From Pontibacter ummariensis (GTDB lineage: Bacteria; Bacteroidota; Bacteroidia; Cytophagales; Hymenobacteraceae): DNA of 64,000 nucleotides. Below are positions 1 to 64,000 of this stretch, piece after piece. A program made the translations under genes and the position numbers. The stretch is from the NCBI RefSeq assembly GCF_900188175.1, contig NZ_FZOQ01000001.1:248001-312000 (forward strand), written 5' to 3'. The number at the start of each line of letters is the position of its first letter. Within the stretch, counting starts at the first letter, position 1. The notes under the pieces are model-generated. The model worked only from the letters and a program-made list of their open reading frames with translations. It was not told where the DNA came from and ran no database searches.

Positions 1-2
1 CG

Positions 3-1547
3 GTAAGAGCTAAGCTGGCCGCGGTAATTGAGAACTCCATCAAAAGCGAGATGCTCAACAAATGGTACCCGCAGGTAGTGGACAAGCAATATGGAGGCTT
101 TACCAGTACGTACACCCATGACTGGAAGCCAACGGGCACACAGGATAAAATGATCGTGACGCAGGCCCGCCACATCTGGTCAAATGCCAAGGCAGCTCAG
201 CTGTACCCGGAGGTGTCGCACTACCTGAGCAGTGCCCGGCATGGTTTTGCCTTTTTACGAGACAAGATGTGGGACAAGCAGCATGGCGGCTTCTACACCT
301 TGGTTGATCAGCAGGGAAATGTGAGGGCGCAGGCTGGCCGGCATGGCTATGCCGGTGCTGCCAAAACTGCTTACGGGAATGCCTTTGCCATTTATGGCCT
401 TGCCGCCTATTACCAGGCCTCCGGAGACACAAGCGCCCTGGGCCTTGCCCAAAAAACATTCCGCTGGCTGGAGGAGCACAGCCACGACCCGGTGCACAAA
501 GGCTATTACCAGGCGCTGGAGGAGAATGGCACACCGATACAGCGAACAGCGCAAATGCCTGCCGACTCAAACGTGGGGTATAAGGACCAGAACAGCTCCA
601 TCCACTTACTGGAGGCGTTCACAGAGCTGTACCAGGTATGGCCCGATCCCTTGGTGCGGGAACGCCTGCAGGAAATGCTGGTGGTAGTCCGCGATACCAT
701 CGTGGCGGACAAGGACTATCTAACCCTGTTCCTGACACCGGATTGGCGAGCTGTTTCTTTCCGCGACTCTACAGAAGAGGTAATCCGAAAGAATTACCAC
801 CTCGACGAAGTGTCCTTTGGGCATGACATCGAAACAGCTTACCTGATGCTGGAGGCGTCCCACGTGCTGGGCCTGGAGGATGACAGCAAAACCATGCAGG
901 TGGCCAAAAGGATGGCAGACCATACGGTCAGAACGGGTTTTGACAGGACTGTCGGCGGCTTTTATGATGGCGGCTATTATTTCAAGGGTAAAAACGACAT
1001 CACCATTATCAGGGATACCAAGAACTGGTGGGCACAGGCAGAAGGACTCAACACCCTGCTATTGATGGCTGACCACTTCCCGGAGGATGAGTTGCGTTAC
1101 TTCGACCTGTTTCAAAAGCAGTGGGACTACATAGACAAGTACATCATCGACCATGAGCATGGCGACTGGTACCCCGGTGGCCTGGACAAGGAGCCGCAGC
1201 AGAAAACTGCTCTCAAGGCGCAGATATGGAAAGCCTCTTATCACCAGTTCCGGGCACTTGCCAATGTGGTGCAACGCTTAACCCCTGATACAGCTGTACC
1301 CTCTACACCACAGAACCTGAGGGCAAGTACCAACAAAGGCACACTAGTTCTGCAATGGGACAAGGCAACAGACAATAGAAACATGCTGGGTTACAACCTG
1401 TACCTGGACGGTGCGAAAGTCGGCTTCACCCCGCGGACAAACTTCTCTCTCCCTGCCGTTGCCAGACTGAAGGGGAAAAAGCTTACGGTGCGGGCTGTGG
1501 ATTTACAAGGCAATCTGTCTGCTTTCAGCAAGGTGCTCTCCATTTAA
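3..1547 (+). CDS. AGE-family epimerase/isomerase with C-terminal FN3 domain (5' end outside window)
   Basis: The reading frame is open from base 3 through the first Met codon at 51, so the true start lies upstream and the gene is partial. The main part is an (alpha/alpha)6-barrel protein of the N-acylglucosamine 2-epimerase / cellobiose 2-epimerase superfamily. Family-like motifs are ARHIWSNAKA near the start, the GHDIETAYLM block with a catalytic-type His at 822-824, and KNWWAQAEGL. After about residue 415 (counted from the Met at 51) comes a fibronectin type III-like domain (PSTPQNLRAS... to the end), which suggests an extracytoplasmic enzyme that binds or docks to something. The likely reaction is 2-epimerisation or aldose-ketose isomerisation of a sugar; the substrate is unknown. 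The next gene, a PQQ dehydrogenase, follows closely in the same direction. Confidence 0.85.
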   Translation, partial: VRAKLAAVIENSIKSEMLNKWYPQVVDKQYGGFTSTYTHDWKPTGTQDKMIVTQARHIWSNAKAAQLYPEVSHYLSSARHGFAFLRDKMWDKQHGGFYTLVDQQGNVRAQAGRHGYAGAAKTAYGNAFAIYGLAAYYQASGDTSALGLAQKTFRWLEEHSHDPVHKGYYQALEENGTPIQRTAQMPADSNVGYKDQNSSIHLLEAFTELYQVWPDPLVRERLQEMLVVVRDTIVADKDYLTLFLTPDWRAVSFRDSTEEVIRKNYHLDEVSFGHDIETAYLMLEASHVLGLEDDSKTMQVAKRMADHTVRTGFDRTVGGFYDGGYYFKGKNDITIIRDTKNWWAQAEGLNTLLLMADHFPEDELRYFDLFQKQWDYIDKYIIDHEHGDWYPGGLDKEPQQKTALKAQIWKASYHQFRALANVVQRLTPDTAVPSTPQNLRASTNKGTLVLQWDKATDNRNMLGYNLYLDGAKVGFTPRTNFSLPAVARLKGKKLTVRAVDLQGNLSAFSKVLSI

Positions 1548-1627
1548 GAGCGTCTTAAAAAAACCTTTTTGTTGCCTCCTGGGCTTGCTGCCCAGGGGCT
1601 ATGTCTTCTCCTAATAAGAAACAATTT

Positions 1628-3814
1628 ATGAACCGGACGCTAAAGTATCTTATCGTGTGCCTGTTACTAATAGGGAGTTGTAAATCACTGGAAAAAGAAG
1701 AGGAAACGCACATTCAGGAGCTGGACTGGCCAGCCTATGGAGGCAATACCGCGGGCAACCGCTATTCGCCCTTAACGCAAATTAATAAAGACAACGTACA
1801 GCAGTTACAGGTAGCCTGGACCTACGACACAGGAGAGAACAACAATCCGGAAGAAAGAGGCATCAACATACAGTGCCAGCCTATCATGGCCAACGGCATG
1901 GTGTATGCCACAAGCCCTAAGCTGAAGCTTTTCGCGGTGCGGGCCACCACCGGTGAGGAGGTGTGGAAGTTTGACCCTTTCAAGGACAAGACTGCGAAGT
2001 ACCATCCCAACCGGGGTGTGCTGTACTGGGAGGATGGGGATGACAGGCGGATTCTGTTTACTGCCGGTCCAACTCTTTACGCGCTCAATGCCACGACAGG
2101 GGAACTGGTGCCAAGCTTTGGCGTGCATGGGGAGGTAGATCTGCACGAAGGCCTGGGAGATGTAGAGACCCTGGGGCATGATGTAAAGCAGTTGACGGTG
2201 GATGTCACTACCCCTGGCGTTATTTACAAAGACATACTGATTATTGGCTCCCGGGTATCAGAGTACGGGGATGCGGCTCCCGGCTATATCCGGGCTTTTG
2301 ATGTGCGTACAGGTAAGTTGAAGTGGGTGTTCCATACCATTCCGCAGCCCGGTGAATACGGCTACGAAACCTGGCCCAAAGATGCTTACAAGCGCGTAGG
2401 AGGAGCCAATGCCTGGGGTGGGTTGGTGGCCGACCTGGAGCGGGGCGTGGTGTATACTGGTACTGGTTCAGCTTCCTTTGACTTCTATGGTGGTAACCGG
2501 CACGGGGAAAACCTTTTTGCCAACTGCATCTTAGCGCTGGATGCCGAAACGGGCAAGCGCTTGTGGCATTTCCAGACGCAGCACCATGATATCTGGGACC
2601 GCGACCTGCCATGCCCGCCAAACCTGGTAACCGTAACCCACAACGGCAAAAAGATAGATGCCTTAGTGGCTGCTACCAAAGACGGGCTGGTGTTTGTGCT
2701 CAACCGCGATACCGGCGAACCTCTGTTCCCCGTGGAAGAAGTGCCTGTAACCACAGAAGGAGCTTTGCCTGGCGAACAGCCCTGGCCCACGCAGCCTATC
2801 CCGACAAAGCCGGCCCCGCTTTCCCGGCAGGAGATAACACTGGATGATTTGACGGACATCTCTCCGGAAGCGCATGCTTATGTAAAAGAAAGGTTCCTGG
2901 CCAGCCGCTACGGCAGCAAGTACATTCCCCCAAGCGAGCAGGGCACTTTTTACGTAGGTATTGGAGGAGGGGCTGAGTGGGGAGGTAACGCCACGACCCC
3001 GGATGGGATACTGATACAAAATGCGAATGAGACCCCTTACGACCTGAAGATGTCGTCCACGGCCTTGGCAGACGGAAGCGATTCACCGGGCAAAGCCCTT
3101 TTTGCTACCACCTGTGCCCCTTGCCATGGGGCTGATAAAAAGGGAAGTGAAGCCTTCCCGAGCTTAGTGGATGTGGGCAAGCGGCTTACACGGGATCAGA
3201 TCACGGCTGTCGTGAAAACCGGGCGAGGCAGAATGCCCTCTTTTCAGCACATGCCCGACCATGACCGCGAGACGATAGTAAACTTCCTGATGGAAACGGA
3301 GCCTCGGGCACCAGTCGCCGCTTTAACAGATTTCCACAGTGCAGTCCCCACTGCTAAGGCAAAGCCAGACACCGATTTCCCGTATACGCCGCCTTACATT
3401 AACAACGGTTACAAAAAGTTTCTGGACTCAAACGGATATCCTGCTGTAAAGCCACCTTGGGGTACGCTAAATGCCATCGACCTGAATACAGGAGAGTACC
3501 TGTGGCGGGTGCCGTTGGGTGAGTATCCGGAGTTAACAGCGAAAGGAATTCCCCAAACAGGTACAGAAAGCTATGGCGGTCCTGTTGTAACAGCCAGTGG
3601 CTTGATTTTTATTGCCGGAACTTATGACGAGAAAATAAGGGCCTTTGACCGGCACACAGGCAAAGTGATGTGGGAGTACAAGCTGCCGGCAGGAGGATTT
3701 GCCACCCCCATTACCTATATGGCTAGCGGTAAACAGTACGTTGTGATTGCGGCAGGAGGAAGCAGGAATGGTTTGAAGCCAGGAGGTTCTTATGTAGCCT
3801 TTGCCTTGCCCTAG
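1628..3814 (+). CDS. PQQ-dependent dehydrogenase with inserted cytochrome c domain (lipoprotein)
   Basis: This is a membrane-GDH-like quinoprotein: an eight-bladed beta-propeller that oxidises an alcohol or sugar using PQQ. I choose the Met at 1628 because it gives a compact lipoprotein signal ending LLLIGSC (lipid-anchored Cys18); an upstream Met at 1601 would only lengthen the n-region. Repeated propeller strands (for example ALDAETGKRLWHFQT and AFDRHTGKVMWEYK) cover most of the protein. A class I cytochrome c domain interrupts the propeller: CAPCH haem site at residues 496-500, with a likely axial Met in GRMPSF. So the protein can pass electrons from PQQ to haem by itself. It lies between an epimerase and a ThuA/PQQ fusion, consistent with periplasmic sugar oxidation. 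The substrate cannot be told from sequence. Confidence 0.88.
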   Translation: MNRTLKYLIVCLLLIGSCKSLEKEEETHIQELDWPAYGGNTAGNRYSPLTQINKDNVQQLQVAWTYDTGENNNPEERGINIQCQPIMANGMVYATSPKLKLFAVRATTGEEVWKFDPFKDKTAKYHPNRGVLYWEDGDDRRILFTAGPTLYALNATTGELVPSFGVHGEVDLHEGLGDVETLGHDVKQLTVDVTTPGVIYKDILIIGSRVSEYGDAAPGYIRAFDVRTGKLKWVFHTIPQPGEYGYETWPKDAYKRVGGANAWGGLVADLERGVVYTGTGSASFDFYGGNRHGENLFANCILALDAETGKRLWHFQTQHHDIWDRDLPCPPNLVTVTHNGKKIDALVAATKDGLVFVLNRDTGEPLFPVEEVPVTTEGALPGEQPWPTQPIPTKPAPLSRQEITLDDLTDISPEAHAYVKERFLASRYGSKYIPPSEQGTFYVGIGGGAEWGGNATTPDGILIQNANETPYDLKMSSTALADGSDSPGKALFATTCAPCHGADKKGSEAFPSLVDVGKRLTRDQITAVVKTGRGRMPSFQHMPDHDRETIVNFLMETEPRAPVAALTDFHSAVPTAKAKPDTDFPYTPPYINNGYKKFLDSNGYPAVKPPWGTLNAIDLNTGEYLWRVPLGEYPELTAKGIPQTGTESYGGPVVTASGLIFIAGTYDEKIRAFDRHTGKVMWEYKLPAGGFATPITYMASGKQYVVIAAGGSRNGLKPGGSYVAFALP

Positions 3815-4052
3815 GTATAAATACAACATAAGACTGATTGAATAGGCAAAGGCTGTAAAGGGAATAAAGTGTCTGAAGAGGCTATACTTTAGGGCTGTTA
3901 CCTTTGGGAAGTCAAGGAGCTTGGTAGTTATTCCCCATGTGGAAAGGCATCCTTATCCTTATACCACACTCCGGAGGCTTGTCTTCATTGCCAAATGTTT
4001 TTAAATTGATGTACCGGCGGCTAAGAGAGTCGCAGAGGTTAAAATCTGAAAC

Positions 4053-7000
4053 ATGCCGCTTCGCCCTTCTGTTAATACCCTTCTAAAATTACTCTTATAC
4101 TGCACGTTGGCGCTTCTTTCCCTAGGCTGCGCTAACGAAAAAGTGAACCGTGTCCTTGTTTTTTCGAAAAACAGTCAAAACCAGTTGACCGCTGATGAGG
4201 CCGCCACTGCTTTGGCTGCTTATGTTTCGAGCAATAACATAGAGGTAGACACTACTACCAATCCCGCTTATTTTGTGGAGGACTCGCTGAAGCGGTACGG
4301 CACTGTTGTTTTTCTGAGCACATCGCAGGACGTGCTGGCAGTGCGGCACCAGAATGAGATAGAACGCTTTGTACAGGCAGGGGGTGGCTTTGTAGGCGTG
4401 CATGCAGCAGGCAGTTCCCGGTACCAGTGGCCCTGGTACAATAGCATGCTCGGTGCGAGTTTTGAAAAGCAGCCAGACAGTTTGGTAAGTGTTGTGGATG
4501 TACAGATGCAATTGGTAGGAGAGGACAAGATGTTGACAGAGGGCCTGTCCAAAAGCTGGCAGCAGCAGGATGCGCCCTTTAAGCTCGCCTCTTTTGATCC
4601 TGGTGCCACTGTGCTGGTAGAGTCGGAGCAGGGTGAGCCGATTTCCTGGTACCGCGCGTACGACGGCGGACGCACTTTCTATACCATAGCCGGAGGAACA
4701 ACTGAAAGTTACGAGAACGAGGACTTTCTGCGCCATGTGCTGGGCGGCATCCGCTATACCTTGCAGGGACCTGAGCTCGACTATGGCAAGGCCTACACAC
4801 AGCAGGTGCCGGAAGATAATCGGTTTCTACCAGTGGTACTGGATACTTACCTGCACGAGCCGATCGAGATGGAGGTGATGAGCGATGGCCGTGTGTTGTT
4901 TATTGAGCGCCTGGGGAATGTAAAACTGTACGATCCGGAGCAAAAAGAGACGAGGGTACTGGCCAAACTGGATGTGCACACCGAAGGCAATTACGAGGAC
5001 GGTCTCCTGGGGCTGGAGTTAGACCCTGACTTTGACCGCAACAACTATATTTACCTCTACTACTCGCCTGTTGGCGACAAGGCCGTACAGAACCTATCAC
5101 GGTTTAAGTTGCTAGGTGGCGACAGCCTGATCATGCGTTCAGAAAAAGTGGTACTGGAGGTGCCTGTACAGCGGGAAACCTGCTGCCACTCTGCCGGCAA
5201 CGTATACTTCGGGCCTGACGGCTACCTCTACCTGACCACCGGCGATAACACCAGTTCGAAAGAATCAGACGGTTTTACGCCAATTGATGAGCGCCCGGGA
5301 AGAGCCCCTTTTGATGCACAGAAGTCTTCGGGCAATACCCATGACCTGCGCGGCAAGATCCTGCGCATAAAAGTAAACCCTGATGGCACTTACGCTATCC
5401 CCGACGGTAATCTGTTCCCAAAAGACGGGTCGGAAGGAAGACCGGAGATCTATGTGATGGGTGCCCGCAACCCTTACCGCATGACAGTAGACAAGCGTGG
5501 CTATGTGTATTGGGGCGATGTAGGTCCTGACGGGGGAATCGCTACAGAACGTGGCCCCCTGAGCCAGGACGAGTGGAACCAGGCCCGAAGGCCGGGGAAT
5601 TATGGCTGGCCTTATTTTGTGGGAGATAACAAGGCCTACGCCGACTTCAACTTCGCCACGAACGAGGTAGGGCCGAAGTTTAACCCAAGGCGCCCTGTCA
5701 ACGAGTCGCCAAATAACTACGGTTCCAGGGTGCTCCCTCCGGCGCAAAATGCTATGATCTGGTATCCGTATGGAGAGTCGGAGGAGTTTCCGATGCTGGG
5801 CACTGGCTCACGCTCTGCTATGGCGGGTCCTTTCTATTACTTCGGCGATTACCAGAAGTCCCGTAGCAAGTTCCCTAAGTACTACGACAACAAGATGTTC
5901 ATCTATGAATGGGCGCGCGACTGGATGAAAGTGCTGACCTTTGACGAGAAAGGAAACCTGCAGAAAATAGAGCCTTTCCTGCCAAGCCAGGAGTTTGCCC
6001 ATCCGATTGATGTGAAGTTCGGGCGCGACGGGGCGATGTATGTGCTGCAATATGGCGCCAACTACTTTGCCCGTAACCCTGATGCTTCGCTTATCAGAAT
6101 CGAATATGCAGAAGGAAACAGGCAGCCTGTCGCCCAGATAGAGGCAGAAAAAACAGTGGGGGCAGCGCCATTCAAAGTAACTCTTTCCGGCAAAAAGTCT
6201 TTCGACTATGACAAAGGAGATGCGTTACGCTACACCTGGGAGTCAGGGGCAGGTGAGGAGTCGGAAGAGGCAAGCCCTACCTTCACGTATAGCAAACCCG
6301 GCGTTTACCGGCCTAAGCTAACCGTAACGGATAAAGAAGGCGACAAGGCCACTGCTGAACTAGAGCTAAAAGTTGGCAACGATGTGCCCCAGGTAACGAT
6401 TGCCATGGCAGGTAACCGCAGCTTCTACTTCGATAATAGAACTTTAAACTATAGGGTGCAGGTGCAGGACAAAGAAGACGGGCAACTATACAAAGGTATC
6501 CCGGCCAATCAGGTAAACTTTAGCGTTGATTACCTTCCGGAAGGAAAAGACCTGGCCCTGCTAACATCCAACAGCCAGAATGCAGAAGCAGGGTCTGTGA
6601 AGTTCCTGAGAGGGAAAACCCTGATAGCCGGAAGCGACTGTAAGTCCTGCCATGCTATTGATAAAAAGTCCATTGGGCCGACGTATAAGGCCATTGCCGC
6701 CCGCTATGCCGGTAAGAAGGGGGCAGTACCGCAGCTGGTGAAGAAAATCATAGCCGGGGGTAACGGCAACTGGGGCACGGCCATGATGGCAGCACATCCG
6801 CAGTTATCAGAAGAGGAAACAACAGCCATGGTGCAATATATTCTGTCTCTTACTGATGGCGCACAAGCCTCTCTGCCTCTGGCCGGCACCTACCCACTGA
6901 AAGAGCATAAAGGGGTTGGCGAAGCTGGTAGTTATGTAATTTCTGCCAGTTATACTGACACTGGGGACAAGATAACAGGACCCTTAACCGGACGGGAACT

Positions 7001-7442
7001 TGTTGTTTTGCGCCACCCACGGGTGCAGGCCGAAGACTTTGACTCGTTCCGCAATGTGGGGCGCCAGCAGCCACACGGCGATGGCCCTTCGGTAATTAGT
7101 GATATCAAAGATGGCTCCTACATATCCTTTAAGAACATTGACCTGACAGGTATTAAAGAGTTGGTGTTTCAGGTCGCCTCCGGAACAGATGGCGGCACAA
7201 TTGAGGTACGTGCAGGCTCTCCGACCGGGAAGTTGGTGGGCACAGCCAATGTAAACCCCGGCATAGACAATTCAAGCTGGCGAGAGTGGAAGACTGTGAC
7301 CGCTCCGGTTATTAACAACCCAGGGGAAACGGACGAGTTGTTCTTTGTATTCCGAAACAAAGTGGCAAAGGACAGAGCCTTTATGCTCCTGGATTGGATT
7401 TATTTTTATGATGGCGCCGGCCAGGGTGTCGCGACTAAATGA
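4053..7442 (+). CDS. ThuA-like / PQQ sugar dehydrogenase / PKD / cytochrome c / CBM6-like fusion lipoprotein
   Basis: A 1,129-residue fusion. Order seen: lipoprotein signal (LLSLGC, Cys26); ThuA-like glutamine-amidotransferase-fold domain (about 33-245); a soluble-GDH/sorbosone-dehydrogenase six-bladed propeller (about 255-690, with LYLTTGDN, GARNPYRM and GNYGWPYFVGDN); a PKD domain (about 700-780); cytochrome c with CKSCH at 863-867; and a C-terminal CBM6-like beta-sandwich (about 990-1120, starting VQAEDFD). It probably oxidises a saccharide outside the cytoplasm and passes electrons to haem. Its ThuA part lacks the WKHTS and GHMDE residues kept in the paralogue at 37720-41214, so that domain may be structural only. 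The gene ends at a very strong bidirectional terminator. Confidence 0.88.
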   Translation: MPLRPSVNTLLKLLLYCTLALLSLGCANEKVNRVLVFSKNSQNQLTADEAATALAAYVSSNNIEVDTTTNPAYFVEDSLKRYGTVVFLSTSQDVLAVRHQNEIERFVQAGGGFVGVHAAGSSRYQWPWYNSMLGASFEKQPDSLVSVVDVQMQLVGEDKMLTEGLSKSWQQQDAPFKLASFDPGATVLVESEQGEPISWYRAYDGGRTFYTIAGGTTESYENEDFLRHVLGGIRYTLQGPELDYGKAYTQQVPEDNRFLPVVLDTYLHEPIEMEVMSDGRVLFIERLGNVKLYDPEQKETRVLAKLDVHTEGNYEDGLLGLELDPDFDRNNYIYLYYSPVGDKAVQNLSRFKLLGGDSLIMRSEKVVLEVPVQRETCCHSAGNVYFGPDGYLYLTTGDNTSSKESDGFTPIDERPGRAPFDAQKSSGNTHDLRGKILRIKVNPDGTYAIPDGNLFPKDGSEGRPEIYVMGARNPYRMTVDKRGYVYWGDVGPDGGIATERGPLSQDEWNQARRPGNYGWPYFVGDNKAYADFNFATNEVGPKFNPRRPVNESPNNYGSRVLPPAQNAMIWYPYGESEEFPMLGTGSRSAMAGPFYYFGDYQKSRSKFPKYYDNKMFIYEWARDWMKVLTFDEKGNLQKIEPFLPSQEFAHPIDVKFGRDGAMYVLQYGANYFARNPDASLIRIEYAEGNRQPVAQIEAEKTVGAAPFKVTLSGKKSFDYDKGDALRYTWESGAGEESEEASPTFTYSKPGVYRPKLTVTDKEGDKATAELELKVGNDVPQVTIAMAGNRSFYFDNRTLNYRVQVQDKEDGQLYKGIPANQVNFSVDYLPEGKDLALLTSNSQNAEAGSVKFLRGKTLIAGSDCKSCHAIDKKSIGPTYKAIAARYAGKKGAVPQLVKKIIAGGNGNWGTAMMAAHPQLSEEETTAMVQYILSLTDGAQASLPLAGTYPLKEHKGVGEAGSYVISASYTDTGDKITGPLTGRELVVLRHPRVQAEDFDSFRNVGRQQPHGDGPSVISDIKDGSYISFKNIDLTGIKELVFQVASGTDGGTIEVRAGSPTGKLVGTANVNPGIDNSSWREWKTVTAPVINNPGETDELFFVFRNKVAKDRAFMLLDWIYFYDGAGQGVATK

Positions 7443-7447
7443 GTATG

Positions 7448-7504
7448 ATTTACAAAAACAGAAGGGCTTCCTGTGTAGCAGGAAGCCCTTCTGTTTTTGT
7501 AAAT
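7448..7504. terminator. Bidirectional rho-independent terminator
   Basis: A perfect 26-bp inverted repeat (7448-7473 paired with 7479-7504) has a 5-nt loop and A/T runs on both sides. It separates the convergent fusion-dehydrogenase gene and the Sde182-like pseudogene, so it can stop transcription both ways. Confidence 0.9.
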
Positions 7505-7735
7505 GTTTTACTTAAGTAGACTAGCTTAGCAGACCAGTCAGGTTTTATAGCTTGTGGCGATACTTGCCAGTGGGTCACCTGGGGTTACATCCTGTTCCAC
7601 AAAGAAGCACTGCACACCGGCAAGCGCTGCCTTCGTTTGCCTACAAGATGTTCTTTAGCTATAGCAACCCTATGCCGAGATTAATCCCAAAAAGGCTTGC
7701 CGGATGGTATCATGGCGATGTGCAAGCTGGCCAGA
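7505..7735. other. Intergenic stretch, nothing recognised
   Basis: About 230 bases lie between the terminator and the 3' end of the pseudogene. A 68-codon open frame crosses it but continues into the pseudogene's end and has no family-like sequence. I see no RNA or repeat. Confidence 0.4.
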
Positions 7736-9249
7736 TTACTTTACCACAGTGGCAATAACACGCTGGTAGCGGGTTAACCTGGGAGACCCGGCATCGCTTA
7801 CTTCCAGAATAAGGTGTATCGTGTCGCCGTTTTTCGCATCTGCCGGAACGGTGAAAGCTGCTCTCTGTTTGTTTGCATCCTGAATAGCTACTTTCCCTTT
7901 GTATGAGTCTACCTCTTCGTACTGCCACCACCTGTAGTTGAGGGCATCTCCGTCTGGATCACTGGCCGTACCCTTCAGCTTTACTTTCTTCCCCGGCTTC
8001 ACCACAATGTCCTGTGGGTGGCTAAGTTTGACAAGGGGAGCATGGTTGGCTTCCTCATAACTCATAACAGACCAATCGGCCCGCGCGGCAAAGCCGTTTT
8101 GCAATACATCTATCCACCGCGTCTGCGGATAGGTAGTATCTTGTTTCTTGGTGTAAGGGTTATAGTCTGTCACGTGCTGGCCATCTTCCCAGCGGTTAGG
8201 GTTTTTCTCGGATTGTACCATGCGTCCGCCCCAGCCACCGTAAGAGGCATCCTCCATGCTTCGCAGGCCAACATCTAACAGGTAAAAGAAAGCGGGAGAG
8301 TCGCCTTCTGAGATAAAGTCGTGTTGGTTACGTTCGTACTTTATCGCTTCCTGCATGTCCCCGTGTGTGTGCTCCGGGTCTCCTGCTATTTGTTTGCCAT
8401 CGCCCCAGAGGTAGTACCCCTCCAGCAGGGGACCGTGATTAAACCGGATGTTCTCAGCAAACCAGGGACCACTCAGGTAGGGCTGCAGCGCTGTAGGCAC
8501 CACTTTGGGCCAGAGATAGGCAAAGCTCCAGAACTGGTCGGAGTTGTACAGCACCTTTATCTCCGGCCAGTTAGGTGCCACATACTTCTGGTAGGTAGCG
8601 TCCTGGTCCAGGACAGCATAAATGATCGCTTTGTCAGACACTTTTCTGTAGATAGCAGGCCACTGTGGGGTCCCCTTATACTCCTCCTCAATGGATTTGA
8701 GTGCACGGGCTACAGTGTTGGTGCCTCCCCATATCTGCAGGTATACCGGGCTGGCATTGCCGTCTAACAGGATTTGCTTGATGAAATCAGACCCTTCTGT
8801 GTCCTTTTCCATGTCACCCTCAAACTCTATGTTGCCTACCCGCACAAGGCTTTGTAAATAGTCCGGGGAAGGATAGCCGGTGGCATGCTGCTTCAGGTTG
8901 TCATACATCTTGCCGTACTCCTGATGTAGTGCTGCATCCAGGTAGTGCCGGGTCAGCGAAGCTCTGACCGCTCACCATAACGTTCTGCTGTGTTAGACAT
9001 CTCCGATATAAAACGAGTCCCCTTTCCGTCGCCAGCATAGTGCCACTGCGAACTGCTGTATACCAGCCCTACAATGTCAAACTCGTTTGAATACAGGAGC
9101 AGCCGGATAAAAGAATCCACGTCGTCTACCTCACCATCTGTGGTGATGATCGTGCGGGGTTTGCCTGTCGTTGCCTGCGCCTTAGCGGCAGAGCTACCGT
9201 AGGCTAGCATGAGCAGCATTGTGAAGAGCACTAAACTTAATTGTCGCAT
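7736..9249 (-). pseudogene. Broken Sde182 nucleoside-hydrolase-like (DUF1593) protein
   Basis: The two pieces together make a full exported Sde182/DUF1593 protein. The 5' piece (9249-8953) has a signal peptide ending AAKAQA, then TIITTDGEVDDVDSFIRLL (the nucleoside-hydrolase-like metal site) and SSSQWHYAGDGKG. It stops at a TGA (8955-8953) where relatives have TGG in LRWPGT. Reading past it in frame gives PGTTWMQHYI, then one base is missing near 8923, and the second piece (MYDNLKQHATGYPSPDYL...) continues in another frame to 7736. The second piece holds the rest of the hydrolase-like fold and the C-terminal beta-sandwich (KPGKKVKLKGTASDPDGDA). A nonsense change and a frameshift within about 35 bases suggest real decay; a poor-quality patch in the assembly is the alternative. 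Relatives occur in plant-polysaccharide loci. Confidence 0.85.
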
Positions 9250-9316
9250 ATACTAGTCCCATTTTACAGCTATCCGGTAAGAAGCTGTTGCTAATACTTT
9301 AACTGAAAAGCGTTTA

Positions 9317-11236
9317 CTACTGATAGCGCAGTCCATACCCGAACTTATAGAGCGGGTCTTTTGAGTCGTAAGGTACGTCCTCTTTCTGGTTGCGTACCGC
9401 CTCCATCGACGAGGGTAGCTCGAAAGGCAGGTTGCCTTCCGGCTTTGCCACACCGAAGATCACGTCCATCACAGCTGTGTCGCTGGCACCGAAGTCGGCT
9501 AGTAGGGCTTTGGCGTTCTGGCTGATCTCGGGTATCACAGCCGGACGGTCGAGGTAAATATCCACCACCGTAGGCACTGTCTTCAATAACTGCAGGATCT
9601 CTTCTTTTTCCTTGCCTTTGAAATCCAGGTCACCGTGATGGAAGCTTTTCGCAAAAGGGTTCTTTGTCTCTACCGGATACCAGGGAGCCTTTAGGCGGAT
9701 GATCGCCATATCAGCCTCTTTTGGGTTGTCTACCACCGTGCCATACTGTGCAGCCACCTTCGGATCCACGTTCTTCACATACAGCTTTAACCGGCCCTGC
9801 TGTAGTGGCAGCACTTGCGTGTCGTTCTTTAGCAGTGTCATGGCGCGGCGCTGGGAGGCTTCGCCTGCTGCTTTAAAGGCCGGGTTGCTGAGTACTTTTA
9901 CGGCGTTTTCTACATCCACATAAGGATTATCGAACAAGCCCAGCTGAAATTTCTGGCGCAGTAGTCTACGCACTGATTCATCGATACGGGCTTCTGTTAA
10001 TTTGCCGTCCTGCACCAGCTTTACGACCAGTTCCGGCACGCTTTCCCCGCCAAACTGATCCACGCCTGCATCAACTATTTTCTTTACCCTGTCTTCCTCG
10101 CTCAGGTGCTCTACCCCCCAGGCGCGGGCCGGCCAAATCGTCGTGCCCATGTTCACGTCGGTGATCAGGCCCCAGTCGGTGCACACTACGCCGTCGTACT
10201 TATACTTGTCGCGCAACAGGCCTGTGATAATGGCTTTGTTGTAGGCGAAGGCCACGTTTTCATCCGTCTGATCCACCGGTACGCCATAATATGGCATGAT
10301 AGCAGCCGTATTGGCTTCAAAGGCAGCCTCGAAAGGGATCAGGTGGTAGTCGAAGTTATTGCCGGGGTATACCTGTCCTTTCTGAAACTCGAAGTGGGGG
10401 TCAAGGCCTTCTTTCTGGGGACCTCCTCCGGAAAAGTGCTTCGTCATACAGGCGACGCTGTTGGGTCCCAGCTCCTCAGCCTGAAAGCCGAGGATGTAGG
10501 CCTTGGCCATGCGGGCCGATAGCTGCGCATCCTCACCGAAAGTGCCGCCAATACGTGCCCAGCGAGGTTCGGTTGCCAGGTCCACCTGTGGGTGCAGGGC
10601 CTCTCGCAGACCAACGGCGATGTATTCCTGGCGGGCAATGTCTGCAAACTGCCGGGTAAGCTCCTCATCACCGATGGCGGCGAGGCCGAGCGGCTCACAC
10701 CACTGAGAAAAGCCGCTGGCAGCCATGGAAAAAATGCTCTCGCTAAAGTGGTTGCGTGGGTCCGAGGCAATGGTGACCGGTATGCCTAAGCGGGTGTTCT
10801 CCGCTTCCTGCTGTATCGCATTATAGCCCATGGCCAGCGCCCGGGTGTCTGGTGCTTCCCAGAAGTTGAAGTGGTTCATGTACTTCCCCGTGATTGACTC
10901 CCCGGCTGTAGGTAGCCTGGCGGCCATGCCTTTGGTATCCGGCTTCTTCACGATGGTGCCATCGTCGTTGATGAAGGTGCCGTAAATGAACATCATGCCC
11001 GCTTTTTCCTGTAGCGTCATTTGGGAAAGCAGGTCATTTACGCGGGCTTCGATTGGCTGTGACCTGTCTTCGTACGGGTCCATTCGGCCGTTCTTATTCA
11101 GATCGCGGTAACTAACCTTCGCTGTTGTTACCGCTTCGCTGCCGCTTCCGGGCTGGGTGCTGTTGCAGGCCATACCCGCCAGCAGCAGCGCCAGCGGTAA
11201 ATGCCTTATCAACCGGTTGGACTGATTTCTTTTCAT
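9317..11236 (-). CDS. Glycoside hydrolase family 3 protein (lipoprotein)
   Basis: A GH3 beta-glycosidase of 639 residues. A lipoprotein-type signal ends at LLLAGMAC (Cys24). An EF-hand/dockerin-like calcium loop follows (DLNKNGRMDPYED, about residues 45-57), then the N-terminal TIM barrel with VVCTDWG holding the likely nucleophile Asp354, and the C-terminal alpha/beta sandwich (QRRAMTLLKNDTQVLPL onwards). It should release a monosaccharide from the non-reducing end of a beta-glycoside in the periplasm or at the outer surface; the exact linkage is unknown. It is transcribed away from the Nudix-type regulator at 11342, with 105 bases between the starts, which suggests that the regulator controls it. 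Confidence 0.9.
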   Translation of the reverse strand: MKRNQSNRLIRHLPLALLLAGMACNSTQPGSGSEAVTTAKVSYRDLNKNGRMDPYEDRSQPIEARVNDLLSQMTLQEKAGMMFIYGTFINDDGTIVKKPDTKGMAARLPTAGESITGKYMNHFNFWEAPDTRALAMGYNAIQQEAENTRLGIPVTIASDPRNHFSESIFSMAASGFSQWCEPLGLAAIGDEELTRQFADIARQEYIAVGLREALHPQVDLATEPRWARIGGTFGEDAQLSARMAKAYILGFQAEELGPNSVACMTKHFSGGGPQKEGLDPHFEFQKGQVYPGNNFDYHLIPFEAAFEANTAAIMPYYGVPVDQTDENVAFAYNKAIITGLLRDKYKYDGVVCTDWGLITDVNMGTTIWPARAWGVEHLSEEDRVKKIVDAGVDQFGGESVPELVVKLVQDGKLTEARIDESVRRLLRQKFQLGLFDNPYVDVENAVKVLSNPAFKAAGEASQRRAMTLLKNDTQVLPLQQGRLKLYVKNVDPKVAAQYGTVVDNPKEADMAIIRLKAPWYPVETKNPFAKSFHHGDLDFKGKEKEEILQLLKTVPTVVDIYLDRPAVIPEISQNAKALLADFGASDTAVMDVIFGVAKPEGNLPFELPSSMEAVRNQKEDVPYDSKDPLYKFGYGLRYQ

Positions 11237-11266
11237 TGTATGAATCTAAGGTGGGTGAAAAGTCTG

Positions 11267-11283
11267 TGTGTCGCTGTAACACA
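11267..11283. promoter_or_regulatory. Candidate operator: TGTGT-N7-ACACA inverted repeat
   Basis: A 5+5 bp inverted repeat sits midway between the divergent starts of the GH3 gene and the NrtR-type regulator, where an autoregulating sugar repressor would bind. The arms are short and could arise by chance. Confidence 0.3.
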
Positions 11284-11341
11284 ATGTAAAAATTTTTCTG
11301 TTAATTTTATCTTTTCTCCTGTTTTATTTCTTTACTTAAAA

Positions 11342-12127
11342 ATGGAAACAACTTACCCTGTGGAAGACAAAGTAGGAAGCATGCTGCAAAAAGGAGGAGA
11401 GCACTTTCATCCGGGCCTTTCTGTAGACTGCGTGATATTCGGGTTTCATGACAACCAGTTGAAAGTGTTGCTGCTGAAAATGAAGCATGCTGATAAGTGG
11501 GCCTTGCCAGGAGGCTTCGTCTACAAAGAGGAGGACGTGGAGCACGCTGCGGTTCGGGTGCTGGAGTCCCGTACCGGGCTCAGCGATATCTTCCTTCGGC
11601 AATACCATACCTTTGGTGCCCCCGCACGATCAGACAGAAAGCTAAACAGGGAGCTGTTGGAGTCAGTTGGAATGGAGCCACACGAGGGGCATTGGTTTCT
11701 GCAGCGTTTTATAACCGTGGGGTACTATGCGCTGGTGGACTTTTCGAGTGCGGTGCCGCGGCCAGACGAAATTTCGGAGGCCTGTGCCTGGTGGGACCTG
11801 CAGGAGATTCCCCTTTTAACGATGGACCACAACCACATCCTGCAGAAAGCATTGGAGACGCTGCGGAAACAGCTTAACGACCAGCCGATCGGCTATAACC
11901 TGCTACCTGAAAAGTTTACTATGCCGGAACTGCAAAGGTTGTATGAAACCATCCTGGGCAAACGGCTGGATCGCCGTAATTTTCAGCGAAAGATGCTGGG
12001 CTATGGCATCCTAAACAGGCTGGAGGAACGCAAGCAAGGAGTAGCGCACAAAGCCCCCTTCCTTTACTCTTTCAACCAAGAGCGGTACGGGGCGGCGCTG
12101 CAGGACGGTTTACAGCAAGGCTGGTAG
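11342..12127 (+). CDS. Nudix-type transcriptional regulator (NrtR/AraR-like)
   Basis: A 261-residue protein starting at the Met at 11342; a longer open frame begins at 11201 but would run into the GH3 coding start. The N-terminal half is a Nudix fold (VDCVIFGF, LPGGFVYKEEDVEHAAVRVL, HTFGAPARSD) in which the Nudix box is eroded, as in regulators that sense a ligand instead of hydrolysing it. The C-terminal part (about 180-255, EKFTMPELQRLYETILGK... RRNFQRKM) matches the NrtR winged helix. In Bacteroidota such proteins control pentose and other sugar genes (for example the Nudix-type AraR). The divergent GH3 glycosidase is the obvious local target. Confidence 0.88.
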   Translation: METTYPVEDKVGSMLQKGGEHFHPGLSVDCVIFGFHDNQLKVLLLKMKHADKWALPGGFVYKEEDVEHAAVRVLESRTGLSDIFLRQYHTFGAPARSDRKLNRELLESVGMEPHEGHWFLQRFITVGYYALVDFSSAVPRPDEISEACAWWDLQEIPLLTMDHNHILQKALETLRKQLNDQPIGYNLLPEKFTMPELQRLYETILGKRLDRRNFQRKMLGYGILNRLEERKQGVAHKAPFLYSFNQERYGAALQDGLQQGW

Positions 12128-12269
12128 AGCGTTTAAAATCAGATGGCGCACCTGCATCAGGTGCAGCGTTTACCGCTGTAGTCACTTAAAAGCTTGTTTG
12201 TAATTAGTCTGGCGAGCTTAGGCTGGGACATTTGCGGGGCCTGTGAAGCTGCGAACAATCCGAGTTGTT

Positions 12270-12304
12270 AGCGGAGCAGCACCTGTATAAATGCCTGCTC
12301 CGCT
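12270..12304 (-). terminator. Hairpin downstream of creatininase gene
   Basis: A 10-bp perfect stem (AGCGGAGCAG / CTGCTCCGCT) with a 15-nt loop lies just after the stop codon of the gene at 12312. No T run follows on the minus strand, so termination is only possible. Confidence 0.4.
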
Positions 12305-12311
12305 CAGTGGT

Positions 12312-13073
12312 TTACTCGTACAAATCGTCCAGCCGGGCATTCGCCAGGTCTACAAACAACTTACTCATTTTGTCAGTGACAGCCTGGAAGAAGCGGGCGC
12401 CCTTTTCCGGGGTGGCTTGCTTCGGGTTGCCCACCCCTGTGTCCTCTGTCACCTGCGACCACTTGCGCTCGGCCCATGCCCAACCCTCTCGGAAAGCTTT
12501 GATTTTCGGTTTCCTGTCATGTCCTTCGCCAGCCTCCTCTAAAGGCCGGACCAGGTCAGGGCGTAAGTGCAGGATCAGGCTTGTTTCCATCTCGTCTGCG
12601 TGATCGCCGGGGTAGTCGAAGAACTCGCTCTTGTTCATTGCCTGAAACCAATTGCAGCTGGAGATAAACATCTTCGGATACTTTAGTCCCAGTTCCCGGA
12701 TCATGGTTTTGAAGTCGTTGCCGCCGTGGCTGTTCACGATAAGCAGCTTGTAAATCCCCTGCCTGTTCAGCACCTCCAGTACGTCGTTCAGCACAGCGGC
12801 CTGTGTGCTGGGGCTCATGTTGATGTCTAAGAGGATGTCGGCCTGCCCCGTGTTGACGCCAAACGGAATTGTGGGTAATACAATCACTTTTGCGCCAGCT
12901 TCCCAGGCCTTTCGCGCCGCTTCTGCCGCTATGTTGTCGGCTTCAATGATGTCGGTCGCATAGGGGAGGTGGTAGTTGTGTGCTTCGGTGGCGCCCCACG
13001 GCAGGATCGCCACTTCGAACTGCTCGTCCTTGATGGCCTTCCAGTTTGTTTCTGCCAGAATGTATGGTCTCAT
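12312..13073 (-). CDS. Creatininase-family amidohydrolase (cytosolic)
   Basis: A 253-residue member of the creatininase / MftE-like fold. The metal-binding set is visible as WGATEAHNYHLPYATD (E30, H32, H35, D41), with the NSHGGN loop and GDHADEMETS supplying further ligands. Such enzymes hydrolyse cyclic or linear amides, or act on formylated and peptide-like intermediates; this sequence does not reveal the substrate. There is no signal peptide. It is divergent from a second, exported creatininase-family gene 320 bases away, so the two may act on related compounds in different compartments. Confidence 0.88.
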   Translation of the reverse strand: MRPYILAETNWKAIKDEQFEVAILPWGATEAHNYHLPYATDIIEADNIAAEAARKAWEAGAKVIVLPTIPFGVNTGQADILLDINMSPSTQAAVLNDVLEVLNRQGIYKLLIVNSHGGNDFKTMIRELGLKYPKMFISSCNWFQAMNKSEFFDYPGDHADEMETSLILHLRPDLVRPLEEAGEGHDRKPKIKAFREGWAWAERKWSQVTEDTGVGNPKQATPEKGARFFQAVTDKMSKLFVDLANARLDDLYE

Positions 13074-13393
13074 ATGGTGGTAATTTTTTTCGATTATAAA
13101 CAGTTTCTTACTCTCTTAAACAGAAGGTGATGTTATAGTAGCTCGCCGATCAAGGAGAAACGAAGGCACAGCAGGCGAGGCGAAAAGCTAGAAAAGAGCC
13201 CAAAAGCCCAAGTCGCTACATGGCTCTTGGAAACATATACCCTGGTTACCTTTCTCAACACTAGCAGACAAGCTGTGTTTTACATCGGCAAGAAACACTT
13301 TTATGAAAATATAAGAAAAGGTTACTCATAAACATAAAAGTTTTATATATTACTTAAGTATTTCGCTTTGGTCATTTACTAATACTCAGGCTT
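13074..13393. other. Divergent intergenic region between two creatininase-family genes
   Basis: 320 bases without a gene. The right part (about 13300-13380) is AT-rich and includes the palindrome TACTTAAGTA; it probably carries the promoter of the exported creatininase gene. I could not place a convincing TTTG/TAnnTTTG pair. Confidence 0.4.
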
Positions 13394-14260
13394 ATGAGGC
13401 TATTCGTCATCCTGCTGCTGTTTGCCAGCAGTGCCTTCGCACAAGATATTCCCTCCCGCTGGGACGAACTGACAGCAAGCGACTGGCCGAAGGCGCTCGA
13501 GAAATCAGCCCGCACCTGTATTCTGCCGATTGGTATTCTGGAAAAGCACGGGCCGCATGCTCCCCTTGGCTCTGACCTGATCCACGTGCGGGAATGGGCG
13601 GCACGGGCAACTAAGAACGAGTACGCGGTGGTGTTTCCCGATTACTTTTATGGGCAGGTATATGAGGCTCAGCAGCAGCCCGGCACTTTTGCCCTGCCAA
13701 GCCGCTTGGTGTGGGACCTGCTGGATGCCACGGTGGAAGAGATTGCCCGGAATGGCTTCGATAAAATTGTTATCGTAAACGGACATGGGGGGAGTCCTCA
13801 GTTGCTGCGTTACTTCGTGCAGTCGCAACTGGAGAAGCGCCGTGACTATGTCGTGTATTTCTTTGATCCGGTACAGGACCCTGCCTTTACTGCTAAAGTG
13901 AACAAAATGCGTAAAACAGACCCTGCCGGCGACCAACATGCGGGCGAGCGGGAAACCTCTACTCTGCTTTACCTACGACCGGACTTAGTGAAGCAGGAGC
14001 GGGCAACGCAGGAATCAGGGGAAAACCTGAAGCGGTTGGACCTGCCCAACCTCTACACTGGTATTTGGTGGTATGCCAGCTATCCGAATCATTATGCCGG
14101 GGAAGGGGCGAAGGCAAAACGGGAACTAGGCAAGCTTTTAACAGAGAATCAGGTAGAGGCCCTGACACAAGCCCTGAAAGTAGTGAAGGCCGATACCAAA
14201 ACGCTGGAGATCCAGAAGGAATACTTCGACAGGGTAGACCAATTGGGAGAAGAAAACTAA
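13394..14260 (+). CDS. Creatininase-family amidohydrolase, exported
   Basis: A 288-residue protein with a clear Sec signal (LLLFASSAFA, cleavage before Gln17). The mature part has the creatininase metal site GILEKHGPHAPLGSD (E50, H52, H55, D61), the VNGHGGS loop, and QHAGERETS, which lines up with the D/E-containing third motif. It should hydrolyse an amide or similar bond in the periplasm. The next gene (14367) encodes a NagX-like membrane acyltransferase 106 bases downstream in the same direction, so the pair may be co-transcribed. Confidence 0.87.
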   Translation: MRLFVILLLFASSAFAQDIPSRWDELTASDWPKALEKSARTCILPIGILEKHGPHAPLGSDLIHVREWAARATKNEYAVVFPDYFYGQVYEAQQQPGTFALPSRLVWDLLDATVEEIARNGFDKIVIVNGHGGSPQLLRYFVQSQLEKRRDYVVYFFDPVQDPAFTAKVNKMRKTDPAGDQHAGERETSTLLYLRPDLVKQERATQESGENLKRLDLPNLYTGIWWYASYPNHYAGEGAKAKRELGKLLTENQVEALTQALKVVKADTKTLEIQKEYFDRVDQLGEEN

Positions 14261-14366
14261 ACCTTCCGGTTCTGCTCCTGGAATCACTGACCGCTTACCC
14301 GCTACATGGCCTTTGCGAAGGCTTCATTCAAACAGGAACCATATCCTTTCGCTATAACCCGCTTCT

Positions 14367-15542
14367 ATGAATCAAGTCTTTACTACTGATAAGGCCACGG
14401 ACAAGGGCCTGTTACAGGAAATGCCCCGGCAGCGCTACCTGGCCTTAGATGTGCTGCGCGGTATGACCATTGCGCTGATGATCGTGGTGAACACGCCCGG
14501 TAGTTGGCAAACCATTTATCCCCCTTTCCGGCATGCAGCCTGGCATGGTTTCACGATCACGGATCTTGTTTTTCCTACTTTCCTCTTTGTGGTAGGGAAT
14601 GCCATGAGCTTTAGCATGCGCAAGTTTGAGGGGCAGGATGACAGCACTTTTTTGAAAAAGGTGTTCAAAAGAACAGCCCTGATCTTTCTGTTAGGCCTCT
14701 TGCTGCATTTCTTCCCTTTCGTGACCCGCAACGAGGCTGATGAGCTAGTGCTTTTTAACTTCGCAAACATGCGCATTATGGGGGTGTTGCAACGCATAGC
14801 ACTTTGCTATGGCATGGCGGCCCTGGTGATCCATTATTTTAAGGTGCGGGGAGCTGTGGTATTTAGCGCCATTGCGCTGCTGTCTTACTGGGCGATCATG
14901 TATTTTGTAGGCGAACAGCCTGATCCCTATAGCCTGGAGGGAAACGCGGCACTGAAGTTTGATTTGCTGCTGATCCCGGCCCAGAACCTCTACAAGGGGT
15001 TTGGGATTCCTTTTGACCCTGAGGGACTACTTAGCACCTTGCCGGCGGTGGTCAACGTGATTGGAGGTTTTCTGGCTGGCTTGTACATACAGCGAAATGG
15101 CAACAACATGGGGACTGTGTTTAAGCTAGCTTTGGGGGCGGCGGCCTTTATTGTGGTGGCCCTGGCGTGGGACCTGGTTTTCCCCATTAACAAACCAATC
15201 TGGACAAGCTCTTATGTAGTGTACACTATTGGCCTGGATTTGCTTATCCTATCTGTGCTGATGCTGGTCATCGAGGTGGCAGGCTACAAGGGTTGGACCT
15301 ACTTCTTTGAGGTATTCGGCAAAAACCCGCTGTTCATTTACATCTTGTCCGGAGCGATCATCAAAGTCATGAGCCTCTCCAGGATAGGGGGCATGAGCGT
15401 GAATGGTTGGCTGTATCAAAATGTTTACCTGGCCCTGCTGGAAGGGGAGAACGCTTCTCTACTCTTTGCTATCAGCTATATGCTACTCTTGTGGTGCATT
15501 GGCTACTGGATGGACAGGAAAAAGGTATACATCAAGGTGTAA
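14367..15542 (+). CDS. NagX/DUF5009-type membrane acyltransferase (HGSNAT family)
   Basis: A 391-residue multipass membrane protein related to heparan-alpha-glucosaminide N-acetyltransferase and bacterial NagX. The signature HAAWHGFTITDLVFP is present near residues 52-66, preceded by LDVLRGMTIALMIVVN; about ten hydrophobic segments follow. Family members move acetyl groups from cytosolic acetyl-CoA across the membrane to an amino sugar. It sits between amidohydrolase genes and upstream of a convergent nitrilase/YdjC pair, all consistent with amino-sugar or amide handling. A strong terminator follows the stop. Confidence 0.88.
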   Translation: MNQVFTTDKATDKGLLQEMPRQRYLALDVLRGMTIALMIVVNTPGSWQTIYPPFRHAAWHGFTITDLVFPTFLFVVGNAMSFSMRKFEGQDDSTFLKKVFKRTALIFLLGLLLHFFPFVTRNEADELVLFNFANMRIMGVLQRIALCYGMAALVIHYFKVRGAVVFSAIALLSYWAIMYFVGEQPDPYSLEGNAALKFDLLLIPAQNLYKGFGIPFDPEGLLSTLPAVVNVIGGFLAGLYIQRNGNNMGTVFKLALGAAAFIVVALAWDLVFPINKPIWTSSYVVYTIGLDLLILSVLMLVIEVAGYKGWTYFFEVFGKNPLFIYILSGAIIKVMSLSRIGGMSVNGWLYQNVYLALLEGENASLLFAISYMLLLWCIGYWMDRKKVYIKV

Positions 15543-15577
15543 CCAAACGCAATGCCTTTGGTAGCGCGATATAAGTA

Positions 15578-15617
15578 GAAGAGGGGTAGCCAGGTGTTAC
15601 CCCTCTTCTGTTTTTTA
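15578..15617 (+). terminator. Rho-independent terminator
   Basis: A 12-bp perfect stem (15578-15589 with 15599-15610, AGAAGAGGGGTA / TACCCCTCTTCT) with a 9-nt loop is followed by G and six T. It ends the NagX-like gene. Confidence 0.88.
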
Positions 15618-15785
15618 GCTTAAAGTAAAAGATATCTCCAGCAGAGTGACTGACAGTACCTGATTGCCGGCCAGGGGATGTTGCTGGGCCGAGTAAGTGT
15701 TTGGGAAGTAGTAAACATAAAGAAGGGCAAGTACAAATGCATCCGCAAGCAAGATATCTTTTAAGGCAGGTACAACAGGATACTT

Positions 15786-16757
15786 TTACACTTTTTCCTG
15801 GGCACCTGCTTTCTCCTGTTGTAGCCAGACAGGCTTGGTTTCTGACTGGTGGTCTGCGCCTAGTATATCCCGGTAAAGCGCCGGCTTCCGGGCGTTGCGG
15901 TAGCGGTAGCCACCAGCCAACTGAAGTTTGTCTTCCGTAATGGTGGCGATGGTAATGGCATTATCAAAGCTTTTGACTTCCGAAAGCACTTCACCATAAG
16001 GGTCCAGGATCATGGCGTTGCCGTTTTTAAGGTGTTCGCCATCATACCCAATAGGGTTGGTGAAAGCATAATACACCCCGTTGTCATAAGCCCTGGCGGG
16101 TAGCCAGCGCATCAGCCATCGGCGCCCTTTCGGACCGTCGAATTCCAGCCGAAGGGGCACAGGGTCGGTGTGCCGGGCCTGCCACAGGCTGTCGGCCACA
16201 TAGCCCCGCCCGGGCATTGCGGAGGGTGTGCAGCCGGTAACGTGTGGGGCGAAAATAAGCTCGGCACCCAGCAGGGTAGTGGCTCTCACGTTCTCTACTA
16301 CATTGTTGTCATAGCAGATCAGGATGCCACACTTCCATCCTTTCAGGTCAAATACCACGTACTCGGTGCCCGCCTCCAGGTACTTGCTGATAAAGGGGTG
16401 GATCTTGCGGTACTTGGCTAGCAACTCTCCCTGATCTACGCACACATAAGTATTGTAGAGCTTACCCGCTTCTACTTCAACCAGACCGGCCAGAATGGCA
16501 ATGCTATACTTTAAGGATAGCTCCTGAAGCTTTTGCAAGCTCGGCCCTCCCGGAACGTCTTCCGCTATTGCCAGTAGCTCCTCATGCGTCAAATCTTTCA
16601 GGAAAGTATAGGCGGTGATGGAGAGCTCGTGAAAGCTGATTACCTCCGCGCCGCCTGCCTTCGCTTTAGCGGTTAGTTCTTCTATAACAGCCAGGTTATA
16701 GGCCTTATCGCCGTCTTTGGGTTCGAACTGCGCAACCGCCACGCTTAGATTTCTCAT
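15786..16757 (-). CDS. Carbon-nitrogen hydrolase (nitrilase superfamily)
   Basis: A 323-residue nitrilase-fold amidase. The Glu-Lys-Cys catalytic set is complete: E44 in SFHELS, K118 in YRKIHPF, C148 in LICYDN. It hydrolyses an amide or N-carbamoyl compound in the cytosol; there is no signal peptide. The start at 16757 is 89 bases after the end of the YdjC-like gene on the same strand, so the two are probably co-transcribed with this gene second. The C-terminus (about 290-323) runs past the usual core and is charged and low in conserved sequence. Confidence 0.88.
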   Translation of the reverse strand: MRNLSVAVAQFEPKDGDKAYNLAVIEELTAKAKAGGAEVISFHELSITAYTFLKDLTHEELLAIAEDVPGGPSLQKLQELSLKYSIAILAGLVEVEAGKLYNTYVCVDQGELLAKYRKIHPFISKYLEAGTEYVVFDLKGWKCGILICYDNNVVENVRATTLLGAELIFAPHVTGCTPSAMPGRGYVADSLWQARHTDPVPLRLEFDGPKGRRWLMRWLPARAYDNGVYYAFTNPIGYDGEHLKNGNAMILDPYGEVLSEVKSFDNAITIATITEDKLQLAGGYRYRNARKPALYRDILGADHQSETKPVWLQQEKAGAQEKV

Positions 16758-16846
16758 GCTACTTGTTTTTATCTTTTGTATTTATGCCTGTGTTAGAGGT
16801 AACTTCTTAAGGAAAACTGTCATGAGGCTTTTACCCTCCACAACGA

Positions 16847-17758
16847 TTACGGAGCCTGCGTAAGCGGAGGCTGCATGTTGCTAAACCCTTTGGTCTGAAT
16901 AAGGTCAGCATAGTTCATGAGCCGGAACTTCCGGTCTACCAATTTCCTGAATTCAGGAGAAACAAGCATGTTTAGCTCTGTTTGCCGGTGTTGGCTGGCT
17001 CTTGGTTTCCCATCCGCTGCATTCATAAGGGCGCTGTTCATATCCACCAGAACGTCCATCTCCGGAGAACTCTGGGCCACGTGCAGTTCTACTACATTCA
17101 GGCTTCCTGGCTTTAGGTTGCTGGCAAAGTCCATAAACTCTTTCGCCTTGGTCTCTACGGATACAGGCCACATGCTTTTGTAGGTTTCGCCAAAGTAGCT
17201 CGATATACCCAGTTTATACTTTCGGGCTAGTTTCATGGTAATGGCCTGCAGTTCAGGTGTGGCAACAGCCATGCCCATGTGCGGGTCCACGTAACTAACT
17301 TTCAGGCCTGACTTTAATGCCCTTTCTATCTGAGCGGTCAGTTCTTTCTCTACTTCATCGAGTTTATAGTCGCTCTTCAGGAAAGCCTCGATAGAGGGCG
17401 GAAAGTATCCAAGGCTGTCCACGAGGCTTGGCACAGCGGAATGACCAGCTACAGGCCCCCACCTATAGTTCTTCCACTCTGCGTTCAGGGTTAGGTGCAC
17501 GCCCACTGCCACGTTCGGATGCTCTTTCAGGATCTCTACCGCCTCCTGGTACCAGGGGCAGGCAAACATCACAGAAGCAGAGAGGGGCATGCCCGTTTCC
17601 GCTAACTGTTTCACGCCCATGTTCACCGCATGGTTCATGCCGATGTCGTCCACCCGTAGCAGCAGGGTAGGGGGCGCTGTTTTTTGTGCCAGCGCCAGCT
17701 GCACCGGAAACACATTCATTAGCAGCACAGTAACTACAAGCGTGTAAAGCTTTTTCAT
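16847..17758 (-). CDS. YdjC/ChbG-family carbohydrate deacetylase, exported
   Basis: A 303-residue protein with a Sec signal (VQLALA, cleavage before Gln25). The mature part has the YdjC metal-site pattern: LLRVDDIGMNHAVNMG (Asp-Asp), GVHLTLN and DPHMGMA (His ligands). ChbG-type members remove an acetyl group from chito-oligosaccharides or related N-acetyl sugars. The export signal places it in the periplasm. It is the first gene of a likely two-gene unit with the nitrilase downstream. Confidence 0.85.
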   Translation of the reverse strand: MKKLYTLVVTVLLMNVFPVQLALAQKTAPPTLLLRVDDIGMNHAVNMGVKQLAETGMPLSASVMFACPWYQEAVEILKEHPNVAVGVHLTLNAEWKNYRWGPVAGHSAVPSLVDSLGYFPPSIEAFLKSDYKLDEVEKELTAQIERALKSGLKVSYVDPHMGMAVATPELQAITMKLARKYKLGISSYFGETYKSMWPVSVETKAKEFMDFASNLKPGSLNVVELHVAQSSPEMDVLVDMNSALMNAADGKPRASQHRQTELNMLVSPEFRKLVDRKFRLMNYADLIQTKGFSNMQPPLTQAP

Positions 17759-18107
17759 CCTTCCTGGGGTTTTTACGTTTCTAAACCTTGTACTTATGTT
17801 CTTGCTTTAAGATAACATTAAATAGAATAAGTTGATACTCTTTTGCCTTAGGCCAACTAAAAGTTTCTCGTCTTAAATATTACAAGGCAACAGGTTAAAA
17901 GTACCCCTGTCCTGCGAGTGCGAAAGGGAATGTTTGAGGCCGGAAAAAATAGTTCTGCTTTTGTCTATAAAATCGATAGAGTTTATATTTATTTGCAGGG
18001 GCAAGCAAGCAGAAGCCTTAGAAGCTGCTGTTTCTTTTAAAGATTGATTAAACTATTTGCGCCATAAAGGCAGGATTTAACACAGGTACACTTAAAACAG
18101 AAAAAGT
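17759..18107. other. Divergent intergenic region with tauE-side promoter
   Basis: 349 bases between the YdjC-like and TauE-like starts. It contains the promoter and inverted repeat listed separately. No open frame or RNA is evident in the rest. Confidence 0.5.
17960..17991 (+). promoter_or_regulatory. Bacteroidota-type promoter with inverted repeat in the spacer
   Basis: TTTG at 17960-17963 and TATATTTA at 17984-17991 are 20 bases apart, close to the Bacteroidota -33/-7 consensus. The spacer contains TCTAT-N7-ATAGA (17964-17980), exactly where a repressor would block the polymerase. The TauE-like gene starts about 115 bases downstream. The convergent Rrf2 regulator is a candidate binder. Confidence 0.5.
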
Positions 18108-18980
18108 ATGAGAGCAATTTACTGGTATGGAGCTGGCTTAACAGTGGTTGCTGCTTATATACTCTTTGTCACAGGAGTGTATCAGTTGCTGTTAAATGCC
18201 ATGCCACAGGCTATCAGCGAGCAGATTACGTCTGAAATCTTCCTGTACATGCTGGCAGGTTTTGTCGCTCAGATGATAGACGGTGCCTTGGGGATGGCCT
18301 ATGGGGTAAGCTCTACCACTTTCCTGATGGCCATGGGGGTACCGGCCGCTGCTGCAAGTGCCAGCGTGCATACCTCCGAAATTTTCACCAGCGGCGTGTC
18401 GGGCCTCATGCACCTGAAATTCGGCAATGTAAACCGAAAGCTGTTCCAGACGCTGCTGCTGCCGGGCATAGTCGGGGCTGCCCTGGGGGCCTATGTGCTT
18501 TCCTCACTGGAAGAGTACGATTACATCATCAAGCCAATTGTATCTACTTATACCCTGGTGCTGGGTGTGCTCATTCTCCGGAAAGCTTACCAGTTAAGGA
18601 AAGAAGGGGTGGAAGTGAAGAACGTAGCGCCTCTGGCTATCTTCGGCGGCTTTATGGACTCCATTGGCGGAGGCGGCTGGGGCCCGATCGTGTCGTCTAC
18701 CCTGATGGCGCGTGGCCATTCGCCCCGCTTTACCATAGGTTCTGTTAACCTGGCCGAGTTTTTCGTGGCGCTGGCCTCCTCGCTTACCTTCTTCACCATG
18801 ATCGGCCTTGTACACTGGCAGGTAATTCTGGGGCTGATACTGGGAGGGATCTTTGCCGCCCCTGTAGCTGCCTCGCTTACAAAACGCCTCCCTGTTAAAA
18901 CCATCATGCTGATCGTAGGCGTCGTGGTGATCCTCATCAGCCTGAAAACAATTATAACGGCTACATTAAAGCTGATATAA
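18108..18980 (+). CDS. TauE/SafE-family sulfite/organic-anion exporter
   Basis: A 290-residue membrane protein with about eight segments in two repeated halves. The paired TauE/SafE signatures are AQMIDGALGMAYGVSST and GGFMDSIGGGGWGPIVSST. Members move sulfite, sulfoacetate or related anions, or act in sulfur-compound homeostasis. It is convergent with an Rrf2 regulator (30 bases between stops), a pairing that fits sulfur or cysteine control. The promoter at 17960-17991 carries a candidate operator. Confidence 0.9.
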   Translation: MRAIYWYGAGLTVVAAYILFVTGVYQLLLNAMPQAISEQITSEIFLYMLAGFVAQMIDGALGMAYGVSSTTFLMAMGVPAAAASASVHTSEIFTSGVSGLMHLKFGNVNRKLFQTLLLPGIVGAALGAYVLSSLEEYDYIIKPIVSTYTLVLGVLILRKAYQLRKEGVEVKNVAPLAIFGGFMDSIGGGGWGPIVSSTLMARGHSPRFTIGSVNLAEFFVALASSLTFFTMIGLVHWQVILGLILGGIFAAPVAASLTKRLPVKTIMLIVGVVVILISLKTIITATLKLI

Positions 18981-19010
18981 TTTCCTCTTAAGTAGGGCCC
19001 TGTCTTATGC

Positions 19011-19469
19011 CTACCCAGGGTTTGCTGTGTACTCCTCGTCTTCCGATACCATCGCCGAAATAGCGTCGAGGCTGCTGAGAAAGGTGTTGTCCAGGATCTC
19101 GGCTGTGGCATCGCGCACCTTCTTCATCACGATGCGGATTTCGCAGGTCGCCTCGTCCGTGCACTCGTCACACTTGCGGTAGTACAAATGGCTGACGCAG
19201 GGGATAGGCGCCAGGGGGCCGTCTATCATTCGGATCACGTTACCGACAGAAATTTCAGCGGGGTTCTTAGCGAGGTAGTACCCTCCGTTCTTCCCTCTGA
19301 CACTCTGTAACACTCCATTGGTCTTCAGGTCCACCAAGATCGCCTCCAGGAACTTTCGCGGGATGCGCTCTTTTTCCGCGATGTCCGATATAATGACTAG
19401 TCCTTTATCGTACTGGCGGGTAAGGTGAAGAAGTGCTTTAAGCGCATATTTTGCTTTTTTTGAAAGCAT
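19011..19469 (-). CDS. Rrf2-family transcriptional regulator
   Basis: A 152-residue Rrf2 winged-helix protein: LSKKAKYALKALLHL at the N-terminus, recognition region IPRKFLEAILVDLK, and wing SVRGKNGGYYLAK. Four Cys lie in PCVSHLYYRKCDEC and TDEATCE, in the part where IscR and NsrR carry a cluster or where CymR-like members sense sulfur status. The spacing differs from the IscR set, so the ligand is uncertain. It faces the TauE-like gene. The likely role is repression of sulfur-related transport. Confidence 0.9.
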   Translation of the reverse strand: MLSKKAKYALKALLHLTRQYDKGLVIISDIAEKERIPRKFLEAILVDLKTNGVLQSVRGKNGGYYLAKNPAEISVGNVIRMIDGPLAPIPCVSHLYYRKCDECTDEATCEIRIVMKKVRDATAEILDNTFLSSLDAISAMVSEDEEYTANPG

Positions 19470-19751
19470 GGAGTGCCGGTGTTTAGTTAAGCCAAAGTTA
19501 CTTTTTTAGAAGGTAAAGTGAAAAGATAAAGTTCCTGTCGGCATGCGGGTAAACGGGCTGCGCCCGGCCTATGCTATTGGAAGCACTAGTAAGCAGGGAC
19601 GAGGGGCGCAACCGAAAGAAGTGGGCGTGGCCGTGTTGGTTGTGCCGCTAAAGATTGCTAACTTAAAAACAGGAAAACCGGGGCCGCCTGCCAGGGGCGT
19701 GACCGTGTTCTTACAAAACTGCCTTCAAAAGCCTAAACGAAACCAAGACCT

Positions 19752-20885
19752 ATGAACAATCCGATCTGGATCATGACCTCCGCGTTCGATCAGCTTAATT
19801 TAGACCAGGTAATCGCAAAGGCGCAGGAAGCAGGAGTGCAGGGCCTGGACCTGTGCGTGTTCCGGCGGGACGGCACGCGGGATGACTTTGTGGCCACGCA
19901 CCTGGACTATGAGAGCTTTGGTTTGGAAGAGGCGAAGCGCCTGCTGGAGAAATTCAATAAAGCCAGGTTACAGCTTTCGGTAGGGGCTTTTGAGAACCTG
20001 ATCGGGGGTGACCCGGAACAGCGGGTGAAAAACCAGAACCACCTACTCCGGCTTATTCGCATGGTGCACCTGTTGGGCGGCGACGCTAACGGCGTGAAGG
20101 TAGGCACTTTTGTCGGCTACAACCATGAGCTGGGCAACCAGGAGCAGGGCTTTCAGAAAAACCTGGAGGCGTATGCCCGTGTCTTTACCCCCATCATTAA
20201 GTATGCCGAGGACCTGGGGGTGACGGTGCTGTACGAAAACTGCCCGATGGAAGGCTGGCGCTCAGCTAGCTACACGAGCACATTCAATAACCTGACAGGC
20301 GTGCTGGCAGCACGTAAGCTCATGTACGAGCTGATTCCCAGCAAAGCACACGGCGAGATTTATGACCCTTCGCATGATGTGTGGCAGCACCTGAATCCAA
20401 GCGAGGTGATCCGGCACACTGATATGGCACGCCTGCACCGCATCCACGTGAAAGCTACCCGCAACAAGGGCAACGTGTACTGGGGCAACATGTACCCCAT
20501 GCAGTTGGTGGATGCGGACCTGGCCAGGCGAGCAGGGGTCCCAACCTGTAAGAACGACTGGGACCGCCATAATTACGAGGCAATGCTGCCGGGTTTCGGG
20601 GGCTCCGATAGTATGGACTGGCGCGCCTTTGTGAACACTTTGGAGGAGCGTGACTTTACCGGTCCTTTTGAAATCGAAAACGAGGCAGCCCTGTCGAAAG
20701 GGACCGGAAATATGGGGGCCATTATGCAAGGCTTTAAAGCAACTACCTTAAACCTGGCCCCCATGCTGTGGGAACTCTCGGAAGATGGATACCAGTATAA
20801 CCCAAAAGGCTACAGAGAGCTGCAGGTAACTGCCAGCAAAGACATTCCGGTCGTAACGATGAAAGAGTTGGGCTTTAGGGAGTAA
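19752..20885 (+). CDS. Sugar phosphate isomerase/epimerase-like TIM-barrel protein (cytosolic)
   Basis: A 377-residue AP-endonuclease-2/xylose-isomerase-like barrel. Metal-ligand positions are seen in VLYENCPMEGW (Glu), IYDPSHDVW (Asp/His), HRIHVKA (His) and PFEIENEA (Glu). No signal peptide, unlike the related gene at 43934. Such proteins act as keto-sugar isomerases, inosose-type dehydratases or 3-keto-glycoside enzymes; the exact reaction is open. Its last 11 bases overlap the end of the convergent penicillin-binding protein gene. The 282 bases upstream, back to the Rrf2 start, contain no convincing gene. Confidence 0.82.
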   Translation: MNNPIWIMTSAFDQLNLDQVIAKAQEAGVQGLDLCVFRRDGTRDDFVATHLDYESFGLEEAKRLLEKFNKARLQLSVGAFENLIGGDPEQRVKNQNHLLRLIRMVHLLGGDANGVKVGTFVGYNHELGNQEQGFQKNLEAYARVFTPIIKYAEDLGVTVLYENCPMEGWRSASYTSTFNNLTGVLAARKLMYELIPSKAHGEIYDPSHDVWQHLNPSEVIRHTDMARLHRIHVKATRNKGNVYWGNMYPMQLVDADLARRAGVPTCKNDWDRHNYEAMLPGFGGSDSMDWRAFVNTLEERDFTGPFEIENEAALSKGTGNMGAIMQGFKATTLNLAPMLWELSEDGYQYNPKGYRELQVTASKDIPVVTMKELGFRE

Positions 20886-23800
20886 GCTCCCCTGCTTTTA
20901 AAGCGATCGCCTGCTTACTGACCTGGGTAGAGTCGGGTACGTTCTTTTGCTGGAAGTTGATACCCTGCTCCAGGTAAGGCTCCAGGATCGGCGCCATTCC
21001 CTCCAGCACCTGTACAGGTAGGGACGAGGTGAAGTGGAAGTCCGCTGATTCCCGACCCGGTACGAAGGCGGTTAGGGTACCAAAATGATGATCGCCGAGG
21101 AAGAACACAAAGGTGGCCGTACGGTTAAGCGCTTTAGAGGCCACACGCCGCCCTCCTGCGGTAAGCGTAAAAATGCGGTTATCCCCGGTTCCGGTTTTAC
21201 CCCCCACATGCAAGGGTTCTCCGTCTGGCCGGGTGAAACCTCCCCGCAGGCGGCGTGCCGTTCCTTCGTCCACCACCTCAGATAAATTTGCCCGCACAAG
21301 GGCAGCCACTTCCGGTGCCATCACCTGTTCCCCCACTTTGGGCGACCACTTGAGGGCGGTTTCATAAGGCGTGTGGGCGGCGAAGTGTAGTTCCTCAATG
21401 CGGAGCGTTCGCTGGCGCTCTCCGTTGTTCATGATAATGCCCATTAGCTCTGCCAGTGCCTCCGGCCGGTCGCCAGAGGAGCCCAGGGCCGTCGCTAAGG
21501 AAGGCACCAGTTCATCAAAAGGATAGCCAAGCCGCTTCCAGCGTTGCTGTATGTCCTGAAAGGCGGCTAACTCCAGCATGGTGCGGATACGGGAATCCCG
21601 GGCACTCTTATAGCGCGTACGGAACAGCCATTTGTAAACGTCCTGACGTTCATCCTTGCTTGCCTCCACCACATCTTTCCATCCAGCACCTGGTTCTTGC
21701 AGCATGTAACTGAGTAACCATAGCTCCAGCGGGTGCACACTGGCAATGTAACCCTGGTCCGAGAGGTTATAAGCGTCGGGGCCATACTGGCGGTACAGTT
21801 CTCCAACCCGCTCATCTGTGAGCTCTTGCTGCGGCAGGCGCTCACGCAGAAACTTACCAAAGCTAACAGAATCAGTTTCAGGGTACAGGAAGCGGTGCAC
21901 GAGGGCAAACTGCACCGGGTGTTGCCGTATGTTTCCCAGTATCTTGTTCAGCCGCTCCTCTTCCGACTTGCCTTCATACTTCTGCCAGAAGCGTAGCAGG
22001 AACTTTTGCCCTTCCCGGTCCGCAAACTGCATCAGGTATTCCCGGCGGCGCGGGTCGTTATCATCCGCCAAAAGCTTTGCCCTGTCGCCTATTGCCTGGT
22101 AATTGCTATAATATACCAGGTCCCGCATCAGGCGCACAAAAGGCAGGTTAATAGACTTGAGCAACGCCTCTTGTACGGTAGGGTGCAGTCCGTTTTGGTT
22201 GCTGCTGAAGTTACGGAAAGTGTGCATGCCGCCTCCCGTAAAGAAGGCTTCGTATGGGTTAGCCGAATAGCGGCGCTGCAGGGCCGCCTGCAGCATAGGA
22301 GCAAGGGTCTTGTCATCCGTGCTGATCAGGTAGTGCAGTGCCCACCGCGACAAGTTGTCCTGTGGTTCACGTAAAGCCTGGTGTAAACTCTGGACGGGCT
22401 GGTCAGCATAGCGTTCGTGTATCTCAGCCATTATTTCCAGGTAGGTGATGAACACGCGCAGCTTGGCAGTGGAGCCCAACTCCAGTTTGCTGTCTTCGTT
22501 AATGTCGAAAGGCTGGTCTGTGTTGTCGGTCTGCACCCGCACCAGGTTGCCGTGTGGCGTGCGCTCAAACAAAGTAAAGCTATAGCGTACGCCCTTTGTT
22601 CGGTTCGGGGACAACAGGCGCTCGCCTATCAGACCAACCGTACTGGCGAACTCCGGGTCGTTCAGGCGGTTGAGGTAGGAGCTCACCTGTTCCTGCAGGT
22701 CGCCCTGTAGGGTGGTGGTGGCAGCAAGGTCCAGGCGGTCCAGGTCGTACAGCGATTTGTTCAGCAAGACAGAAAGCCGGGTACGGGCCATAAGGGCCCC
22801 CTTGTCCGTCTCCATGGGCTCAACAGCGGGATTCTCCTTGAAATTACGGAACACTATTTCCTGCGCAAGGCTGGCATCCCGCAATTCGGGACTGATGCGC
22901 CCGTGGTCTGCCATCAGGCGCAGGTAGCCTGCTGTCAGGTCGCTTAGCTCTGCATGTCCTTCGGAGCCCAGGTAATAGGAGGGGCGGCGCTGGGCAATCA
23001 TCAGGGAAAGCACCTGGCGCAAGGCCCTGCCCTGAGCCAGGAGGGTGTCTCCTTGGGGGTTCCGGATTCTGAGCAGTTCGTTCACCTGATCCAGGTCCGA
23101 GCCAAACCAGACCCAGAGGCCATCTCCCAGGCCGTGTACCTCCCCGTAGCCCGGCGCACCCGAGAGGGGTACCGTGTTCACGTAAGAAAGTACGACTGCC
23201 TGACGGGCTGGGAAGGTTTCCGGCCCTGCCTGGTAGGTGCGCACGCTCGCGGAGATCATCTGCCGCAGCTTTTCCTGCGCATTGCTGGTTATACCTTCCG
23301 GAGAATGGCGGAACTTCTCGATTTGCGTAGACAAGGTGCTGCCGCCTATCACCCGGTAGTTCAGGCCAATGGCTTGGGCCGCCTGATGCATGATCGCCTT
23401 TGTAAAGCGGCCCCAGTCTACGGCAGGATTCATGTAGGGCCTGTTCATGTCCAGCAACTCCCGGTTCTCGATAAACAGCAGAGATTGTACTATCACTGGA
23501 GGGATGGAATCATAACTGGCGTAAATGCGCCTGGGGTATGGCGAGGCATACACTGTTTCGCCCCGGCAGTCGCCAATGTGCAGGCCTGCCTGGCTTTTCT
23601 CTGGATAAGGAATGTAAAATCCCTTGGAGGCGTACTCCATTAAGGCCGGTGAAAACCGGGTCTGTTGCTTTATCTCCATGCCCCTGGAACGCAAGCGCTC
23701 GAGGAGTTGCGGTAGCTGTGCATAGCCCAGGCGTGTGTCGAAAGGGCCGCTTTTCGGATATATTACTTTATCGCTGGGTCCATCATCCAGATGATAGGTT

Positions 23801-23985
23801 AAAGTAGTCGCATAGCTAGATAGTTCCTGTGCCTGGAACCGGGAGGTATGCATTTCATACCCCAGAAAAGCGATGACAGCTACCAACCCCAGGAGCAGAA
23901 TGCCGAAGAAGGTCCACTTGAGAATGGACGCATGCTTCTTTTCTTTCCTATCCAAGCTCAAAGGACGGTAGTTGTTTATGGTCAT
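20875..23985 (-). CDS. Class A penicillin-binding protein with divergent GT51 domain
   Basis: A 1,036-residue cell-wall synthase: a short cytosolic tail, one membrane helix (about residues 25-45), a GT51 glycosyltransferase-like domain and a transpeptidase. GT51 is recognised by ENRELLD (E173) and VIGGSTLSTQIEKF, but the canonical EDxxFxxHxG is altered and the second catalytic Glu of the ILExYLN motif appears as VVLSYVN. The transpeptidase has S505-T-A-K508 (SxxK), a later SxN-like SIN, and K930-T-G. So peptide cross-linking should work, while glycan polymerisation is doubtful by the usual mechanism. It is longer than E. coli PBP1a/1b. The 3' end overlaps the convergent TIM-barrel gene by 11 bases. 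Confidence 0.88.
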   Translation of the reverse strand: MTINNYRPLSLDRKEKKHASILKWTFFGILLLGLVAVIAFLGYEMHTSRFQAQELSSYATTLTYHLDDGPSDKVIYPKSGPFDTRLGYAQLPQLLERLRSRGMEIKQQTRFSPALMEYASKGFYIPYPEKSQAGLHIGDCRGETVYASPYPRRIYASYDSIPPVIVQSLLFIENRELLDMNRPYMNPAVDWGRFTKAIMHQAAQAIGLNYRVIGGSTLSTQIEKFRHSPEGITSNAQEKLRQMISASVRTYQAGPETFPARQAVVLSYVNTVPLSGAPGYGEVHGLGDGLWVWFGSDLDQVNELLRIRNPQGDTLLAQGRALRQVLSLMIAQRRPSYYLGSEGHAELSDLTAGYLRLMADHGRISPELRDASLAQEIVFRNFKENPAVEPMETDKGALMARTRLSVLLNKSLYDLDRLDLAATTTLQGDLQEQVSSYLNRLNDPEFASTVGLIGERLLSPNRTKGVRYSFTLFERTPHGNLVRVQTDNTDQPFDINEDSKLELGSTAKLRVFITYLEIMAEIHERYADQPVQSLHQALREPQDNLSRWALHYLISTDDKTLAPMLQAALQRRYSANPYEAFFTGGGMHTFRNFSSNQNGLHPTVQEALLKSINLPFVRLMRDLVYYSNYQAIGDRAKLLADDNDPRRREYLMQFADREGQKFLLRFWQKYEGKSEEERLNKILGNIRQHPVQFALVHRFLYPETDSVSFGKFLRERLPQQELTDERVGELYRQYGPDAYNLSDQGYIASVHPLELWLLSYMLQEPGAGWKDVVEASKDERQDVYKWLFRTRYKSARDSRIRTMLELAAFQDIQQRWKRLGYPFDELVPSLATALGSSGDRPEALAELMGIIMNNGERQRTLRIEELHFAAHTPYETALKWSPKVGEQVMAPEVAALVRANLSEVVDEGTARRLRGGFTRPDGEPLHVGGKTGTGDNRIFTLTAGGRRVASKALNRTATFVFFLGDHHFGTLTAFVPGRESADFHFTSSLPVQVLEGMAPILEPYLEQGINFQQKNVPDSTQVSKQAIALKAGELTP

Positions 23986-25097
23986 TGTTGTACTTTTTTC
24001 TGTTTGTAAAAGGCAGGTTTCTCTGTTTTTTTACGGCTAGTTGCTACTTAGGGTGCCTAAAACAAGTAAAAACATTGCAGCAGAGTAAAAGATCAGCGGC
24101 CCCACGGCAAGTAGAGAAGATCAGGGGGAGGAGCATGTGCGAGATGTGTTACCGTCAGTAAGCCAGTATGTTATAAATAAGGTGCTATAGGGCGGGACCC
24201 GATGGCGGAAGGATAGCAACGGAAGGTACAGGAACATGACAAACTGTAGGCACAAACGAGAATGCTGGCAGGACAGCAAGGGCAAGCCTGCCATAAGCGT
24301 GAGGGCAAGGAATATTACTTGCTTTAGGTTGCCACAGGCTACTCCCGCTCCCACACTTCGCTTATTTCCTTGCCGCTGCTGCTTTGGCCGCTAGCCTGTC
24401 TTCACCTGTTGGCCAAAAGGGCCTACAGGCACCTACCGCCCGATAAGGTGGAGCTCATAGGTCTGCAGGCGGGTCAGAATCTTCTTCAGGTGCTTCGTGA
24501 TGCGGTGGTTTTCCAGGCTGCTGCTGATATTGAAAAATCTCCCCATTGCCCGTTTACTACGCTGTCCGACACGTAACCCTATAAGGATCCGGCCTGACCG
24601 TTCTCCGGGGCTGCCCGGTTGAAGACGCCGCAGCCTATTTCACATGATTCCGAAACTCTCATGGCGGTTGTGGTGTCCTTGCTTTCGGAGAGGGTAGTAT
24701 TTCTTGTAGATCAACGGGTAATGTGATTGCAGTTGCATCAAAAAGCTGGTCCCGCCTTTTCCTGGCTGCCATAATAGAGGTGGTTTAGGTCGGCGGGAGC
24801 ATCTTTTCCTACACTCCTTTTAAAGATAGTAAGCTTGCCGGCCTGGCACCCATGTAAAAACCATCAACCAATTCAACCTCAGGAAGACACGCTAAACGCT
24901 TATTAACTGAGGCCAGGCTTTACAGTAGGGAAATTTAATGTTATGGTTAACCAGAGCTGGAGCATCCTGACGGGCAAAACAATCACTTTTCTAATGTGAC
25001 TTGCGCGTTTAAACTGGTGCTGTAATTAGAGGTTTAAAATGTGTAACTTGTACTTCAGCGTACATTTATACCCTTAGCTGGAATTAACCTCCATCTT
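23986..25097. other. 1.1-kb region without a convincing gene; possible decayed ORF on minus strand
   Basis: The left end probably holds the promoter of the penicillin-binding protein gene. On the minus strand between about 24780 and 24430, short protein-like stretches occur in different frames: one starting MAARKRRDQLFDATAI near 24771, one containing YPLIYKKYYPLRKQG ending at 24640, and one containing MGRFFNISSSLENHR ending near 24446. They are separated by stops, as in a decayed gene, but I recognise no family. Other short open frames here look random. The last 150 bases before 25098 are AT-rich and likely promoter DNA. Confidence 0.35.
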
Positions 25098-28000
25098 ATG
25101 AAACAACCTGCTCCACTGCCGGCGCAAGTGCTGAAAGCTTTTGAAAAAGTACCGGACCTGTACCTGATTCTGTCGCCGGAACTGGCTATACTTACTGCCT
25201 CGGATGCCTACCTGGCCGCCACCCTTACGAACTGTGAAGAGATAGTGGGCAGGCAGCTGTTTGACGTATTTCCGGACAACCCGATGGCAAAAGCAGCCCA
25301 TGGTGTAAAGAACCTGAAACACTCGCTGCAGCAGGCGCTGGCAACAAAGCAGCCCCACCGCATGGCAATTCAGCAGTACGATGTGCCCTTGCCTGCTGCC
25401 CAGGGGGGCGGCTTTGCAGAAAAGTATTGGCTGCCGCTTAACACGCCTGTGCTGGATGAGCAGGGCCAGGTGCAGTACATTATTCATAAAGTAGAAGATG
25501 TAACCGAACAGGTGCTGCAGGAGAAGCAGGTAAGTACGCTGCATGAGGCCCTTACCGAAGAACGGGAGCTGCGCCGGAAACTGGCCGCCAGCCAGGAGCT
25601 TCACCGAATATCGGAGGAGGTGGCCAGCCTGGGCAGCTACGAAGCCGACATACAGGGCAGCGCCTTTTACTTTTCCGACGGCTTGTACCGGCTTTTCGGC
25701 GAAGAACCCCAGTCGTTTACCCCCACGCTAAGCTGGATAGATGCCCGCTCCAGCCCCGAAGATGCCGCGAAAGTGCGCCGGATACTGGAGCAGGCGGCCC
25801 AGAACAGGCAACCGTATTACTATACCCGCCGCATCCGGCGCCGCGACGGTGAGTGGCGTACGGTAGCATCGCACGGCAAAGTAATTTGCGGTGCGGATGG
25901 CCAGGCCCGTAAGTTTGTAGGCCTGGTACAGGACGTCACCGAAAAAGTATTGGCCGAGCAGGAGCTTAAAACTGCCCGGGAAAACTTGAAAGCAACATTG
26001 GATAGTTCCCCATACTTTATCCAGGCGTTTGAAGCCGTAAGAGATAAAGCCGGAAAGATCGTGGATTTTACCTGGATATTTACCAACCATACCTGGAAGG
26101 AGCATTATGGTGATATGACCGGTAGAAGCTTGTTGCAGCAAAATCCGGCTGTTCTGGCAACGGGTCTGTTCGAAAAATTTGTTGAAGTAACAGAAACAGG
26201 TATTAGCATAGACCACGAGCAATACTATTCGCACGAGCAGTTTCAGGACCAGTGGTTCCATCAGACCCTGGTAAAAATGGATGATGGCTTTGTGATGACT
26301 ACCGAAGACATAACCGACCGGAAAAAAGCGGAGCAGGAAATCCTTCAACTGAAAGATGAAGTAGCACAAAGAGCCACCGATAAATACCAGGCACTTTTCA
26401 AAACGATTGATGAAGGGTTTGCAATACAGGAGGTGGTTACAGATAAGGCTAGAAACGTTACTGATGTAATTTGGCGGGAGGTAAATGCAGCTTTCGAACA
26501 TATCACAGGGATGGAGGATGTGGTTGGCAAAAAGGTAAGCGAGTTTCTTCCCAATCTCGAGCAGGCCTGGCTCGATGCCTTAACACAGGTTTACAAAACA
26601 GGCGAGCCGTTGCGAGGCGAAAGCTATACTGCCGATTTGGGTCGCTGGATTACGTATCAGTATTCACGTATAGGCGAGGCAGGCAGTCCGTTTATTGCTG
26701 TCGTATTCAACGACATCACCGAACGTAAACGCCGAGAACAACAACAAACATTTCTACTTCATTTCTCTGACACGTTACGGACGTTGAAAGACGAACACAC
26801 TATTGAAAATACAAGCTTACAATTACTATCTGAATTCCTAAGTTTGGATCGGGCTTACGTTTTCGTGTTGTATCCATTGGAAGATCGTGCCGTGGTAAGA
26901 TCGGAACAACGAAGAGCAGACCTACTTTCCCTTTTAGGCGAAGTCAGGATGTCTGATTTTCCTGAAACAGTGCGGCAGATCGAAGACGAAACGCTGGTTA
27001 TTAATGACATAGGTACTGACACAAGACTTTCTGTTTTAAATCGCGAATCGCTTGAAGCAGTAAACTTGCAGGCTTTTGTTTGCGCCAGTGTGCGCAAAGG
27101 GGAGAGCAACGTTATCTGGTCGCTTGCCGCAGCAACCACCACACCACGAATTTGGACAAAAGATGAAGTAGCGTTGATTGAAATCGTAGCGGAACGCACC
27201 TGGGCAGCCGTGGAGAGAGCCAAAGCAGAAGAAGCTCTAAAGGAGTCGGAACTAAAGTACCGCACCCTATTTGAGACCATGGACCAGGGCTTTGGCATAG
27301 GGCAGGTGCTGCCAGCAAATGAAGCAGCCGGAGGTAAGGTGGACTGGCAGTGGTTGGAAGTAAATCCGCAGTTCGAGCGCCTAACGGGCCTGTCGCGTGA
27401 TGCAGTGCTGGGCAACACTATGCGCAAGCTGGTGCCCGGGCTAGAGGAAACCTGGTTTACGCAATATGCTAAGGTGGCGGCTACTGGCGAAACGATTACC
27501 TTCGAGGACTATTCGCCCGTGCTCGGCCGTTGGTTTGATGTGTACGTCTATGCTTTGGGTACACCGGAGGAACGCCGAGTGGCTGTGCTGTTCACCAACA
27601 CTACCGAACGTAAACAGCGGGAGCAACAGCAGGAATATCTGCTTCGGCTGAATGATGCTTTGCGCCCTATTGCTGATCCGATGGAAGTTCAACGGGTCGC
27701 AATGCAAGTGTTAGGAGAGCATTTAAGTGTAGACCGGGCAATATATGCTGAGATAAACATTGATGAAGACTGGTTTGAAGCAACAGATAATTATACAAGC
27801 AAGTCCGTTCAAAAAATAACTGGTCGGTTTCCCTTTACTGCATTTGGACCTCCCGGCGAAAAACTCAAAAAAGGTGAAAGCCTCATCATACATGATGTAA
27901 CTGCTGAGGCGGATGATGATTCAAAAAAGGCGTTTTATTCCATGGATGTGCGTGCTGCTGTTGCCGTACCACTCATAAAAAAAGGGAAGTTAGTAGCAGA

Positions 28001-29591
28001 CCTCTCTGTCCACCAAACAAAGCCACGTCATTGGCTTGACCATGAAATTGCACTATTACTTGAAACTGCTGAACGAACATGGGCCGCGGTGGAAAGAGCC
28101 AGGGCCGAAGAAGCCTTACGTGAAAGTGAAGAGCGGCTGCAAAAGGTACTCTCTGTTGAGACCGTGGGGGTAATTTATCTTGATTTGGAGGGAGCTATCC
28201 ACGATAGCAATGCTGCTTTTGAACGCATGAGCGGCTACTCGAAAGCTGACTTAACAAGCGGCCAGGTGCGGTGGGACGAGCTCATACCGCCTGAGTTTAT
28301 CAAAGCCACCTTCAGCTCAAAAGAAGAGCTTATCACCCAGGGGCAAAGCACCCCTTACGAGAAGCAGTACATCCGCCCGGACGGCACCCGCTGGTGGGGC
28401 CTGTTTGCCGGCAAGCGCCTCAGCGACACTGAGTGCGTGGAGTTTGTAGTAGACATCACAGACCGAAAAGAGGCCGAAGAAAAGCTGCAGCAGTTTAATG
28501 TGCTGTTGGAACAGCAAATAGCCGAACGCACCTCTGAGCTAAAGAACACCACCGCAGAACTGCAAAAGAACCTGGCCAAACTACTGCAGGCCGAAGAAGT
28601 AGCCCGGATGGGCAGCTGGGAATATGATGTTGCCAGCTGCGAAATGAGCTGGAGTGCGGGCATGTACCGCCTGTTTGACTTGCCCGCCGGCAGCCCCGTG
28701 CAGCCGGAGATTTACCTGGAACATGCAGTAGAGGCCGATAAGCCCCTGGCGCAGCAGCTAGTAAAAAAATTGCGGGAAAGTTTTGAGCCCCTGGAGGAAA
28801 CCCTTCGCCTGCACGTATCCGGCCAGGTACTTACCCTCCTGGTCAAGACCGTGGTGCAGCGCGACGAGCAAGGGGCGCCGGTTAAGATACGGGGCATCGA
28901 TTTAAACATATCGGAGGTAAAACGGCTGGAAGCAGAAAACCTGCAGATGCGGCTGAACCAGCAAAAAGCCTTGTTGCTGGCTGTACTGGAAGCGCAGGAA
29001 GAAGAGCGCCGGCGCATATCCGAGGCGCTGCACAATGGCGTGGCCCAGATCCTGTACGCTGCCAAACTGAACCTGGAACAGGTAACGCAACAGGTGCCAG
29101 GAGAATTGATTCAGCCTGCCGATAAACTGCTTGGCGAAGCCATCAAAGAAACCAGAAGGGTCTCGCACGAGCTGACTCCTATCATCCTGAATGATTTTGG
29201 CCTGGAAAAAGCCGTGGAACATTTCTGCCGGCAGTACGAACAGAGCCCGGTCAAAGTCAACTGGGAGATAGACCTGGAAGGCCGGCTGGCATCTTTCCTG
29301 GAAACAGCCCTTTACCGCATCTGCCAGGAACTGTTGAATAACGTGATGAAACATGCCCAGGCTACTCAGGCCGATGTATTGCTGGTGCAGGAGGATGGCG
29401 AAGTTACCCTGAAAGTACGCGACAATGGCAAAGGAATAAGCGGGGAGCCAGGTGAAATGAAAGGCATCGGGCTGCGTACTATCACGGACCGGGTGCAGCT
29501 CCTCAACGGCACCTTTTCCATCACCACGCCCAGTACTGGTACAGGTACGCTGGTCACGGTAAAAATTCCGGTGACGGGGGGGGGGGACTAG
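25098..29591 (+). CDS. Multi-PAS/GAF sensor histidine kinase (HisKA_3 type)
   Basis: A 1,497-residue kinase without clear membrane helices, so probably cytosolic. Domains by eye: PAS (about 8-140), PAS_3 (170-290), PAS (300-415), PAS (430-548), GAF (550-705), PAS (715-838), GAF (845-1000), PAS (1010-1130), coiled coil, PAS_3 (1165-1290), HisKA_3 and HATPase. The phospho-acceptor is H1312 in ERRRISEALHNGVAQ; relatives often have HD where this has HN. ATP-site boxes are ELLNNVMKH, VRDNGKG and GIGLRTI. Both GAF domains are followed by nearly the same linker, AERTWAAVERA(K/R)AEEAL. No response regulator is adjacent, so the partner is elsewhere. The gene ends in a G11 tract. Confidence 0.9.
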   Translation: MKQPAPLPAQVLKAFEKVPDLYLILSPELAILTASDAYLAATLTNCEEIVGRQLFDVFPDNPMAKAAHGVKNLKHSLQQALATKQPHRMAIQQYDVPLPAAQGGGFAEKYWLPLNTPVLDEQGQVQYIIHKVEDVTEQVLQEKQVSTLHEALTEERELRRKLAASQELHRISEEVASLGSYEADIQGSAFYFSDGLYRLFGEEPQSFTPTLSWIDARSSPEDAAKVRRILEQAAQNRQPYYYTRRIRRRDGEWRTVASHGKVICGADGQARKFVGLVQDVTEKVLAEQELKTARENLKATLDSSPYFIQAFEAVRDKAGKIVDFTWIFTNHTWKEHYGDMTGRSLLQQNPAVLATGLFEKFVEVTETGISIDHEQYYSHEQFQDQWFHQTLVKMDDGFVMTTEDITDRKKAEQEILQLKDEVAQRATDKYQALFKTIDEGFAIQEVVTDKARNVTDVIWREVNAAFEHITGMEDVVGKKVSEFLPNLEQAWLDALTQVYKTGEPLRGESYTADLGRWITYQYSRIGEAGSPFIAVVFNDITERKRREQQQTFLLHFSDTLRTLKDEHTIENTSLQLLSEFLSLDRAYVFVLYPLEDRAVVRSEQRRADLLSLLGEVRMSDFPETVRQIEDETLVINDIGTDTRLSVLNRESLEAVNLQAFVCASVRKGESNVIWSLAAATTTPRIWTKDEVALIEIVAERTWAAVERAKAEEALKESELKYRTLFETMDQGFGIGQVLPANEAAGGKVDWQWLEVNPQFERLTGLSRDAVLGNTMRKLVPGLEETWFTQYAKVAATGETITFEDYSPVLGRWFDVYVYALGTPEERRVAVLFTNTTERKQREQQQEYLLRLNDALRPIADPMEVQRVAMQVLGEHLSVDRAIYAEINIDEDWFEATDNYTSKSVQKITGRFPFTAFGPPGEKLKKGESLIIHDVTAEADDDSKKAFYSMDVRAAVAVPLIKKGKLVADLSVHQTKPRHWLDHEIALLLETAERTWAAVERARAEEALRESEERLQKVLSVETVGVIYLDLEGAIHDSNAAFERMSGYSKADLTSGQVRWDELIPPEFIKATFSSKEELITQGQSTPYEKQYIRPDGTRWWGLFAGKRLSDTECVEFVVDITDRKEAEEKLQQFNVLLEQQIAERTSELKNTTAELQKNLAKLLQAEEVARMGSWEYDVASCEMSWSAGMYRLFDLPAGSPVQPEIYLEHAVEADKPLAQQLVKKLRESFEPLEETLRLHVSGQVLTLLVKTVVQRDEQGAPVKIRGIDLNISEVKRLEAENLQMRLNQQKALLLAVLEAQEEERRRISEALHNGVAQILYAAKLNLEQVTQQVPGELIQPADKLLGEAIKETRRVSHELTPIILNDFGLEKAVEHFCRQYEQSPVKVNWEIDLEGRLASFLETALYRICQELLNNVMKHAQATQADVLLVQEDGEVTLKVRDNGKGISGEPGEMKGIGLRTITDRVQLLNGTFSITTPSTGTGTLVTVKIPVTGGGD
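29576..29586 (+). repeat. G11 homopolymer at 3' end of kinase gene
   Basis: Eleven G in a row encode the last Gly residues of the kinase. Loss of one G would replace the final Asp-stop with about 29 extra residues ending at a TAA near 29676; gain of one would add about ten. Confidence 0.9.
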
Positions 29592-29641
29592 CGGTAAGCC
29601 CAGGGTTTTCCTTCTAGCAAGGCTCATCAGGGCTGCCCTGG

Positions 29642-29671
29642 CCGGGGTTCCCCCTTTCAGGGAAACCCCGG
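29642..29671. terminator. GC-rich hairpin after kinase gene
   Basis: CCGGGGTT and AACCCCGG pair, extended inward by three C-G pairs past one mismatch, with a 6-nt loop. There is no T run, but it lies between two convergent genes and may stop transcription. Confidence 0.45.
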
Positions 29672-29728
29672 AGTAAGGATGTGCCTGGTTGTGTCTCTAC
29701 CCCTGCTTACCTTTTGCCGGACATGCGC

Positions 29729-30088
29729 TCACAACCGCTGCTCGATCCACTCTACTGCCTCACGGTAAGTCCTGAACTGGCGGACCTGGATGGAGTCGTT
29801 CAGCTCCGCCTTGGCTTCGCCTGCCAGCCTCCTGAACTTTTCCATGTTGGTTTCATCGGTGCTGATGCGGGCCAACCTGGTCAGGGAGGAAGCGGCCGCA
29901 ACAGGCAGTAGCTCAGCAATAACAAACTCAAGCTCTTCCTCGCTCACCCTTCCCAGCTTTCCCGTGTCTTGTATCCAGAAAGCAATGTCTTTGCCACGCA
30001 GCAGCTCTGCCACGATTGTCGCCGCCTCTCTGTACTCTGCCCTGGCAGGCTTACGCACCCACTCAGAGTACAGCAGCTGCCCTGACAC
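29729..30088 (-). CDS. SpoIIAA/STAS-like small protein, apparently missing its N-terminus
   Basis: 119 residues from a GTG at 30088-30086, the only ATG/GTG in the open frame. It resembles a Bacteroidota family of about 140-residue STAS/SEC14-like proteins: LLYSEWVRKPARAEYREA near the start, DIAFWIQDTGKLGRV, LLPVAAASSLTRLARIST, and C-terminal RQFRTYREAVEWIEQ. Relatives have about 20 more residues before LLYSEW; here that place is taken by one arm of a 38-bp inverted repeat, so the N-terminus may be lost or rebuilt. A regulatory or scaffolding role is likely; no catalytic residues are seen. It lies directly downstream of the unknown gene at 30159 on the same strand. Confidence 0.65.
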   Translation of the reverse strand: MSGQLLYSEWVRKPARAEYREAATIVAELLRGKDIAFWIQDTGKLGRVSEEELEFVIAELLPVAAASSLTRLARISTDETNMEKFRRLAGEAKAELNDSIQVRQFRTYREAVEWIEQRL

Positions 30089-30154
30089 GAAAACAAGCTG
30101 CTGGCAAGGGCATCCTTTGCCAGCAGCTTGTTTTCGTGTCAGGGCAGCTGCTGT
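30070..30154. repeat. 38-bp perfect inverted repeat with 9-nt loop
   Basis: Bases 30070-30107 are the exact reverse complement of 30117-30154. The loop GGGCATCCT could itself pair further. The repeat begins 5 bases past the stop codon of the gene at 30159 and covers the GTG start and first codons of the gene at 29729. Confidence 0.97.
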
Positions 30155-30158
30155 TGCC

Positions 30159-31058
30159 TTATCTCAGGTCATATGGCAGCAGGTTCTCCACGCGTCTGCC
30201 CAGCAGACTCTCCCGTCCCTGGCCTACCTGTAAGGGCAACGCCCGCTGCAGCACATCCTGCGGCGCAAGCAGCTCCTCTTCTTCTTTCACCAGTTCCTCA
30301 AACGTAACCTCACCCAGGTAAAGGTTAAACTGATCGGCTGTGGCCGGTGTCACTTGGTCCATCGGGTCTACGTCCATCGAGCGCAGGGTAGGCGAGATGC
30401 GCCTGCTGCTCTTCAGCTTCATGAGCTTAAACAAGGGGGAGATGCTTTGCCGTGCCACTAAGTTAACAACCAGGCCTCTGAAGCTATGCTGGTTGCTATG
30501 GAAGATCTCATTGGCCAGGTCTATGTCTGAGAGGTCAAAATTACCGGATGCCACCAGTTCCGCTTTGGCATTTCGGTGCGTGGAGATAAGCAGGGTACAA
30601 CGGTCGGCATAGACGGCCTCTGTCACCACGGACCAGTTCTTGTCCCACTTGCCTTCTTTGTAGAGCCGGATAACCTCGCTCTGTACATGCGAGAGGTCCC
30701 TGATAGTGGGAGTGCTGGCGCCGTTGGCCCGGAAGATAATGGTGTTGTCCCTGCTGAAATCGATAATAAGCCCTGCTTTATCCTGCGGGATACTACTGCC
30801 CGGGATGGGGGATGCATCGGCTACCTTCGTTGTAATAGCAAAACCATTAGGGGAGCTATACTCCAGGATACCCGGCTGCTGGTCAGACTCCATTTCGAAC
30901 CCGATGCCAAAGTCCTTCAACTCGCTCAGTCTGGTGAAGATGTTCTTCTTGAACACCCCCACTGAGCCCAGGATGATTTGCCTGGTCGGCTCCCAGGTAG
31001 GGATGTAGCCAAACTCCCTTCTCATCTCTCTTAAATAAACTTTGATTGGTGCTTTCAT
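30159..31058 (-). CDS. Unknown beta-rich protein, possible gasdermin-like fold
   Basis: 299 residues, no signal peptide or membrane helix. I do not know a name for this family. The layout is a short N-terminal helix (VYLREMRREFGY), a strand-rich block with LGSVGVFKKNIFTRLSELKD, then FSRDNTIIFRANG, an amphipathic helix, and the hairpin WSVVTEAVYADRCTLLIS (VVTE at 144-147), followed by LVVNLVARQSISPLFKL. That order resembles gasdermin N-terminal domains by eye, including the VVTE strand, but there is no protease gene nearby and the likeness is not proof. The last 70 residues are acidic then basic and could be a separable tail. It is followed by the 38-bp inverted repeat and the SpoIIAA-like gene. 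Confidence 0.6.
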   Translation of the reverse strand: MKAPIKVYLREMRREFGYIPTWEPTRQIILGSVGVFKKNIFTRLSELKDFGIGFEMESDQQPGILEYSSPNGFAITTKVADASPIPGSSIPQDKAGLIIDFSRDNTIIFRANGASTPTIRDLSHVQSEVIRLYKEGKWDKNWSVVTEAVYADRCTLLISTHRNAKAELVASGNFDLSDIDLANEIFHSNQHSFRGLVVNLVARQSISPLFKLMKLKSSRRISPTLRSMDVDPMDQVTPATADQFNLYLGEVTFEELVKEEEELLAPQDVLQRALPLQVGQGRESLLGRRVENLLPYDLR

Positions 31059-31331
31059 AGCTTTTAAGTTAAGTGGATATAAAACAGTTACTATAAAAAG
31101 GCCCTAAACCATAGGGGATTATACGGATAGAGCAGGTGCTTAACCGCAACTTAACTAAGTATAACTACTAGCATACTGGCTTTTAAAAGCTATTTGTAGT
31201 GTTGTAAGTACTTATATAGCAGTTGAATAAGTCATTACGGGTGAAAGCTATAAGCTATTCCCATGGAATGTAAAGCCGTTACCGGCACAGATTCTTTTCA
31301 AGGGGAGGGCTGCATGCCGGGTTTTTAGGAT
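31059..31331. other. AT-rich intergenic region upstream of unknown gene
   Basis: About 270 bases, AT-rich near 31060-31260, likely carrying the minus-strand promoter of the gene at 30159. No gene or RNA is recognised before the transposase relic begins. Confidence 0.4.
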
Positions 31332-31478
31332 CTGCTCGTCATATTGATTTTAGAGCTGGCTGCCGCCCATCCCACTTATGGTTTCCGCAAGCTGCTGGCC
31401 TACCTGAAGAGAGCCGGCAAGCCTGGAACCACAGGCGGGTGTACCGAGTCTACAAGCTGCTCAGGCTCTGGTAAAAAG
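31332..31478 (+). pseudogene. IS3-family transposase (OrfB) remnant
   Basis: The translation gives LAAAHPTYGFRKLLAYLKRAGK and, after a one-base frameshift near 31421, WNHRRVYRVYKLLRLW then TAA. These match the helix-turn-helix region of IS3/IS150-group OrfB (HPxxGFRKxxAYL, WNHKRVYRxYxLL). Only about 50 codons remain, and no inverted ends or DDE core are seen, so it is a fragment. It lies about 115 bases from tRNA-Arg. Confidence 0.82.
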
Positions 31479-31559
31479 AGAACTTTTTTATAAACCCCGC
31501 AAGTTTTCGGCTGGATGCCTAAAAGGAAGAGGTGTGTGCAAATTGTGCACACATAAAAA

Positions 31560-31588
31560 AAGCCCCTCAGCGTGCTGCTAAGAGGCTT
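31560..31588 (-). terminator. Terminator of tRNA-Arg
   Basis: On the minus strand AAGCCTCTTAGC pairs with GCTGAGGGGCTT (two G-U pairs) around a 5-nt loop and is followed by a run of T (seven A at 31555-31561 on the plus strand). It lies just after the tRNA 3' end. Confidence 0.8.
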
Positions 31589-31593
31589 TTCGG

Positions 31594-31667
31594 TGGTCAC
31601 GAAGGGAGTCGAACCCCTAACCTTCTGATTCGTAGTCAGATGCTCTATCCAGTTGAGCTACGAGACC
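31594..31667 (-). tRNA. tRNA-Arg (ACG)
   Basis: A 74-nt cloverleaf: acceptor GGTCTCG/CGTGACC with one U-U mismatch at pair 5-68, D arm GCTC-N9-GAGC, anticodon arm TCTGA-CTACGAA-TCAGA giving anticodon ACG, variable loop AGGTT, and T arm with TTCGACT. The discriminator base is A; CCA is not encoded. It reads CGN Arg codons after A34-to-inosine editing. Confidence 0.95.
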
Positions 31668-31737
31668 GTTTTTCCGTTATTGTGATGCAAAGTAAAGGCC
31701 TTTTTCCTTTATACGCAAGCCCTCTGCAAGGTTTTCT

Positions 31738-32457
31738 TCAACTTTTTTCTGCCGCTTTCCGCAGCGAGCGCTTCAGGGCGCGGTCGAAAAGAAAGTACAG
31801 GCCACCTATCGAAATGATTATCAGGGCAATCACCAGGATCTGCCCGCCTGTGCCGGCATTGGGGTCCTGCAGGGCCGAGACAACATCGCGGGCCTGCGTG
31901 CCTACCCAAAAGAAGAAAGCGGTGCGCGGCAGCATACCGATAATGCTTGCCAGGAAGAACTTCTTCCGGTCTACCTGCAGCAGCGAGAGCACAAAATTCA
32001 TCAGCGCAAAAGGCAGTACCGGCGAAATCCGCGTCAGGATGATCAGGCTCCAGCTCTGGTTGCGCAGCTCCTGCATGAGGATGCGGGCCTTCTCGAAGCG
32101 GTTCAGGAAGCTCATCATCTTGCCGTGGTCTACGAACTGCGCCAGGCTGTAGCCTAGCAGGGCCGCGATGCCGTAGGAAAGCACCACCCCTATAAAGGCG
32201 CTCCAGCCCAGGTAGAAGCCACTAACCAGGGCCACAAAAGTAGTAGGCGTAAGGGCCAGGGCCATCGTAACGGAGACCACAGCAAAGTAAGCCAGAAGCT
32301 GCCACCAGTTCAGGCCTTCTAACAGCTCCTGGTAGTTATACAACACGACCGCCAGCGTAGAGCTCACCACCACCGGCACTACGACGAGTAAGAGCATCGA
32401 GACAAAGGTGGAGGCATTTTCACGTATAAAGCTGCGCAGCAGGGGGAAAGACTTCAT
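31738..32457 (-). CDS. TVP38/TMEM64-family (DedA superfamily) membrane protein
   Basis: A 239-residue protein with about six hydrophobic segments. The VTT/DedA-type signatures are SGFYLGWSAFIGVVLS and, in the C-terminal half, LTRISPVLPFALMNFVLS, with the conserved R-x-x-P re-entrant motif. Family members affect membrane lipid scrambling and envelope homeostasis. The gene stands alone between tRNA-Arg and the divergent cystathionine gene, and its role here is not specified by context. Confidence 0.88.
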   Translation of the reverse strand: MKSFPLLRSFIRENASTFVSMLLLVVVPVVVSSTLAVVLYNYQELLEGLNWWQLLAYFAVVSVTMALALTPTTFVALVSGFYLGWSAFIGVVLSYGIAALLGYSLAQFVDHGKMMSFLNRFEKARILMQELRNQSWSLIILTRISPVLPFALMNFVLSLLQVDRKKFFLASIIGMLPRTAFFFWVGTQARDVVSALQDPNAGTGGQILVIALIIISIGGLYFLFDRALKRSLRKAAEKS

Positions 32458-32635
32458 GAGCTTTTTGTATGGGTAGTATGAGCAAATAGACGAAAGACAA
32501 AGGACAAAAGATTTTGGCGGCTTTAAAAGCCTAATCTGCTCTGGTGCTTCCGGCGAATGGGGCCGCTGTTCTTTCCTTTAGGCTAATTCTTATAACTTGC
32601 AGTATACCAAACCTGCTAATAAATAGATAACAACT

Positions 32636-33775
32636 ATGAAATTCGGAACAAAAGCAATACATGCTGGCGTAGAGCCAGATCCAAGCACGGGCGCCATCAT
32701 GACGCCTATCTACCAGACCTCCACCTACGTGCAAACCTCCCCGGGGCAGCACAAGGGCTATGAATACTCCCGTACCCACAACCCCACGCGCACAGCTTTG
32801 CAGAATGCACTGGCGGCCCTCGAGAACGGCAAGCATGGGCTGTGTTTCTCTTCCGGGGTGGCGGCGGCAGATGCCATAATTAAACTGCTGAAGCCCGGCG
32901 ATGAGGTGATCTCTACCAACGACCTGTACGGCGGCAGCTTCCGCATCTTCACCAAGGTTTTCCAGAACTACGGCATCAAGTTCCGCTTTACCAACATGCG
33001 CGACCTGAGCAAGGTGGAAGCACTGGTGAACGCGAACACAAAAATGATCTGGGTAGAGACCCCTACCAATCCGCTGCTAAATATCATCGATATTAAAGCT
33101 TGCGCCGGGATCGCCAAAAAGAACAACCTGCTGCTGGTAGTGGATAATACCTTTGCGACCCCTTACCTGCAAACACCGCTGGACCTGGGCGCAGACATCG
33201 TAACGCACTCCCTGACGAAGTACATGGGCGGGCACTCGGATGTGGTCATGGGGGCTGTGGTTGTGAAGGATGAGGACCTGGCACAACAGCTGGCCTTTAT
33301 TCAAAATTCCTGCGGTGCGATACCGGGGCCACAGGATTGCTTCCTGGTACTGCGCGGTATCAAAACACTGCACCTGCGCATGGAGCGGCACTGCCAGAAC
33401 GGCCGTAAAGTGGCTGAATTCCTGAAAGGGCACCCGAAAGTGGAGAAAGTATACTGGCCAGGCTTTGAGGAGCACGAAAACCACGAGGTGGCAAAAGAGC
33501 AGATGCGTGACTTCGGCGGCATGGTATCCTTTGTGCTGAAAGGCGACAGGGTAGAGGATGCGATCAGCGTACTGGAGAAGGTAAAGTATTTTACTTTGGC
33601 GGAGTCCTTGGGCGGCGTGGAGTCGCTTTGCGGCCACCCGGCCAGTATGACGCACGCCAGCATTCCGCGCGAAGACCGCATGAAAGCCGGCCTCCGAGAT
33701 TCCCTTATCCGCCTGAGTGTAGGGGTAGAGGACGCGGAGGACCTTATTGCTGATCTGGAGCAGGCGATCGGGTAG
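32636..33775 (+). CDS. Cystathionine gamma-synthase / gamma-lyase (PLP)
   Basis: A 379-residue Cys/Met-metabolism PLP enzyme of fold type I. Seen: KAIHAGVEPDPSTGAIMTPIYQ at the start, SSGVAAADAI cofactor loop, VDNTFATPYLQ, and the Schiff-base lysine K195 in HSLTKYMGGHSD. The length is normal. It either joins cysteine to an activated homoserine or splits cystathionine; sequence alone does not separate MetB from MccB/CTH activity. It is not in an obvious operon. Together with the TauE/Rrf2 pair it is one of the sulfur-metabolism genes in the window. Confidence 0.92.
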   Translation: MKFGTKAIHAGVEPDPSTGAIMTPIYQTSTYVQTSPGQHKGYEYSRTHNPTRTALQNALAALENGKHGLCFSSGVAAADAIIKLLKPGDEVISTNDLYGGSFRIFTKVFQNYGIKFRFTNMRDLSKVEALVNANTKMIWVETPTNPLLNIIDIKACAGIAKKNNLLLVVDNTFATPYLQTPLDLGADIVTHSLTKYMGGHSDVVMGAVVVKDEDLAQQLAFIQNSCGAIPGPQDCFLVLRGIKTLHLRMERHCQNGRKVAEFLKGHPKVEKVYWPGFEEHENHEVAKEQMRDFGGMVSFVLKGDRVEDAISVLEKVKYFTLAESLGGVESLCGHPASMTHASIPREDRMKAGLRDSLIRLSVGVEDAEDLIADLEQAIG

Positions 33776-33925
33776 TAGCACAAAGCCTGAACCTGATAAA
33801 AAAGCCAGTAACTGTAACAGTTGCCGGCTGTTTTACTTTCATCTGGTGCCTGGATGTTTTTTTAACGTAACAAACCTTACAACCTAAAAGAGTTTTAAGT
33901 CTACGCGTTCATCACTATTGCGAAC

Positions 33926-34438
33926 ATGGCAGGAAATCACAAAATACTTTACAGAGAACAACAGCGCTTCCGGCAGTTCTGGCTCTGGGTGGTGGTGTTG
34001 GGAGTGGCTGCTATCTTTTGGGCAGGGCTTGTCACCCAAGTCATGTTTGGAGGGCAGTTTGGCGATAACCCTGTATCAGATGTAGAACTGGTGATTCTTT
34101 TTGTGGCGGTGGGACTTGGCCTTCCGTACTTCTTCTACAAGATGACGCTGACCACCGAAGTGCAGCCGGGGGTGCTGCAGGTGCGTTTCTGGCCTTTCCA
34201 TTTACGGCCGGTGCGTATTCCGCTGCATACCGTCCGGGACTATGAGCAGGTTGTTTACAACCCGATCGGCGACTACGGTGGCTGGGGAATTCGGTGGAGT
34301 TTTAGAGGGAAGGCTTACAACATATCCGGGAACGAGGGGGTGCAACTGCTCTTTTACAACCGGAAGCCCCTGCTGATCGGCTCACAGAATCCGCAGCGAT
34401 TGTTTGAAGCGATCCGGCAGGCTAAGGAAATGGGGTAA
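33926..34438 (+). CDS. DUF6141-like membrane protein
   Basis: A 170-residue protein with two membrane helices (about 20-42 and 55-72) and then a soluble beta-rich domain (TLTTEVQPGVLQVRFWPF... YGGWGIRWSFRGKAYNISG... LLIGSQNPQRLFEAI) that looks like a small PH-type fold. This matches what I know as DUF6141; the function is unknown. The YNISG-NEGVQL pattern with the final SQNPQRL is family-typical. It is a single gene between cystathionine synthase and a convergent OmpA lipoprotein. Confidence 0.7.
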   Translation: MAGNHKILYREQQRFRQFWLWVVVLGVAAIFWAGLVTQVMFGGQFGDNPVSDVELVILFVAVGLGLPYFFYKMTLTTEVQPGVLQVRFWPFHLRPVRIPLHTVRDYEQVVYNPIGDYGGWGIRWSFRGKAYNISGNEGVQLLFYNRKPLLIGSQNPQRLFEAIRQAKEMG

Positions 34439-34518
34439 GCAAGCCAGGAGTAAGATGCAGGATAAAAAGGAAGATTAAAAACTTTTGGTGGCATGTACGA
34501 AAGCCCTTAAAAAAAGAA

Positions 34519-34546
34519 AAGCCGATGACCTGCTGGCCATCGGCTT
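34519..34546 (-). terminator. Terminator of OmpA-family gene
   Basis: A 9-bp stem AAGCCGATG / CATCGGCTT around a 10-nt loop, followed on the minus strand by TTCTTTTTTT. It lies just after the stop of the gene at 34569. Confidence 0.88.
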
Positions 34547-34568
34547 CTGTGTGGGTGCTCCGCTTAAA

Positions 34569-35279
34569 TTAAGCCTGGATACCCAGAATTTTGTATACGT
34601 CAGAGAAGTCTGGCGCCAGGATGATTTCTGTACGACGGTTCTTTGCTTTCGCATCAGCAGAACGGCCTGTGTCAACCGGCATGTAGAAAGAGCGGCCCGC
34701 AGCTGTTACTCTGTCAGGAGAAAGGCCTTTCTCAGTCATCATACGGGTGATTTCTGTGGCACGCAGTACGCTCAGGTCCCAGTTGTCAGTCAGGTATTTC
34801 ATGCCGCTAGCTACGCTTACGTCATCTGTGTGGCCTTCTACCACTACACCCACTTGCTGGTTTTTCTTCAGCACCTCTACCAGTTGGTCGATCGCTTTTT
34901 TGCCGCTAGGGTTTACTTTGGTGCTACCTGTTGGGAACAACAGCTTGTCTGACAAAGAAACATATACTTTGCCATCTTTGATGTTAACGCTCAGGTCGCC
35001 CTGGTTAAAGCCCTTTAGTGCTGCGTTTACGTCGTTCTTCAGGTTGTCAAGGATCTTCTGCTGCTCGTTCAGCGCACGCTCAACGTCTGCAAGACGCTTT
35101 TCGCGGTCTCTCAGGGAGGCAGTCAGCTCATCAACTTTTTGCTGTGAGGCGGCTTTTTCACGCTCAAGGGCTTCTTTGCTCGCTTGCAGGTCTTCGTATT
35201 TCTTAGAAGATACGCATGATGCCATAAGCGTGGAGCACAGCGCAAGCGACAGGGAGGCTTTGAAGAAATTGAATTTCAT
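34569..35279 (-). CDS. OmpA-family peptidoglycan-binding lipoprotein
   Basis: 236 residues. Lipoprotein signal (LMASC, Cys22), then a long heptad-type coiled coil (about 27-95), then the OmpA C-terminal domain. The latter shows LLFPTGSTKVNPSGKKAI, VVVEGHTDD, LSVLRATEITRMM and AKNRRTEI, which bind meso-diaminopimelate. It anchors the outer membrane to the cell wall. A single gene with its own terminator. A weak promoter-like CATATTTG lies about 50 bases upstream but its partner box is poor. Confidence 0.92.
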   Translation of the reverse strand: MKFNFFKASLSLALCSTLMASCVSSKKYEDLQASKEALEREKAASQQKVDELTASLRDREKRLADVERALNEQQKILDNLKNDVNAALKGFNQGDLSVNIKDGKVYVSLSDKLLFPTGSTKVNPSGKKAIDQLVEVLKKNQQVGVVVEGHTDDVSVASGMKYLTDNWDLSVLRATEITRMMTEKGLSPDRVTAAGRSFYMPVDTGRSADAKAKNRRTEIILAPDFSDVYKILGIQA

Positions 35280-35473
35280 GGGTGTTACTTAATTGTTGTT
35301 TGGTTAATGTTGAATTGGTTACGGTTTACAAATATGGTAAAAGATTAGGCTTTAAGCTAAAATTGCTTTACAAAAACATCCAGCATTCCCTATTTTAAGC
35401 TGGATAACGCTATCCGCTGTGTTATATTATGTTACAGCTATACTTTTCTGAACTAATATTTATTTTCCGCCGG

Positions 35474-36019
35474 TCATGTCGTCTCTTTTAGCAGCAAGCC
35501 CTTTAACCTGGGCTGTAAAAACCAGATGCCAAGAGGCAGGAACAGGAAGAGAAAGAAAGCACGCACATAAGCCCCTGTCTCCACCACGCCACCCTGCTCT
35601 ATGCTTGCCAGGGAACGGCTTACAAAATACACGGCATACAGAAAGCAAAAGGTGGCGAGCAAGTGTAGCGGAACCAATAGGAACAGCATACCCAGGGGAA
35701 GCTTGCCGATGAAAACGCTTTCCCGTACGATGCTTATGGTATACAGCAGCAGGAGAGTGTACAGCAGAAAATAAAGCATGGCCAGGTGAAAGTAAATGCC
35801 CCGGATCTGAATGCTGCCGGGCAAGCGCCTGTATAGATAGGTGCCAATCAACCAAAGCCACATGGTGTAAAAAACGGAAGGCAGAGCATCGAGGCACACA
35901 CGGACAAGCTCGTTTGAGGAGGTAACTAACTGCTCCAGGCCGTACTGCAACAGAAACGGAAGCACAAACACCAGCAGAAAGGCCTGCCAGGGTTTTAGGT
36001 TTAGTAGGAATTGGGGCAT
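35474..36019 (-). CDS. Integral membrane protein of unknown function
   Basis: 181 residues from the ATG at 36019; an upstream TTG at 36031 would overlap the preceding gene. Five hydrophobic segments are visible, with few charges and no motif I recognise. The start lies four bases after the stop of the Nudix gene on the same strand, so the two are co-transcribed. It may be a small regulator or transporter subunit; no function is proposed. Confidence 0.7.
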   Translation of the reverse strand: MPQFLLNLKPWQAFLLVFVLPFLLQYGLEQLVTSSNELVRVCLDALPSVFYTMWLWLIGTYLYRRLPGSIQIRGIYFHLAMLYFLLYTLLLLYTISIVRESVFIGKLPLGMLFLLVPLHLLATFCFLYAVYFVSRSLASIEQGGVVETGAYVRAFFLFLFLPLGIWFLQPRLKGLLLKETT

Positions 36020-36023
36020 ACAG

Positions 36024-36422
36024 CTAGTCAATCAAACCTTTCTGCTTTAAGTCGTCGAAGATCAGCTTGTCTACCGGCGATATTTTATCTCGGTCCTGAT
36101 ACCTTAGCCACACGACTTCTGCTATCTCTGCCGAGGCCAGGACTTCTCCCTGGTACCTGCCAGTATAACACTGCATCTTCACCATCACACCTTCCGGGTG
36201 CCCGTGGGCCTGGGCTTCGTGAACGCCAAAGAACTGCAGGCTTTCAGCGTCCAGGTTCACGTTCAGCTCCTCCTGTATTTCCCGTAGCAGGGCTTCCTGG
36301 TCCGACTCGCCAGCCTCCCGCTTGCCGCCGGGTATGTAATAGGTGTCTTTACCCTTGCTTCTTGTGCTCAGTATCTTTCTTTCGCGGATCTCTATCCAGG
36401 CGAGTTTGTCAATCAGTACCAT
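36024..36422 (-). CDS. Nudix hydrolase
   Basis: 132 residues starting MVLIDKLAWIEIRERK. The Nudix box is complete: GGKREAGESDQEALLREIQEEL (written as G-x5-E-x7-REIQEEL), which binds the metal for pyrophosphate hydrolysis. A longer open frame reaches 36527, but the extra 35 residues look random, so the Met at 36422 is preferred. It should clean up or process a nucleoside-diphosphate-linked compound. A membrane protein gene follows four bases downstream. Confidence 0.87.
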   Translation of the reverse strand: MVLIDKLAWIEIRERKILSTRSKGKDTYYIPGGKREAGESDQEALLREIQEELNVNLDAESLQFFGVHEAQAHGHPEGVMVKMQCYTGRYQGEVLASAEIAEVVWLRYQDRDKISPVDKLIFDDLKQKGLID

Positions 36423-36578
36423 GGCACGAAGATAAACGGGGAGCAGGGAAAATCCTGCGAGTAGCCCACTGCTGTAGCAACGCAGCCTTTCTGTTCTTTG
36501 GCACAAAAGCTGTATCTTTAAGTGCAACCGCGCCAGGAATGGCCCTGCTATTTGTATTTAATCACCTTCAAACAAACC

Positions 36579-37610
36579 ATGAAAAAGAGTTTATACTTCC
36601 TCTGCCTCTTCCTGTTGGCAGGGTTTACGGGCCTTGCCCAGACCAAACCGGATTACAATAAGATTACCCTGGCGATACACGGGGGAGCCGGTACGATTAC
36701 GCGGGCGAACATGACACCGGAAAAGGAGAAAGCTTACCGCGCCAAGCTGGAGGAGGCCTTGAAAACTGGCTATGCCGTGCTGGAAAAAGGCGGGAGTAGC
36801 CTGGATGCCGTGGAGGCCACCATCCATGTAATGGAAGACTCCCCGCTGTTTAATGCCGGTAAGGGCGCCGTGTTTACCAACGAGGGCAAGAACGAGATGG
36901 ACGCCGCCATTATGGATGGCAAAACCTTAAATGCTGGATCTGTAGCTAGTGTTACAACGATTAAGAATCCGATTACCGCTGCCCGCGCCGTGATGGAGAA
37001 GTCGGAGCACGTGATGATGATCGGAGACGGTGCCGAGAAGTTCGCGAAGCTGCATGGGGTGGAGTTGGTCGATCCTTCCTACTTCTACACCGAGACACGT
37101 TTTAACCAACTGCAGCAGATCCGTGACAAGGAGAAGACGCAGCTGGACCATGACGGCGGCACCAGCAGCAACGAGAATATTTTTGTTGAAGGCAAGAAGT
37201 TCGGCACAGTCGGGGCCGTGGCACTCGATGCGTACGGCAACCTGGCAGCGGCTACCTCTACAGGCGGTATGACGAACAAGCGTTACGGACGGGTAGGCGA
37301 TGCCCCTATTATCGGGGCCGGTACCTATGCCGACAACAACAGCTGTGCTGTATCGGCGACAGGCCATGGCGAGTATTTTATCCGGGCAGTAGTAGCCCAT
37401 GATATTGCCTCTCTGATGAAGTACAAAGGCTACTCTGTTAAGAAAGCAGCAGAGGAGGTTGTGTTAAGGAAGCTGGTAGACTTCGGCGGTGAAGGTGGCG
37501 TGATTGCCCTTGACCGGAACGGCAACGTGGCCATGCCTTTTAACTCTGCCGGCATGTACCGCGGCTACATTAAGAACGGTAAGCCCCAGGTCTCTATTTA
37601 CAAAGACTAA
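36579..37610 (+). CDS. Isoaspartyl peptidase / L-asparaginase, exported
   Basis: 343 residues from the Met at 36579, which begins a clear Sec signal (FTGLA, cleavage before Gln21). The Ntn-hydrolase fold is recognised from LAIHGGAGTITR, the autocleavage site FG-T210-VGAVALD where T210 becomes the N-terminal nucleophile, and STGGMTNKRYGRVGD, GAGTYADN. It releases L-aspartate from isoaspartyl peptides or asparagine in the periplasm. An open frame extends upstream to 36522 but lacks a signal-like sequence. It ends at a long palindromic terminator. Confidence 0.93.
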   Translation: MKKSLYFLCLFLLAGFTGLAQTKPDYNKITLAIHGGAGTITRANMTPEKEKAYRAKLEEALKTGYAVLEKGGSSLDAVEATIHVMEDSPLFNAGKGAVFTNEGKNEMDAAIMDGKTLNAGSVASVTTIKNPITAARAVMEKSEHVMMIGDGAEKFAKLHGVELVDPSYFYTETRFNQLQQIRDKEKTQLDHDGGTSSNENIFVEGKKFGTVGAVALDAYGNLAAATSTGGMTNKRYGRVGDAPIIGAGTYADNNSCAVSATGHGEYFIRAVVAHDIASLMKYKGYSVKKAAEEVVLRKLVDFGGEGGVIALDRNGNVAMPFNSAGMYRGYIKNGKPQVSIYKD

Positions 37611-37624
37611 AAGAACTGGTTTAT

Positions 37625-37670
37625 TTAAACAGCAAGAGGGCCTGTAGCTACAGGCCCTCTTGCTGTTTAA
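37625..37670. terminator. 46-bp perfect palindrome, bidirectional terminator
   Basis: The sequence 37625-37670 is fully self-complementary (centre TAGCTA, arms with GCAAGAGGGCCTG). It has A/T runs on both edges and lies between two convergent genes. Confidence 0.9.
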
Positions 37671-37719
37671 GGGGAATAAATCCGAGTTGCTTCGTTTACG
37701 AAAAACACTGCTTCCCCGA

Positions 37720-40700
37720 CTATAAGGCCGACGCCTCCTGCTCAAACTCAATGGTTTTTAGCGTGATGATGTCGTTATTTGGCTTGTCCCGTTTCACGAC
37801 AATAAAGTAAACATCATGCTTCCCGCTAGTCGGCGTTGTGATCTTGCCGGACACTTTTTTAGAGGTGTCCCAGGAGCCGGTCGCCTTATAAGGGGTTCTG
37901 CTGATCACGGGGCCTCCCTGCGAGTCGATGCGGACCTCTATCTCGCCGTCTTTGTCCAAGGATGAGTACTCATAGGTAAACTGCTTGATCCCCGTCAGGT
38001 CGATGTCCTTTAAGAGAATGTAGGACTTGTGGTCGCCTCCGCTCAGGCTGTTGCCCCACCTTGGGAAACCAACATGGGCATCGGCAAAAGCGGTTTGTAC
38101 CTTCGCGTTGCGCAGGGTGATCACATCCGAGTTCGTCAATGGGCCAACCACTTCCCCGCCCTTGTCGGTGTATGTGGCTGCCAGGGTGTAACGGCCGGCA
38201 GGCTCGCCTTTTTTATGCTCGTTAAAGGAGACAGTGCCTTGTGCCGGCAGGGTTGTCTTTTCCTTTTTCTGATCGCCCAGGGAGAGGATGTACTTGACCA
38301 TTTCCTGTGCGTCCTCGTTGGATATCTGCGGGTGGGCACTCATAACATAGGTTTCGCCCCAGTTACCGCCACCGCCGTCTATGATCTTCTTAGCCAGTGT
38401 GGCTACTGCATCTTTCTTCCCTTTGTAGCGCTGTGCGACGGATGTGTACGATGGGCCAACCGAAACCTTGTCCAGCGTGTGACAGGCTTTGCAGTCGCTG
38501 CTGGCAATCAGGCTTTCGCCGAGCGAGAAGGAGCCTGCGTCCGTAATCGCCTGATGCCCCATGGCAGGTTCTGTTGTCCTGTTGCCCTGCTGCGGGTTAT
38601 AGCTGAAATACACTTTCAGGTTTTTGGGGTCTATTTTGCTGTCTTCCTTATCAGATACCACCACCGAATACGGGAGGGGCTTGTTTTCCCAGAAGAAAGA
38701 CTTGTTGCCGGCCGTGTTGATCGTAACCTGTGGCATGGCATTCCCTACGCTCACTTTCACAGTGTCCGTTGCTACCTGTCCTTTTGTATCGGTTACCCGC
38801 AGGATCGCGTTATAGATGCCGTTCTGGGTGTAGGTGTAGGCGGGGCTTGGCTTGGTAGAACCAACAGTCTTGCCGTCGAACAGCCACTCATAGGTCAGTT
38901 GATCGTTGTCGTCATAGTCCTGCGAACCACGGCTGCTGAACAGCACTCGCAGTGGTGCCTGCCCCGCTACCTCGCGTATCTCCGGCAAGTCTCTTTCGGA
39001 GGTCAGGAACACCCGCTTGTTTATCTCAGCTACGGCAGCGGAATCCGTTATAGTAGCCTTCGCGATGGGGGCTCTGTTGCCTCTGTTGTACGCAATCTTA
39101 ACAAGGCGGGCATCCTCATTATCTGCGCCGTATACAGAGCCGTACTCCAGCATGTACATCACGCCATCCTTGCCAAAGGCCATGTCGATCGGCCGCCTGA
39201 AATCACCGTTCGCTGCCATAAAGGGCTCGGTGCGTACAAAGTTCTCGTTCTCGTCAAAACGGGCCACCATGATCCAGTTGCGCATCCACTCCATCAGGAA
39301 TAGCGAGCCGTCATAGTATTCGGGGAATTTGTTTTTAGAGGGTGAGTTGGGATCAAAAGTATAAAAGGCACCGGCCATGGCACTTCGTCCGCCCTGTCCC
39401 AGTTCCGGGAACTCCTCAGAGGCCGCATAGGGGTACCAGATCATGGCTGGCTCAGCAGGAGGCAGGCTGGTAAGGCCTGTGTTGTTAGGCGAGTTGTTTA
39501 CCGGAGCCGTTGGGTTGAAGCGCGGACCAGCTGTGCTGGTCGCAAAATCCCATTCCGTATAGGCGTAGTTGTTCCCGATAAAATAAGGCCAGCCATAATT
39601 GCCTGGCTTCTTTGCCTGGTTAAACTCGTCATACCCCCTAGGCCCCTGAATGCTGTCCTTGCCTGCATCTGGCCCGATCTCACCCCAGTAGAGCACGGAG
39701 GTTTTAGGGTTCACAGCGATGCGATAAGGATTGCGGGTGCCCATCACATAGATCTCCGGGCGGGTTTTCTCCATTCCTTTCGGGAATAGGTTGCCTTCCG
39801 GAATGGTGTAAGTGCCATCCGGCTCCGGATGAATGCGCAGGATTTTGCCTTTCAGGTCGTTTGTATTAGAAGCAGCCCGTTGCGCATCCATGCTATAATA
39901 CTCTTTTCCCGGACGCTCGTCAATCGGCGCATAGCCCTCCGACGGAAAAGGAGTTGTGCTGTCGCCGGTAGAAAGGTACAGGTTGCCTTCTTTGTCCCAG
40001 GCAAGGGAGCCGCCATGGTGGGAACCACTGTTTTCCTGTACCGGCACCTGCAACAGTACTTTCTCTGAGGCTAAGTCCAAGGTGTTGTCAGGGTTTACCT
40101 TAAAGCGGGAGAGGTTGAAAATGTAAGGCTCTTCCTTTTTAGGAGGGGAGTAGTAGAGGTATATATAGTTGTTGGTGGCGAAATTCGGGTCCAGCGTCAC
40201 GCCTATTAGCCCGGTGCCTCCTTTTTTTACGACCGGAAACTTATGCATCAGCTTGTTCTGCCCTGTTTTGGTGTTATACACGAACAGGTTGCCGTCCAGC
40301 TCAGAATAAAAGATGCGGCCATCATCGGACACAGCCAGTTCCATTGGCACGTTCAGGTCGTTTACCAGAACTGTTTTTACGAAGCGGTTTTGCTCCGGCA
40401 CTACCTTCGCATAGGCTTTGCTGTAATCCAACGGCTTGCCGTCGCCCATGGCATACTGTATGCCGCCCAGCAAGTGCTTTACAAAAAGCGGCTCGCTGTA
40501 GTTCTCGTCCATGTGCCCGCCTCCGGTGTAAAAGGCGCGCCCTCCATCAAACTCGTGGTACCAGGCAATCGGGTGGAAGGCACCGTTTGTACCGCCCTCA
40601 TAGGTGTTCTCGTCCAGGTTAGCCAGTACTTTCAGGCCCGGGTAGAAGGACCTGTAGCTGTACCACTCGTCCTTGCGTTCCCATTTCTCAGGCAAATCCT

Positions 40701-41214
40701 TGGTGGCAGGGTGGTCTTTGTCGAGTACCTCCACGGTAGCCGTGCGCTCGCCCGGGTTGAGCGGATGGCTCGAGAAATGCGCTCCCATCAGCTTGTTGTA
40801 CCATGGCCAGTCATACTCTGTGTCGGCTGCCGCATGCACGCCCATGTAGCCACCGCCGGCCTGAATGTAGCGCTCGAATGCAGCCTCCTGCTCGGGGTTT
40901 AACACGTTGCCGGTCGTGCTCAGGAAAATCACCGCCTGGTAGTTGCGTAGGCTGTCATCCACAAAGTAGCTGGCGTTCTTGGTGGTGTCTACCCGGAAGC
41001 CGTGCTCTTGCCCTAACTTCTGAATGGCATCGATGCCATAGGGAATGGAGGTATGTTTCCAGCCTTTTGTTTTTGAGAAGACCAGCACCCGTGGTGCTTC
41101 GGGTTCGGGAGAAGCTTGCTGTTTAGGGTTAAGGCAGGAGTACGCTCCAAGTGTGATGCCGGAGAGGCACAGCATAGGAAGCACACGCCGCAGCGCTTGT
41201 TGTAAATGTATCAT
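37720..41214 (-). CDS. ThuA / PQQ sugar dehydrogenase / PKD / cytochrome c / CBM-like fusion lipoprotein (paralogue)
   Basis: 1,164 residues from the ATG at 41214 (a TTG three codons upstream is unlikely). Same order as the gene at 4053: lipoprotein signal (Cys27), ThuA (about 40-260) with SKTKGWKHTSIPYG and AWYHEFDGGRAFYTGGGHMDE intact, six-bladed propeller (about 275-720, LYLSTGDS, GTRNPYRI, GNYGWPYFIGNN), PKD (about 740-830), cytochrome c with CKACH at 908-912, and a C-terminal beta-sandwich (about 1020-1160). The ThuA part keeps the His residues lost in the paralogue. It is divergent, 231 bases from an oxidoreductase operon. Its role is probably to oxidise a sugar and pass electrons to haem outside the cytoplasm. 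Confidence 0.88.
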   Translation of the reverse strand: MIHLQQALRRVLPMLCLSGITLGAYSCLNPKQQASPEPEAPRVLVFSKTKGWKHTSIPYGIDAIQKLGQEHGFRVDTTKNASYFVDDSLRNYQAVIFLSTTGNVLNPEQEAAFERYIQAGGGYMGVHAAADTEYDWPWYNKLMGAHFSSHPLNPGERTATVEVLDKDHPATKDLPEKWERKDEWYSYRSFYPGLKVLANLDENTYEGGTNGAFHPIAWYHEFDGGRAFYTGGGHMDENYSEPLFVKHLLGGIQYAMGDGKPLDYSKAYAKVVPEQNRFVKTVLVNDLNVPMELAVSDDGRIFYSELDGNLFVYNTKTGQNKLMHKFPVVKKGGTGLIGVTLDPNFATNNYIYLYYSPPKKEEPYIFNLSRFKVNPDNTLDLASEKVLLQVPVQENSGSHHGGSLAWDKEGNLYLSTGDSTTPFPSEGYAPIDERPGKEYYSMDAQRAASNTNDLKGKILRIHPEPDGTYTIPEGNLFPKGMEKTRPEIYVMGTRNPYRIAVNPKTSVLYWGEIGPDAGKDSIQGPRGYDEFNQAKKPGNYGWPYFIGNNYAYTEWDFATSTAGPRFNPTAPVNNSPNNTGLTSLPPAEPAMIWYPYAASEEFPELGQGGRSAMAGAFYTFDPNSPSKNKFPEYYDGSLFLMEWMRNWIMVARFDENENFVRTEPFMAANGDFRRPIDMAFGKDGVMYMLEYGSVYGADNEDARLVKIAYNRGNRAPIAKATITDSAAVAEINKRVFLTSERDLPEIREVAGQAPLRVLFSSRGSQDYDDNDQLTYEWLFDGKTVGSTKPSPAYTYTQNGIYNAILRVTDTKGQVATDTVKVSVGNAMPQVTINTAGNKSFFWENKPLPYSVVVSDKEDSKIDPKNLKVYFSYNPQQGNRTTEPAMGHQAITDAGSFSLGESLIASSDCKACHTLDKVSVGPSYTSVAQRYKGKKDAVATLAKKIIDGGGGNWGETYVMSAHPQISNEDAQEMVKYILSLGDQKKEKTTLPAQGTVSFNEHKKGEPAGRYTLAATYTDKGGEVVGPLTNSDVITLRNAKVQTAFADAHVGFPRWGNSLSGGDHKSYILLKDIDLTGIKQFTYEYSSLDKDGEIEVRIDSQGGPVISRTPYKATGSWDTSKKVSGKITTPTSGKHDVYFIVVKRDKPNNDIITLKTIEFEQEASAL

Positions 41215-41445
41215 AAGGCTCAATTATACTGCTGTTATGAGTGAGTACGCAAGCACAATATAGGAAAGAATAAACTAAAAGGCACAACATGCTTCTGAAT
41301 TAGTTGCTTGTTTAAGTAGGTTTCTTTATACTTGGTATAGCTTCCTGAACCTTAGATGAAAGGGTTCGTTACAGGTTCTACTTTTGGTTTGAGTAGATAC
41401 TTACCACGCCTTCTGTTACAAATAAAAAAGCCTCATTAGTTTTTT

Positions 41446-41979
41446 ATGGAAAGACGCATCGCTATTCGAAACATGGCCCTGGTGATGGCTGGCCTTGTCA
41501 TACTCCCAGGGTGCGACCTTGGCAGCAAAAGAGCAAAGGCACAGACCGTTCAACCCGGTTTCTCACCTGAACAGAATGCTCTTCTGGCAGAGGTCGTTGA
41601 AACGATCATCCCCGCTACCGACACACCCGGGGCGAAGGAACTGGGCCTGCATACCTTTGTGCAGCTGATGTTAGTAGACTGCTACGAACAGGAGGTACGG
41701 GACAATTTTGTGAAAGGACTGGATACTGTCGGGGCTACCGCCAACAAAGAATTTGGGAAGCCTTTCGCGGCATGCACTGAAGCACAAAGAACCGATATAC
41801 TGCTCACGTTAGAGCAGTCGGATAAGGAGGAGCAGAAGGCGTTTTATGAGCTAGTAAAAGACCTGACCATTCTCGGTTACACTACTTCCGAGTATGTGAT
41901 GACGAACCTGACGGAGTACACCCCGATCCCGGGGCATTACTACGGCTGTGTACCAGTTCCCTCTAAAAAAACTGCTTAA
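41446..41979 (+). CDS. Gluconate 2-dehydrogenase subunit 3-family protein
   Basis: 177 residues with a twin-Arg-like, lipoprotein-type N-terminus (ERRIAIRNMALVMAG... LPGC, Cys23). The mature part matches the small subunit of GMC-type dehydrogenases: NALLAEVVETIIPATDTPGAKELGLHTFVQLML and VKDLTILGYTTSEYVMTN. The small subunit assembles with and helps export the flavoprotein. The GMC oxidoreductase follows 17 bases downstream, so both belong to one operon. The full complex usually also needs a cytochrome; the divergent fusion protein is a candidate. Confidence 0.9.
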   Translation: MERRIAIRNMALVMAGLVILPGCDLGSKRAKAQTVQPGFSPEQNALLAEVVETIIPATDTPGAKELGLHTFVQLMLVDCYEQEVRDNFVKGLDTVGATANKEFGKPFAACTEAQRTDILLTLEQSDKEEQKAFYELVKDLTILGYTTSEYVMTNLTEYTPIPGHYYGCVPVPSKKTA

Positions 41980-41996
41980 CCCCATTTCTGTTACTT

Positions 41997-43703
41997 ATGG
42001 CCAATTTATCAATAGACGCAGTAAAAGGAATGACCTATGATGCCATCGTGATCGGATCGGGCATCAGTGGGGGCTGGGCAGCCAAAGAGCTGAGCGAAAA
42101 AGGCTTGAAGACCTTGGTACTGGAGCGGGGACGTGATGTGCAGCATATCAAAGACTATCCTACCGCCACCAAACACCCCTGGGAACTGGAGCACCGCGGA
42201 CGGCCATCGCTGGAAGTGCAAAAGGAGTTTATTACCCGGAAAGGCCGGGTAGATGAGGCCACGATGCATTTCTTCGTGAAGGACGCGGAGCAACCCATTG
42301 TGCAGGAAAAGCCCTTTATGTGGACGCGGGGCTACCAGGTGGGAGGCAAGTCGCTGACCTGGGCGCGGCAGACCCAGCGCTGGAGCGACTTTGACTTTGA
42401 GGGACCTGCCCGGGATGGTTTTGCTATTGACTGGCCTATCCGTTACGCAGACTTGGCACCCTGGTACAGCTATGTCGAAAAGTTTGCCGGTATCTCCGGC
42501 AACAGAGATGGTTTGCCGCACCTGCCTGACGGGGAGTTTCTGCCTGCCACAGAGTTGAGTTGCATCGAAACGCACCTCCAGAGCACCATCGCTAAAAACT
42601 ATAAAGACCGCCAACTAATACAGGGGCGGTGTGCCCATATTACCAGTCCCCAACCTATTCACCTGGAGCAGGGGAGGGCAAAGTGTCAGCACCGCACGCT
42701 TTGCAACCGGGGTTGTCCCTTTGGCGGCTACTTCAGCAGCAATGCCTCTACCTTGCCCTGGGCGGCCAAAACAGGCAACATGACGCTGCGCCCCCACTCG
42801 GTCGTGCATTCCATTATTTATGATGAGCAGAAAGGAAAGGCAACCGGCGCCCGGGTGGTAGACGCCAACACAAAGGAAATGCTGGAGTTTTATGCGAAGG
42901 TGATCTTTGTGAACGGATCTGCACTAAACTCTAACCTGATCTTGCTCAATTCTACCTCCAGTCGCTTTCCGAATGGTCTGGGGAATGACAGTGGCCTGCT
43001 GGGCAAGTATATCTCCTGGCATAACTACCGGGGCAAGATTTCTGCCTCTTATGAAGGGCTGCAGGAGATGACCATAGACGGACGTACCCCTAACAATAGC
43101 TACATCCCACGCTTCCGAAACTTGTACAAACAGGATACAGATTTCCTGCGCGGCTATGCCACGGGAGTAGGCGGCGGGCGCGGGCCTGCCAGGAGCCGTG
43201 ACGGCATTGGCGCGAGCCTGAAGGAGAGCCTACTGAACAAGGAGCTGGGCAACTGGTACATCAGTGCCTGGATGCAGGGAGAGGTGATCCCGCGGGAAAG
43301 CAACCATGTGCGACTGCATACGACAGAAAAAGATCCGTATGGCATTCCGCAACTCATTACCTCCTGCGACTGGACAGAGAATGACGATAAGATGGTGAAA
43401 GATTACCTGGAGCAACTTACTGAGATGTTCACACTAGCTGGCTTCACCAACATTAATGCCGTTGACACGCATTCAGCTCCCGGGGCTGACATACACGAAA
43501 TGGGGGGTGTACGCATGGGTAAAAGCCCGAAAGATTCTCTGCTGAACAAATGGAACCAGCTGCATGCCTGCGAAAATGTTTTCGTAACAGACGGAGCCTG
43601 CATGACCTCCACCTCTACACAAAACCCTTCGCTGACCTACATGGCGCTTACAGCCCGTGCTGCGGATCATTCTGTAAACGAGCTGAATAAGCGCAATATT
43701 TGA
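41997..43703 (+). CDS. GMC oxidoreductase (glucoside/gluconate dehydrogenase-like large subunit)
   Basis: 568 residues. The FAD-binding Rossmann motif is AIVIGSGISGGWAAKELSEKG at the N-terminus; there is no signal, which suits co-export with the Tat-like small subunit. The GMC C-terminal block carries the active-site pair H500 (DIHEMGGVRMG) and N543 (STQNPSLT). Cys-containing KCQHRTLCNRGCPFGG is typical of the subgroup partnered with subunit-3 proteins. It oxidises an alcohol group of a sugar, possibly C3 of a glycoside. It is the second gene of the operon with the small subunit. Confidence 0.9.
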   Translation: MANLSIDAVKGMTYDAIVIGSGISGGWAAKELSEKGLKTLVLERGRDVQHIKDYPTATKHPWELEHRGRPSLEVQKEFITRKGRVDEATMHFFVKDAEQPIVQEKPFMWTRGYQVGGKSLTWARQTQRWSDFDFEGPARDGFAIDWPIRYADLAPWYSYVEKFAGISGNRDGLPHLPDGEFLPATELSCIETHLQSTIAKNYKDRQLIQGRCAHITSPQPIHLEQGRAKCQHRTLCNRGCPFGGYFSSNASTLPWAAKTGNMTLRPHSVVHSIIYDEQKGKATGARVVDANTKEMLEFYAKVIFVNGSALNSNLILLNSTSSRFPNGLGNDSGLLGKYISWHNYRGKISASYEGLQEMTIDGRTPNNSYIPRFRNLYKQDTDFLRGYATGVGGGRGPARSRDGIGASLKESLLNKELGNWYISAWMQGEVIPRESNHVRLHTTEKDPYGIPQLITSCDWTENDDKMVKDYLEQLTEMFTLAGFTNINAVDTHSAPGADIHEMGGVRMGKSPKDSLLNKWNQLHACENVFVTDGACMTSTSTQNPSLTYMALTARAADHSVNELNKRNI

Positions 43704-43933
43704 CGTACGCTTCTGCCGGATTTAATGTACTAAAAGAGGTAAATGTTCGGGAGACAGTCCCCTTTGAGGGCAGGGGCCGTATCGTTCTCTTTCTTGTCAT
43801 CCTATAAAGGAACCTGTTAATTACCTGTAGTCAGCGTATAAGAGCTTTTGTAGGATAACAGGGCAGAGAACCAAGCTAGCCATCAAAGGAAGGAAAGTAG
43901 AATCAAGGCAGTACTTAACTTAACTGAATCTAT

Positions 43934-44800
43934 ATGAAAAGACTATTGCGCCCACTGTGCTTACTTGGCCTTTCCCTCTTGGGGTTAAACACTACTTTTG
44001 CCCAGTCTGGGAAACCGCTTTTTCCGCAAACTCCGGGAATGGCCGCTTATACCTATCGCTTCAGCTTTCCGAAAGGGGTGGAGGCTACCCTGGATACGAT
44101 TCAGGCGCTGGGCATCACGGAGTTGGAGGTAGGCGTGAATGCCTTTGGCTTAGCACCAGAATCCTTGCGCCAGCTTTTGGATGCACGCGGTATGACAGCT
44201 CCTTCGGTAGGGGTAGGCTATGAGCAGATCGTGGAAAACCCGGAAGAGGTAGCGCGTGTAGCCAGGATTCTGGGTGCCAAGTATGTGCAGGTGGCCTGGA
44301 TACCCCATGAGAAAGATAACTTCACGTTTGAGGATGCGCAGAAAGCCGTGGCAGACTTTAACCGTGTGGGCAAGGTGCTGAAAGAAAACGGGCTCACCTT
44401 CAACTACCACACCCACGGCTATGAGATGAAGCCCTACAAGAGAGGAACCCTCTTCGATTACATCGCAGAAAATACCGATCCGAGGTACGTGTCTTTTACC
44501 ATGGATATGCTGTGGGCTTACCATGGCGGCCAGGACCCTGCAAAACTGCTGCTGAAATACCCGAACCGCTGGACCACGATGCACCTGAAAGACCTGAAGA
44601 AAGGCGTGAAAGGAGACTTTACCGGGCTTACCCCGGTTGAGAATGACGTAGCGCTGGGAGAAGGGCAGCTGGATGTGCCGGCAATACTGAAGGCGGCCAA
44701 GAAGGTAGGCATCAAGCATTATTTTATCGAAGATGAAAGCCCACGGGTAAACACCCAGGTACCCCGCACCATGGCATACCTGAAAAGCCTGAAGGAATAG
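43934..44800 (+). CDS. Sugar phosphate isomerase/epimerase-like TIM-barrel protein, exported
   Basis: 288 residues. Sec signal (LNTTFA, cleavage before Gln24), then a xylose-isomerase-like barrel: ITELEVGVNAFGL, FNYHTHGYEMKP (His), VSFTMDMLWAYHGG (Asp), HLKDLKKG (His) and YFIEDES (Glu) supply the metal site. Export and the position 230 bases after the GMC gene suggest that it processes an oxidised (keto) sugar in the periplasm. In other bacteria such proteins act on 3-keto-glycosides; that activity is inferred here. A strong terminator follows. Confidence 0.85.
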   Translation: MKRLLRPLCLLGLSLLGLNTTFAQSGKPLFPQTPGMAAYTYRFSFPKGVEATLDTIQALGITELEVGVNAFGLAPESLRQLLDARGMTAPSVGVGYEQIVENPEEVARVARILGAKYVQVAWIPHEKDNFTFEDAQKAVADFNRVGKVLKENGLTFNYHTHGYEMKPYKRGTLFDYIAENTDPRYVSFTMDMLWAYHGGQDPAKLLLKYPNRWTTMHLKDLKKGVKGDFTGLTPVENDVALGEGQLDVPAILKAAKKVGIKHYFIEDESPRVNTQVPRTMAYLKSLKE

Positions 44801-44876
44801 GTGCAGCTGGTTGCTGACGGGTAAGTAGAACCTCGATGACCAGAAGGAGTAGTGCAGAGGCACGTGCTTGTTCTTA

Positions 44877-44929
44877 AACAGATAAGTCCTCACCGAAAAG
44901 AAAGGCTCTTTGGTGAAGACTTACCTGTT
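44877..44929 (+). terminator. Rho-independent terminator
   Basis: An 18-bp stem with two mismatches (44877-44894 with 44912-44929), 17-nt loop, then TTTTGG. It closes the GMC/TIM-barrel unit. Confidence 0.8.
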
Positions 44930-45046
44930 TTTGGCAAAGAACTGTACAAGCCCTTTTGATAGCGTATGCAGTCGCACCGTGCTATGATTTCTGCCTCTCA
45001 GCAGTGGAGGCTGGGGATGCTAAAATTTAAGGTAGCTCTTCGCGTC

Positions 45047-45487
45047 CTAGCTTGGATGCTGTGGGTTTTGCCCCCTGTCGCCTGGCAGCGGAGCGCCTTC
45101 GTGTATCCAGGACCATGCCTTTGATCTGTCGCTGAAATCGTAGTACTTCACTTCGGCGGAAGTAAAGGGCTTGGCAAGGTTCGTGAGCCAGTTGGTCCAC
45201 CTGCGGCCACCGACAATAGCGACTCTGCTAAAGTCCGTGGCATGGCTGATATCATACCTTATCTCATCCCAAAGGGCCTCAAGGCTGTACTCTTCTACGT
45301 CCTGCATTTCGGCATAGACCCTCACTTTGCCATGCTGCCTGATCTTCTCTTCCAGCACAGGCAGCATCACCTGGTAGTCGTTCTTATCTACTTTTCCGGA
45401 AATGCGGAACGCAACGATGTCTTCTTTTGATTCTTCTAACACTTGTATCATGGCAGGTAGCGGTATAACTTTTGTTTTATTAGCCAT
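45047..45487 (-). CDS. SpoIIAA-like (STAS/SEC14) protein
   Basis: 146 residues matching the SpoIIAA-like family: IVAFRISGKVDKNDYQVMLPVLEEKIRQHGKVRVYAEM, then DISHATDFSRVAIVGGRRW and AKPFTSAEVKYYDFSDRSKAWSWI. A Met at 45451 would give the core family start; the longer start is kept but uncertain. No phospho-Ser site typical of anti-sigma antagonists is evident. Role unknown, perhaps lipid or membrane binding. Confidence 0.85.
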   Translation of the reverse strand: MANKTKVIPLPAMIQVLEESKEDIVAFRISGKVDKNDYQVMLPVLEEKIRQHGKVRVYAEMQDVEEYSLEALWDEIRYDISHATDFSRVAIVGGRRWTNWLTNLAKPFTSAEVKYYDFSDRSKAWSWIHEGAPLPGDRGQNPQHPS

Positions 45488-45513
45488 ACGCAGCCAGGTT
45501 CTATGTGTTCAGG

Positions 45514-45921
45514 CTATGGTTGCTCCTCTAATCGCTCCAGTTCCTGCGTCAGCACCTGATTAGTGGTCAGGGTAGTGCCATCCTGAAAGCGTATCCGGTA
45601 GGCAATACCCGTCAGGCCAGAACGGGAGGCAAGTTCCTCTACAAACCCTTTTGCGGACTTCACTTTTTTTCGATGTTTTCGCCATTTAGACTGCAGGTGG
45701 TCTGCCGCCTCCTGTGCCGTATGCTCAAAACCGTTGCGGATAAAGGTTGCCCCTTTCATGTCCCGTACAAACTCAATCAGTCGCTCTACCTTGTCGGCCT
45801 CTGAAAGAGAAGCGCTAGAGACGCTACTGCTAACATGGCTTGTATGATGTTGGACCATAGATTTCTGCACAGCCCCCAAGCCGGCTACAAGTAGCACTCC
45901 TAGCATCACATATTTTCTCAT
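45514..45921 (-). CDS. DUF5329-family exported protein
   Basis: 135 residues from the Met at 45921, which starts a hydrophobic signal or anchor (MLGVLLVAGLGAV). The core fits DUF5329: ERLIEFVRDMKGATFIRNGFEH, AADHLQSKWRK, AKGFVEELASRSGLTG, YRIRFQDG. The open frame upstream to 46059 has no such character and would overlap the divergent promoter. It has no known function. The SpoIIAA-like gene follows 26 bases downstream, so they may be one unit. Confidence 0.8.
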   Translation of the reverse strand: MRKYVMLGVLLVAGLGAVQKSMVQHHTSHVSSSVSSASLSEADKVERLIEFVRDMKGATFIRNGFEHTAQEAADHLQSKWRKHRKKVKSAKGFVEELASRSGLTGIAYRIRFQDGTTLTTNQVLTQELERLEEQP

Positions 45922-46064
45922 ATCAGCTCTTAATCTTATATACTTTATGGTATGTTTGTACCGTTTTATGATCAAATTTCGCACGCAAGCCTTACCTTGA
46001 GCGTTAAAAAGCTCTAACGCCTTTCCTTTACCTCTTAATACGGCACAAGACGACAACATACTTT

Positions 46065-47987
46065 ATGAAAAGAATAGTTTACGCACTTTTCCTGTTGATG
46101 CTATGCCAGCAAGCTGTTGCACAGCGCAACATCGAGACCCGCTTAGGGTACAGCTACAATGACCCCTACGAGTTCTCGGACGAGTGGCAATACCTCTCCA
46201 CGGATATCTACTTATACAATGGCAACCGCTTTACGCGTGTGCTGAATGAATTGGAGCGGGGCGTGAAGCGCAGGAAAAAGAACTATGGCAGTGGACTGGA
46301 GCATCTCTTCATTACGGCGCAGCTCAAGAACATGAAGCTTTTTGGGAACGATGAGCTCGTTTACCCCCTCTTTAATTTTTCTATTAACAACGACCGGAAA
46401 GAGTATAAGACGCATGTAAGCGATCACCTGGAGGTAGTGCGTGTAATAGACAAAATGCCCTTGGCTTCCTCACAGAGGAGTATTGATGCCGTTATTAGTG
46501 CCAAGGCCATCACCAACAGCGAGAGCGACCAGGTCTTTAGCCTGGTGGCTAACCAGTTGGTTAACATCTCTAAGCTGGCCAATCCTTCTACGGCTGTACT
46601 GTCGTTGGTTGGGGAGTTCGGGAACCTGCTTAATGCCCGGAGCGGAAAGCGGGAGTATAAGTTCAGTTCCACGATCCGGCTGTACGAGGGGCAGGACTTT
46701 GACACGCGCCTGCATTCGGTACGCATATATGTCTTTGTGCCCAGCGATGTGAAGGCCGTGAGCATTAAGCCGGTAAAGCTGGCAGATTACCTGCAGAAGC
46801 ACCCGAACAGGCTCGACAGAAAGCAGCTGGAGGAGGTGATCGGCTATAAGGACTACCCTTTTATGGTGGTGGCCAACTATAAATCGCTGTATAAGATGGA
46901 CGTGCTGACAGGCGATGAGGTAACGCAGGAGCTGATCGAGAAGCGAAAGCAGAAGATACAGAATGCCTATGAGCACAAGCTCGTGAACGATGAGACGTAT
47001 CGGCAGGAGAAGCTGTATGTTGAGTTTCTGCGTGTGTTCGCGGATATGAAGCAAAACCTGAACATCTATCGCCTGAATTACCGCAACAACAGCCCTGAGG
47101 TGAACGCCAAGAACCTGTTTGCCATTGTACAGGAGTACAAGCGCCTGAAGGCCACGTGGGATGCCCGCGAGATGGAGTTTAAGGACAACAGCACCTACCA
47201 GCACATCTTCAGACCTGAGTATCTAAGTATTTTGAACAATGCAGACCTGTACCTGGAGGGAGACCACAACCTGAAGAACGGAAAGCTGCTGGTAAACACC
47301 CTGCGCGACCTGGAAAGCGACTCCAGATCATGGAACACGCCCGAGAAGCGGGAAGCTGCCCTGACGCGGCTTTATGCTGTAGAGCTCCCTAAACCAGAGT
47401 TCCTGTCAGCCTCTGTAGAGGGGGAGGCTATCATAAGGCTTATTAAACGGCTGGAGGACCAGCAGTACAATGAGGTATTCGCACCTGAGGTAAAACGGCT
47501 GGAAGAGACCGTGGCCACTGATGAAACGCTGTTGCATCGTAACGCTTTGATGGAGAAGGCGACCACCAGCAAGTGCCAGTCCTGCCGCGATAAGGTGCGC
47601 GAAACCATTGCAGATTATAACAAACGCTACGAAAGCTTTAAGTTGAAGCAGGCCCTCAAGAAAAAGGAGGAGTTGAACCAGGAGGCAGAACAGACAGTGC
47701 TTAAGTACCTGAAGCAGCAGGTGTGCATTCAGAATAACCTGCAAGCCGTTGCCGCCAAGCAGGGCACAGACGCCTACATGAATCGCGTGCACGAGAAGAG
47801 CAAGGAGTTCGCCACGACCATCAAAGCGCTGGATGAACTCAACAAGCAGGAACCAGAAGAGGTAAGGCTCCAGAAAGTGCAGGAGTATAATACGAGGCTT
47901 GAGCGCCTGATGGGCGAGGTGGCGGGCAACTTTGAGCTGCTCTACAGCCTGGATAAGAGCATCTGCGACTGCGGGGAGGCAAGCTAA
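46065..47987 (+). CDS. Exported protein of unknown function, charged helical C-terminal half
   Basis: 640 residues with a Sec signal (QQAVA, cleavage before Gln20). The first part (20-260) looks beta-rich and includes a stretch like a small barrel or sandwich (YKFSSTIRLYEGQDFD, VRIYVFVPSDVKAV). From about 260 it is largely helical and charged, with possible coiled coil; CQSCRDK near residue 506 and CICDCGEAS-like Cys (SICDCGEAS) at the end may form disulfides. I recognise no family. It starts a run of three same-strand genes; the next one follows a 46-base gap containing a hairpin. Confidence 0.75.
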   Translation: MKRIVYALFLLMLCQQAVAQRNIETRLGYSYNDPYEFSDEWQYLSTDIYLYNGNRFTRVLNELERGVKRRKKNYGSGLEHLFITAQLKNMKLFGNDELVYPLFNFSINNDRKEYKTHVSDHLEVVRVIDKMPLASSQRSIDAVISAKAITNSESDQVFSLVANQLVNISKLANPSTAVLSLVGEFGNLLNARSGKREYKFSSTIRLYEGQDFDTRLHSVRIYVFVPSDVKAVSIKPVKLADYLQKHPNRLDRKQLEEVIGYKDYPFMVVANYKSLYKMDVLTGDEVTQELIEKRKQKIQNAYEHKLVNDETYRQEKLYVEFLRVFADMKQNLNIYRLNYRNNSPEVNAKNLFAIVQEYKRLKATWDAREMEFKDNSTYQHIFRPEYLSILNNADLYLEGDHNLKNGKLLVNTLRDLESDSRSWNTPEKREAALTRLYAVELPKPEFLSASVEGEAIIRLIKRLEDQQYNEVFAPEVKRLEETVATDETLLHRNALMEKATTSKCQSCRDKVRETIADYNKRYESFKLKQALKKKEELNQEAEQTVLKYLKQQVCIQNNLQAVAAKQGTDAYMNRVHEKSKEFATTIKALDELNKQEPEEVRLQKVQEYNTRLERLMGEVAGNFELLYSLDKSICDCGEAS

Positions 47988-48001
47988 AACAGGTGCTACA
48001 A

Positions 48002-48032
48002 CCCTCCTGAAACGGCTTTCGTTTCAGGAGGG
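48002..48032 (+). promoter_or_regulatory. Hairpin covering AGGAGG just before DUF421 start
   Basis: CCCTCCTGAAAC (48002-48013) pairs perfectly with GTTTCAGGAGGG (48021-48032), 7-nt loop. The 3' arm contains AGGAGG and ends one base before the ATG at 48034. It may hide the ribosome site or act as an attenuator. Confidence 0.65.
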
Positions 48033-48033
48033 T

Positions 48034-48534
48034 ATGCAGGAATATATAGATACTTTCCTAGGAAGCGGTGAGGATATAAACTGGTGGCAAATGGCCCTGC
48101 GCGCCATCATTGTTTTCTTTGCGGCGCTGTTTATTGTGCGCACCGGGAGCCCCCGCATTTTTGGTAAGAACACTATTTTTGATATTGTCCTGGGTATTAT
48201 CTATGGTTCTGTGCTGAGCCGGGCCATTACAGGCAATGCTCCTTTCGTGCCTACACTCGTGGCGGCACTTACCCTCGTATTGCTGCACAAAGGCCTGGCA
48301 GCTATTTCCTATCACAGCAGTTTTGGGATTGGGAACATGATCAAAGGGCGCCCTATGGTGCTGGTAAAGGATGGGGAAATGCAGAAGAAGGCCATGCGCA
48401 GTTCCAGCGTTACCGAAGAAGACCTCCGGGAGGCGCTGCGCAATTCCGGTTGCAGCCCTGATTTAGACTTAATCGAAGTAGCCTACCTGGAGCGAAACGG
48501 GGACATCAGCATTGTCACGAAGTCTGATAAGTGA
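48034..48534 (+). CDS. DUF421 (YetF-type) membrane protein
   Basis: 166 residues from the ATG at 48034; the upstream extension to 47932 lies inside the previous gene. N-terminal membrane helices (ALRAIIVFFAALFIVRTG, TIFDIVLGIIYGSVLSRAITG, LVAALTLVLLHKGLAA) and a C-terminal DUF421 domain (GRPMVLVKDGEMQKKAMRSSSVTEEDL, LRNSGCSPDLDLIEVAYLERNGDIS) are complete. The function of YetF-like proteins is poorly known. Its AGGAGG is buried in a hairpin. Confidence 0.9.
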   Translation: MQEYIDTFLGSGEDINWWQMALRAIIVFFAALFIVRTGSPRIFGKNTIFDIVLGIIYGSVLSRAITGNAPFVPTLVAALTLVLLHKGLAAISYHSSFGIGNMIKGRPMVLVKDGEMQKKAMRSSSVTEEDLREALRNSGCSPDLDLIEVAYLERNGDISIVTKSDK

Positions 48535-48629
48535 GTTAAAACAAAGCTTTTTCGTAAACCCACTTTTTTAGTTCGTGACGGCCATTCCGGCGCCTTTCCA
48601 TTGTCAGGATATAATGTTACTTTCACAGT

Positions 48630-49289
48630 ATGAAATACTGCTTAACCTGGCTTCTGTTCTTTATGGGCTTGTATTGCTTCGGGCAGAATAAGACAAACCT
48701 GAAGGAGGTAGTGGTGAGACCGGACCATGCGAAAGTAGTATTGGGAACCCACAAGCAGAAGGCAGACTATGGTCATGGAGGAAGCAGGGCATACCCTAAC
48801 TACCAAACCGCTTTCCTGGTACCCTCGAGCGGGGTAGAGGGGTTTATCGATAGGGTTGGCATCTATATCTACCACAAACATACTTTTCTGGAGCTTTTCA
48901 AAAAGCCGAACAAGCTACGGATTTACTTGTATGCAGTAAACGCAAAAGGGCTCCCCGGGGAGTTGCTTTTGCCCCAGCCCATTGTGATACAGCCGGAAAA
49001 AAACTCCTACTGGCACTGGGTGGATGTGTCCGGCTACCATCTGACACTGCCGAAAGAAGGCATTTTTGCGGCGGTAGGCTGGCCGCAGGCCCGAAAAGAA
49101 GACACGGGGCCTTACGTTGGCATGACAAACGAGTGTGATAACTGCCCTTTTTATGTGTACCGCTTCCTGACAGATGAGCCAACCTGGTTTAAAGTGGAGC
49201 CCAGCCAGCACAAGGGGAGAAATGAGGAAGAGAAGTATAACCAGAACCTGATGGTGCGGCTGGAGGTTTCCGTCAAGCAAAAGCCATAG
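48630..49289 (+). CDS. Exported beta-rich protein of unknown function
   Basis: 219 residues with a signal peptide (FFMGLYCFG, cleavage near residue 18). The remainder appears as a beta-sandwich (FIDRVGIYIYHK, KLRIYLYAVNAKGLPGELLL, YWHWVDVSGYHLTLPKEGIFAAVGW), like small carbohydrate-binding or surface proteins, but I recognise no family. CDNC near residue 168 may form a disulfide. It is the last gene of a three-gene run. Confidence 0.7.
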   Translation: MKYCLTWLLFFMGLYCFGQNKTNLKEVVVRPDHAKVVLGTHKQKADYGHGGSRAYPNYQTAFLVPSSGVEGFIDRVGIYIYHKHTFLELFKKPNKLRIYLYAVNAKGLPGELLLPQPIVIQPEKNSYWHWVDVSGYHLTLPKEGIFAAVGWPQARKEDTGPYVGMTNECDNCPFYVYRFLTDEPTWFKVEPSQHKGRNEEEKYNQNLMVRLEVSVKQKP

Positions 49290-49302
49290 ACAGCACCTCT
49301 CT

Positions 49303-49351
49303 ATAAACAGAGAAGCCTTTCCCTGCTATAAGGAAAGGCTTCTCTGTTTAT
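49303..49351. terminator. Bidirectional terminator between unknown gene and trxA
   Basis: 20-bp perfect stem (49303-49322 with 49332-49351), 9-nt loop, with A/T-rich edges, between convergent genes. Confidence 0.9.
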
Positions 49352-49366
49352 GCTATACGGTATAGC

Positions 49367-49693
49367 TTAGGCCAGTTGCGACTCTAGCTTCTGAGACAGC
49401 ACATTTTTAGGCACAGCGCCTACTTGCTTGTCTACTACCTCGCCGTTTTTGAAAACAAGCAGGGTAGGGATGCTGCGGATGCCGAACTTGGCGGAGGTAT
49501 TGGGGTTAGCGTCTACGTCTACTTTACCCACAACAGCTTTCCCTTCGTATTCACCAGCCAATTCTTCTACGATCGGGCCTACCATGCGGCAAGGTCCGCA
49601 CCACTCTGCCCAAAAGTCTACTAGTACGGGTTTATCTGAATTGATGATCTCATCAAAATTCGCGTCTGTAATTTCTATTGCTTTGTTAGCCAT
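49367..49693 (-). CDS. trxA: Thioredoxin
   Basis: 108 residues, full-length thioredoxin: [11 protein letters not shown] (redox Cys32 and Cys35), the cis-Pro in [13 protein letters not shown], and D26. No signal peptide, so it acts in the cytosol reducing disulfides. The promoter at 49729-49759 is one of the clearest in the window. It is a single gene with its own terminator. Confidence 0.97.
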
Positions 49694-49728
49694 AACTTTA
49701 ACGATTTGGTTGTGTTAAATTCTGTTTT

Positions 49729-49759
49729 TAAATATAGTAACAATTATAGGTTTGGCAAA
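49729..49759 (-). promoter_or_regulatory. trxA promoter (TTTG-N19-TATATTTA)
   Basis: On the minus strand TTTG (49759-49756) and TATATTTA (49736-49729) are separated by exactly 19 bases, matching the Bacteroidota primary sigma pattern except for the last base. The start codon is 36 bases downstream. Confidence 0.6.
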
Positions 49760-50012
49760 TATCTGCCCAAACTCTCCTCTCCTGACAAGCTGTCGTGTAA
49801 AAGCCGTTTGTACCTCTAATCATAAACTTATACTTCATACGGCATATCTGCCTACTAGGTGCAAGTTGTTTGTACAAACAAATGTTGTCAATAAAAGTTT
49901 CCGAAGCAAGCTGCAGCTTGAAAACTTGGCGAGGGGAGTGGCTGAGCAGGTAAAAGGAAAGGGACAGGGGAAGGGTAGCGTTTCGCCTACTATACTTTGA
50001 ATAACTCTGTGC

Positions 50013-50076
50013 TGTTTCGGATTTCTGAGTCCGAAGCCAACCTGAAGCGGACTTCCTAGTCCGGAAGAGCGAAACA
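50013..50076. repeat. Two-hairpin element closed by an outer stem (REP-like)
   Basis: Outer arms TGTTTCG and CGAAACA enclose two small hairpins, one with TCGGAT/GTCCGA and one with CGGACT-TCCT-AGTCCG. Such GGACT/AGTCC elements resemble dispersed REP-like repeats of Bacteroidota; only one copy is in the window. Confidence 0.5.
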
Positions 50077-50085
50077 CGATAAGCA

Positions 50086-50115
50086 AAAAGAGGTACGCCG
50101 CAGCATACCTCTTTT
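50086..50115 (-). terminator. Terminator of dnaE
   Basis: 10-bp stem AAAAGAGGTA / TACCTCTTTT with a 10-nt loop, T run on the minus strand, 62 bases after the dnaE stop codon. Confidence 0.8.
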
Positions 50116-50176
50116 CATACTTTAATCAGCTATAGGACCTAAATCCTGTGTATTCAATAATCCTGTAAATCCTGAT

Positions 50177-53100
50177 CTAGATCAATTTACACTCGCCGAG
50201 CCCCAGGTCTTTGATCGAGGTCAGGAACACCTTCGGATCGATTCGGTACTTACGGGAATAGGTGGGCAGGGCTAGCTTCTCTTCCGGCACGTGCAGGGTG
50301 ATCTCCAGTCTCTTTTGGCCTGGGCTTCCGGCGATAGCTGTTTCCAGTGCATCGGCCAGGTTTGGCGTAAAGTGCTGCAGGTTAATGTTTAGCTGTACCC
50401 CCTGCGCCATTTTGTCGGTAATGTCGCCTAATAGCTGTATGTTCTGTGGCTTCAGTTCCCACTGGTCTTCGGACTTATAGCGCAGCTGTACCTTGCCGCG
50501 GATAAACAGGTACAAACCGTTCTTCAGGTAGGGAGAGAACTTCACGTAGTCTTCCCCGAAAAGCGCCATCTGCATGGAGGTGTCATAGTCCTCAATGGTA
50601 AACAGCGCAAAAGGGTTTCCATTCCGGGCAGTCCGGATCACTACATCCGTCACCATGCCCGCCACATTTACGTCACGGTTCTTATACTCTTCGATCCTGT
50701 TTAACGGGCAGGTGCAGTAAGAGTCTATCTCCAGCTTAAACTGGTCGAGCGGGTGACCGGACATGTAGAAGCCTACCACTTCTTTCTCCCGGCGGAGCAT
50801 TTCGGCCTGTGTCCACACAGGAACCTCTGGAATCTTAGGCAAGGGGGCTGCTACGGCAGCGCTCCCTCCAAACAAGGATTGCTGTGCAGCCTGCTGCTCT
50901 GCCTGGTAGTTGTTTCCGTAGCGCACCGCTTTCTCCAGCAAGCTCATGTTTTCGCCTTCTGGTATCTCTATCAGCTGGGCACGGTGATACAACTCCCAGG
51001 AATCGAAGGCACCGGCCAGGGCCATGCTTTCAAAAGTCTTCTTGTTTACAGCCCGCAGGTTAATGCGCTTGGCGAAGTCAAAGATATCCTGGTACAGGCC
51101 GTTCGCCTCGCGCTCTGAGATGATCGCCTCTACAGCTGCTTCTCCCGTACCTTTTATGGCACCTAAACCAAATCGGATCTGGCCTTTTTCGTTTACGTTA
51201 AACTTGAGCAAAGACTCGTTCACGTCCGGCCCTAGTACTTCCACGCTCTGCTTGCGCGCCTCCTCAATAAAGAACGTCACCTTTTTGATGTCGTTCATGT
51301 TGTTCGTAAGCACGGCGGCCATGTATTCGGCCGGGTAGTGGGCCTTCAGGTAACCCGTCTGGTAAGCTACTACCGAATAAGCGGCAGAGTGGGAGCGGTT
51401 GAAGCCGTACTGGGCAAACTTCTCCATCACGTCGAACACCTCGGAGGCCTTCTTTGCCGGAATGTTGTGCTTTTCAGCGGCACCGGCAATAAACTTCTCG
51501 CGCTCCTCGGCCATCTTCTTCATGTCCTTCTTACCCATAGCGCGGCGCAGCAAGTCGGCACCACCCAGCGAGTAACCGGCCAGGATCTGTGCCGTCTGCA
51601 TGATCTGCTCCTGGTACACCATAATCCCGTAGGAGTACTCCAGGATCGGTTTCAGCAGCTCGTGCGGGTATTCCACTTCCTCTTTCCCGTGCTTTCGGTT
51701 AATAAAGTTCGGGATGAACTGCATCGGGCCCGGGCGGTAAAGGGCGTTCATGGCAATCAGGTCTTCGATGTTGGTCGGCTGCAGGTCCTTGAGGTACATG
51801 CGCATCCCCTCCGACTCGAACTGGAACGTACCGATGGTGTCCCCGCGCTGGTACAGCTGGTAGGTCTTTTCATCGTCGATCGGAATCTCATCGATGTTGA
51901 TGTCAATGCCGTGGTTCTTCTTGATCAGCTCCAGCGCATCTTTGATGATGGTCAGGGTCTTCAGGCCCAGAAAGTCCATCTTCAGCATGCCAGCGCTCTC
52001 GATCACCTTGCCATCGAACTGCGTTACCAGCAGGTCAGCGTCCTTGGAAGTCGAAACCGGGATGTAGTTGGTGATATCATCCGGAGCAATGATCACACCT
52101 GCCGCGTGAATACCGGTGTTTCGTACCGAACCTTCCAGCTTCTCGGCCAGCTTCAGTACAGCAGCCCGGTGGTCGTCTCCTTCCCGGATGGCGGCCAGGT
52201 CCAGGTTCTCCATAAACGCTTTGGCCAGCGTAGTGCCCGGCGTATCCGGCACCATCTTGGCCAGCTCGTTGGCATCGGCCAATGGCAAAGAAGTAGAGCG
52301 GGCTACGTCTTTAATAGAGGACTTAGCCGCCATGGTACCGAAGGTAATGATCTGGGCTACCTGGGTCTTGCCATACTTCTCCACCACGTAATCGATCACG
52401 CGCTGGCGGTTCACGTCGTCGAAGTCAATATCAATATCGGGCATCGACACACGCTCCGGGTTCAGGAATCGCTCGAACAGCAGGTTGTACTTGATCGGGT
52501 CGATGTTGGTGATACCGATGCAGTAAGCAACCGCCGAACCGGCTGCTGAACCACGCCCCGGGCCCACGAACACGCCAATGTCGCGGCCACGGTTAATGAA
52601 ATCCTGCACAATAAGAAAGTAACCGGCAAAGCCCATCGTCTCGATAATGCGCAGCTCGTAGTCCAGGCGTTCCTCTACATCAGGTGTTATTTCGGTGTAG
52701 CGCTTTTTGGCTCCCTCGTACGTGAGGTGGCGCAGGAAAGCATCGGGGCCTGCGTGCTCCGGCGGTATCGGGAAGTTAGGCAGCAGGATATCGCGCTTCA
52801 GCTTGGGTGGCGTGATCTTGTCTACAATCTCGTTGGTGTTGTCCACTGACTCCGGCACATCCTTGAACAGTTCGTTCATCTCGGCCTGCGTCTTGAAATA
52901 GAACTGGTCGTTCGGGAAGCCAAAGCGGGTCTTCGGGCCAGCCTCGTCTATTCGTTGCAGCATCTGGCGCACGCTGGCCTGGTTGCTGTACTTCTGCCGC
53001 ACGTTCTCCACGGTGTCATAGATCACCTTCTGGTCATCAGACAGGAAGCGGTAATACTTTGTCTGGAAATCCCCCACCGGGGTAGACTGGTCCTCGCCGG

Positions 53101-53800
53101 TGTTCACACACAACAGGATGTCATGGGCGTTCCAATCGTCCTGGTCCACGTAGTGGGAGTCGTTGGTGCAGATCACCTTCACATCATACTTCTTCGCCCA
53201 CTTCAGCAGTACCTGGTTGATGTCTTCCTGGCTTTTGCCGGTGCCATCGATGTTTTGCAGGCCGTGGCGCTGTATCTCGATATAGTAGTCCTCTCCGAAT
53301 ACATCCAGCCACCATTTGAAGATCTCCTCAGCCTCTTCCTCGCTTTTCCAGAGAATGGCTTGCGGTACCTCGGCACCTATACAGCAGCTGGTCGCGATCA
53401 GCCCCTTGTTATATTTCAGCAACAATTCCTTGTCAATGCGTGGCCATTTGCTGTACATGCCCTCGATGTAGGACATGGAGCAAAGCTTGGCCAGGTTCTG
53501 ATAGCCTTCCTGGTCCTTGGCAAGCAGCAGCTGGTGATGGCGCACATCTTTTACCTCCTTGCTGAAAGTTTTCTGATGGCGGTCGTTCACCAGGTAAAAC
53601 TCGCAGCCCACAATCGGCTTCACGTTATACTTGTTCGCTTCGGCCACGAAGTTGAAGGCGGCAAACATGTTCCCGTGGTCGGTCATGGCAACGGCAGGCA
53701 TGCCATCCGCCTGCGCCTTTTTCATCAAGGCGCTGATGCTGGCTTGCCCGTCGAGCAGGGAGTATTGGGTATGGGTATGTAAATGCGAATAAACAGGCAT
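50177..53800 (-). CDS. dnaE: DNA polymerase III alpha subunit
   Basis: 1,207 residues, complete. N-terminal PHP domain (HLHTHTQYSLLDG, MTDHGNMF), then the polymerase palm with the metal Asp motif PDIDIDFDD, FVGPGRGSAAGSAVAY before it, YRPGPMQFIPNF, and QEQIMQTAQILAGYSLGGADLLRRAMGKKD. The C-terminal part has an OB fold (NVAGMVTDVVI). It is the main replicative polymerase. No intein interrupts the palm motifs and length matches other Bacteroidota DnaE. A short heptamer repeat lies directly upstream. Confidence 0.97.
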   Translation of the reverse strand: MPVYSHLHTHTQYSLLDGQASISALMKKAQADGMPAVAMTDHGNMFAAFNFVAEANKYNVKPIVGCEFYLVNDRHQKTFSKEVKDVRHHQLLLAKDQEGYQNLAKLCSMSYIEGMYSKWPRIDKELLLKYNKGLIATSCCIGAEVPQAILWKSEEEAEEIFKWWLDVFGEDYYIEIQRHGLQNIDGTGKSQEDINQVLLKWAKKYDVKVICTNDSHYVDQDDWNAHDILLCVNTGEDQSTPVGDFQTKYYRFLSDDQKVIYDTVENVRQKYSNQASVRQMLQRIDEAGPKTRFGFPNDQFYFKTQAEMNELFKDVPESVDNTNEIVDKITPPKLKRDILLPNFPIPPEHAGPDAFLRHLTYEGAKKRYTEITPDVEERLDYELRIIETMGFAGYFLIVQDFINRGRDIGVFVGPGRGSAAGSAVAYCIGITNIDPIKYNLLFERFLNPERVSMPDIDIDFDDVNRQRVIDYVVEKYGKTQVAQIITFGTMAAKSSIKDVARSTSLPLADANELAKMVPDTPGTTLAKAFMENLDLAAIREGDDHRAAVLKLAEKLEGSVRNTGIHAAGVIIAPDDITNYIPVSTSKDADLLVTQFDGKVIESAGMLKMDFLGLKTLTIIKDALELIKKNHGIDINIDEIPIDDEKTYQLYQRGDTIGTFQFESEGMRMYLKDLQPTNIEDLIAMNALYRPGPMQFIPNFINRKHGKEEVEYPHELLKPILEYSYGIMVYQEQIMQTAQILAGYSLGGADLLRRAMGKKDMKKMAEEREKFIAGAAEKHNIPAKKASEVFDVMEKFAQYGFNRSHSAAYSVVAYQTGYLKAHYPAEYMAAVLTNNMNDIKKVTFFIEEARKQSVEVLGPDVNESLLKFNVNEKGQIRFGLGAIKGTGEAAVEAIISEREANGLYQDIFDFAKRINLRAVNKKTFESMALAGAFDSWELYHRAQLIEIPEGENMSLLEKAVRYGNNYQAEQQAAQQSLFGGSAAVAAPLPKIPEVPVWTQAEMLRREKEVVGFYMSGHPLDQFKLEIDSYCTCPLNRIEEYKNRDVNVAGMVTDVVIRTARNGNPFALFTIEDYDTSMQMALFGEDYVKFSPYLKNGLYLFIRGKVQLRYKSEDQWELKPQNIQLLGDITDKMAQGVQLNINLQHFTPNLADALETAIAGSPGQKRLEITLHVPEEKLALPTYSRKYRIDPKVFLTSIKDLGLGECKLI

Positions 53801-53806
53801 TTAGGA

Positions 53807-53834
53807 GAATTATGAATGACGAATGATGAATTTT
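53807..53834. repeat. Four-copy 7-bp tandem repeat (GAATNNN)
   Basis: GAATTAT, GAATGAC, GAATGAT, GAATTTT follow each other without gap, seven bases before the dnaE start (minus strand 5' side). Confidence 0.75.
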
Positions 53835-54062
53835 AGATGACCTTTAAAGTATCAAAGCACTAGCCTTAATAGGTCTTATTGGGATGTTAAAAGTACGCAA
53901 ATTCAGACGGCTGCCCAAACGAAAAGCAGCTACTGGCATAACAAAAGTATAGGCTGATTAGTCCCTTGCCTGTCGCTGTTTCTGTTGGATAAACTAAAAC
54001 TCTTAAACTTGAAGCTTACGTAAGTAGGAAGCAGGCGGCGCAGGTGCAGCGAAGAAAGAAAA

Positions 54063-55391
54063 ATGGGAGAAGAAAACGCAGGAAGTAAGTTAAGCAATAT
54101 GTTCCGGGCCTTGAGCTCGCGCAACTACAAGCTTTTTTTCGTGGGGCAGGGCATCTCCCTGATCGGCACCTGGATGCAACAGGTAGCCCTAAGCTGGCTG
54201 GTGTACCGCCTGACGGACTCCGTCTTCCTGCTCGGGGCGGTGACCTTCTCCAGCCAGATCCCTTCTTTCTTACTCGGCCCCTTTGCCGGCGTGCTGGCCG
54301 ATAAGTTCAACCGTCACAAAGTGCTGCTCGTGACGCAGGCCCTTTCTATGTTGCAGGCAACTACGCTGGCCATATTAGTGCTCACCAACACCATTGCTAT
54401 CTGGCATGTGCTGGCGCTAAGCGCCTTTCTGGGCATCATCAATGCCTTCGATATTGCCACCCGCCAGGCTTTTGTGATAGAGTTGGTAGAGAAGCGGGAC
54501 AACATCAGCAATGCCATCGCTCTGAACTCCTCCATGTTCAACATGGCCCGCCTGGTTGGCCCGACCATTGCCGGACTAATCATTGCAGCAGTAGGGGAGG
54601 GCATGTGTATCCTGATAAACGCTATTAGCTATCTGGCTGTGATAGGCTCCCTACTGCTCATGCGCCTGAAGCCTTTTGAGCGGGTAGCCCAGGAACGGAA
54701 GGTGTGGGAGTCCTTGAAAGACGGCTTTCAGTATGCCTTTGGCTTTCCGCCCATCCGTGCACTGATTATTATTGTTGGCTTGCTGAGCCTTTTTGGGATG
54801 CCGTTTACCGTGCTGCTGCCCGTTTTTGCCCGCGATATCCTGCAGGGAGGCGCTAACACATTGGGCTATTTGATGGGGGCCTCGGGGCTGGGTGCCTTGA
54901 GCGGAGCTCTCTTTCTGGCCCAGCGGAAGTCGGTGGAGGGGCTGGGCAAAGTGATCATCTTTACGATGCTTTTATTCGGTTTCGCGCTTATCGCTTTTTC
55001 CTTTTCCGAAGTGTTGCTGCTGTCGCTGGTGCTCATGCTGTTCAGTGGGTTTGGCATGATCGTAACGATGGCCTCCTGCAATACGCTCTTACAAACGATC
55101 GTGGACGATGATAAAAGAGGGCGGGTCATGAGCCTGTATGCGACAGCCTTTATGGGAACAGCGCCCATAGGTAGTATGCTGGCTGGCTCTGTTGCCGAGT
55201 ACATTGGAGTTGCCTATACCCTGGCGGGCTGTGGCCTGCTCTGTGCTGTAAGCATCATCCCCTTTGCCGTTAACAGGCCGAAGCTGCGCCGCATGGTACA
55301 GCCTATCTACGAGCGCCTCGGCATAGTACCCGAGATTGCCACCGGTCTGCAGGCAGCCTCCAGCCTCACAAACCCGAATGAAGAGGAGTAG
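54063..55391 (+). CDS. MFS transporter (EntS-like, MFS_3)
   Basis: 442 residues with about twelve membrane helices. The MFS_3 pattern is clear: RNYKLFFVGQGISLIGTWMQQVALSWLVYRLT, GPFAGVLADKFNRHKVLL (motif A), and SSMFNMARLVGPTIAGLII. Related proteins export enterobactin or other small molecules; the substrate here is unknown. It is a single gene with a strong downstream terminator shared with the convergent lytic transglycosylase. Confidence 0.92.
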   Translation: MGEENAGSKLSNMFRALSSRNYKLFFVGQGISLIGTWMQQVALSWLVYRLTDSVFLLGAVTFSSQIPSFLLGPFAGVLADKFNRHKVLLVTQALSMLQATTLAILVLTNTIAIWHVLALSAFLGIINAFDIATRQAFVIELVEKRDNISNAIALNSSMFNMARLVGPTIAGLIIAAVGEGMCILINAISYLAVIGSLLLMRLKPFERVAQERKVWESLKDGFQYAFGFPPIRALIIIVGLLSLFGMPFTVLLPVFARDILQGGANTLGYLMGASGLGALSGALFLAQRKSVEGLGKVIIFTMLLFGFALIAFSFSEVLLLSLVLMLFSGFGMIVTMASCNTLLQTIVDDDKRGRVMSLYATAFMGTAPIGSMLAGSVAEYIGVAYTLAGCGLLCAVSIIPFAVNRPKLRRMVQPIYERLGIVPEIATGLQAASSLTNPNEEE

Positions 55392-55397
55392 GAAAAG

Positions 55398-55434
55398 CAA
55401 GCGGGGAAGCGATCACATGTCGCTTCCCCGCTTG
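55398..55434. terminator. Bidirectional terminator
   Basis: 15-bp perfect stem CAAGCGGGGAAGCGA / TCGCTTCCCCGCTTG with a 7-nt loop between convergent genes; a T-rich tail follows on the plus strand. Confidence 0.85.
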
Positions 55435-55464
55435 TTCCTTGTTCTGATTCAGAGTGTTCGTAAG

Positions 55465-57816
55465 CTACTTCTTTCTGATCAACAGCTTTTCGCCCACGCT
55501 CACAGAAAAGTCAGACTTGTTGTTCCACTCCATGATGTCCTTGATGGTAACACCGTACTTGCGGGAGATCTGGTACATGCTCTCACCTCCAGCTACCGTA
55601 TGATAGGCGGAACTATTGGCAGGAGATGCGCCAGCCTTGGGTGTGGCGGTTGTTTCAGTGCTTTTTACAGGGGCCGCAGTACCAGCAGGGGCTTTTACGC
55701 GCAACTCCTGGCCGAGCTTAATGTTGTTATCCACCAGGCTGTTCCAGGTACGCAGGTCGTCCAGCGTTACATTGTATTTTTTTGAAATCTGGTAGAGGGT
55801 TTCGCCTGCAGTAACGGTATGATAAGAGCTGTTTGCGCTGGAGGTAGCAGGAGTTTCTGTTTCCTCCTTTTCTTCCGGCTCCTTCAGCGGTGCTGCAATC
55901 ACTAACTCCTGTCCCATCTTCAGCGACGCATCGCCCAGGTTATTCCATGCTACCAAATCGTTGATTGTCACGGCGTACATGCGAGAAATACCGTACAGGG
56001 TCTCGCCCTGCTTTACCACATGGGTAGTTGCTTTGGTATCGGAAGCCGGTACAGAGCCAGCGGCAGTTGAAGACTTTGCCGTAGAAGTTGGATTGCCGTT
56101 AACAGCCGGCCACACATCGTCCTCATACGCTGGCTCCTTTTCTGGTTGTGCCACAGCAGGGGCTTGTTCAGGCTGTGCTTGCTGCGCAGCAGAGGGCTGT
56201 GTTTTAGAATCAGGGTAAAGAACGGTCTCTTTCGTTGCTTTAGGAGCAGGCCGTGCAGCAGGTGCCGTTTCGGTTTCTTCGGTTGTTTCCGCTCCTGCTT
56301 TTGCTGCTACTACTGTCGTCTCTTTTGGAGTGCTTGTAGCATTAGGTGCTGTACGCGCGGCAGGTGCCGGCGCTGCGGCGGCTGTCTCTTCTTCCTCCTC
56401 CTGGTGCTTCAGCTCGCCTTGCCTGTCCCGTTTCAAGCTGTTGATGAACCTGGTAAAGATGTTCTCGCGTGGGGCTTCCTCTTTGTGCTCGTCAGCAGGC
56501 TGGCTTTCCTGTGCAGGACTGGCAGAGGTTTTGTTGCTGGCAACACCTTGCTTTTGGCTTAAGTCGCGCACCTCCACCGGCGTAGTGGACGGCCTTCGCT
56601 TTTGCAGCCACAGAACGCGTCCTGGCACAGGTACTTCGGAACGGCTCATGCGGTTCTTAAAGAGCAGGTAACCTAGCCGGATGCCATAGTGCTGCGAGAT
56701 CATTTGCATCGTTTCTCCCGGTTGTACCACATGGTACTCTACCTCGGCACTGGTGTTCTTCTTCTCGATATAATAAGCTGAGCCGGCTACTATCGGATCA
56801 AAGTTATGCATGTCGTTGTAGTTCAGGAACCGTCGTGTTGAGATCCCGGCCTGCAAGGCTAACTTATCCTTTGTGTCTCCTTCCCGGGCAATCAGGGCAT
56901 TAAGCCCGTTCCGCTTCACAAGGGCAGCAGACGCACTTTGTCGGGCTTTAGAGCTGGCAATGGGGCTGCTTGTCGTCTGGGAGGCAAGCAAATCGCCGTC
57001 GCTGTTGCCTCTTCGCACAGGTACCAGCACGTAGTAATCCTTATCGGAGGGGATGGAGTTGCCCAGTAACCATTTGTTGTAGCGCTCCAGCTCTGCGTAA
57101 TCTGTCTTAGTTGCCAGGGCGATATCGGCCAGGCTCTGACCCGGGGTAGCGCGCATCTCCCGGAGTGAAGTAGCCGGAGGAGAGGCCTTTCCTACAAAGC
57201 TGTCATAGGCAATCTTGTGGGCAAGGAAGGTCAGCACGTATTCGTGGGACTTTTCCGTCACGTCCATCTTCTTCCCTCCGTTATCCGAGGGCTTCGCATA
57301 GCTCTTGGCGCCAGTGTAACCAAGGTAGTAGGAAAGGAGCGAGTTAAACCAGTTGTTATAATAGTTGTTGCTGCGCTTAAAGTAGCGGGCAGCCGCGCGG
57401 CTGGCTTCAATAATGTGCCGGCGTTCGTCCACCACGTGGTCCATGCGCAGGCTAAAATCAGAAGCGGCCTCCCGCTTAAACTGCCAGTAGCCCACGGCAT
57501 TGGAGGTAGACACGGCATCGCCGATCAGGCCGCTTTCCTGCAGGGCAAGGTACTTGTAATCGTCTGGCACGCCTTCTTCCTTAAAAACACGCTCAATTAT
57601 CGGAAAATAGGCATCCGCCAGGTCTACCTTGATCTTAAAATAGGTCTGGTTGCGGTGCAGGGCATCCACCTTTTTCTGTATTTCCTGCTGAGCCCTGTCT
57701 GATATCCGCAAATGGATGTCAGCAAAGTAAATATTATTGGGCACCGTAATGGCCTGTGCAAAAGCCAGCAAGGGTAAAAGCAGGAGGGTAAAAAGGCTTG
57801 TAAGGGATTTCCTCAT
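55465..57816 (-). CDS. LysM-containing membrane-bound lytic transglycosylase (MltD-like)
   Basis: 783 residues. Signal peptide (LLAFA, cleavage before Gln21); SLT transglycosylase domain (about 75-230) with LALQESGL (catalytic-type Glu), NAVGYWQF and YYLGYTGAKSY; then up to six LysM or LysM-like repeats: two weak (about 240-290 and 300-355), one at about 360-405 (YHVVQPGETMQMISQHYG) and three strong at the C-terminus (GETLYGISRMY, GETLYQISKKY, GESMYQISRKY). A Thr/Ala/Glu-rich low-complexity linker (about 430-600) separates them. It cleaves peptidoglycan glycan strands. The linker length is unusual but its composition is typical of such spacers. Confidence 0.92.
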   Translation of the reverse strand: MRKSLTSLFTLLLLPLLAFAQAITVPNNIYFADIHLRISDRAQQEIQKKVDALHRNQTYFKIKVDLADAYFPIIERVFKEEGVPDDYKYLALQESGLIGDAVSTSNAVGYWQFKREAASDFSLRMDHVVDERRHIIEASRAAARYFKRSNNYYNNWFNSLLSYYLGYTGAKSYAKPSDNGGKKMDVTEKSHEYVLTFLAHKIAYDSFVGKASPPATSLREMRATPGQSLADIALATKTDYAELERYNKWLLGNSIPSDKDYYVLVPVRRGNSDGDLLASQTTSSPIASSKARQSASAALVKRNGLNALIAREGDTKDKLALQAGISTRRFLNYNDMHNFDPIVAGSAYYIEKKNTSAEVEYHVVQPGETMQMISQHYGIRLGYLLFKNRMSRSEVPVPGRVLWLQKRRPSTTPVEVRDLSQKQGVASNKTSASPAQESQPADEHKEEAPRENIFTRFINSLKRDRQGELKHQEEEEETAAAAPAPAARTAPNATSTPKETTVVAAKAGAETTEETETAPAARPAPKATKETVLYPDSKTQPSAAQQAQPEQAPAVAQPEKEPAYEDDVWPAVNGNPTSTAKSSTAAGSVPASDTKATTHVVKQGETLYGISRMYAVTINDLVAWNNLGDASLKMGQELVIAAPLKEPEEKEETETPATSSANSSYHTVTAGETLYQISKKYNVTLDDLRTWNSLVDNNIKLGQELRVKAPAGTAAPVKSTETTATPKAGASPANSSAYHTVAGGESMYQISRKYGVTIKDIMEWNNKSDFSVSVGEKLLIRKK

Positions 57817-58087
57817 GGGTAAGGGTATTAAGTTTGGCTAACTCAAGTCAGATTGCTCTACTACCTGTTAAATGGAAGACAGGTAAATAGCTCTATGCTA
57901 ATCAGTTTAAGATAGAATATAGCAGATGCAAAATTAACGCAATTTGCCTCGTATTATAAAACGCTTCGCCAAGTTCCTGCATTATTTTTTACGAGGGAAA
58001 AGTCAGCGTAAACTGGCGGAGGGTGGCGTACGCTTAGTATGAGGCGGAGTAGAGTAGGTGTAGTGAAGGAGGCGAGGGCTCCAAGCA
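57817..58087. other. Intergenic region upstream of MltD-like gene
   Basis: Together with the following terminator it makes 309 bases without a gene. It contains a minus-strand promoter candidate at 57929-57960; the right part shows nothing recognised. Confidence 0.5.
57929..57960 (-). promoter_or_regulatory. Candidate promoter of the MltD-like gene
   Basis: TAATTTTG (57936-57929) matches the -7 consensus; TTTA at 57960-57957 is 20 bases upstream and matches the -33 box in three of four bases. The start codon is about 113 bases downstream. Confidence 0.4.
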
Positions 58088-58119
58088 AAAAGGAGAGCCT
58101 TTTATCGGGCTCTCCTTTT
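58088..58119 (-). terminator. Terminator of O-methyltransferase gene
   Basis: 12-bp stem AAAAGGAGAGCC / GGCTCTCCTTTT, 8-nt loop, T run on the minus strand, seven bases after the stop codon. Confidence 0.88.
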
Positions 58120-58125
58120 CCTCTG

Positions 58126-58770
58126 TTATTTCTTGCGGGCTATCATCAGGCCATCGCGCACTGGTAGCAGGATATTCTCTACCCGTTCATCGGCATGTAC
58201 CTTTTGGTTGAAGTCCAGCACCGCCTGCGTGTCTTCGTCCAACTTACGGCGGTACTTCGCCAGCACCTTGCCGCTCCACAGCACATTGTCGGCAATAAGG
58301 TAGCCGCCCGGGTTAATTTTGTCGATCACCAGGTCATAGTAGGCGCCGTAGTTTATCTTATCCGCATCCAAGAATACCAGGTCGAAGCTTGCGGCTATGG
58401 TTGGGATAATTTCCAGGGCATTGCCTATATAATATTGAATGCGATCGCCATAACCGGATTCCTGAAAATAGCCCCGCACCCGCTCTTCAAGCTCTTCGTT
58501 GATATCAATAGTGTGCAGGGTGCCATCAGGCCGTAGCCCCTCCGCCATGCACAGGGCAGAATAGCCGGTGTATGTACCTACCTCGAGGATCTGTTTTGGC
58601 TGGATCATTTTGGCATATAACGATAGCAGCCTGCCCTGCAGGTGGCCGGAGAGCATCCGTGGCTTCAGCACGTTGAGGTGTGTCTGGCGGTTTACCTTGT
58701 GCAGCAGCTCGCTTTCGGGGGAGGTGTGCTCTTCGGCGTATTGCAGCAACTCGTCGTCTATAAAGTCCAT
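58126..58770 (-). CDS. Class I SAM-dependent O-methyltransferase
   Basis: 214 residues, catechol/caffeoyl-CoA-type O-methyltransferase fold. The SAM site is ILEVGTYTGYSALCMAEGL, with HTIDINEE and the metal/active region FLDADKINYGAYYDLV and IADNVLWSGKV. It methylates a catechol or similar hydroxyl with a divalent metal; the substrate is unknown. The M16 peptidase gene lies 98 bases upstream on the same strand and may share a transcript. Confidence 0.93.
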   Translation of the reverse strand: MDFIDDELLQYAEEHTSPESELLHKVNRQTHLNVLKPRMLSGHLQGRLLSLYAKMIQPKQILEVGTYTGYSALCMAEGLRPDGTLHTIDINEELEERVRGYFQESGYGDRIQYYIGNALEIIPTIAASFDLVFLDADKINYGAYYDLVIDKINPGGYLIADNVLWSGKVLAKYRRKLDEDTQAVLDFNQKVHADERVENILLPVRDGLMIARKK

Positions 58771-58868
58771 AAGGTAAATTTAAAATTTGGAGATGAGGAG
58801 ATTTAAAGAAGATGGCCTTTGTCCTCCTCATTCATAATTCCTGGTTTTTATTTCTTCATTGCGTAGCG

Positions 58869-60101
58869 CTACGCGGGGACATAATTCAGGAAGCTCAGGT
58901 TGTCCTCGCGCAGGGCGTCATTCGCTATGTCCATCAGGTCGCTGGCTGTAATGCTACGGATCTGGTCGAATATCTCATTCAGCGACTCAACTTTTTCCTG
59001 GTCCAGGATGCTCTTCCCAATCATCATCATCAGGCCCATGTTGCTTTCCTCGGCCATGGCTAGCTGGCCCATCAGCTGTTCTTTCGCTGTGTGGAGCTGC
59101 ATGGTGCCCAGGGGCTTCTCACGTAGTTTCTTCAGTTCTTTCAGAACGAGTGAGGTGGTGCGTTTGAGCTGCTTTTTCTCGGTGCCGAAGTAAATGCTCA
59201 GCAGTCCGGTATCAATATAGGTGGCGTAATTAGCGTCGATGGTATACACCAGGCCGTGTTTCTCACGCACGGCTAGGTTCAGCCTGGAGTTCATGCCGGG
59301 GCCGCCTAGCAGGTTCACCAGCATAAAGAAGGGGATGCGGCGCTCATCCGAAAGGGCATAGGCCGGGCAACCCAGCACACAGTGTGCCTGTGAAATAGGC
59401 TTCTCGATCGTCACTGTCTTGGGCGCGTAGTTGCTGAACGTGATACGGCTCCTGTTGCTTTGGATGGGTGGTACATCGCTCAGGTACTTCTCGGCCAGTT
59501 TCAGGACCATCTCGAAGGGCAGGTTACTGACAGAGCAGAAAAGCAGGGAGTCGGTCCCTAAGTTACGGTCAATAAAGCTCAGGAAGTTTTGCTTCGTAAA
59601 GCTTGATACGCTCTCTTTCGTGCCCAGTATGTTGTTGCCCAGGGGATGACCGTCGAACACCACCGCGTCGAACTCGTCCACGATGGCCTCCTCTGGTGTA
59701 TCCAGGTACATCGACATTTCTTCCAGAATCACCCCGCGCTCTTTCTCAATCTCCCGTTCCGGGAAAACAGAGCGGAAGGTAATGTCAGTCAGTAATTCAA
59801 AGGACTTATCGAAATGCTTGTCCAGCACCGAGCTGTAAAAGCAGACCTTTTCTTTCGTGGTATAAGCATTTAACTCTCCACCCACCGATTCCAGCCTGTT
59901 CAGGATATGAAAAGACTTGCGTTTCTCGGTGCCTTTAAAGGCCATGTGCTCCCAGAAGTGGGCCAGGCCCTGCTCCTGTGGCAACTCGTCGCGGCTGCCA
60001 ATATCCATGATAAAACCACTGTGGGCTATCTTGGTGTGCAGCACCTGCTTGTGTACAATGCGTATTCCGTTAGGTAAAGTATGGATATGATAATCAGGCA
60101 T
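58869..60101 (-). CDS. M16-family zinc metalloprotease
   Basis: 410 residues, one full M16 unit. The inverted zinc motif H48-F-W-E51-H52 is complete, with the third ligand Glu in the REIEKERGVILEEM segment. The C-terminal half is the usual inactive M16 repeat (LLGGPGMNSRLNLAVREKHGLVY). No signal peptide, so probably a cytosolic peptidase that degrades or processes peptides. A TACCTTTG -7 box lies 20 bases before the ATG. Confidence 0.93.
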   Translation of the reverse strand: MPDYHIHTLPNGIRIVHKQVLHTKIAHSGFIMDIGSRDELPQEQGLAHFWEHMAFKGTEKRKSFHILNRLESVGGELNAYTTKEKVCFYSSVLDKHFDKSFELLTDITFRSVFPEREIEKERGVILEEMSMYLDTPEEAIVDEFDAVVFDGHPLGNNILGTKESVSSFTKQNFLSFIDRNLGTDSLLFCSVSNLPFEMVLKLAEKYLSDVPPIQSNRSRITFSNYAPKTVTIEKPISQAHCVLGCPAYALSDERRIPFFMLVNLLGGPGMNSRLNLAVREKHGLVYTIDANYATYIDTGLLSIYFGTEKKQLKRTTSLVLKELKKLREKPLGTMQLHTAKEQLMGQLAMAEESNMGLMMMIGKSILDQEKVESLNEIFDQIRSITASDLMDIANDALREDNLSFLNYVPA

Positions 60102-60121
60102 TCAATTCTAAAATTAGCCTG

Positions 60122-60129
60122 CAAAGGTA
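60122..60129 (-). promoter_or_regulatory. -7 box of the M16 protease promoter
   Basis: TACCTTTG on the minus strand is the exact Bacteroidota -7 consensus TAnnTTTG, 20 bases before the start codon. No matching TTTG was found 19-20 bases further upstream. Confidence 0.45.
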
Positions 60130-60241
60130 CGGAAAAAGTAGCGGATTATAGCGGAATAGCGTCTGTAGTTGCTACCAGTGGTGTGAGCCGCACAAGGCAG
60201 GAGGGAGGCATGTTAGGATTACTGGCCAGCGCTCTCCGGGT

Positions 60242-60649
60242 TTACCTTCTTGTAATAGAGAATCCCCCATCGTACACGTCCATGCCAAGGATTAAGGTGT
60301 CGTTCGCTGTGCTAACAGACTGTGGGAGGGTGTGGGCTGGCTCATTGCCCTCGTAGAAGACAATGTAGGTGGTGGGGCGTTTCGTTAAATCTGAAACAGC
60401 CGCTTTCAGCCTGTACTTACCGGCCTGTTTCTTTCCTTCAAAATTACGCACATACCTGTTTTGGCTAAACGTGAGCTTGTTCCCATTGCCTGCCTGGTAC
60501 ACTTGGCTGCTTCCCCAGCCGTTGGAACTGGCTCTCAACTCCCAGGTGCCATAGAGGGCATCGGCAGGCAAAACGTCAAGTTTGTCTCTCTCGCATCCGG
60601 TTCCTAAAAGCAGAATAACGGCAAGCAGCGCCAGGTAGAAGTTTCGCAT
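60242..60649 (-). CDS. Small lipoprotein of unknown function
   Basis: 135 residues from the Met at 60649. Lipoprotein signal LLLGTGC (Cys19), then a beta-rich domain (LYGTWELRASSNGWGSSQVYQAG, KLTFSQNRYVRNFEGKKQAGKYRLKAA) like small lipocalin-type proteins, but no family can be named. The open frame upstream to 60709 lacks a signal. It follows the outer-membrane protein gene by 66 bases and is likely co-transcribed. Confidence 0.75.
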   Translation of the reverse strand: MRNFYLALLAVILLLGTGCERDKLDVLPADALYGTWELRASSNGWGSSQVYQAGNGNKLTFSQNRYVRNFEGKKQAGKYRLKAAVSDLTKRPTTYIVFYEGNEPAHTLPQSVSTANDTLILGMDVYDGGFSITRR

Positions 60650-60715
60650 AGGATAAAGCTCTTCTTGTTCTCTACCAGGCCGACCCGCTCCAACAGCAAA
60701 GGGTTGCAAGGGTAA

Positions 60716-61522
60716 CTATTTAGCCTTGACGGAGTTGCTTGGGAGTCTGTCTTTTGGCCTTCCGCCTACGTTGATTACAAAGCCCAGTGAGAAGACAGAG
60801 TACGCGGCTGTCAGGTTCTCCCGGTTTTTCAGGCCAATGGTAGTGCCGCTCGTGTATTGTAGCTGCACCGAAGGATTAAGGGTGAGGCGGGTATAAAAGA
60901 TAGGCTCCAGAAAGATGTTGTCCTCTGCCTCCCCCGCTATGTTATTCAGCGTGTAGTCGTGCATGTCTACGTAGCTGGCACGAAGGGCCGTGCCGTAGTT
61001 AAGCGGAAACTCCCGACCAAGCAGCGCTAAAGACTTCTTACGCTTGGAGCTAAAATTAACCTGCACAAAGTATTTGTTGAAGTTGGCCTCGTGGCGCATG
61101 TAGGTCATCTGGCCGGTTTCCCCGTCTTCCTCCTTATCTGTACGGTCGCTGCTCCCCCCGCCAAAACCAGCATAGACCTCGAGTACACGGTTATCATTTG
61201 CACCAAAGGTAGTGAAGTAGCCGCCACCTGCTTCGAGTTGGTTATAGCGCATGTCTCGTTTTCTACGCTCACTGCTCAGCATAGACCCATTCAGCAGTAC
61301 GCCAAAGTGGTCTGACACGGCATAGGCTGTGTTAAAGGTAATGTTCCCTTTTGGGGTTACGTGGCCCCCGGCGCTTAACTCTCCCTTCTGGGTGAACATC
61401 GGCACGTTGGGTACAGCGGGCATGTACATAGAGGTGCCGCAACCTGTCAGGATCAGTGCCAGCAGCAGACTATAATATGTTAAGTTTGAGGGGGGAAAGA
61501 AGGAGGTAAAGGGGGTCGTCAT
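60716..61522 (-). CDS. Predicted outer-membrane beta-barrel lipoprotein
   Basis: 268 residues from the Met at 61522. Lipoprotein signal LALILTGC (Cys28), then amphipathic strands ending in the C-terminal segment GFVINVG (ELSAGGHVTPKGNITFNTAYAV, VLEVYAGFGGG, LQYTSGTTIGLKNR, YSVFSLGFVINVG). It looks like a small surface barrel of unknown role. It is the first gene of a two-gene unit with the small lipoprotein. Confidence 0.7.
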   Translation of the reverse strand: MTTPFTSFFPPSNLTYYSLLLALILTGCGTSMYMPAVPNVPMFTQKGELSAGGHVTPKGNITFNTAYAVSDHFGVLLNGSMLSSERRKRDMRYNQLEAGGGYFTTFGANDNRVLEVYAGFGGGSSDRTDKEEDGETGQMTYMRHEANFNKYFVQVNFSSKRKKSLALLGREFPLNYGTALRASYVDMHDYTLNNIAGEAEDNIFLEPIFYTRLTLNPSVQLQYTSGTTIGLKNRENLTAAYSVFSLGFVINVGGRPKDRLPSNSVKAK

Positions 61523-61650
61523 AGAGAGGTTCCGGTTCAGCACGGCGCCAACTTAGGGAATGATGGCCCCATTCGCAAGAAAGGGGAGCCTCTTTTTACT
61601 AAATTTAAGCCGCAGGACGGACAGGAAAGCGGCGGCATCCGGGAAGCGGC

Positions 61651-61681
61651 TTTTAACTATCAAGGCTTTGGTGTAATTTTG
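61651..61681 (+). promoter_or_regulatory. Promoter of glycosyltransferase gene
   Basis: TAATTTTG at 61674-61681 matches the -7 consensus, and TTTT at 61651-61654 is exactly 19 bases upstream, matching the -33 TTTG in three of four bases. The ATG is 22 bases downstream. Confidence 0.5.
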
Positions 61682-61702
61682 CATGTTGGAAGAAACAGGG
61701 GC

Positions 61703-62704
61703 ATGAACAAAATACTGATCATACAAACGGCTTTTCTGGGCGATGTGGTGCTGGCTACAGCTCTTATCGAAAAGCTGCATGCCTTTTATCCGGAGGCACG
61801 CCTGGACTTCCTGCTACGCAAAGGCAATGAGGGGCTGCTAAAGGAGCATCCGCTACTACGGCAGGTGCTCGTCTGGAACAAGCAGGAAGGCAAGTATAAA
61901 AGCTTGCTGCGCCTGCTCTCGCAGATACGCGCAGAGAAGTATGACCTGGTGGTGAACGTGCAGCGCTTTGGGGCCACCGGCTTTCTCACTGCCCTCTCCG
62001 GTGCCAAAGAAACAGTAGGCTTCGATAAGAACCCTTTCTCCCGTTTGTTTACCCGCCGTTACCCTCACAACATAGAATCAGGTACACACGAGGTAGAGCG
62101 CAACGACCTGCTCATCCAAAGTGTAACCAATGCCATTCCTTCCAGGCCAAAGCTTTACCCTGGCCAGACAGACTTTGCCAAAGTAGAGGAACTGAAAAAG
62201 GAGCCCTTTATTTGTATGGCACCCACTTCGGTGTGGTTTACAAAGCAGTACCCCCAGGAACAGTGGGTAACCCTGCTCGACAGCCTTGATCCCAAGTATA
62301 AGGTCTACCTGATTGGCTCACCGGCGGATAAGGTGTACTGTGATGAGATCATCAGCCTGAGTCAAAACCAAGGGGTAAAGAACCTCTGTGGGCAGCTGAG
62401 CCTGTTGCAGTCGGCGGCGCTGATGCGTGATGCTGTACTGAATTATGTCAACGACTCAGGGCCAATGCACCTGGCCTCTGCCCTGAATGCGCCCACCGCT
62501 GCTGTTTACTGCTCCACCATCCCTCGCTTTGGTTTTGGCCCGCTGTCTGATTTTGCGCGGATCGTGGAGCGGGAAGAGCCTTTATACTGCCGCCCCTGCG
62601 GCTTGCACGGCTATCAGGAATGCCCGGAGGGCCACTTTAAGTGTGCCCGTGATATCCGGAACGAGCAGTTGCTGGAGGTGTTGGAGTTGGCGGAGCGCCG
62701 TTAG
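61703..62704 (+). CDS. Glycosyltransferase family 9 (heptosyltransferase-like)
   Basis: 333 residues from the ATG at 61703; an upstream TTG is less likely because the promoter box would overlap it. GT9 pattern: NKILIIQTAFLGDVVLATALIEKL, ICMAPTSVWFTKQYPQEQW, and NDSGPMHLASALNAPTAAVY. The C-terminal Cys set (CRPCGLHGYQECPEGHFKC) is common in Bacteroidota members. It adds heptose or another sugar to a lipopolysaccharide core or similar glycolipid. Single gene. Confidence 0.92.
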   Translation: MNKILIIQTAFLGDVVLATALIEKLHAFYPEARLDFLLRKGNEGLLKEHPLLRQVLVWNKQEGKYKSLLRLLSQIRAEKYDLVVNVQRFGATGFLTALSGAKETVGFDKNPFSRLFTRRYPHNIESGTHEVERNDLLIQSVTNAIPSRPKLYPGQTDFAKVEELKKEPFICMAPTSVWFTKQYPQEQWVTLLDSLDPKYKVYLIGSPADKVYCDEIISLSQNQGVKNLCGQLSLLQSAALMRDAVLNYVNDSGPMHLASALNAPTAAVYCSTIPRFGFGPLSDFARIVEREEPLYCRPCGLHGYQECPEGHFKCARDIRNEQLLEVLELAERR

Positions 62705-63022
62705 TTCTGTTGGATGTGGGACTGGTCGCGCTCCATGGATCAAGGTGAAAGGGTGGCGCGCAGGAATAAAAGCTTTGTAGGGCGCTTTTCCGGCAAGGGG
62801 CGGTGACGCTGTACTTGCGCAGGCAAGAGGCAGGTAACAAAGATTGTCGAAGTTGCTTATAGCAGCCGCCGGGGCAACACCTGAAGCAGGTTACTAGGTT
62901 ATGCACACTCCACCGACTGGCTAAGGAGGTTCGAAAGCAAGACCTCCCGCCATTTTAGGATTGAGCAGAGACATAGCTATACCCTCAGTCTTGTAAATGC
63001 CTGAATACGAAATGCTGTCCCT
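62705..63022. other. Intergenic region, hairpin only
   Basis: 318 bases. The clearest structure is GGAGGT-N11-ACCTCC at about 62925-62947. Short random open frames are present; no riboswitch or RNA gene could be matched. Confidence 0.4.
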
Positions 63023-64000
63023 TTAGTGCTCCCAGGAGTTTAAACCTCCGGCCAGGTTATAAAACTGCACTTCCGGGTAGCGCTCCTGCAATATCGCTAT
63101 GGCTTTCTGGCTTCGCACTCCCGACTGACAGTGTACGACCACTTTAGGCTGTAGTTGCAGTGTCGCTAGCTTGTCGCTAAGCTTAGAAAGCGGTACCAGT
63201 TCTCCGCCAATATTAAAGTTCTCATACTCCTGCAACTCGCGCACGTCCAGCACCTGTACCTGCTTGTCCTGTGCAAGCCACGCCTTTAGCTCATCTGCCG
63301 ATATTGTCTGCACCACGGCACAGGTCGCCCCATAACTTGACTGAAGAGCGGTTACTTTATCAGCTTGCGCTGTTCTGGGGAACTTGAAGGATGAGAAGCT
63401 AAGCGACAGGGCATCAAACAGCAGCAGTTTGCCAGAGGCCACCTCTCCTATTTCACAGACGATCTTGATTACCTCGTTAGCCTGCAAGGTGCCGACAACG
63501 CCCGGAAGCACGCCCAGCACGCCCGCCTCTGCACAATTCGGTATTTCACCAGCACCCGGAGGTTCTGGGAACAGGCAGCGATAGCTTGGGCCGTTCTTAT
63601 GGTTGAATACAGATAACTGCCCCTCAAAGCGGGAGATGGCCCCAAACACCAGCGGCTTTTGCAATATGGTGCAGGCATCGCTCACGAGGTAGCGCGTTGG
63701 GAAGTTGTCCGAACCATCTACGAGCACATCATACAGCTTTACCATGTCCAGCGCATTCTCCGTCGTTATCCCTTCTGGGTGCGCTTTAAAATGTATGTGC
63801 GGGTTCTGTTGCGTTAGCTTCTGGATGGCGACCCTTACCTTGGGCTTGCCTACATCTTCCGATGTATATAATATCTGCCGGTGCAGGTTACTCTCGCTCA
63901 CCACGTCCATGTCGGCGATGCCAATGGTACCTACACCCGCTGCCGTCAGGTACTGCAGGATCGGACATCCCAGCCCGCCGGCCCCAATTACCAGCACCTT
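63023..64000 (-). CDS. ThiF/MoeB-type adenylyltransferase with C-terminal rhodanese domain (5' end outside window)
   Basis: The frame is open to the right edge (K-V-LVIGAGGLG), and E1-like relatives have about 30 residues before this, so the N-terminus is cut off. The adenylation domain shows VIGAGGLGCPIL, DMDVVSESNLHRQ and DGSDNFPTRYLVSDAC; a catalytic-type Cys lies in PNCAEAGVLG. The C-terminal rhodanese domain (about 235-324) has VLDVRELQEYENFNIGG and the sulfur-carrying Cys in VVHCQSGVRS. It activates a sulfur-carrier protein (ThiS or MoaD type) and transfers sulfur in thiamine or molybdopterin synthesis. Which pathway is not clear from context. Confidence 0.9.
   Translation of the reverse strand, partial: KVLVIGAGGLGCPILQYLTAAGVGTIGIADMDVVSESNLHRQILYTSEDVGKPKVRVAIQKLTQQNPHIHFKAHPEGITTENALDMVKLYDVLVDGSDNFPTRYLVSDACTILQKPLVFGAISRFEGQLSVFNHKNGPSYRCLFPEPPGAGEIPNCAEAGVLGVLPGVVGTLQANEVIKIVCEIGEVASGKLLLFDALSLSFSSFKFPRTAQADKVTALQSSYGATCAVVQTISADELKAWLAQDKQVQVLDVRELQEYENFNIGGELVPLSKLSDKLATLQLQPKVVVHCQSGVRSQKAIAILQERYPEVQFYNLAGGLNSWEH

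Follow-up and report, generated by a model that had tools for sequence, protein, structure and literature searches.

The inverted repeat at positions 30070–30154 of the window (the whole 64,000-nt stretch of Pontibacter ummariensis DNA analyzed here) is probably the intrinsic (Rho-independent) terminator of a gene encoding a 299-aa protein, which would have been overgrown via template switching in DNA replication, with the start of the neighboring open reading frame (ORF) being overrun. On this reading, a commonplace element, a terminator, has reached an extraordinary state, and we take it to be an extreme member of a class of fast-evolving terminators, not as a switch or a mobile element. The repeat, which is assigned to neither strand, has perfect arms of 38 bp (30070–30107 and 30117–30154) that leave a 9-nt center, as had been claimed in an earlier analysis of the letters alone (the sequence-only reading). 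The sole mismatch lies at arm position 39, and the wider arms (30070–30110 and 30114–30154) comprise 41 nt with 98% complementarity and 3 nt between them. For the minus-strand RNA of the 85-nt repeat, folding predicts one dominant structure, a single hairpin of −81.4 kcal/mol (z = −15.3), and none of 200 shuffled sequences folded as well.

Two minus-strand genes flank the repeat. The upstream one is the 299-aa gene (30159–31058), whose stop codon (30159) is separated from the repeat by only 4 nt, and the hairpin would end its transcript. The downstream one is a 119-aa SpoIIAA-like ORF of the STAS fold (29729–30088). Within the repeat, a core hairpin (30090–30134, minus strand; −31.9 kcal/mol) is bordered by two outer arms, likewise listed on the minus strand, one on the SpoIIAA-like side (30070–30089) and the other on the side of the 299-aa gene (30135–30154). 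The build of the core, AAAACAAGCTGCTGGCAA...TTGCCAGCAGCTTGTTTT, recurs in other hairpins in the genome, for example GATAAAACAAGAGCGGCAGCCC in L044, and the sequence of the core and the comparison of styles point to a terminator in the style of this genome, with an A-tract and a U-tract (TTGTTTT) paired within the stem. Because the core hairpin is symmetric, it could act on both strands. The sequence-only reading had noted the lack of a T run, which proved to be incorrect: TTGTTTT is present on both strands, where it comes after the GC-rich inner stem, yet is itself paired. On neither strand was the repeat picked up by a terminator scan, which requires T residues after the stem. With its position at a stop codon, its GC-rich core, and its A- and U-tracts, the repeat resembles bidirectional intrinsic terminators with paired tracts, and the hairpin class of this genome is, like these, enriched between convergent ORFs. 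Unlike such terminators, the repeat has arms that run about 20 bp past the U-tract into the next gene, and it is missed by the standard scan. We infer that transcription would terminate at the repeat.

No family could be assigned to the 299-aa protein, for which no match was obtained at E ≤ 1 in Pfam, NCBIfam, or PHROGs. The gene is patchily distributed: homologs were found in two of the 49 genus mates (G006 and G034), together with a 71% paralog elsewhere in the same genome, and G046, from the same order, gave a weak match. A hairpin follows soon after the stop codon in three of the four homologs, with unrelated sequences: 25 bp at 20 nt past the stop in L036, 17 bp at 31 nt in L033, and 14 bp at 35 nt in L034. 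The distant homolog L035 has a 10-bp hairpin only, 163 nt past the stop. Upstream of the 299-aa gene, a fragment at 31353–31472 resembles an IS3-type transposase; its sole Pfam match, to HTH_21, was below the cut-off (E = 0.025).

A scan for hairpins with arms of at least 14 bp and loops of at most 14 nt covered 857.5 kb of the 5.97-Mb genome, that is, the window and 40 further stretches. It yielded 111 hairpins, among which the repeat is the longest, followed by arms of 34, 34, 33, and 32 bp. In three order-3 Markov versions of these 857.5 kb, 15, 7, and 19 hairpins were counted, none with arms longer than 20 bp. Arms of at least 20 bp were observed 38 times in the 857.5 kb, 13 times in 400 kb of G031, and 12 times in 200 kb of G069, a one-contig assembly. 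For two genomes that share only the order, the counts were 5 in 100 kb (G040) and 0 in 100 kb (G045), and long hairpins thus occur outside the genus as well, but not throughout the order. Textbook terminators are much shorter than a 38-bp stem. The view that the repeat is much longer than a usual terminator holds in comparison with textbook cases, but within the genus, stems of 20–34 bp occur often. The 3' arms of the hairpins in this genome become T-rich 10–20 bases from the loop; the arms of the repeat extend about 20 bp beyond the embedded T-tract, and the next longest extensions in the genome are 13, 13, and 12 bp.

The placement of the 53 hairpins with arms of at least 18 bp in the 857.5 kb was counted relative to mechanically called ORFs. 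Thirty-two lay between convergent and 15 between tandem ORFs, none between divergent ORFs, 4 at the edge of a stretch, and 2 inside an ORF, whereas the neighboring ORF pairs of the same stretches comprised 84 convergent, 334 tandem, and 82 divergent pairs. The two hairpins scored as inside are the repeat itself, counted against a spurious ORF, and L063:5078–5120, a 19-bp hairpin within a 439-aa ORF and the only such case besides the repeat. Further long perfect or near-perfect hairpins of the same class lie between convergent ORFs of the window at 7448–7504, 37625–37670, and 49303–49351.

Foldback copying, homogenization of the arms, and inversion of the loop are presented as marks of template switching in parts of PMC8794818 and PMC8604942. 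Two sets of comparisons show how hairpin arms change between species. For two orthologous gene ends in 25 genomes each, hairpins with loops of at most 14 nt were called up to 260 nt from the gene end. A hairpin was present in 20 of the 25 genomes at each gene end (the exceptions being L143, L151, L153, L155, and L158 at one and L170, L173, L176, L181, and L183 at the other; by eye, L176 has a 24-bp stem with a longer loop). The arms ranged from 12 to 34 bp, some hairpins were more than 100 nt away, and in L135 and L154 the stem extends into the stop codon. The sequence of these hairpins varied by species, and pairing was near perfect throughout.

In the second set, two species pairs with DNA identities of 88.8% and 90.1% in their aligned pieces were compared hairpin by hairpin. 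Placement succeeded for 32 of 33 and 27 of 29 hairpins, and a partner hairpin was present for 27 (G024/G064) and 24 (G013/G062). For G013/G062, 381 base pairs were unchanged, 13 had changed on both sides and were still paired, and 16 had changed on one side (8 of them to G-T). Among the 24 hairpins compared, exactly inverted loops numbered 3 and identical ones 5. For G024/G064, the corresponding values were 366 unchanged, 12 changed on both sides, and 42 changed on one side (7 G-T), the last count being inflated because several hairpins had been matched to a different neighboring hairpin; exact loop inversions were found in 0 of 27, with 7 identical and two loops partly inverted by eye. Pooled over both pairs, two-sided changes (25) were fewer than one-sided changes (58), which counts against template switching, and the same holds, with 13 against 16, for G013/G062 by itself. 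That loops of 5–7 bases would come to be exactly inverted by chance is improbable. Selection on bidirectional terminators could explain the perfection of the pairing, but not the inversion of loops.

At one gene end, which was compared in 10 genomes, a common core was recognized by eye in G024, G064, G069, G036, and G000, on which stems of 30, 22, 23, 28, and 17 bp, respectively, are built. Despite the common core, the outer arms of G024 bear no relation to those of G036. Relative to G064, the extra DNA of G024 resembles, by eye, an insertion in one flank only; the reading of the 30-bp stem of G024 as a polarized gain over the 22-bp stem of G064 was withdrawn in view of the 28-bp stem of G036 with its other outer arms, and the difference may reflect gain, replacement, or loss. 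Taken together, the loop inversions, the concerted changes of the arms, and the lineage-specific outer arms suggest that template switching has left its marks on these hairpins.

For the repeat itself, the proposed sequence of events would be as follows. The palindrome of the core terminator would form a hairpin in the DNA, and the polymerase would switch strands and copy the first codons of the SpoIIAA-like ORF back onto the opposite side, so that both arms were lengthened to 38 bp. The transcript of the 299-aa gene would then end at the U-tract within the stem, and the outer arms would be of little weight as RNA. If transcription ends there, the outer 3' arm is not transcribed, and its extension would therefore be mutational rather than selected in origin. 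The direction of copying is likelier to have been from the SpoIIAA-like side to the side of the 299-aa gene: P. roseus shares a run of 23 identical nt with CTGCTGTACTCTGAGTGGGTGCG, the DNA that crosses out of the low arm into the ORF. Old coding sequence thus makes up the low arm for at least its outer 7 nt, and the arm beside the 299-aa gene (30135–30154) would more likely be the reverse-complement copy, with 30070–30089 as its source. The sequence-only reading had offered an inverted duplication that rebuilt the gene start as one of three guesses; the duplication has become the likeliest of them, but it would run from the gene start toward the upstream gene and would have rebuilt no start. 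The mechanism is supported by the hairpin class as a whole, and we infer that a copying event took place at this very locus. No unextended sister allele was found among the 49 genus mates, the nearest of which is about 82% identical at one gene, and neither G006 nor G034, the sole genus mates with the 299-aa gene, has it beside the SpoIIAA-like gene.

As the sequence-only reading had stated, the GTG start (30088–30086) and the first codons of the SpoIIAA-like ORF are hidden within the low arm, which ends inside the conserved LLYSEW codons (LLY at 30076–30068). Its second claim for this ORF, a missing N-terminus, is likewise borne out, as 18 residues precede LLYSEW in P. roseus (DSM 17521) and only four, MSGQ, in the 119-aa ORF. 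The ORF itself has no Pfam match, and its best identity to an ortholog is 58%. Of four SpoIIAA-like relatives compared with PF11964, L031 passes (25.8 versus 25 bits), two stay below the cut-off, and one matches weakly in another family only. When the P. roseus relative was modeled (mean pLDDT of 85), its predicted fold best matched the DUF3478/SpoIIAA-like structure 2q3l (E = 4.2e-4) and also the STAS protein 4xs5. In this model, strands at residues 2–5 and 9–14 precede the strand that starts at L19; going by the model, the 119-aa ORF is without its first two predicted strands, and MSGQ alone stands in their place. The next in-frame start is an internal GTG within the EWV codons.

The promoter consensus of Bacteroidota is TAnnTTTG. 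This motif does not occur between the two genes, and its only minus-strand occurrences lie within the 299-aa gene (30543 and 30306). A scan of 29500–31300 for sigma-70-type promoters gave one plus-strand site and two minus-strand sites, the latter upstream of the 299-aa gene; none of the three lies between the genes. The location of its start codon in the stem, the absence of two predicted strands, and the failure to find a promoter between the genes together indicate that the SpoIIAA-like ORF, which no longer has its original 5' end, is probably silent or decaying. That its frame remains open counts against silencing, since an old pseudogene need not have kept it open. We rejected the idea that the 299-aa gene had been inserted into the SpoIIAA-like gene and had split it: when the N-termini of five relatives were compared by tblastn with 12 kb of the window and with the other stretches of this genome, the only clear match among the matches listed was at the place of LLYSEW.

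The strongest alternative, which we nevertheless consider unlikely, is an insertion. Palindromic elements of Rickettsia insert in frame within genes. Similarly, a palindromic segment of about 72 nt could have been inserted in frame in the SpoIIAA-like gene, the 5' part of which would have been replaced when the 299-aa gene became attached through a GATAA microhomology. Starting at the left flank, GATAAGGCAACA, the reading frame stays open across the repeat (DKAT...QLLYSEW), and this flank agrees, by eye, at 10 of 12 nt with the D-E-A-T codons right before (R)LLYSEW in the G007 ortholog, a match that was found post hoc. Under such an insertion, the outer ACAGCAG/CTGCTGT would be, by eye, an old 14-nt palindrome split midway, and GCAGCTGC borders the inner part of the repeat as an 8-nt direct repeat. 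Against this alternative, the 299-aa gene normally ends with GATAA in any case (the homologs L036 and L034 end with AGATAA), the inner part of the repeat resembles the terminators of this genome, and the genome holds no second copy. An insertion of this kind would lead one to expect 3' flanks of the 299-aa gene elsewhere that lack GATAAGGCAAC.

A regulatory RNA switch, an attenuator or thermometer that masks the downstream GTG and opens under some condition, was another guess of the sequence-only reading, and it is suggested by the location of the start codon within the stem. It is very improbable, as that start is locked in a stem of −81 kcal/mol with one dominant fold, the ORF behind it lacks its N-terminus, and none of the seven SpoIIAA-like relatives has a hairpin (arms of at least 9 bp) over its start. 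All seven Rfam matches to the repeat, to six microRNA models and one sRNA, were below the gathering score. At 3 nt, or 9 nt if only the perfect arms are considered, the spacer bears no promoter, and the repeat is thus not an invertible promoter (inverton). A sequencing, amplification, or assembly artefact, the third guess, is even harder to credit: the assembly is a draft of 80 contigs, but the repeat is located deep within a contig of 465 kb, at 278 kb, and many hairpins of similar build exist here and in other genomes, including a one-contig assembly. REP sequences, MITEs, and the Rickettsia elements are short palindromic DNA, sometimes located in reading frames, as is the repeat; unlike them, it is present in a single copy in its genome and is absent from the 49 genus mates (when 3 mismatches were tolerated, a 27-nt arm was found in 1 of 50 genus genomes, this one alone), and a mobile palindrome was rejected because of this copy number.

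The terminator overgrown by template switching that we favor corresponds to the quasipalindrome mutations treated in parts of PMC7202029 and PMC8794818, with which it shares a reverse-complement copy beside its source and, for the hairpin class, homogenized arms and inverted loops. PMC8794818 covers rRNA and microRNA genes, and the word "terminator" is absent from its text; here, the substrate would be a terminator, and the copy would include the start of a neighboring gene. Inverted repeats are enriched past bacterial stop codons, and spacers near terminators vary more than arms, according to part of PMC13155455. This paper, PMC12207403, and PMC4060949 appear, from the parts available, to be the closest among the matches listed, and neither template-switch growth of bacterial terminators nor long terminators in Pontibacter are described in the titles and abstract openings of these matches.

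Terminators are usually viewed as fixed parts. If replication errors rewrite and lengthen their arms, they would be natural recorders of bacterial template switching, and would both record and cause changes at gene ends. Such changes, mutational in source, would mimic selection for pairing, and they would help to explain why terminators are missed by scans that expect a T run past the stem. Tentatively, and with less than even confidence, we suggest that in Pontibacter, and perhaps in related Bacteroidota, terminator palindromes act as a self-driven mutational engine, with each hairpin seeding template switches by which both arms are rewritten, the loop is inverted, and the arms are extended outward until they overrun genes, the repeat being one case that would have taken in a gene start. 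A gene end of another kind lies nearby on the plus strand, where a 1,497-aa ORF (25098–29591), by eye similar to PAS/histidine kinases, has a run of 11 G residues (29576–29586) at its 3' end; slippage at this run would alter the C-terminus of the protein.
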